Positions 1-22,744 of a stretch of DNA of 22,744 bases are shown piece by piece. Source of the DNA: a virus; the IMG/VR virus record IMGVR_UViG_3300006916_000425, positions 1-22,744 of that record. One strand, given 5' to 3'. The number at the start of each line of letters is the position of its first letter. Position 1 is the stretch's first letter. Under the pieces are notes generated by a model. It searched no databases. It had not been told where the DNA came from and was given only the letters and a program-made list of their open reading frames with translations. The position numbers and the translations under genes are program-made.

Positions 1-144
1 AGAAGAATTATCTTTTTTTCTGTCTGATTTTCCATTGAGATACTTCGGTATTGTTTCGTCTTCGAATATGCTATCAAATAGTTTCTTTGTGCGCTTTGCT
101 ACTGCTTTGCGCTTATTCTGTGTCTCTGCTTTGAGTAGTTTCAT
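1..144 (-). CDS. Partial hypothetical protein, C-terminus beyond the left edge
   Basis: An open frame runs from an ATG at 144 through the left edge without a stop, giving 48 codons. The visible peptide is strongly basic, with clusters such as NKRKAVAKRTKK near residues 10-21, then an acidic patch FEDE and another basic stretch. I recognise no family. The start overlaps the end of the neighbouring gene by 32 nt, which suits the overlapping style of this region. The upstream Shine-Dalgarno match is weak, so the exact start is uncertain. Confidence 0.5.
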   Translation of the reverse strand, partial: MKLLKAETQNKRKAVAKRTKKLFDSIFEDETIPKYLNGKSDRKKDNSS

Positions 145-268
145 CCACTGCTTTGTGTATTTGCTCATTAAAGATATCCTTATACTTAACGCGAAATTCT
201 GCTATTCTACGCTTTATATCCATTGCCTTTTTTTCATTGCTCAGATTAGTCTGTTTTGCGTAAGTCAT
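113..268 (-). CDS. Hypothetical small charged protein
   Basis: Unrecognised protein of 51 aa if it starts at the ATG at 268 (MTYAKQT). A longer frame extends to 340, but that start would lie deep inside the upstream gene, which ends at 246; the 268 start leaves a 23-nt overlap. The product is rich in Lys, Arg and Glu with a likely single helix (AMDIKRRIAEFRVKYKDIF) and no membrane segment or cysteine motif. It sits in a run of small unknown genes typical of T4-like accessory regions. Confidence 0.5.
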   Translation of the reverse strand: MTYAKQTNLSNEKKAMDIKRRIAEFRVKYKDIFNEQIHKAVDETTQSRDTE

Positions 269-473
269 TAATGCGTTGCTCTTCAGGCGATTGTGCGTAT
301 GTGATGTTCTGCATATAGCAGTTATGCGTTGGTTTATCACTCATCTGCTTTACCCAATCTAGTTCTTGAATACATCTATTGAACCATGCTCTATCATGCT
401 CATCATGCGCTTTGTCTCGCTCTTCTGCGAGTTGTGTCATGCGTACATCGATATACTTCTGTTGCTTTGTCAT
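246..473 (-). CDS. Hypothetical protein, 75 aa
   Basis: Unrecognised small soluble protein. The N-terminal half is a charged, probably helical stretch (RMTQLAEERDKAHDEHDRAW) and the C-terminal half is polar with two cysteines. No catalytic or membrane motif is visible. The start at 473 lies one base beyond the upstream stop at 475 and has a purine-rich leader (agaaagaag), so it is probably translated from the same message as its neighbours. Confidence 0.6.
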   Translation of the reverse strand: MTKQQKYIDVRMTQLAEERDKAHDEHDRAWFNRCIQELDWVKQMSDKPTHNCYMQNITYAQSPEEQRINDLRKTD

Positions 474-474
474 G

Positions 475-681
475 CTACTTCTTTCTATACTGTTCAGGAA
501 CTTTACCTGCGCCGACTGTTCTATCCCAGTCTCTTTGTGTGTATTTCGTAGACAACTGCTTCTGTGTCTCTGAAGGCGGTGTATCGCCTATTGCTGTATC
601 GCACATCTGACAGCAATCATCTGTACCGCAATAGAGATGTTCAGTTTTGTTCTTGTCTTTTCCAGTGTTTGATGAATTCAT
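475..681 (-). CDS. Hypothetical small cysteine-containing protein
   Basis: A 68-aa protein of unknown role. Residues 18-28 hold a cysteine cluster (YCGTDDCCQMC) with four cysteines in eleven residues, which could bind a metal. The rest is polar and basic, ending in RKK. The start at 681 overlaps the end of the upstream gene (stop at 641) by 41 nt, a long overlap, but no later ATG would keep the cysteine cluster. The family is not recognised. Confidence 0.5.
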   Translation of the reverse strand: MNSSNTGKDKNKTEHLYCGTDDCCQMCDTAIGDTPPSETQKQLSTKYTQRDWDRTVGAGKVPEQYRKK

Positions 682-838
682 AACTTCCGTCTTTCATTTG
701 CTCTATACAGACAAATCCCTGCTGTTCTAAGAACTCTGTATACTTCTCTATTTCTGCTTTTGCTCTCATGCGAGTACCTACTTTATATGAAATGTAGATA
801 GTTGCAAGTGCGATTACTGTGTGTAAAATCGGATCCAT
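641..838 (-). CDS. Small single-pass membrane protein
   Basis: A 65-aa protein with one N-terminal hydrophobic helix (about residues 3-21, HTVIALATIYISYKVG) followed by a charged helical region, so it is probably anchored in the inner membrane with its C-terminus in the cytoplasm. The ATG at 838 shares one base with the TAA stop of the upstream oxygenase (TAATG), which suggests translational coupling. The function is unknown. Confidence 0.6.
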   Translation of the reverse strand: MDPILHTVIALATIYISYKVGTRMRAKAEIEKYTEFLEQQGFVCIEQMKDGSYEFIKHWKRQEQN

Positions 839-1398
839 TACTTTTCCTCGTCTACGAATGCTACTGAATTAATAATCATGCGTCTATGAGTATTTATTGG
901 ATTGCTACTGCAATGCTTGTGATATGCATCAAATAATACCGCACGATTTGCTTTAGGCGTCACTTGTCTATAATCTTTACCATGAAAGAATGTATCACCA
1001 TCACTATCATGCAGATAGAATATACATGACACTGCACCGTCTGCATCTGTGTCTGTGTGTGGAGGATGAAATCGTGGTGCGTTAGGCCATGGCATAAGCA
1101 GATTTGCTTTGATACGATGAAACTTTAGACTATCAAATATCCACTTACGCTCAGACTTTTCTAGTGCTTTGACAGCGATATTGTAAAACTCAGGCCATCT
1201 GTTTATTATATCATTCTCTGGCGCACTTTTTTTGCTATCTGCTAAAAATATTGGACGTACCATCTGCGGTGTATCTGCACCCATCATCATATCTATGGTT
1301 CCGGGAGTCCATCTCCATAAGAAATAATCATCGGAAATTAGACCATATATCAACTTAAATGTATTCTCATCTAAGACATCATCAATTACTTCAATCAT
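838..1398 (-). CDS. 2OG-Fe(II) oxygenase (prolyl-4-hydroxylase-like fold)
   Basis: Predicted 2-oxoglutarate- and Fe(II)-dependent dioxygenase of 186 aa. The double-stranded beta-helix core shows the iron-binding HxD at H114-T-D116 (PPHTDTD), a WGGET-like strand in altered form (GDTFFHGKDY, about 135-143), and a distal region where H162 and R172 are the likely third iron ligand and 2-oxoglutarate contact (AYHKHCSSNP...HRRMIIN). T4-like marine phages often carry such genes, and their substrate is generally unknown. The ATG at 1398 follows the upstream stop at 1400 closely, and the TAATG overlap couples it to the membrane-protein gene downstream. It could modify protein, nucleotide or DNA; the sequence does not decide. 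Confidence 0.85.
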   Translation of the reverse strand: MIEVIDDVLDENTFKLIYGLISDDYFLWRWTPGTIDMMMGADTPQMVRPIFLADSKKSAPENDIINRWPEFYNIAVKALEKSERKWIFDSLKFHRIKANLLMPWPNAPRFHPPHTDTDADGAVSCIFYLHDSDGDTFFHGKDYRQVTPKANRAVLFDAYHKHCSSNPINTHRRMIINSVAFVDEEK

Positions 1399-1399
1399 T

Positions 1400-1603
1400 T
1401 CACACCGTAGGGTCTGGATTATTCTTCTTATCTTGTACTGCTTTACGCTCTACTTGGCACCACTTCTGCAAGTCGCTCATATGCTTTCTTGCTCTTGTGC
1501 CTGCTGACTTATTACCTTTCTCATAAAAGGTCTGTGTCTCTAATTTAATCATACGAACTAAATCATCTAGTTCAAAAATGCTCTCTTGCCAATCACTCAT
1601 CAT
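1400..1603 (-). CDS. Hypothetical protein, 67 aa
   Basis: A small soluble protein of unknown function with a helical, charged composition (IFELDDLVRMIKLETQTFYEK) and no membrane segment. Two tandem ATGs at 1603 and 1600 overlap the stop of the upstream gene (1593), behind an AGGAAG ribosome-binding sequence, so the genes are probably translationally coupled. It lies between the DUF6433-like gene and a 2OG-Fe(II) oxygenase, in the same presumed late transcript. Confidence 0.6.
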   Translation of the reverse strand: MMSDWQESIFELDDLVRMIKLETQTFYEKGNKSAGTRARKHMSDLQKWCQVERKAVQDKKNNPDPTV

Positions 1604-2060
1604 CGTCTTCCTTTTTTGTAAATTGATTTGGTTGTACGTCAGTCAAAAGATTAGGAAATGCTTTACGCACAATCTCTCTAGTGACGTTAGGATATAGTTT
1701 GCTTATATCTTTATCTTTAGCGGCGCATACTAAGTCCGCTTCTTCCCAGTGTATTCCTTCTAGGATTTGTACGAAAACCATCTCTTTTCGCATCTTCGGT
1801 AGTGGGTCGCTTACGGCGCATCGTGCCAAGCGTCTACTCTCAGTGTACAATGAGGCGCTAGACATGCCCACAGGTTCTCTTGTGTCTCTTTTGAATGGTG
1901 GCGCCCCTTCTGGTAGGTCAAGCACGATGTTCTTATCAAACGCTAGTGCTAAAATATTGCGTAGAGGTCGTAGGTTATTCTGTTGTAGAATGCGAATTCG
2001 TTCGGCCTTGCTTGGCGCATCATTACATTGTTTCAAAATCTCAGGTATATGCTGTCTCAT
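1593..2060 (-). CDS. DUF6433-like conserved T4-type phage protein
   Basis: A 155-aa protein resembling a family conserved in T4-like cyanophages and other marine myoviruses (DUF6433). Recognisable parts are the N-terminal helix (MRQHIPEILKQCNDAPSKAERI), the LPEGAPPF segment near residues 49-56 and the C-terminal FPNLL. The role of the family is unknown. A TATAAATA late box at 2090-2097 and a GGAG ribosome-binding site close to the ATG indicate late expression. The family name comes from memory of its sequence pattern, not from a search. Confidence 0.75.
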   Translation of the reverse strand: MRQHIPEILKQCNDAPSKAERIRILQQNNLRPLRNILALAFDKNIVLDLPEGAPPFKRDTREPVGMSSASLYTESRRLARCAVSDPLPKMRKEMVFVQILEGIHWEEADLVCAAKDKDISKLYPNVTREIVRKAFPNLLTDVQPNQFTKKEDDDE

Positions 2061-2078
2061 AATGTCTCCATTTATCTG

Positions 2079-2720
2079 TTAATCAACTATATTTATATTG
2101 CCTGCAACGCTTACTCTTTCGACATCTTCTGTGAATGGATATACTTGATGCTCTAACCATCCGGGAAACACTACAATCTCACCCTCGACAGGAAAGTGTA
2201 GCATACGATTAGGTGAACACTTATGCACTTCACCATATCTCCACTCTATCATACCATCTACAGGATCATTTACACTTCTGTCTTGATACTCATAACCTAT
2301 TGTAGGGTCTGTTAATTCGTTCTTTACATATATCACAAATGCGTAGTTTGCTTCTTCATGCGTATGATGACCTATTGCTTGATTTGCATGTTGTACGTTC
2401 ATCCACACATTGTCCAACTGTAGTTCATCGATATCCCGAAAGTCTTGAGCATTCAGACCTTTTGTGAAACTGCTTACATGACCTAATATCTCATACAATG
2501 CGGCATAGTGAAGCACACTGTTCTCAAACTCAAGTCTATTATTCTGTGTAGTTGTATGGCACAACAAATCTTTTACACTTTCTCTTGATTCCCGCACCAT
2601 CTGTTTAATAGTAACTAAAGTATCAGCATTTACTGTGCTTTTGTATATAGGCGGACCAAAGTATCTATTACAACCGTTTTGTAATAAAGGTCTTTCGTAT
2701 TTTCTTAGTTTCTTGACCAT
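2079..2720 (-). CDS. 2OG-Fe(II) oxygenase, 2OG-FeII_Oxy_5-like
   Basis: Predicted 2-oxoglutarate/Fe(II) dioxygenase, 213 aa. The N-terminal half is helical. The beta-helix core shows HTH at 119-121 (GHHTHEEANYAF), then YVKNEL, and a distal segment with FPGWLEHQV (H191) and R202 in ERVSVAGNI. This order (H-x-H, FPxWLxH, RxSxxxN) matches the Pfam 2OG-FeII_Oxy_5 group, where H119, H121 and H191 would hold iron and R202 the co-substrate. The start at 2720 overlaps the end of the carbamoyltransferase by 16 nt behind an AGGAG site, so the two products are probably made together. Its substrate is unknown; a link to the carbamoyltransferase is inferred from this overlap only. Confidence 0.8.
   Translation of the reverse strand: MVKKLRKYERPLLQNGCNRYFGPPIYKSTVNADTLVTIKQMVRESRESVKDLLCHTTTQNNRLEFENSVLHYAALYEILGHVSSFTKGLNAQDFRDIDELQLDNVWMNVQHANQAIGHHTHEEANYAFVIYVKNELTDPTIGYEYQDRSVNDPVDGMIEWRYGEVHKCSPNRMLHFPVEGEIVVFPGWLEHQVYPFTEDVERVSVAGNINIVD
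2090..2097 (-). promoter_or_regulatory. T4-type late promoter box TATAAATA
   Basis: A perfect TATAAATA on the minus strand inside the last codons of the oxygenase gene. It lies 29 nt before the ATG at 2060, so transcription would start near 2082-2084 and leave a short leader with a GGAG ribosome-binding site. In T4 this octamer is read by gp55-charged RNA polymerase. Confidence 0.6.
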
Positions 2721-4411
2721 GCTACTCCTCTATGTTCACAAGTATATACATCAGTACCAACAACTAGTACATCAGGTCCATACTCTTCTGTAAAGGAAAA
2801 AGCATCACCTGTTGTGTGACACATGGGTTTACTGTGTGCGTTGAGTGATGTGTTTACAATAGCAGGTGGTTGACCGTATTGTTTTAATTTTCTCAGTAGT
2901 TCAGCATAAGGACCATCGTTCACTGTTTGATATCTTACAGTATTATCTGCATGAATGACACCTGACAATTCGCTTTCACCTTCAGGCGTTGGTCTTGCGG
3001 TATGTAACATATATGGCGATTTAGTCTTTGTGTGTAACAGTCTAGACAAGTCTTCTTCTAATATAATGATGCCATATGGGCGCCACCATTCTCTATTCTT
3101 TAATTTACGTTTATTGAAATAATGTGCCGCATACTGTCTATTAGGAAGATATATCAAAGAGCGATTACCCAATGCTCTTGGACCAATGTGACTTTCTCCT
3201 TGACATACTGCTACAATTTTATCTGATAACAGCATATCAACTACCATAGAAATTGCTTTATCATCCATCAGAGGTATTTCTTCTGACTGCCAGTTTGTTG
3301 TAGGACAAGCAGGTGCTTCAATACCCATAAAATCGAAATATGAGAACATAGCACCAAGAGAGTGTCCTTCATCTCCTATGCAAGGAGGTATCTTCATGTT
3401 TGGAAACTTCTTGTTTAGTATTTCATTGATTACTACATTGTGTGCTACACCACCACTATAACTAAACTCTTCATCATCTGTACACCATTTAGAAAAGAAT
3501 TCTTCTAGTTTTTCTGACAATACTATCTGCCATGTATGCATCCAGTTAAGGTGCCACATGTTTATGAATGGATGACCTTCATTATGATGCCAAACCATAG
3601 AATGAATGTATTTACTTGTTTCAGGATTCACACTTCGTTTATCACTTGCCATAGCATCTAGACTAAAACCAAAATAACTTTCACCTTCTGTATGGTCACT
3701 TTTGCATAGGTAATTAAATTTATTCATTGCTTGACCTACAAACTCTTCAAATGAGAATGACCTTAGATATTCAGCATATCCATGATTGTACTGACCATAT
3801 GATATCAGACCCATTAAATTACCACTTTTATCTTCAAATGAGTTACCCCATGTCCATGAAGGTCCTCTGCCTAGCACATCGGATGCTGTATCATAGTATA
3901 AATCACCAATCGAACACATATCTCGTTGTGTGTATTTTTTCAGACGCTTATTACCTTCAAACACACTAATATGTACACCATAATCGCCACAACCATCGAT
4001 GACAATACCTTTATTCATTCTACCAAACAACCATTCTGCGGTCATGTAGTGTGAGAAGTGATGTTCTACACGATAGTATTTTTTTGCACGATATGGTATA
4101 CTCTCAAAAATACATGTGAATGCTGTTTCAGTAATTTCTCGTATAAATTCATTTTCTTTGTATTTCCAGTCTAGCAGTTCATCTTTTTCTGGACTGTCAA
4201 TTCTTTCTCCCACCGTAACTACGATAGCATCTAACTCTAGAGGAATATTCATACCTCGTAGGTCATCTGCTAACTTGGGGAAGTCCCACTTGTAGTAGTG
4301 ATACTTCTTGATACCCTTTACACGCTCAAGATTTAGATAAGTTGCTTTGTCGCCATCGTAGTATGTCACGTTGGCGTCATGGTTGATAAGATGTAGTGCT
4401 AGTACTTTCAT
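2705..4411 (-). CDS. NodU/CmcH/TobZ-type carbamoyltransferase
   Basis: Predicted O-carbamoyltransferase of 568 aa, full length for the family. Members make carbamoyl-adenylate from carbamoyl phosphate and ATP, then pass the carbamoyl group to a hydroxyl. The N-terminal Kae1-like domain shows HDA (11-13), metal-site HHFSH (117-121), IDGCGDYG (138-145), SGGVAHN (319-325) and GDEGHSLGA (346-354). The C-terminal domain shows ESHIGPRALGNRSL (406-419), RPYG and VNTSLNAHSKP (519-529). The ATG at 4411 overlaps the rnh stop as TAATG, and the 3' end overlaps a 2OG-Fe(II) oxygenase. Some phage members are reported to carbamoylate 5-hydroxymethylcytosine in DNA; whether this one does is inference. No sugar or antibiotic pathway gene is nearby. 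Confidence 0.93.
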   Translation of the reverse strand: MKVLALHLINHDANVTYYDGDKATYLNLERVKGIKKYHYYKWDFPKLADDLRGMNIPLELDAIVVTVGERIDSPEKDELLDWKYKENEFIREITETAFTCIFESIPYRAKKYYRVEHHFSHYMTAEWLFGRMNKGIVIDGCGDYGVHISVFEGNKRLKKYTQRDMCSIGDLYYDTASDVLGRGPSWTWGNSFEDKSGNLMGLISYGQYNHGYAEYLRSFSFEEFVGQAMNKFNYLCKSDHTEGESYFGFSLDAMASDKRSVNPETSKYIHSMVWHHNEGHPFINMWHLNWMHTWQIVLSEKLEEFFSKWCTDDEEFSYSGGVAHNVVINEILNKKFPNMKIPPCIGDEGHSLGAMFSYFDFMGIEAPACPTTNWQSEEIPLMDDKAISMVVDMLLSDKIVAVCQGESHIGPRALGNRSLIYLPNRQYAAHYFNKRKLKNREWWRPYGIIILEEDLSRLLHTKTKSPYMLHTARPTPEGESELSGVIHADNTVRYQTVNDGPYAELLRKLKQYGQPPAIVNTSLNAHSKPMCHTTGDAFSFTEEYGPDVLVVGTDVYTCEHRGVAWSRN

Positions 4412-5244
4412 TAGAATTCTTCAATCACCTCAATAAGTAGTTTCATACGTTTAGCAATAAACAAGTCAAGCAGTTTCATCTTACTGCCTGTTATAGCACT
4501 ATTTAGTTGCTCTAAAATATCTACTTTCATATGCTGTGGTGTTTGTTTTAAGTCTACAAGAATAGCATTCTCTTTGAAACGCTCGTAGTCGATAGGTGGG
4601 TTCTGCATGAACTCAGTCATCTTCTTCTTACTCATAGGTTTTTGACGACCACCTGTTACGAATACATCACCAGGAGACAAGATGTTTGGTACACCATCAC
4701 CTCTATCACCTTTGAGAATATGCTCTAGCAAATAACCTTGAGGGTCGTTGCACTTTATGAACTTTTTGAGTATAGGTGAGTACTGCTCAATATTTGCATA
4801 TTCTTGAAGTTGCTGAAAGTCTTTGTCACCAGACAAAATAAGAATAGGGTCGCCCCCTAGTTGCTGACCATGCTCATGACAGATAGTGCCAATTACATCA
4901 TCTGCTTCTGCATGTTCTACTTGAATGACTTTGTAAGGTGCATTCTCGCGTATCTCATCACGCACTTCATTCAATGCAGTGAAGATTTCATTCCAATCAA
5001 GAGGTGACTTCTCACGGTCGCCTTTACGACTTGCTTTGTAGTGTGGAAATACTTCTTTACGCCAGTAGTTCTTATCATCACAACAAATGACCATATCGCC
5101 ATACTTGTTGCCGAACTTCTTTTTATACATACGCAGACTATTGAACACCATATGGCGCACAAGGTCTCGGTCGACAGATGGCGCACTTTGTAACTGCATC
5201 ATCAAATTACTAATCATTACTTGGTTCAAGTCTACTAATATCAT
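4411..5244 (-). CDS. rnh: RNase H, T4 Rnh-type 5'-nuclease (FEN-1 family)
   Basis: A flap/5'-exonuclease family enzyme that in T4 removes RNA primers from lagging-strand fragments. It has 277 aa, slightly shorter than T4 Rnh (305). The acidic metal-binding residues are visible in order: D5 in LVDLNQ, CCDD near 54-57, EADDVIG near 112-118, SGDKDF near 138-143 and GDRGDGVPNI near 179-188. The KASRKGDR segment fits the DNA-entry arch. It has its own TTGACA-type promoter (5273-5301) and is coupled by TAATG to the carbamoyltransferase, which puts DNA processing and possible DNA modification on one message. Confidence 0.92.
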   Translation of the reverse strand: MILVDLNQVMISNLMMQLQSAPSVDRDLVRHMVFNSLRMYKKKFGNKYGDMVICCDDKNYWRKEVFPHYKASRKGDREKSPLDWNEIFTALNEVRDEIRENAPYKVIQVEHAEADDVIGTICHEHGQQLGGDPILILSGDKDFQQLQEYANIEQYSPILKKFIKCNDPQGYLLEHILKGDRGDGVPNILSPGDVFVTGGRQKPMSKKKMTEFMQNPPIDYERFKENAILVDLKQTPQHMKVDILEQLNSAITGSKMKLLDLFIAKRMKLLIEVIEEF

Positions 5245-5272
5245 ATTATTCTCACTATCATTGTTAAGTCTT

Positions 5273-5301
5273 ATTATCGCACATTATTGTGCAAATGTCA
5301 A
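5273..5301 (-). promoter_or_regulatory. Sigma70-type early promoter for rnh
   Basis: On the minus strand TTGACA (5301-5296), a 17-nt spacer and GATAAT (5278-5273). Transcription would begin near 5266, about 22 nt before the rnh ATG. The spacer contains the palindrome GCACA-ATAA-TGTGC, a possible operator. The -35 lies just past the stop codon of the upstream gene (5304). Confidence 0.75.
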
Positions 5302-5303
5302 GA

Positions 5304-5708
5304 CTAATCGTCTAAATCATCCTCAAATTCATCTAACATCAACTGCAGACCTACTTGCGATATCTCTCCTGCTCTGTTCTTGATTATATTGAACTTGCAG
5401 TATCTATCAACTAAGTCTTGCATATCATGATGTAAGTTACCCTGTCTCATAAGACAACTACGCAATGCTTCTAGTGCAAATGCATAGTCTTTAAGAAACT
5501 CAGGATCTTGTACATCTACACCATGAGCGGCAAACTCTTTAGCACCTGCCATTAGAATGCTTTCTGCGAGATAGTTACTCATGTCATATGCTTTTGCTTT
5601 CTGCATATCGTCAATCATGTTTGCGGCGGTCTCTGCTTCTTTTTGAGCATAGTACTGATTGATTTTCGGGAACTGTACAACATTAGTCTCGTTATCATTT
5701 TCATACAT
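5304..5708 (-). CDS. Hypothetical protein, acidic C-terminus
   Basis: A 134-aa soluble protein, not recognised. It begins with an acidic, polar segment and a VVQFPK motif, continues as predicted helices (AAETAANMIDD..., EFLKDYAFALEALRSCL) and ends in a strongly acidic tail (DEFEDDLDD). Acidic tails like this occur in phage DNA-binding or transcription-coactivator proteins, but nothing here proves such a role. Its start overlaps the stop of the upstream basic protein by 8 nt. It is followed by the rnh promoter. Confidence 0.65.
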   Translation of the reverse strand: MYENDNETNVVQFPKINQYYAQKEAETAANMIDDMQKAKAYDMSNYLAESILMAGAKEFAAHGVDVQDPEFLKDYAFALEALRSCLMRQGNLHHDMQDLVDRYCKFNIIKNRAGEISQVGLQLMLDEFEDDLDD

Positions 5709-6222
5709 ATCTGTATTTCCCTTTAACTAACACTTTACGAGATTTGGTCTGTTGCTCAATCTCTATGTGTCTACTATCTATGAGAGCAGAAATACGTCTA
5801 CTGATAGCAACACCCACGTTCTTAGGCAGATATTCTTTATGCTCACTATCAGACAACTGATTACGAACTTCAGAAATGACTAGTCTTTTTTTCGCATACT
5901 TGAGACTATCCATTGCTTTGAAGATTTCTAAGTCGATGACACGATGTATGTCTGCCCGCTTAGGTTTGCGCGATACAGGATCAGGCATAACCCACTTACG
6001 TTTACTACCTGAATTATCGTAGACCTTTCTACCATCTGGCATCAGCATATGCGCTTCTTCAATAACTCTAAACACATATACTTTCGTGCCATCTTCACGC
6101 TGGCGAATGAACTTCTGTTCATACTTTGCGGATACACGCTTGCCATGTTCTTTATCATGCTCGGCAAGGCGTTGCAAGAAGGTAGGAACTTGTAATTCGT
6201 CTTTCTTCTTGCTCTTCGCCAT
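5701..6222 (-). CDS. Hypothetical basic protein, possible winged-helix C-terminus
   Basis: A 173-aa protein of unknown family. The N-terminus is lysine-rich (MAKSKKKDE) and the middle holds VYVFRVIEEAHMLMPDGRKVYDN, which looks like beta strands. The C-terminal third (IFKAMDSLKYAKKRLVISEV through VLVKGKYRYV) has a helix-helix-helix-strand-strand rhythm compatible with a winged helix; this is a reading by eye. High positive charge suggests nucleic-acid binding. It abuts the upstream WYL_2 gene at 6222 and overlaps the next gene, consistent with one operon. Confidence 0.65.
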   Translation of the reverse strand: MAKSKKKDELQVPTFLQRLAEHDKEHGKRVSAKYEQKFIRQREDGTKVYVFRVIEEAHMLMPDGRKVYDNSGSKRKWVMPDPVSRKPKRADIHRVIDLEIFKAMDSLKYAKKRLVISEVRNQLSDSEHKEYLPKNVGVAISRRISALIDSRHIEIEQQTKSRKVLVKGKYRYV

Positions 6223-6479
6223 TACTTATCTCCGTATGCTTCAAAGAATGCAATCTTCACACTATCGACACGAAAACTGCGCCATGCTTCTTTTTCTAAG
6301 TCCCAACATTTGATGACTTCTTTATTGACATCTTTTGCTTGATTAGTCTTCACAGTTTCGAACTGTGGCATCATGTTTTCATTTAGTGTGCATTTCATCT
6401 TACGCTCAGTGCCGTCTTTCTTTGTAAACGTCACACGCACAACACCGTCATGCAAGTCTTTCATAATATCTTCATACAT
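6222..6479 (-). CDS. WYL_2 (DUF2693) SH3-like beta-barrel protein
   Basis: A small protein resembling the WYL_2/DUF2693 family: VRVTFTKKDGTERKMKCTL followed later by VIKCWDLEKEAWRSFRVDSV is the characteristic pattern. Such phage proteins are thought to have an SH3-like barrel; their role is not established. I chose the ATG at 6479 (85 aa, MYEDIMKDL) because it matches the usual family length, has AAGGAG nine bases upstream, and lies behind a consensus promoter whose -10 hexamer overlaps the alternative ATG at 6515. The longer form from 6515 also has a GGAGG site, so both may be made from different transcripts. Confidence 0.8.
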   Translation of the reverse strand: MYEDIMKDLHDGVVRVTFTKKDGTERKMKCTLNENMMPQFETVKTNQAKDVNKEVIKCWDLEKEAWRSFRVDSVKIAFFEAYGDK

Positions 6480-6483
6480 ATAC

Positions 6484-6711
6484 TCAATCTCCTTCGATTT
6501 TTTGTCTGAGTTCATTATACCCTCCGATGTATTCATTGTCAATCTCTATAATAGGAAAAGTTCGCGCTGTAGGGAATTTCGCCACTACATCATCTCTAGT
6601 GAATTCTTCTCCTAATGTGACAGAGGTATATTCGATACCTTTCTGTTCTAGCAAACGCTTCGCCATGTCACAGTATGGACACTGCGGTTTACTCCAAACT
6701 GCTACGTTCAT
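6484..6711 (-). CDS. Glutaredoxin (NrdC-like)
   Basis: A 75-aa glutaredoxin of phage type. The CPYC active site is at residues 11-14 and is followed by a helix. The cis-proline segment RTFPIIEID (P53) and the glycine pair in YIGGYNEL complete the thioredoxin fold. Phage glutaredoxins deliver electrons to ribonucleotide reductase, so the natural partner is NrdA/NrdB (12194-15622). The start at 6711 overlaps the stop of the upstream gene by 4 nt. Its 3' end carries a promoter for the downstream WYL_2 gene. Confidence 0.9.
   Translation of the reverse strand: MNVAVWSKPQCPYCDMAKRLLEQKGIEYTSVTLGEEFTRDDVVAKFPTARTFPIIEIDNEYIGGYNELRQKIEGD
6489..6494 (-). promoter_or_regulatory. AAGGAG ribosome-binding site deciding the WYL_2 start
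   Basis: AAGGAG on the minus strand lies nine bases before the ATG at 6479. It would be present in a leader of about 28 nt starting from the promoter at 6514-6542, while the alternative ATG at 6515 would not be. Confidence 0.6.
6514..6542 (-). promoter_or_regulatory. Perfect-consensus sigma70-type promoter overlapping a start codon
   Basis: On the minus strand TTGACA (6542-6537), exactly 17 nt, then TATAAT (6519-6514). The -10 shares two bases with the ATG at 6515. It lies within the glutaredoxin coding sequence. The expected start point near 6507 gives a short leader to the ATG at 6479. Confidence 0.75.
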
Positions 6712-7436
6712 GATGCCGGTCCTTTATTCTCAATTACTTTCACTCGGTTAATGAAAGTTTCTCTAATGTCTGAATATTTATTTATCTCATGCTTACGCAC
6801 AAAACCATCTAAGTCTACACAATCACCAATCTTCATTTCCCATGCTTCATGCTTATCGTATGTGACCCAAGTTTTAATCAGATTTCTATGTCGGTCACAA
6901 AACGTATATATCCAACTGTCATGGTCTTGCATATGATGCTTCTGTATCAACTTAATGAAAAAGTTTTTACGCTTACCTGGCACACCTACATAATCGCTAT
7001 TCTTGTGTGCTTCATTAAATGCATCACGTTCTTTACCTTTCAGATAAGTTGGAACCATCGCTACTATGTAACCAATATTTTTCTCGGAGCAAGTATTTTG
7101 CAGAGATAAAGCAATACAAGTATTAATGAATTCATTCTGCGTTGGTTTCATGTATCGAAAGTAATCAAGTACTTTCTGCGCTTCGGACAACTTAGTCTCA
7201 TAATTTTCATCATAAGACTGAATAGTATAGTCAGGATTCGGCGCCTGGCATTGACGATGTACAAATTCTACAACTTTATCTTTTGTAGATTTGACACCGT
7301 GACCGTCGCCACGATATCCTGACCTAGCATTGCCGATGAAGTGACCGTCTTTGTCAATCTCGTACAATGCCCTTGCAATAATATCAGTAAGTTTTAAATT
7401 GTTGTCCATAGTCATTGTCCATAAACCCATCTTCAT
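6708..7436 (-). CDS. Hypothetical protein with OB-fold-like C-terminal domain
   Basis: A 242-aa protein of no recognised name. The N-terminal region (LTDIIARALYEIDKDG..., FIGNARSGYRGDG) is mixed alpha/beta. From about residue 148 the sequence (YVGVPGKRKNFFIKLI, then IYTFCDRHRNLIKTWVTYD and DGFVRKHEINKYSDIRETFINRVKVI) resembles an OB-fold module found in several phage nucleic-acid proteins, where a strand G-x-V-x-x-H precedes T-x-x-x-R-V-K. Binding to DNA or RNA is inferred. Candidate starts are ATGs at 7436, 7430, 7415 and 7409, and no strong ribosome-binding site separates them. The gene overlaps the upstream zinc protein by up to 53 nt. Confidence 0.75.
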   Translation of the reverse strand: MKMGLWTMTMDNNLKLTDIIARALYEIDKDGHFIGNARSGYRGDGHGVKSTKDKVVEFVHRQCQAPNPDYTIQSYDENYETKLSEAQKVLDYFRYMKPTQNEFINTCIALSLQNTCSEKNIGYIVAMVPTYLKGKERDAFNEAHKNSDYVGVPGKRKNFFIKLIQKHHMQDHDSWIYTFCDRHRNLIKTWVTYDKHEAWEMKIGDCVDLDGFVRKHEINKYSDIRETFINRVKVIENKGPAS

Positions 7437-7572
7437 TTTCGTTCATCTCTGGTTCTGGTTCATACTGTGGTTCGCACTCACAACCACCACAGTCTATACA
7501 AGCGAAACACTGATAGCAAGAGAACTCATCTGCTTTCAGTGTATCATCACCGCATACGCTACATTTATACAT
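7384..7572 (-). CDS. Small cysteine-rich (zinc-binding) protein
   Basis: A 62-aa protein with eight cysteines in its first 33 residues: CSVC (4-7), CYQC (19-22), CIDC (25-28) and CGGCEC (28-33, sharing C28). This would hold two zinc ions, as in rubredoxin-like or RING-like knuckles. The C-terminus is acidic (EPQYEPEPEMNENEDG). I start it at 7572 rather than at upstream alternatives because GGGGG (7580-7584) sits seven bases before this ATG. Partner and function are unknown; small zinc proteins of phages often bind host enzymes. Confidence 0.65.
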   Translation of the reverse strand: MYKCSVCGDDTLKADEFSCYQCFACIDCGGCECEPQYEPEPEMNENEDGFMDNDYGQQFKTY

Positions 7573-7780
7573 ATATTGACCCCCTTTCCATTTGAATTTG
7601 TGCATCCCACTTCGCCGCTTGTTCATCTGCCCACTTGTCGTAGTCTTTCAGAACTTGCTCTTTCTCTTCTAATAAACTAGCAAGAGAGTTAAGTGCCATA
7701 CGCTTTTCATCTGAAGCACCCTCTTCAAATGCTATAATAGCATTCTTCAAAACATCAACATCACGAATAACATCATTCAT
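7565..7780 (-). CDS. Hypothetical small helical protein
   Basis: A 71-aa protein predicted to be almost entirely helical and acidic (VLKNAIIAFEEGASDEKRM, SLLEEKEQVLKDYDKWADEQ), possibly a short coiled coil. The ATG at 7780 is chosen because GGAGG lies seven bases upstream; a further upstream start at 7798 would overlap the preceding gene. No family recognised. Its end overlaps the start of the zinc protein by 8 nt. Confidence 0.65.
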   Translation of the reverse strand: MNDVIRDVDVLKNAIIAFEEGASDEKRMALNSLASLLEEKEQVLKDYDKWADEQAAKWDAQIQMERGSIYV

Positions 7781-7794
7781 CACTAAACCTCCAA

Positions 7795-8007
7795 TCAATG
7801 ATACTGAAGAAGTTCATTTGCTTCTTCAGGAGTTGCGAAATACTCAGAGAGACGGTCATAAGGCATGACAAAACCATGCTCTTTATAGACCTGACCTACA
7901 TACCAACCAGCGGCAGACGCCATTACTAGTGGTTGCGACACCATGAGTGTCTCACCGTATGAGACAGTCTCAGTAAACACGATTTCATCAGATTTCCAAA
8001 CTTGCAT
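7795..8007 (-). CDS. Hypothetical protein, 70 aa
   Basis: A small protein of unknown role with alternating hydrophobic and polar segments (IVFTETVSYGETLMVSQPLVM, then GWYVGQVYKEHGFVMPYDRL) that look like beta strands, and a C-terminal helix (TPEEANELLQ). The ATG at 8007 has an AGAGGTG site and its own promoter (8035-8066), so it would be the first gene of a small-gene operon running to the glutaredoxin. Confidence 0.65.
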   Translation of the reverse strand: MQVWKSDEIVFTETVSYGETLMVSQPLVMASAAGWYVGQVYKEHGFVMPYDRLSEYFATPEEANELLQYH

Positions 8008-8034
8008 AATTCACCTCTTTCATCACAGTATAGT

Positions 8035-8066
8035 ATTATATTAACAAATCAATCATGCTTTGTCAA
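8035..8066 (-). promoter_or_regulatory. Sigma70-type early promoter with overlapping -10 options
   Basis: On the minus strand TTGACA (8066-8061) is followed at 17 nt by TAATAT and at 20 nt by TATAAT (8040-8035), overlapping as TAATATAAT. The -35 lies in a perfect hairpin ATGCTT-GACA-AAGCAT (8070-8055). It would drive the gene starting at 8007. Confidence 0.65.
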
Positions 8067-8074
8067 GCATTTTT

Positions 8075-8341
8075 TTAAGAAAATGCAATCAATGCGAGTA
8101 GCAAGGAGTTCAGCGAGAACCCTATCGCATTCGATACAATGTATAGCATATCTTTAGCATAGATTGCCCGCACTAGGAACAAGGACAGTCCTAACCAGAC
8201 TAGCAAGATAAAGTTCAGTGGAGGTAGATGGGTCGACCATCCCATCAGAACTGAGATTGATGTTGGAGCAGTTGCTCCATGTATTAGGATCATTCCGATC
8301 CACCCACACATTTCTGGGATTTTATTTTTCACATTATTCAT
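8075..8341 (-). CDS. Three-helix membrane protein, SemiSWEET/PQ-loop-like
   Basis: An 88-aa integral membrane protein with three hydrophobic helices (about 13-34, 42-60, 65-86). Length, topology and landmarks resemble SemiSWEET proteins: a glycine-rich first helix with P26, a PP pair before helix 2 (HLPPLNF), an aromatic-basic turn ending in YAKD, and an asparagine in helix 3 (VSNAIGFSLN). SemiSWEETs are homodimeric sugar transporters. The match is by pattern only; the canonical PQ dipeptide is missing, so it could be an unrelated small membrane protein. It is transcribed from its own promoter (8365-8396) and has an AGGAG ribosome-binding site. Confidence 0.65.
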   Translation of the reverse strand: MNNVKNKIPEMCGWIGMILIHGATAPTSISVLMGWSTHLPPLNFILLVWLGLSLFLVRAIYAKDMLYIVSNAIGFSLNSLLLALIAFS

Positions 8342-8364
8342 AATATAACTCCTTTTCTTATTGT

Positions 8365-8396
8365 ATTATAGTAACACACTTTTTTAGAGTTGTCAA
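8365..8396 (-). promoter_or_regulatory. Sigma70-type early promoter for the membrane protein gene
   Basis: On the minus strand TTGACA (8396-8391), then TACTAT at 17 nt and TATAAT at 20 nt (8370-8365), overlapping as TACTATAAT. The TGA inside TTGACA is also the stop codon of the upstream gene (8393-8395). It has the same two-option -10 layout as the promoter at 8035-8066. Confidence 0.65.
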
Positions 8397-8599
8397 GCAA
8401 TTTCTTCGATTGTTATGCGATATTTTTTCATATTCATATCACACAAATCAATAGTCTTTTTCGTTGACACGAATGCACCATTCGCATCAAGGTCCATCTT
8501 GATAGGGTCAATCAATCCGATAATATTATCGGGATCATACTTCAATAGTGCTTTACGAACTACATCAGCGATTTTATCACAGTATGCTAAATTCATCAT
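8393..8599 (-). CDS. Hypothetical protein, 68 aa
   Basis: Unrecognised small soluble protein (MMNLAYCDKIADVVRKALLK ... ITIEEIA), probably an N-terminal helix followed by strands. The start is the ATG at 8599, which overlaps the upstream TGA stop as ATGA and has GGAG six bases before it; upstream TTG or GTG options have no such support. The stop codon is embedded in the -35 box of the next gene's promoter. Confidence 0.65.
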   Translation of the reverse strand: MMNLAYCDKIADVVRKALLKYDPDNIIGLIDPIKMDLDANGAFVSTKKTIDLCDMNMKKYRITIEEIA

Positions 8600-8808
8600 A
8601 TATTCTCCTTCTTTACCCAAGTCTCATAATTCACACCAGACCAAGTATAACCTTGGTTTATCTTATAGTCTTCATATGCTTGAAGAACTCGCATAGAAAT
8701 CTGCATCGCCCTAGGCGAATTGTCAATATAAGCGACTACTTCTTCAACAGTCATATCTAATTTTTTTGCTTCTTTTCGCAGAACTGTCATTGCATCTTTT
8801 ATTAACAT
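8596..8808 (-). CDS. Hypothetical helical protein, 70 aa
   Basis: A small protein of unknown family with several helices (MLIKDAMTVLRKEAKKLDMT, VEEVVAYIDN, AMQISMRVLQAYEDY) and an aromatic C-terminal stretch (GYTWSGVNYETW). I use the ATG at 8808, which shares one base with the upstream TAA (TAATG) and has GGAG about eight bases upstream, rather than a GTG at 8817. Translationally coupled to both neighbours. Confidence 0.65.
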   Translation of the reverse strand: MLIKDAMTVLRKEAKKLDMTVEEVVAYIDNSPRAMQISMRVLQAYEDYKINQGYTWSGVNYETWVKKENI

Positions 8809-9047
8809 TATTTCCACTCCAATCCAAACTTCTCAATCATAATATCACGAACTCGTTCTCTGTCAACACTGTCACCACAGAAGTTCTCAATACCAAACTT
8901 TTTCCAACAGTCTGCTGTTGCCTCAAGAATCATCTCTGGTGTAGCACCAATAGGATAAACTGCATCAGGCACATTACCGTAGAAACTCTCTACATACACA
9001 AGGAAATCAGTCAACTTTCCAACAATTGTTTCAATACTCTTATTCAT
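8808..9047 (-). CDS. Hypothetical protein, 79 aa
   Basis: Unrecognised small protein. The N-terminal half is helical (MNKSIETIVGKLTDFLVYVE) and the rest is mixed, ending in KFGLEWK. No catalytic or membrane motif. It is the first gene after a promoter with perfect consensus elements (9078-9106) and has an AGAGGT ribosome-binding site, so it should be strongly and early expressed, with the next two genes coupled behind it. Confidence 0.65.
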   Translation of the reverse strand: MNKSIETIVGKLTDFLVYVESFYGNVPDAVYPIGATPEMILEATADCWKKFGIENFCGDSVDRERVRDIMIEKFGLEWK

Positions 9048-9077
9048 AATTTACCTCTTTTCTCACTTTCTATATTC

Positions 9078-9106
9078 ATTATAAACGCAAAAAACCCTCT
9101 TGTCAA
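9078..9106 (-). promoter_or_regulatory. Perfect-consensus sigma70-type early promoter
   Basis: On the minus strand TTGACA (9106-9101), exactly 17 nt, TATAAT (9083-9078). The -35 hexamer lies in the loop of the terminator hairpin at 9091-9113. It would drive genes 9047 to 8393. Confidence 0.8.
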
Positions 9107-9113
9107 GGGTTTT
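9091..9113 (-). terminator. Rho-independent terminator, overlapping a promoter
   Basis: On the minus strand an 8-bp perfect stem AAAACCCT / AGGGTTTT encloses the 7-nt loop TGACAAG, and the 3' arm continues into six Ts in total. It lies 33 nt past the stop of the gene at 9146-9457. The same bases supply the -35 region of the next promoter. Confidence 0.7.
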
Positions 9114-9145
9114 CTGGTAAAAAAGTGGTAAAAATGTGGTTTTTT

Positions 9146-9457
9146 TTATGTCGCAACTGTCATATTATGTCGTTTTTGTGATATAGGTGAAAAAGACCTT
9201 GCAGTTTTAGGTTCTACACGGACATCTGCTTCGGGTAGAACAAAATGACATTCATATTCTTCATTCGACCATTTCCAGTCATCTTCATACTTCAATACTG
9301 TGAATGAGTTTTGTTCGCCAAAGTTCATGAAAGCAACAGTAATCCATTCCTTTGTCATATCATCTGAAAATCTGTTAGGCATAATACGAACTTCTGCGGG
9401 TAACTTTTTACTGTCACTCTTTCTCGTCAACTCTACTATACGTCTTTCAATGTCCAT
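9146..9457 (-). CDS. Hypothetical protein, 103 aa, behind a late box
   Basis: A soluble protein of unknown function. It begins with a charged helix (MDIERRIVELTRKSDSKK), continues with predicted strands (VRIMPNRF, WITVAFMNFGEQNSFTVLKY) and a tryptophan-rich DDWKWSNEEYECHF segment, and ends with a basic polar tail. It is a single-gene transcription unit: a TATAAATA box lies 22 nt upstream and a terminator follows. A GGAG ribosome-binding site precedes the ATG at 9457. Confidence 0.65.
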   Translation of the reverse strand: MDIERRIVELTRKSDSKKLPAEVRIMPNRFSDDMTKEWITVAFMNFGEQNSFTVLKYEDDWKWSNEEYECHFVLPEADVRVEPKTARSFSPISQKRHNMTVAT

Positions 9458-9478
9458 GTCTACTCCGTGATGTATGAC

Positions 9479-9486
9479 TATTTATA
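9479..9486 (-). promoter_or_regulatory. T4-type late promoter box TATAAATA
   Basis: A perfect TATAAATA on the minus strand directly after the stop codon of the large membrane protein gene (9488) and 21 nt before the ATG at 9457. It would give a leader of about 15 nt that still contains the GGAG ribosome-binding site. Confidence 0.6.
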
Positions 9487-9487
9487 T

Positions 9488-10678
9488 TTACTTTTTCTTG
9501 TCATTTTCTACTCTTCTATTTTCTTCAATATAGTCATGATGTACGATACCACTATTTGGTACTTTCCACTCTCTTCTCTTCTTAAACTTTTCCCATAGTG
9601 TATCTTCATCTTCACTTACAATTTTTTTGACCTGCTCTGTCTCATCCGTTCTTTTTGTTTCCTCAGAGATGGTATGAACCTCTTTAGTTTCTGGTTTACT
9701 CTCTTCAGTCTCTTCGGTATCAATGATCCCTGGTACTTGAACAGCATGTGCATCTACCTCCGTATTCTTCTTTTCAATAACACTATTCTCCACATTCTCT
9801 GGCACTTCAGACTTGTCCTCAGACACAGTGTCCACTCCCTCGGATATATCGACTTCCTGCACCCTGTCTGTAGATAGTTCTGTAAAGTCTCCAACTTGCT
9901 CTGTGGGGACCGTGAATTTTTTCTTCTCATCTCTATGCTCTCTCAGTGATTGGTTCGCCGCAATCAGTAGTAAAACTGCTAACGGGTCGAATACAAAAAT
10001 CAACAGTAAGATAACCCATCTCACTGCTTCATCAAAGTGGTCTTTCGCTTCATCACCATAGATAAGTTCTGCGATATATTTGAGAGGTCCTACTTCTGCT
10101 TCAAGTGCAATCTGCTCTTTACTTAATACTAGTTTCTCACCTTCTAACTCATCGATATTATTCTGCGCTTCACTGATGACTGCTTCTAACTCTGCTCTTT
10201 CTTCTTTCTGTGATTGACGAACAGCAATAGCACCCTCTGGTCCACGAATACGGTCAAAGTTCATGAGAATTTGCACTGCTTCATCCAACTGTCCAATAAC
10301 TTTCGTGGCATCTTCTATGGTAGTTACTTCTCTTGTAATTTTCTGTTCAATTCTTTCGATTACAACAGTGTTATCACCAGTAGCAATTGTCTGGTCTAAG
10401 TGTGCTTTTGATAAGAAACCAAAGATACCCATGCTTGTGATGAATATGAGTACTACAACTGCAAGTGTCAAATACGACTTCAGTAGTAGTGGTGTTTTAT
10501 TCCAGTTCTGATACAACCAAGATGCTGTGACTAGTTTTCCTACTTCTAGCACACCACCCATCAATAGAACAGGTAGTTTTGCGGCACTAAAGATAGCGGC
10601 AAGACCTAGTAAAGAGTATAGTGCGGCGATTGCTGAAATTGATAATGCCGACAATAGAGTAATTAGTGCTAGTGTCAT
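9488..10678 (-). CDS. Large phage membrane protein with coiled coil and acidic tail
   Basis: A 396-aa integral membrane protein of a kind I recall from T4-like marine phages, function unknown. Hydrophobic segments lie at about 3-31, 33-57 and 67-90, with the conserved-looking MGGVLEVGKLVTASWLYQNW between. Residues 105-200 form a likely coiled coil and a further membrane helix spans about 221-242. The last 150 residues are a highly charged, low-complexity tail rich in Glu, Asp, Thr and Val, ending in basic KKK. It overlaps the RuvC-like gene as ATGA and is the last gene of the primase-to-membrane-protein operon. A role in organising replication at the membrane is possible but unproven. Confidence 0.75.
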   Translation of the reverse strand: MTLALITLLSALSISAIAALYSLLGLAAIFSAAKLPVLLMGGVLEVGKLVTASWLYQNWNKTPLLLKSYLTLAVVVLIFITSMGIFGFLSKAHLDQTIATGDNTVVIERIEQKITREVTTIEDATKVIGQLDEAVQILMNFDRIRGPEGAIAVRQSQKEERAELEAVISEAQNNIDELEGEKLVLSKEQIALEAEVGPLKYIAELIYGDEAKDHFDEAVRWVILLLIFVFDPLAVLLLIAANQSLREHRDEKKKFTVPTEQVGDFTELSTDRVQEVDISEGVDTVSEDKSEVPENVENSVIEKKNTEVDAHAVQVPGIIDTEETEESKPETKEVHTISEETKRTDETEQVKKIVSEDEDTLWEKFKKRREWKVPNSGIVHHDYIEENRRVENDKKK

Positions 10679-11238
10679 AGACGGTCTATTCCTGCTTTGC
10701 AGATATAAAAAGCATCGACAATATCTGTCACTGGCGAATCCAGTGTGTCTTGCCCCATTATATCTTTTAACTGTAATATATATTTATGTTGTTTCAGAAA
10801 TGCTTCATACATTGCTTCTTTATTAGCATTACCTTTATCTGTAGCATACTTCTTAACTTCTGCCGGCGAGATTGTACTATAAGTCATTTGATTACGATAC
10901 AAACGCATCTTTAAAGCACCTGCGTTCTCTCCTATATGAAAGACACGACCTTTTGCGCCCATAGCGTAATCTTCTATGAAAACATGATTTATTGATTGCA
11001 GACCAAACTGAGCATCCTGTTTGCTCATGCAACTCATCGCCCAACTAGAAATATTGTGATAGCGTTCTTCTGCACTATCCCATGGTTTATGAAGGTCACC
11101 ATAGATGTTATTCCAGGTGCCTTCATATTTCTTTTTGGTTGTTAAGAAATAAAACTGACAGGTAAAAAATGAAACATCTTCACTAGGCGATATGCATATC
11201 GCTGGACTGCTTAGTGAATAGTCTATCCCTACATACAT
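10675..11238 (-). CDS. RuvC-like Holliday-junction resolvase
   Basis: An RNase H-fold nuclease expected to resolve branched DNA before packaging. With the start MYVGIDYSL (187 aa) the acidic residues are D6 (strand 1), E89 in VFIEDYAMG, and D172 and D175 in VTDIVDAFYIC, as in RuvC. The segment FHIGENAGALKMRLY and the STISPAEVKKY...NANKEAMYEAF stretch also match phage RuvC-like proteins. A longer frame starts at 11274, but the 11238 start removes overlap with the upstream gene and puts strand 1 at the N-terminus, as usual. Classical T4 uses endonuclease VII (gp49) for this job, so this would be a replacement. Confidence 0.85.
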   Translation of the reverse strand: MYVGIDYSLSSPAICISPSEDVSFFTCQFYFLTTKKKYEGTWNNIYGDLHKPWDSAEERYHNISSWAMSCMSKQDAQFGLQSINHVFIEDYAMGAKGRVFHIGENAGALKMRLYRNQMTYSTISPAEVKKYATDKGNANKEAMYEAFLKQHKYILQLKDIMGQDTLDSPVTDIVDAFYICKAGIDRL

Positions 11239-11239
11239 T

Positions 11240-11641
11240 TTATTTCTGAAATTGCAGAGAATATTGTCTGCCATTGTGTGTGAATTTTACAATGGAATGA
11301 CTATATACAGTTTTCACTTCTTCTTCGTATCTTGTTTCTACTGTGCAAAATCTTGCAGGTTGTGCTTTTGCTTGACTGTTGTTGTGACCTATAATACCAC
11401 CAATGACTGCGCCTACTGCACCCCCATTGTCTACGTTCTTTGTCACGTTATTACCAATCAGACCACCAATAATAGCACCTTTGAGCATATCACCTGACCT
11501 GTCTCCTGATACTGTTCTATCTGTACAGACTTCTACCTGATATGGTTTCTTAATGATGACTTGTTTGTTTACATCAGTCACCGTTTGAGCATTTGCTGTT
11601 GTTGTAAATAGTGCAATTGCACCAATCAAAATATACTTCAT
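11240..11641 (-). CDS. Exported glycine-zipper protein
   Basis: A 133-aa protein with a signal peptide (MKYILIGAIALFTTTANA, likely cut before Q19) and a glycine-zipper segment at about 54-86 (GAIIGGLIGNN, GGAVGAVIGGIIG). This is the arrangement of bacterial 17-kDa-antigen/2TM glycine-zipper envelope proteins. Two cysteines (C39, C99) could form a periplasmic disulfide. The C-terminal part (YEEEVKTVYSHSIVKFTHNG) looks like beta strands. It lies between the MazG-like and RuvC-like genes, with a TAATG overlap upstream. An envelope role such as superinfection exclusion or membrane modification is inference; acquisition from a host is plausible. Confidence 0.75.
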   Translation of the reverse strand: MKYILIGAIALFTTTANAQTVTDVNKQVIIKKPYQVEVCTDRTVSGDRSGDMLKGAIIGGLIGNNVTKNVDNGGAVGAVIGGIIGHNNSQAKAQPARFCTVETRYEEEVKTVYSHSIVKFTHNGRQYSLQFQK

Positions 11642-12036
11642 TATAAGTCTCCTTCTTTCCTGTTTTCGCTAAAATATGCGTCAAACTCGCCTCCAGGATA
11701 TCGACTTTCTAGTTTGAACACATTCTCTTTGATTACATCATTAGGGTCTAAATCCAATGCGCTACATGCATTAACCCAATACCAAATAATATCCCCCAAC
11801 TCTCGTTTGAGGTGAAATATGGTGTCATCATCCAAAGGTTTTCCTTGGAACACACATTTCTTAATAATTTCATTGAATTCGCCTCCTTCACTTGATAGTC
11901 CGATACCTGCAGTCAATAATGTAGCAATATTGACTTTATTGTCCAACTGCATTAGTCTACCTTCTAAATTATGTAGACTTTTACTTTCAATACTTGTCAC
12001 ACTTGTCACAAACTTCTGATAATCATTTAATTTCAT
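11641..12036 (-). CDS. MazG-like nucleotide pyrophosphohydrolase
   Basis: A 131-aa all-alpha NTP pyrophosphohydrolase-like protein. The metal-binding pattern ExxE (E50-G-G-E53 in SSEGGEFNEII) and ExxD (E79-L-G-D82 in RELGDIIWYW) is present. These enzymes hydrolyse (d)NTPs to monophosphates; marine phages carry them often, and roles in recycling host nucleotides or in altering (p)ppGpp have been proposed. It lies directly after ribonucleotide reductase, which fits nucleotide-pool control. TAATG overlaps couple it to both neighbours. Confidence 0.85.
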   Translation of the reverse strand: MKLNDYQKFVTSVTSIESKSLHNLEGRLMQLDNKVNIATLLTAGIGLSSEGGEFNEIIKKCVFQGKPLDDDTIFHLKRELGDIIWYWVNACSALDLDPNDVIKENVFKLESRYPGGEFDAYFSENRKEGDL

Positions 12037-12185
12037 TATTCTTCATCCTCTTCAAAATCTAATTCACTTTCTACTTCGCCCCCACAAAAAGGACACGTTT
12101 GCACATCATAATAATCTTCATCCATATTGTGTGATATCTTAAACTCGGCATCACAATGAGTACAAAAATATGTCTTCCCTCTCAT
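12036..12185 (-). CDS. 49-aa zinc-ribbon protein
   Basis: A short gene between nrdB and the mazG-like gene. It encodes 49 aa with two cysteine pairs: YFCTHC (C8, C11) near the N-terminus and TCPFCGG (C31, C34), a classical zinc ribbon, then an acidic tail (ESELDFEEDEE). AGGAG lies six bases before the ATG at 12185, and its TAA shares one base with the next ATG. The spacing and motif make it a real gene despite its size. The partner is unknown; the location suggests a link with the nucleotide genes. Confidence 0.8.
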   Translation of the reverse strand: MRGKTYFCTHCDAEFKISHNMDEDYYDVQTCPFCGGEVESELDFEEDEE

Positions 12186-12193
12186 AAGAACTC

Positions 12194-13294
12194 CTACAAT
12201 TTGAAATCTTTAAATGTATCATCTGATACATCTTGCTTGATACCTCCAATGACATAGGATTCAATTTCAGTTTCTTGAGGTGCGTTCTGAAGTCCAGAAC
12301 TATTCAACCAATGCATTGTCCACGGTAGTGGGTTGTCACCTGGTTTGATGCTAAAGATAGGGTCTAGACCAATTGCTTTCATACGCTTGTTTGCTACCCA
12401 TTCTACATAATCTGACAGTAACTTTTCGTTCAGTCCAATCATCGAACCGTCTTTGAATAGATACTGCGCCCATCTTTTTTCTTCATCTACTGCTTCTTTA
12501 TATGCTTCATACATCCACTCTTCTTCTTCTTTGATTACTGAAAGCATCTCTTTATCATTTTCAGAGTTCTTAAAGTTCTTAATGATATGCTGTGTGATAG
12601 CAAGATGCTGACTTTCATCTCTCGCAATGAATGAGATAATCTTCGCACTACCTTCCATCAACTTCAACTCACCGAATGCAAATGTACATGCAAATGACAC
12701 ATAGAAACGAATACCTTCTAGAATATTCACCGTCACTAACGCACGCCACAACTTTCTCTTCAGTTCTTTTGATGAACCTTTACCTGTTACTTCGTACTCT
12801 CTCGCATAGTTCATAAAGTCATCATAGCACTTTGTAATGCTATCTGCTCGTTCCATGATGCGCTTGTCATCAATGACAGTATCAAAGATTTCTGCTGGAT
12901 CGGAGTATAAGTTCTTAATCATGTATGTGTAACTGCGACTATGAATTGTTTCCATAAAGTCCCATGTAATGATACAACCTTCTAATTCAGGCAGTGAGCA
13001 GTGAGGTAGAAACGCAAGACATGGACCTCGTCCTTGCACACTATCAAGCAAAATCTGATACTTCAAATTAGATGTGAAGATGTGCTTCTGCTCGGGACGC
13101 AATTCGTTATAGTCATTACGGTCTTTCTGTAATGAAATCTCTTCTGGTCGCCAGAAGAAACCCAACTGCTTTTGCGTTAGTTTGTCAAAGACAGGATACT
13201 TAAATTCATCGTATCTTTGCATACCTTGGTCTTCGCCAAAGAACATTGCTTGTTTAGTAAAATCTACTTTATTCTTATTAAATACGCTTGACAT
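12194..13294 (-). CDS. nrdB: Ribonucleotide reductase class Ia small subunit NrdB
   Basis: The diiron-tyrosyl radical subunit that starts ribonucleotide reduction, 366 aa. The residues correspond to E. coli NrdB: D84 (LLDSVQGR), E115 and H118 with radical Y122 (METIHSRSYTY), E193 (ILEGIRFYVSF), E227 and H230 (ARDESQH). The C-terminus ends in a hydrophobic-acidic FKDFKL tail, as needed to dock on NrdA. AGGAG precedes the ATG and the gene follows nrdA by nine bases. All key residues are intact, so it should be active. Confidence 0.97.
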   Translation of the reverse strand: MSSVFNKNKVDFTKQAMFFGEDQGMQRYDEFKYPVFDKLTQKQLGFFWRPEEISLQKDRNDYNELRPEQKHIFTSNLKYQILLDSVQGRGPCLAFLPHCSLPELEGCIITWDFMETIHSRSYTYMIKNLYSDPAEIFDTVIDDKRIMERADSITKCYDDFMNYAREYEVTGKGSSKELKRKLWRALVTVNILEGIRFYVSFACTFAFGELKLMEGSAKIISFIARDESQHLAITQHIIKNFKNSENDKEMLSVIKEEEEWMYEAYKEAVDEEKRWAQYLFKDGSMIGLNEKLLSDYVEWVANKRMKAIGLDPIFSIKPGDNPLPWTMHWLNSSGLQNAPQETEIESYVIGGIKQDVSDDTFKDFKL

Positions 13295-13303
13295 TTCTTT
13301 CTC

Positions 13304-15622
13304 CTATATTGCACATGCGTCACATGCTTCATCATCATCGTTTGACTGTAGTGTAGCAGGTTGTGTTTCTGCAACATTGTCATGCCATCCAATTGAATGT
13401 GCTGGTTCATCATCATCTTTCTTACCATCATATGTATTTTGATAGTAAGAGGTCTTCCAACCATATTTGTATGTTGTCAATAAGTCTTGTGCCATTACAG
13501 AAATTGGCACTTCATTATCTTCATAGTTCTCTGGATTATAAGACCAGTTGCCACTGATTGCTTGGTCAAAATACTTCTGCATCATTGCTACGACTTTGAT
13601 ATATCCTTCGTTGCTTGGCATATCCCATAGCAATGTATAAGCACTCTTCAGCGTAGAGTATTGCGGAACAATTTGTTTAAGAGTCCCTTTCTTTGATTTT
13701 TTAACGGACAAGTAGTCTCTCGGAGGTTCGATTCCATTGGTCTCTCCTGACACAACGGAACTGCTCTCTGATGGCATCTGTGCGGACAATGTTGAGTTCC
13801 TAAGTCCATATGCTTTGATGTCTGCCCTAAGAGATACCCAATCACGACTTAGTTTCCTGTTGCATATTTCATCTATTTCTTTCTTGTAAGTATCGATAGG
13901 CAGAATACCATCTGCATACTTTGTTTTATCGTAGTATTCGCACTTACCTTTTTCTTGAGCAAGTTTATTTGATGCTTTCAACAAGAAATACTGAAAACTC
14001 TCAGACAACTCATCTACTAGTCCCCACGCTTTAGGGTCATCATACTTGACTTTATTTCTTGCTAAGTAATGTGCTAGACCTATATATCCAACTCCTAAAC
14101 TGCGCCTTGCTTTTGTTGACACTTCTGCCGCAACAACAGGATATCTCTGATAATCAATAATCTCATCAAGTGAGCGAACTGCTAAGTCGCACAAATCTTC
14201 TAAATCATCAGTATTCTTTAACTGTCCAACATTGATTGCAGATAAAATACACAATGCAATCTCACCTTGGTCATCATCAATATGCTGAATAGGTTTAGTA
14301 GGTAGTGTAATCTCTTGACATAAGTTTGACATATAAATTCTGTCTTTGAATGAACTATGAGTATTACAATGGTCAATGTTCATCAGATAGATACGACCTG
14401 TTTCTGCACGTTCTTTTAACAGACTGATAATTAAGTCTCTAGCAGAAATAGTCTTTTTAGGTACACTATATGCTCTCTCATACTTCTCATATAACTCATC
14501 AAACTCTTCTGTGCCGAATGCTTCATATAGACCAGGTACATCGTGCGGCGAGAATAGAGTAACATCTTCATTCTTTAGAAATCTTTCATAGAATAATTTC
14601 GACAACTGAATAGAGTAGTCGAGTTTACGCACACGATTATCTTCAGAACCTTTGTTGTTTTTTAGTACTAGAATATCTTCAATCTCTTTGTGCCAGATAG
14701 GAAAGTGTGTAGTAGCAGAACCACCGCGCACACCATTCTGTGTGCAACATCGTACAGTTGCTTCAAACTTTTTTAAGAATGGAATAACACCAGTATGTTG
14801 AACTTCTCCATCTCTAATCTTTGAGTTAATACCTCTGATACGTCCTGCGTTGATACCGATGCCTGCTCGTTGAGACACATAGTATCCGATAGCACTATCA
14901 GAATTGAAAATAGAGTTAAGAGTATCGTCAACGTCAACAAGAACACAAGAAGCGAATTGGCGTATCGGTGTACGAATGCCCGACATGACTGGCGTTGGGA
15001 TGTTAATCTTGAATGTCGATATTGCATTATAATACCTCTTAATATAGTTCATTCTAGTTACTCTAGGATACTGTGCAAACAAAGTAGCGGCAATAAGAAT
15101 ATACATAAATTGTGGTGTCTCAAATACATCACCATTGCTTCTATCCTGTACAAGATATTTGTCAACGACTTGTTGCAGACCAGCGTAAGTAAAATCTAAA
15201 TCGCGCTTATGATTGACCATATGATTAAGTGCTTGCCACTCATCTTCATTGTAGTAGGTCAATAGTTCTTTGTCATAAACACCACGGTCAATGTTGTGCT
15301 TTACATGTTCAAGTAAAGGCGGGTACTCAAAGTCACCAAATACATTTTTACGCAACCCGTACAATAACAATCTCGCGGCAACGTATTCGTAATTAGGTGC
15401 ATCTAACGAAATCAAATCTGATGCAGACTTTACCAAAATCTTCTGAATATCACTCGTTTCAATGCCATCATAGAATTGAATGCCAGAATTCATTTCTACT
15501 TGTGATGGTGACACACCGTGTAAACCTTCACATGCTTCTTGAGTAATCTTCTGAATTTTTCTGATATCTAATGGTCTTTTTCTGCCGTCAGATTTAACGA
15601 CATGAATATCTTCTTGTACCAT
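13304..15622 (-). CDS. nrdA: Ribonucleotide reductase class Ia large subunit NrdA
   Basis: The catalytic subunit that reduces ribonucleoside diphosphates, 772 aa, close to E. coli NrdA (761). An N-terminal ATP-cone (about 5-92) suggests allosteric activity control. Catalytic residues are present: C226 (FASC) and C458 (EIALC) as the reducing pair, N433, C435 and E437 (SNLCQEI) in the active site, Y726-Y727 (SYYQNT) for radical transfer, and the C-terminal C767/C770 pair (CDAC) for re-reduction by glutaredoxin or thioredoxin. It is uninterrupted, with no intron or intein. AGGAG precedes the ATG. It is followed by nrdB in the primase operon. Confidence 0.97.
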   Translation of the reverse strand: MVQEDIHVVKSDGRKRPLDIRKIQKITQEACEGLHGVSPSQVEMNSGIQFYDGIETSDIQKILVKSASDLISLDAPNYEYVAARLLLYGLRKNVFGDFEYPPLLEHVKHNIDRGVYDKELLTYYNEDEWQALNHMVNHKRDLDFTYAGLQQVVDKYLVQDRSNGDVFETPQFMYILIAATLFAQYPRVTRMNYIKRYYNAISTFKINIPTPVMSGIRTPIRQFASCVLVDVDDTLNSIFNSDSAIGYYVSQRAGIGINAGRIRGINSKIRDGEVQHTGVIPFLKKFEATVRCCTQNGVRGGSATTHFPIWHKEIEDILVLKNNKGSEDNRVRKLDYSIQLSKLFYERFLKNEDVTLFSPHDVPGLYEAFGTEEFDELYEKYERAYSVPKKTISARDLIISLLKERAETGRIYLMNIDHCNTHSSFKDRIYMSNLCQEITLPTKPIQHIDDDQGEIALCILSAINVGQLKNTDDLEDLCDLAVRSLDEIIDYQRYPVVAAEVSTKARRSLGVGYIGLAHYLARNKVKYDDPKAWGLVDELSESFQYFLLKASNKLAQEKGKCEYYDKTKYADGILPIDTYKKEIDEICNRKLSRDWVSLRADIKAYGLRNSTLSAQMPSESSSVVSGETNGIEPPRDYLSVKKSKKGTLKQIVPQYSTLKSAYTLLWDMPSNEGYIKVVAMMQKYFDQAISGNWSYNPENYEDNEVPISVMAQDLLTTYKYGWKTSYYQNTYDGKKDDDEPAHSIGWHDNVAETQPATLQSNDDDEACDACAI

Positions 15623-15631
15623 GTTCTCTCC

Positions 15632-16129
15632 TTATTTAATTCTGAACTGTAAATATACTAACGGATGCTTCGCTTTAATATTTGGTTGTGCAATCTTACA
15701 CCAAGGTGTGCCTTTTGACACATAAATTCTACCTGGATATGATGCGACCACATCCTCTGGTTCAGTATCATGAAATGTAATATATTCACCGCCCCAATTT
15801 TTCGACCATGCTTTAGCAAAACAAACACTAACTACATATCCATCTTCAGGTGCATGAAATGGTAAGGGATAATCATCGTAAGTATATGTGTGTACAGATG
15901 GATATAAAATAACTGAGTTCATATATCTACGCATCTCTGGGTTGTTAGTACAGACTTCTTGTAAAACTTGTTTACATATATCTATAATTTCTTCATCAGA
16001 CTTCTCGTATAAGTCAATTAATTCAGTATCCATCTGAGTTATCATGTTATCATAAAAACACAGTTCTGGTTCTGCTCTTGTTTTATCATACATATGGTCT
16101 GCTTCTATTGCATGTTGAAGTATTGACAT
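15632..16129 (-). CDS. Degenerate 2OG-Fe(II) oxygenase-like (beta-helix) protein
   Basis: A 165-aa protein whose second half follows the same strand order as the neighbouring oxygenase: YPLPFHAPEDGYVVSVCFA, then WGGEYITFHDTEPEDVVAS, YPGRIYVSKGTPW and a final strand. The metal triad is poor: HAPED (92-96) replaces HxD, and the distal histidine appears as C144 (PWCKIAQ), with no clear arginine at the 2-oxoglutarate position. It may have lost iron binding, use other ligands, or serve as a binding partner. It sits immediately downstream of the intact oxygenase (16133) and could be a diverged duplicate. Assignment to the fold is inference from the pattern. Confidence 0.65.
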   Translation of the reverse strand: MSILQHAIEADHMYDKTRAEPELCFYDNMITQMDTELIDLYEKSDEEIIDICKQVLQEVCTNNPEMRRYMNSVILYPSVHTYTYDDYPLPFHAPEDGYVVSVCFAKAWSKNWGGEYITFHDTEPEDVVASYPGRIYVSKGTPWCKIAQPNIKAKHPLVYLQFRIK

Positions 16130-16132
16130 AAT

Positions 16133-16720
16133 CTATTCTCCGTAACTTTCAGCGAGTTCTGCGCCATGCTTTATTGCATACTCTTCATCGCCATCAACTG
16201 TTAATTTATAAGCAAGTGTATATCGATAATCATGCTGATACAAGCGATTGAAAGAACCTGCTTTGTGTAGCATCCAACCATTGAAGAACACTGCTCGACC
16301 TGGTTTAGGTGAGACTGCACCAATCACATCTTCGCTATTATCATAAAATATAGTTTCACCACCATATGTTACATTATAATCACGATTGCAATATATTATG
16401 CATGTTGTATGATTGCCATCATGGTGAGGTAAACTCACATCATCACATTTCCATGCATTCAGATAACCTCTGAATATACTATACTCTTTATCAACAATTT
16501 CTTTTGCTTGATTTACAATTCTATCATCAAGCATATTTCTCCACTTGTCAGGTAAGTCTGCTATCATGCCAGACAAAACTCGTTGTTGTTTGTATATGTC
16601 AGTTTCAAATGCGTTCCAGTCAAAGTGATTGAGGTCTTTTCTCAATTCAACTAACTCATTAGGTAGCATAAAGTCATCTACAATATCTATTCTATAATCG
16701 TCTATTCGCACTTCTTCCAT
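16133..16720 (-). CDS. 2OG-Fe(II) oxygenase
   Basis: Predicted Fe(II)/2-oxoglutarate dioxygenase, 195 aa. After a helical N-terminal half the core shows H99-H-D101 (SLPHHDGNH), YGGETIFYD (119-127), and PKPGRAVFFNGWMLHKAG with H152 as third ligand and R166 (DYRYTLAYKL) for 2-oxoglutarate. This is the closest of the four related proteins in the window to the standard phage pattern. The start at 16720 overlaps the primase end by 19 nt. Being placed between primase and ribonucleotide reductase suggests early expression; the substrate is unknown. Confidence 0.88.
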   Translation of the reverse strand: MEEVRIDDYRIDIVDDFMLPNELVELRKDLNHFDWNAFETDIYKQQRVLSGMIADLPDKWRNMLDDRIVNQAKEIVDKEYSIFRGYLNAWKCDDVSLPHHDGNHTTCIIYCNRDYNVTYGGETIFYDNSEDVIGAVSPKPGRAVFFNGWMLHKAGSFNRLYQHDYRYTLAYKLTVDGDEEYAIKHGAELAESYGE

Positions 16721-17703
16721 TCCGTAAACCTCATCTTTGCACTTAGATTTTTATGTGTGCTTTTACTTATAATCTCAATTATCTCTGACTTGCTTTTTCC
16801 AGCAATTATCATATCATTAATATCTTTTTCGCCAATGTTATCAGGCCATACCACAACTGCATCACCATTGTTGATATGTTTCTGCATACGCTTTACAATC
16901 TCAGGATTGCGTGGTTCATTATCATACACAAATACATAGTCACCATTGCTAGGTAACTTAGTCGCGTCTGCGCCCGCCATAGCAATACTATTATCTATAA
17001 ACATGGAATCTATAGGACCCTCTACAACGTAGACCTTTTCGGTAAAATTGACTTTATCTAATCCATAAAGTTTAGGTGCAGTCTCATCTAGCATGATAGT
17101 AATGTACTTCGGTTTCTCTTTACCGAATGCTCGACCTTGGAACCCTGTCAGTTTACCAGTCTTATCGTAGAAAGGTATGATAAGTCTAGGGTGGTCTTGG
17201 TCTACACTAGTAAACTTATTAGGTATTAATCTGTTGACGAATGTATAGAACTTATTGACTAAACGCAACTCATCCCAATACACATCAGGTATCTTTCGTT
17301 GCTTTAGGTACTTTCGCACTGGATGCTCTGAAGATAGTCTAGAAACGGTTTTAACGGTGTCTAGGAGGGTTGTCTGCTTGATTACTACTGTCTTAAACTC
17401 AGGTTCATCATGTATTGTGTGCTTGCTCTCTCCGTTACTATATCTTGCGAGTACATAGCGTTTATATTGGTCACTATCGACACGCTCAAGTAACTTACCG
17501 AAAGTAGTTGATAGACCACAGTTATGGCAACGATAAAGCATCATGTCTTTGACACGATACAAGTACCCTCTTGCTTTGGTCTTTTTCTTCTGGGAATCAC
17601 CACAAACAGGACAAGAGAAGTTATACAGATAGTCTTTCTTCTTCTTGAAGTTTCGTAGTTTGTGTGATATAGAATGAATATAATCTAGGTCTGTCATCAA
17701 CAT
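16702..17703 (-). CDS. 61: DNA primase, T4 gp61-like
   Basis: The RNA primer-making enzyme of the T4-type replisome, 333 aa, near the length of T4 gp61. The N-terminal zinc-binding domain has CPVC (31-34) and CHNC (59-62). A TOPRIM domain follows, with VYVVEGPIDSMF (E228) and VFVYDNE (D261, E263), then GEKDINDMI. It would work with a gp41-type helicase not in this window. A promoter with expected start point next to the first ATG (17711-17739) means the message may be leaderless; a second ATG lies two codons on. No Shine-Dalgarno sequence is visible. It heads an operon of ten closely spaced genes. Confidence 0.92.
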   Translation of the reverse strand: MLMTDLDYIHSISHKLRNFKKKKDYLYNFSCPVCGDSQKKKTKARGYLYRVKDMMLYRCHNCGLSTTFGKLLERVDSDQYKRYVLARYSNGESKHTIHDEPEFKTVVIKQTTLLDTVKTVSRLSSEHPVRKYLKQRKIPDVYWDELRLVNKFYTFVNRLIPNKFTSVDQDHPRLIIPFYDKTGKLTGFQGRAFGKEKPKYITIMLDETAPKLYGLDKVNFTEKVYVVEGPIDSMFIDNSIAMAGADATKLPSNGDYVFVYDNEPRNPEIVKRMQKHINNGDAVVVWPDNIGEKDINDMIIAGKSKSEIIEIISKSTHKNLSAKMRFTEWKKCE

Positions 17704-17710
17704 AGTACAT

Positions 17711-17739
17711 AATATACTCTAAAAGCGTTACATTGTCAA
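17711..17739 (-). promoter_or_regulatory. Sigma70-type early promoter for the primase operon
   Basis: On the minus strand TTGACA (17739-17734), 17 nt, then TATATT (17716-17711). The expected start point is about 17704, directly at the primase ATG (17703). The -35 begins two bases after the stop codon of the upstream membrane-protein gene. No other strong promoter is seen before 9486. Confidence 0.75.
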
Positions 17740-17740
17740 G

Positions 17741-18160
17741 TTAAAATATCTCTTTCCACGGTAAATGTGATGCTAAGAATCCAAGAACTAGTGCGCCACC
17801 AATAATAGTCCAGCGCCATTGTTCTAACTTGTTCAGTCTTTCGTTCATTTGTTTATGATGTTCTTGTTGGTCTGCTCGTAGACATTTAAGTTCATCCATG
17901 ATTTTCTTATGAGATTTATCTATTTCCAATTGAACCTCTTCTCTATGCTGTGTTATTCTTTCGTGAATAATTTCTACGTTCTGACCCAATGCTGTCTCCT
18001 GAGTGTCTACTCTACTCTCTTGAACAGCAATCATGCGATTTAGTGAAGTAGCAACTTCAGATATCTTTTCGATTGCAGTGTCAAGTTTATCAATCACTTT
18101 ATTCAGTTGAGTGATATCTTTCTTAACTAATGCAATTTCTGTGCGAAAGTCTTCGTTCAT
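17741..18160 (-). CDS. Coiled-coil protein with C-terminal membrane anchor (XhlA-like layout)
   Basis: A 139-aa protein: residues 1-112 form a long heptad-rich coiled coil (LVKKDITQLNKVIDKLDTAI onward) and about 117-134 a single membrane helix (WTIIGGALVLGFLASHL), ending in PWKEIF. The layout is like XhlA-type holin-associated proteins and other tail-anchored phage proteins, but sequence identity to them cannot be judged here. The ATG overlaps the end of the upstream gene by 4 nt. Together with the next genes upstream it forms a lysis-like cassette. Confidence 0.65.
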   Translation of the reverse strand: MNEDFRTEIALVKKDITQLNKVIDKLDTAIEKISEVATSLNRMIAVQESRVDTQETALGQNVEIIHERITQHREEVQLEIDKSHKKIMDELKCLRADQQEHHKQMNERLNKLEQWRWTIIGGALVLGFLASHLPWKEIF

Positions 18161-18420
18161 TTCTCTAACTCGCTTATTCTTGCCTCTAATTCATCAATTT
18201 TTTTGGTGATGCGAGGATATCTTTTTCTCCAGATGTCTTCTGGTTCTTGTAACCATGTCCATCCCCATCGATGAACAAGATAATCTAAAATTCTATCAAA
18301 GTATGCATATGCCCATAGTCCCATTCTAGTGTCTCTAAACCAAGCAAGAAATGCGGCACCTAAAAGTGCGCCAATTATACTTGTGTATATCCAGAGAGTA
18401 TCACTGAATAAGTCTACCAT
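18157..18420 (-). CDS. Small membrane protein, holin candidate
   Basis: An 87-aa protein with one clear membrane helix (about 9-28, LWIYTSIIGALLGAAFLAWF) followed by FRDTRMGLWAYAYFDRILDY and a tryptophan-rich, charged C-terminal part (RWGWTWLQEPEDIWRKRYP) that ends in a short coiled coil. Size and position among spanin genes make it a holin candidate, but the extended cytoplasmic domain is unusual for one and no holin family is recognised. Overlaps both neighbours by 4-7 nt. Confidence 0.6.
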   Translation of the reverse strand: MVDLFSDTLWIYTSIIGALLGAAFLAWFRDTRMGLWAYAYFDRILDYLVHRWGWTWLQEPEDIWRKRYPRITKKIDELEARISELEK

Positions 18421-18899
18421 GTTCTAGGTGCCGAACTCTTAATTGCGAAACGTCCAAATGCACGAACTGCATAGTATGCGGAATATTTCTTCCAACTTGC
18501 GACTTTAGGTTCAGTGTCTCCCATTGCTTCTAAAAATACATCGTCTGCTATTTTTCTCAATTTCTCAAATGTTGAGGGTGTTACTGTTTCGCGTACTGCG
18601 TTAATTTTTTCATATAGAATATCATGTATAACAGCAGGTCTTGCTACATCGAATGGTGCAATAAATGCCCAACATGCTCTCGGTACTGATGCCATATCTG
18701 TCACATAACCTAGAGGCACCGAGATTTTACCAGTTTGATAGATTTTAACATCTACTTTACATGAAGAGAACAACTCCATTTGTTCTTTGGTTAATGATGC
18801 GGTATAGGTTAATGGTTTCTCTAGTCTCCACTTTTTAGGTCTCTTAAAAGACCCAATAAGAAGTCCATTCCATTTACTTCTCTTGTCCGGATTTGGCAT
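18414..18899 (-). CDS. DUF1353 family protein
   Basis: A 161-aa protein carrying the DUF1353 signature: ISVPLGYVTDMASVPRACW (59-77) and AVIHDILYEKI (89-99), plus ADDVFLEAMGD (118-127). DUF1353 proteins occur widely in tailed phages near lysis or tail genes; their function is not established. The ordered histidine-aspartate pair in HDILYE suggests possible metal binding. The start at 18899 overlaps the end of the lipoprotein gene by 26 nt. A TATAAATA box lies 79 nt upstream inside that gene. Confidence 0.8.
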   Translation of the reverse strand: MPNPDKRSKWNGLLIGSFKRPKKWRLEKPLTYTASLTKEQMELFSSCKVDVKIYQTGKISVPLGYVTDMASVPRACWAFIAPFDVARPAVIHDILYEKINAVRETVTPSTFEKLRKIADDVFLEAMGDTEPKVASWKKYSAYYAVRAFGRFAIKSSAPRTW

Positions 18900-19254
18900 C
18901 TGTATCTCCCTCGTAGTAATCTCGGTACTGTATTATTATTTCTTTTTGTGTACCAAGAAATGTTTTAATGTCTGCAATATTTATACTAAGTGCTTCGTAA
19001 CCATCTGCAGTCAGCGCAAATAGAGCAATTGGTTGTCCCTGTGCTTCTAGTTCTTCAAAAATTTGCTCTGCATTCTCTCTTGTAACCACAATCCAACTAG
19101 TATCTCGCAATGCTAAAGGTTCTGGATTAGGTAAATTCAAAGCAGGTTTAGATACTTCTACTTTGACTGTTTCAATCTGCTTGACAGGTTCACGAAATAA
19201 CGTACAACCAGATAGCAAGATTACACTACTCAGCAGTAAGATTTTCAATATCAT
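18874..19254 (-). CDS. Outer-membrane lipoprotein, o-spanin (Rz1-like) candidate
   Basis: A 126-aa lipoprotein: the signal peptide ends in the lipobox LLSGC, with C17 as the lipidated residue, and the mature part begins TLFREPVKQIETVKV. A proline-rich stretch (KPALNLPNPEPLAL) follows, then a folded region (WIVVTRENAEQIFEELEAQ, FALTADGYEALSIN). Directly upstream and overlapping by 29 nt is a membrane-anchored coiled-coil protein, which is the i-spanin/o-spanin arrangement. It is longer than typical Rz1. Spanin pairs fuse inner and outer membranes in the last step of lysis of Gram-negative hosts. Confidence 0.75.
   Translation of the reverse strand: MILKILLLSSVILLSGCTLFREPVKQIETVKVEVSKPALNLPNPEPLALRDTSWIVVTRENAEQIFEELEAQGQPIALFALTADGYEALSINIADIKTFLGTQKEIIIQYRDYYEGDTDAKSGQEK
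18978..18985 (-). promoter_or_regulatory. Possible T4-type late promoter box TATAAATA
   Basis: A perfect TATAAATA on the minus strand within the lipoprotein gene, 78 nt before the DUF1353 start at 18899. It could give extra late transcription of DUF1353 and the two membrane protein genes. Being inside coding sequence, it may be chance. Confidence 0.35.
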
Positions 19255-19600
19255 TTAACACATCCTTTGTACCTTTATTTACAATACGCTCTATTAATTT
19301 TGGTTTCTCTACTGCAAGATAGTTAATATCATGGTCTGCAAGTTTCTTCTGCAACTCTGCTTTTGCACCATTCAACTCTTTTACTTTATCTGTCAGTTCA
19401 ACATTTGCAACCATAATCTGTTCATAAGATTTCTTTTGCATCGCAATAACTTCTTGTTGCTCTGTGATACTCTCTTCAAGTTTTATTTGATTACCTTTGA
19501 GTATTTCATTATCGTGCTGTAATTGTTTTACATAGTAAAAAGCACCACCTGCTCCCGCAAGTAGCACTACAACCATAGCAATTTTAATTGAACTAAACAT
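19226..19600 (-). CDS. Inner-membrane i-spanin (Rz-like) candidate
   Basis: A 124-aa protein with an N-terminal membrane helix (about 6-25, KIAMVVVLLAGAGGAFYYV) followed by a long periplasmic coiled coil (about 27-95) and a polar C-terminus. This is the standard i-spanin layout, and the o-spanin-like lipoprotein gene overlaps its end, as in many Rz/Rz1 pairs. The start at 19600 overlaps the upstream gene by 8 nt. Evidence is architectural, as spanins diverge rapidly. Confidence 0.75.
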   Translation of the reverse strand: MFSSIKIAMVVVLLAGAGGAFYYVKQLQHDNEILKGNQIKLEESITEQQEVIAMQKKSYEQIMVANVELTDKVKELNGAKAELQKKLADHDINYLAVEKPKLIERIVNKGTKDVLNDIENLTAE

Positions 19601-20345
19601 CTTCTTCTATAAACTCTCTCAGTGACGCACCTTTTCGTTGTATTTTTCTCCAACTGCCGCCACCATTTGGGTTGAAGCGAATACCTTTTTGATTACCTGT
19701 ATCTGCACACTGTAGAATAATCATACCATCTGGATTCTTCTTAGCAAATGAATAGATGCTTGCTTCTGCTTCATCTTCTGTGTTTAGATATTTACTCCAG
19801 CGTTCATATTTTCTCTTACCTTTAGCAAAACGTCTAAAGACTTCAGGCGTCACTTTAAATACTGCAGTCTTGCGCTTTTTCTTTTTGACTACAACTGTGT
19901 CACTATCTTCACCCGTTCCTGCCACTGCAGGACCTGTCGCATTTGCCGCGGCATCTTCCCATGCTCTTTTTATCTGTTGTTCTGCTAGATAGAATCCAGG
20001 TCGGTATTCTGCGGCGTTTAGTTTTTCTAGAAGAACCTCGTCTGTTTCCCAAAACTCTTCTTCATTTACAATTTTTTCTCTTACTAACAAAAGTGCCGCG
20101 GCATAGTTTGCAAGTCTAGACTTTACAAAAGGTACTTTTTCTAGAAGTCCTCGTAAACGAAATACTAATCTGTGTAGAAGTGTATACGATTGCTCTTGTT
20201 CTCTACGAACAAAGTCACGCATCTTAATGAGTTGTTCACCCTTATCGTTGATGATACCTAGTCTATAAGCATCAGTCTCTTCGTACTTGACTGTAAACAG
20301 TCTAAGCATTCGTAAGGCGATTAAGTTGTCTACTAGTTTACTCAT
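19593..20345 (-). CDS. Conserved T4-like phage protein, function unknown
   Basis: A 250-aa protein resembling one conserved in marine T4-like phages, recognised by its N-terminal pattern (LVDNLIALRMLRLFTVKYEETDAYRLGI... with LHRLVFRLRGLLEKVPFVKSRLANYAAAL). The first half is helical and basic; a linker rich in Gly, Ala and Thr near 135-150 leads to a KKKKRK stretch and a C-terminal alpha/beta region. The role is unknown. It overlaps its upstream neighbour as ATGA and precedes the spanin pair. Late expression with virion genes is expected, so a virion or assembly role is plausible. Confidence 0.7.
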   Translation of the reverse strand: MSKLVDNLIALRMLRLFTVKYEETDAYRLGIINDKGEQLIKMRDFVRREQEQSYTLLHRLVFRLRGLLEKVPFVKSRLANYAAALLLVREKIVNEEEFWETDEVLLEKLNAAEYRPGFYLAEQQIKRAWEDAAANATGPAVAGTGEDSDTVVVKKKKRKTAVFKVTPEVFRRFAKGKRKYERWSKYLNTEDEAEASIYSFAKKNPDGMIILQCADTGNQKGIRFNPNGGGSWRKIQRKGASLREFIEEDV

Positions 20346-20707
20346 TGATTCCTAAGTTCCTGTACTATATTATTATCTAATGCAACATCGACAAATTCAT
20401 CATCTCTCATATAGTTCAAGAAAACTAGAAAGGTTTTCAAGCAAGGCAACATATCAGTTTCTACTTTATATAAAAGCATCTTCTTTGTTGCTTCAGGACC
20501 AAATACATTATTTAAGACTATAATGTGATTAATCACTAGTCTTGCTCTCAACTGACCAGTTTCAAGATATTTCTTGAACAGTCTCTTTATATATTTGATG
20601 CGCTTCAAATCTTCTTGAAACTCATCATAGTCCATGCAATTTGGGTTGTTGTACGCCTTCATTGCATAGACTATAAAGTTTTTTTCTGTCAATTCACTAT
20701 TCATCAT
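20342..20707 (-). CDS. Conserved T4-like phage protein (DUF7207-like)
   Basis: A 121-aa all-helical protein of a type conserved across T4-like phages: LTEKNFIVYAMKAYNNPNC, then EDLKRIKYIKRLFKKYLETG, LRARLVINHIIVLNNVFGPEA and LKTFLVFLNYM are its landmarks. The function is not known to me. Two tandem ATGs (20707, 20704) begin it; the leader is extremely A+T-rich with no clear Shine-Dalgarno site. It overlaps the next gene by four bases, so the two conserved proteins are likely made together. Confidence 0.75.
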   Translation of the reverse strand: MMNSELTEKNFIVYAMKAYNNPNCMDYDEFQEDLKRIKYIKRLFKKYLETGQLRARLVINHIIVLNNVFGPEATKKMLLYKVETDMLPCLKTFLVFLNYMRDDEFVDVALDNNIVQELRNQ

Positions 20708-20726
20708 AATAATTTATAATAATAAA

Positions 20727-21491
20727 TTAAACGATTTTCGCGTAGACTTTAGTGCATCCTGTTGGATAAGTTTCATATTCAAATTGAATTTTCATACCCT
20801 CTGCTGGATTCTCATCGTCAAGTTGGTCGATAGGAGTAGTTACACTCTTACCAGTGATACCACCAAACTGTGTTAAAGGTGCTTCTGCAACACCCTTTGT
20901 TTCAGTCATCGCAGGAATATCAAATGTCAGACCAATCGTTGCAAGTTTACCTTGCAGTTGCAATAAAGCACCTTTAGGGTTAATATACTCGCGCTTACCA
21001 ATCATACCCACATGTGCATTCAACTGTTGTAGTACATCAGGATTTCTAATGTCATTCAATGACAAATCTGTACCATCACCAGTTGGGTTCTGTGAGTAAC
21101 CATCTTCCATGATTGCTTTCACTGCATCTACAATGTCTACACTCTCAGTAGTTGGTTTAGCAGGAGCAGGTGCCTTCGCTTTTGCAATATCTGCTTTTGC
21201 TTTCGCAAGTCTCTCACGGTCTGCTTTCTTCTTTTGAATTTTAGCAAGTTTTGCTTGTGCGGCATCTGCACGACCAGAAACGGATACTCTATTCGCCGCT
21301 TTCTTCGCTACATTTACTGCACCTTTTGCTACCTTTGCTACGCCTCGACCGATTGCACCCAGAACACCTTCTTCAAGTTCATTCAGTTCTTCATCTGTTA
21401 AACTCTCAAGAAATGTGTCAAAGTCCTCATCTGCCATATCGATGACAGATGAGAGTTTTGCTTCGGTGAGATGTGTCTTAAATGATTTCAT
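20727..21491 (-). CDS. Virion/prohead-type protein with possible protease cleavage sites
   Basis: A 254-aa protein. It starts with MKSFKTHLTEA, a leader found on several T4-like head proteins; LTE before A fits the T4 prohead protease (gp21) rule of Ile/Leu-x-Glu before a small residue, and LEE before G (about 40-43) is a second candidate. An Ala/Lys-rich basic region (about 44-115) could bind DNA; a linker APAPAKP follows, then a folded C-terminal domain (about 118-254). No domain family recognised. AGGAG precedes the ATG. Position after two virion-type genes supports a structural or internal head protein. Confidence 0.65.
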   Translation of the reverse strand: MKSFKTHLTEAKLSSVIDMADEDFDTFLESLTDEELNELEEGVLGAIGRGVAKVAKGAVNVAKKAANRVSVSGRADAAQAKLAKIQKKKADRERLAKAKADIAKAKAPAPAKPTTESVDIVDAVKAIMEDGYSQNPTGDGTDLSLNDIRNPDVLQQLNAHVGMIGKREYINPKGALLQLQGKLATIGLTFDIPAMTETKGVAEAPLTQFGGITGKSVTTPIDQLDDENPAEGMKIQFEYETYPTGCTKVYAKIV

Positions 21492-21503
21492 TACACTCTC
21501 CTA

Positions 21504-21968
21504 TTATGCAATCGTGCAACCCTGATTTGACAGAATTTGCCAAGATGAGTTGTTGTATAGCAACGTGATACTGTCGCCAGCATCTTCCATGGTGATGCTT
21601 GCACCGTTCGTAAATGCGGCAGGATCAATCTGCACATCACCAGCGTCAACAATCAAAGTAATAATCTTGATTTGACCTTGAACACCAGCGGCAAGTGTCA
21701 ATGCATTTGCACCAGTAGTCGCGGCAGTTGATGTGATATTACAGATTGGTGAAGTTACGTCAATAGCGGCAGTTGCACCCGCCGCTGTGATTGCTTCTGC
21801 AGTACCATCAAATGCTAGAAAACCATCTAGTTTGATGTTACCCGCAATATTTTCTAACAGGTTTTGCACTGTCAGTTTTTTGTTTGTACCACCTTGTACG
21901 ATGTGAAGCAAGTCTGCACTTGCACCAGTTGACGCGGCGGTTAGTTCGCTAATTTTTTGGTCTGCCAT
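21504..21968 (-). CDS. Virion structural protein (KISELTAAS-type leader)
   Basis: A 154-aa protein rich in Ala, Thr, Gly and Ile. It opens with QKISELTAASTGASADLLHI and VQGGTNKKLTVQNLL, a leader seen at the N-terminus of many phage tail-fibre and virion surface proteins. The rest forms predicted beta strands and ends in LYNNSSWQILSNQGCTIA, typical of surface beta modules. It is probably a small fibre or decoration protein. AGGAG precedes the ATG; the 94-nt gap upstream contains two hairpins and no clear late box, so it is likely co-transcribed with the Ig-like protein gene. Confidence 0.75.
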   Translation of the reverse strand: MADQKISELTAASTGASADLLHIVQGGTNKKLTVQNLLENIAGNIKLDGFLAFDGTAEAITAAGATAAIDVTSPICNITSTAATTGANALTLAAGVQGQIKIITLIVDAGDVQIDPAAFTNGASITMEDAGDSITLLYNNSSWQILSNQGCTIA

Positions 21969-22000
21969 GTTAGTCTCCTATTTTGCAGTTTTAATTCACT

Positions 22001-22023
22001 CTATGCTTTGTTACAAGACATAG
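22001..22023 (-). other. Intercistronic hairpin 2
   Basis: On the minus strand CTATG pairs with CATAG, enclosing a second short stem TTG / CAA around the loop TAA. It lies 33-55 nt upstream of the ATG at 21968, in the leader of the second virion gene. It could act in mRNA processing or stability; no function is proven. Confidence 0.4.
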
Positions 22024-22034
22024 ACTTTTCTAGG

Positions 22035-22057
22035 TGGGCGCAACTAAATGGCGCCCA
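22035..22057 (-). other. Intercistronic G+C-rich hairpin 1 (terminator or processing site)
   Basis: A perfect 7-bp stem TGGGCGC / GCGCCCA with a 9-nt loop, six bases past the stop codon of the Ig-like protein gene. No run of T follows on the minus strand, so it is not a standard terminator; it may protect the 3' end of the upstream message or reduce read-through. Confidence 0.55.
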
Positions 22058-22062
22058 ATAAA

Positions 22063-22611
22063 TTACGCACTAATTGTAAGTGTGCTTGTTACACCAGCGA
22101 TTGCGACTGCGGCATTAACTGCTTCGCCATCAACCAAGGTACCACCAGCAAGTGCAATGTTCTGGTCAGCAATTGACAGTACATCATCTTCTGCTACACC
22201 ACCATCAGCGGCGGCATAAGTAGCACGGAATGTCAATTTGTTGCGACCTGAACCAGACTGATATGTTGCAGTAAATGTTGCATCAGTACCAGAACCTGCT
22301 TGGTCATTAGTTACTGTGATAGTTGGTGAACCAGTTACAGTAATCTTCTCGTTGAATGAAACAGCAATGTCGATGTTACCACCTGCCGCTTCGCTGAACG
22401 TAGTAGTTGTGAAGTTAACTGCAGTTACATCTGCAATGTTTAGTTTAGTAGAAGCAGACAATTGTCCAATTGCTACTAATACTTCTTCTAGACCCGTATT
22501 TGGATCACGATATACCCATCCGCGACTATCTGCGAATGTATCTGTTTTTTGCGCGGCAGTTAACCATTTAGGTTTTGCCTCGTTTGCGTCTGTTGCGCCC
22601 CATGAAGACAT
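22063..22611 (-). CDS. Virion protein with Ig-like beta-sandwich module
   Basis: A 182-aa protein. The N-terminus (SSWGATDANEAKPKWL, then SRGWVYRDPNTGLEEVLVAIG) resembles leaders of small virion proteins of marine T4-like phages. From about residue 60 it matches the pattern of bacterial adhesin Ig-like repeats: AVSFNEKITVTGSPTITVT, ATYQSGSGRNKLTFRATY, DDVLSIADQNIALAGGTL. Such modules on phage heads or tails bind glycans loosely. A late box at 22658-22665 and an AGGAG site precede the ATG at 22611. It could be a head decoration (Hoc-like) or tail fibre component; placement cannot settle this. Confidence 0.75.
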   Translation of the reverse strand: MSSWGATDANEAKPKWLTAAQKTDTFADSRGWVYRDPNTGLEEVLVAIGQLSASTKLNIADVTAVNFTTTTFSEAAGGNIDIAVSFNEKITVTGSPTITVTNDQAGSGTDATFTATYQSGSGRNKLTFRATYAAADGGVAEDDVLSIADQNIALAGGTLVDGEAVNAAVAIAGVTSTLTISA

Positions 22612-22634
22612 AGTTTATTTCTCCTATTTGTTAA

Positions 22635-22744
22635 TTAGAAACCGTGTTTCTTTAAAGTATTTATAGTTCTTTTAACGTCAGTGTGATGAATACCTATACC
22701 ACCTGCCGCTTCCCATTCACGAATATTTTTGATATAATCATCAA
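22635..22744 (-). CDS. C-terminal fragment of a HAD-like hydrolase
   Basis: A frame enters from the right edge and stops at 22635 (about 35 codons visible). The peptide has DD at the edge, then NIREWEAAGGIGIHHT and RTINTLKKHGF. This resembles the end of small phage HAD-superfamily phosphatases or deoxyribonucleotidases, where DD-x-x-x-N-x-x-x-W-x-x-x-GG-x-x-I follows the last catalytic aspartates. Only this end is visible, so the substrate cannot be named. Its last codons contain the late promoter of the next gene. Confidence 0.6.
   Translation of the reverse strand, partial: DDYIKNIREWEAAGGIGIHHTDVKRTINTLKKHGF
22637..22651 (-). other. Hairpin at the predicted 5' end of the late virion transcript
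   Basis: On the minus strand AGAAAC-ACG-GTTTCT forms a perfect 6-bp stem with a 3-nt loop. It starts seven bases after the late box, so the mRNA would begin at or beside the stem. Such 5'-terminal stems can slow decay of a message. Confidence 0.45.
22658..22665 (-). promoter_or_regulatory. T4-type late promoter box TATAAATA
   Basis: A perfect TATAAATA on the minus strand, 46 nt before the ATG of the Ig-like virion protein at 22611 and inside the last codons of the HAD-like gene. Transcription would start near 22652 and run through the virion and lysis-like genes. Confidence 0.65.

Follow-up and report, generated by a model that had tools for sequence, protein, structure and literature searches.

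A DUF1353 protein with predicted phospholipase A2 homology in a candidate lysis module of T4-like marine phages

Lysis of Gram-negative hosts by phages is usually told as three steps, those of holin, endolysin and spanin. Within a virus record that is linear and 22,744 bases long, a fragment whose whole length is referred to here as the window, a spanin-like gene pair is followed by a gene for a DUF1353 protein, which raises the question of what DUF1353 does at this locus. The original prediction, which saw no endolysin in the cassette, offered two alternatives, namely that the endolysin is elsewhere or that DUF1353, with its conserved HDxLYE motif, takes part in envelope breakdown. The reading we favour, with a probability of roughly 60%, is that the window carries the lysis module of a T4-like marine phage, extended by a membrane-attacking phospholipase, DUF1353, and we infer a role for DUF1353 in lysis.

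The nearest annotated match of the window is the T4-like marine Pelagibacter phage HTVC008M, and other matches are to cyanophages, Methylophilales phages and Pelagibacter phage Mosig. The five cassette genes sit within a longer run on one strand, and their ORFs overlap by 29, 26, 7 and 4 nt, which bears out the earlier description of five overlapping ORFs, all of them present (Table 1). Comparing the window with loci L007, L008 and L012, we obtained dN/dS values of 0.14-0.20 for DUF1353, 0.10-0.18 for the coiled-coil protein and 0.15-0.18 for the spanins (unsaturated comparisons only), and of 0.08, 0.59 and 0.46, respectively, for the small membrane protein SMEM, which evolves fast in two of the three comparisons. 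As judged from these ratios, the cassette is under purifying selection that is weaker on SMEM. Late-promoter-like sites (TATAAATA) numbered 4 against 2.25 expected, and a count of 4 was reached in 18 of 100 shuffles.

Table 1. Genes of the cassette and its flanks, listed in the order of transcription
Feature	Position	Strand	Match or motif
DUF7207 protein	20707-20342	minus	
250-aa protein	20345-19593	minus	
i-spanin-like protein, 124 aa, N-terminal membrane segment and coiled coil	19600-19226	minus	phrog_739 'Rz-like spanin', 5.7e-14
o-spanin-like lipoprotein, 126 aa	19254-18874	minus	phrog_812 'Rz-like spanin', 1e-10; LLSGC lipobox (by eye)
DUF1353 protein, 161 aa, predicted phospholipase A2	18899-18414	minus	PF07087
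SMEM, small membrane protein, 87 aa, one N-terminal membrane segment	18420-18157	minus	
Coiled-coil protein, 139 aa, C-terminal membrane anchor	18160-17741	minus	DUF7201
DNA primase	17703-16702	minus	

The two spanin-like genes have the make-up of a two-component spanin: a membrane-segment i-spanin (residues 1-25 are hydrophobic, as seen in near-identical relatives) and an o-spanin lipoprotein whose N-terminus ends in the lipobox, recognised by eye, are encoded by genes overlapping by 29 nt. Both proteins match PHROGs spanin families, so the overlapping pair named in the original prediction stands, and the Gram-negative host read from it fits the hosts of the nearest cultured relatives, which are Pelagibacter and Methylophilales. 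As its family suggests, the pair would link the inner and outer membranes. The arrangement resembles Rz/Rz1 of Lambda in its overlapping i-spanin and o-spanin genes, but the window pair has no adjoining endolysin or holin and is followed by the inserted predicted phospholipase and SMEM.

SMEM, in which residues 8-28 are hydrophobic (seen in identical-length relatives), gave no family match above any cut-off and no match among 50,697 phage records, those of cultured phages included. Against XhlA, which has a cut-off of 34.7, SMEM scored 17.2 bits and the coiled-coil protein 22.9 bits, where such models cover holins poorly; with phrog_1193 'hemolysin', the values were 0.022 and 1.8e-4, respectively. 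An SMEM profile match in phiM12 (E 2.5e-4) lands on a DUF7207 protein and was dropped. The coiled-coil protein matches DUF7201 (49.9 bits against a cut-off of 27, 3.4e-13), and its homologues adjoin DNA primase in HTVC008M, Mosig, Melnitz, DLP_6 and phiM12.

With respect to the endolysin, the five cassette proteins had been described as lacking any lysozyme, amidase or peptidase motif, and indeed no peptidoglycan-hydrolase family matched them with a meaningful score in Pfam, PHROGs or NCBIfam, nor did ten further window proteins give a meaningful Pfam score for such families. The suggestion that the endolysin is elsewhere gained support from relatives of the window. HTVC008M encodes an endolysin (phrog_3513, 1.4e-60), which belongs to the same PHROG as a Mosig protein annotated as glucosaminidase and lies 24 kb downstream of DUF1353. 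An HTVC008M-type glucosaminidase endolysin is also encoded in 5 of the 18 relative records with DUF1353, SMEM and spanins (L016, L022, L023, L024 and L030), in all five on the same strand and 20.3-21.1 kb downstream of DUF1353. In the T4-like relatives, the endolysin is far from the spanins. Because only 18.4 kb are left downstream of DUF1353 in the window, an endolysin placed as in these relatives would fall just outside, and by this analogy the endolysin of the window probably lies beyond the edge of the fragment. The other 13 of the 18 records gave no match to this endolysin; they are mostly short but include records of 56 kb and 170 kb (L064) as well as near-identical relatives. The GH108 endolysin of Mosig found no match in the 18 records in a search run without a positive control. 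The endolysins of HTVC008M and four relatives feature an N-terminal hydrophobic stretch, recognised by eye, which suggests that endolysins of this type may not need a large pore to enter the periplasm.

The DUF1353 protein matches its Pfam family with 61.8 bits against a gathering cut-off of 22.5 (4.9e-17). Among 28 homologues, drawn from contigs of viruses and bacteria, only H92, D93, D119 and F122 are invariant, and the invariants of a second set (24 homologues, ordered on a compact homologue) are H71, D72, D87 and F90. H92-D93 is the HD of HDxLYE, and H92, D93 and D119 are in register with the catalytic His, Asp and Asp of group XIV phospholipases A2 (PLA2s). When DUF1353 was aligned by hhalign to a profile made from the aligned segments of four solved group XIV PLA2s (8k1w, 7ygk, 4aup and 1faz), the match had a probability of 89.9, an E of 1.7e-6 and a score of 38.6. 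By comparison, 200 column shuffles reached a maximum of 17.3 (0/200 attained 38.6), the reversed profile scored 10.1, and seven other cassette or neighbour families scored at most 17.0. A PLA2 family, PF09056, had been sought for the comparison profile with 0/4 (genomes), 0/400 and 1/398 matches, and the single match (L098), which is without plasmid relatives, led to the solved PLA2s.

Three blocks, HDxxY, DxxF and YxAVRxFG, align between DUF1353 and the group XIV secreted PLA2s (8k1w, 7ygk, 4aup, 1faz/1lwb). We take the Asp aligned with D119 to be D85 of 1faz, counted along the alignment from the literature number H64, and D68, which is nearly invariant in the 28 homologues, presumably sits at the PLA2 calcium-ligand position. 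Taken together, these alignments make a strong sequence-based case that DUF1353 is homologous to PLA2. Unlike the group XIV enzymes, however, the window protein differs in its N-terminal half, shows no signal peptide by eye and lacks conserved cysteines, those at positions 47 and 76 being unconserved in the 28-homologue alignment. Since the disulfides and the signal or pro-sequence of group XIV are absent, DUF1353 is predicted to act in the manner of a PLA2 without being classed in group XIV. The DUF1353 sequence profile searched against solved structures returned no PLA2 and two chance matches (E 0.21 and 1.2). The idea that DUF1353 takes part in envelope breakdown survives in a changed form: because the HD of its motif aligns with the catalytic His-Asp of PLA2s, the likely target is membrane lipid, and peptidoglycan as the target falls away.

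Structure prediction, which the original prediction had named as a check on DUF1353, gave a mixed outcome. For the window protein, a model made from 28 sequences (pLDDT 86.6, pTM 0.84) placed the PLA2 8k1w first of 997 chains by VIA, with 101 aligned residues, an rmsd of 3.8 and a Z of 6.7, and the next entry had a Z of 5.4. For a second family member (pLDDT 87.1), 8k1w was again first with a Z of 7.1, followed closely by NusB at 6.9, and 4aup (5.8), 7ygk (5.7) and 1faz (5.4) brought all four solved PLA2s into the top ten. Both leading Z values are below 8, a level that would not alone decide a PLA2 fold, and with Foldseek neither model matched a PDB entry at E <= 0.001. We regard this as moderate structural support for a PLA2 fold. 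When a viral fold library was searched, a named DUF1353 protein was among the significant matches; next in rank came VP1 or structural proteins of several densoviruses, with non-significant E of 0.1 to 0.8. Densovirus VP1 carries a PLA2 domain.

We also examined how consistently the cassette is kept together. A search with the window DUF1353 yielded 31 viral loci, of which 27 are window-like (L004-L030); these are not independent and form five clusters at 70% DUF1353 identity. SMEM follows DUF1353 in 26 of the 27, with the spanins up- or downstream, and a coiled-coil gene lies within 3 kb in 12. Spanins occur within 3 kb of DUF1353 in 25 loci, and in the remaining two (L017 and L027) the contig ends near DUF1353. 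Of the 25 loci, 12 share with the window the upstream position of the spanins and 13 have them downstream, which suggests that DUF1353 and SMEM move as a pair. In a sixth T4-like cluster (L064), genes of 58 aa and 54 aa stand after DUF1353 in the place of SMEM. Among cultured phages, Methylophilales phage Melnitz has the window order without SMEM, that is i-spanin, o-spanin, DUF1353, coiled coil and primase (profile E-values of 1.7e-18, 9.3e-26, 8.7e-19 and 1.1e-34 for the first four), and HTVC008M has DUF1353 (9.2e-18) first, followed by i-spanin and o-spanin pieces, coiled coil and primase. In both phages, DUF1353 bears an N-terminal membrane segment (residues 16-43 in Melnitz gp36; by eye in HTVC008M) that is followed by Lys/Arg-rich residues. 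The 41 kb of Mosig that were examined contained the coiled coil alone of the cassette.

Outside the T4-like marine group, the neighbours of DUF1353 were assessed in 28 viral records, one per cluster at 70% identity; the 38 clusters also comprised T4-like marine L004, L012, L013, L019, L028 and L064 and the bacterial contigs L075-L078, which were left out. Peptidoglycan-hydrolase families PF00959, PF05838, PF01510 and PF00182 were searched across the whole of each record. Nine of the 16 matches lay within 2 kb of DUF1353, compared with 1.9 expected under uniform placement (P 1.2e-6), and without two records shorter than 10 kb the count was 7/14 against 0.91 expected under the same assumption (P 4.7e-6). 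The other seven matches are at least 8 kb away, in Arash (2), XaC1 (2), pVa-21 and two Helicobacter prophages. With a CHAP protein (L046) and annotated endolysins (L081, L082 and L083) included, a peptidoglycan hydrolase stands beside DUF1353 in 13/28 records. No recognised hydrolase adjoins it in 15/28, a count that includes L054 and L087, where an apparent adjoining lysis enzyme has no clear family match. In L057, a holin, a GH19-like enzyme (below the Pfam cut-off) and a small lipoprotein precede DUF1353. The best 25 of 59 Pfam families among 121 near genes held 8 peptidoglycan-hydrolase and 2 holin members, and the best 25 of 38 among 84 far genes held 1; because each list stops at its best 25 families, we relied on the whole-record placement test instead.

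Six further DUF1353 phages, chosen from nine with LucasX, D6 and FNU4 left out, gave a similar picture, with an endolysin, lysozyme, peptidase or holin close to DUF1353 in four. In Carin1, membrane proteins, an amidase and a lipoprotein precede DUF1353, with the amidase two genes away; a lysozyme adjoins it in Bjorn and a peptidase in Funu2; and in FNU_1P a holin adjoins it with an endolysin nearby. The annotations of Bakedbeans and Psa21 show no such lysis neighbour.

Enzymatic activity within the family is described for TtaP, the DUF1353 protein of Salmonella Typhi. According to the accessible text of that report, TtaP is a phospholipase A2 by a fluorescent assay and lipid analysis, its cleavage is at sn-2 and depends on calcium, its predicted catalytic residues are H70, D71 and D85, and a D85A variant is inactive (PMC11525133). 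TtaP shares with the window protein its Pfam family, the aligned His-Asp pair and second Asp and, as far as that text reports, the lack of a signal sequence, and its gene lies beside that of a phage-type muramidase (TtsA), a lysis-type enzyme. In contrast, TtaP is encoded in the bacterial typhoid toxin islet, whereas the window DUF1353 belongs to a lytic T4-like phage and stands beside spanins; the His-to-Asp spacing is 15 residues in TtaP and 27 in the window protein, and only the latter has a dedicated small membrane gene. The PLA2 activity of TtaP suggests, by analogy, that the window DUF1353 is likewise a PLA2.

Such an enzyme would cut membrane phospholipids into lysophospholipid and fatty acid, thereby weakening or permeabilising membranes at lysis. 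Because the window DUF1353 has no evident signal peptide, it is probably made in the cytosol, and SMEM, encoded next to it, would be its likely membrane partner, a part that the protein's own N-terminal segment would play in HTVC008M and Melnitz. Under the positive-inside rule, a Lys/Arg-rich flank lies on the cytosolic side, so the charged residues after the segment in these two phages would leave the enzyme facing the cytosol. PLA2s of this type use calcium, and we conjecture that DUF1353 may remain silent in the cytosol and become active as calcium enters the leaking cell.

A PLA2 could instead reside in the virion or tail and serve in entry, like the PLA2 domain in VP1 of parvoviruses, which we consider unlikely for DUF1353. 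PHROGs labels the family 'tail assembly chaperone', tail-fibre families are also common neighbours of DUF1353 in other phages, and the densovirus VP1 proteins rank, without significance, below the DUF1353 matches in the viral fold search. Furthermore, the DUF1353 gene of Francisella phage KIRK is placed among head and tail genes, beside tail genes, in the available part of its description (PMC7924643). However, the PHROGs label rests on homology, the window neighbours are spanins, and a peptidoglycan hydrolase adjoins DUF1353 in nearly half of the unrelated records.

It is rather unlikely that the role of DUF1353, as a PLA2, is to remodel the lipids of the host or to provide fatty acids while infection proceeds, instead of serving in lysis, in which case its position beside lysis genes would reflect shared late expression. 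The accessible text on TtaP fits this idea, since the protein is retained by the cell and the assays performed picked up no change in envelope integrity when ttaP was deleted (PMC11525133). The recurrence of DUF1353 at lysis loci of phages that otherwise differ in their genes argues against it.

Bolder than our preferred reading, and distinctly doubtful, is the proposal that the DUF1353 phospholipase is an enzymatic membrane breaker that replaces the holin. SMEM or a membrane segment of its own would tether DUF1353 to the inner membrane, and lipid cutting by the enzyme would collapse that membrane and free or activate the endolysin, with calcium influx speeding DUF1353 further. Since the HTVC008M-type endolysin appears to have its own N-terminal signal or anchor (by eye), a large holin pore would not be needed. 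If true, phages of SAR11 and OM43 bacteria would have a lysis trigger of a new class.

That DUF1353 keeps a PLA2 fold but is not catalytic, serving for instance in membrane binding or assembly, is improbable: it would accommodate the missing disulfides and the moderate structural support, but the catalytic residues coincide in the alignment with the invariant ones, and TtaP is active while its D85A variant is not, according to the accessible text (PMC11525133). Replacement of the endolysin by a peptidoglycan-cutting DUF1353, one form of the original prediction, would account for a window in which the scanned proteins (five cassette and ten other) include no recognised endolysin, but we regard it as extremely improbable, since DUF1353 has PLA2 homology in place of any peptidoglycan-hydrolase signature, a separate endolysin exists in HTVC008M and 5/18 relatives, and DUF1353 adjoins an endolysin in other phages.

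Lipid-directed enzymes have been placed in lysis cassettes before. In the available text on phage WO, a patatin-type PLA2 is proposed in a lytic cassette with a holin-like protein, but patatin is an unrelated family, the cassette is without spanins and endolysin, and the lysis role is putative (PMC9203015). Mycobacteriophage LysB, as described in the accessible portions of two reports, is likewise a lipid-directed lysis-cassette hydrolase and acts with holin and endolysin, but it is a mycolyl-arabinogalactan esterase of another fold for another host envelope (PMC5707550, PMC8309991). For Melnitz, the available sections propose lysis control via a curli pore and a SagA-like endolysin, state that there are no further lysin-like genes and do not contain the word DUF1353 (PMC9004378). 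The accessible parts of the DUF1353 literature (PMC11525133, PMC7924643, PMC6591296, PMC9848294) gave no phage lysis role for the family, and the available text of open-licence PMC articles, with bioRxiv outside the search, gave no report of a phospholipase of this type in phage lysis modules. A Caulobacter gene-transfer-agent paper (PMC13236601) proved, in its accessible text, to be unrelated to DUF1353.

What appears notable is a predicted PLA2-family protein in a phage lysis module that recurs in unrelated and culturable phages. If the phospholipase reading is true, its recurrence next to endolysins, holins and spanins of unrelated phages would extend lysis by a step of lipid cutting, such that some phages may dissolve membrane lipids while leaving the cell, and would give a function to a family that is filed as a tail assembly chaperone in PHROGs and as unknown in Pfam. 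The typhoid toxin islet could then preserve, in its phospholipase and muramidase, two parts of a single former prophage lysis module. Melnitz and HTVC008M, two cultured phages whose hosts are abundant marine bacteria, carry the cassette, so these proposals are testable. The record of Pseudomonas phage AH02 already labels its DUF1353 gene 'phospholipase'.

A relative with 99% identity (L004) carries an additional 157-aa open reading frame between the gene for the 250-aa protein and the i-spanin gene, whereas the window lacks this open reading frame. In other viral relatives (L016 and L024), genes for a secreted-looking protein and a membrane protein lie 3' of the o-spanin gene. In the deposited genome of the cultured relative Pelagibacter phage HTVC008M, homology to the i-spanin and o-spanin is broken across reading frames (L002:17050-17800; HTVC008M 117049-117800), which may reflect sequencing error or decay.

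Genes encoding DUF1353 were also found in bacterial contigs, from Dehalococcoidia and Prosthecobacter (L075, L076 and L078), and none of the genes neighboring DUF1353 in these three contigs was recognized as phage.

The sequence TATAAATA, which resembles a T4 late promoter, lies approximately 46 nt ahead of the first gene, at 22611, of the same-strand run that contains the cassette. When T4-late-promoter-like sites were counted across the whole window, their total was not above chance.

Features of the window and of viral relatives
Feature	Location	Remarks
TATAAATA	window 22658-22665, minus strand	
Glycine-zipper 2TM protein, phage-encoded	window 11240-11641	PF05433; signal-like stretch at N-terminus
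2OG-Fe(II) oxygenase-like protein	window 16133-16720	PF13640; adjoins DNA primase
157-aa open reading frame	L004:6825-7298	
Secreted-looking protein, ~260-278 aa	L024:9907-10743 and L016:4655-5134 (jointly with phrog_32327 protein)	phrog_20531
Membrane protein, 159 aa	L024:9907-10743 and L016:4655-5134 (jointly with phrog_20531 protein)	phrog_32327

In phage DLP_6, a 2OG-Fe(II) oxygenase-like protein is likewise encoded near the corresponding primase block.
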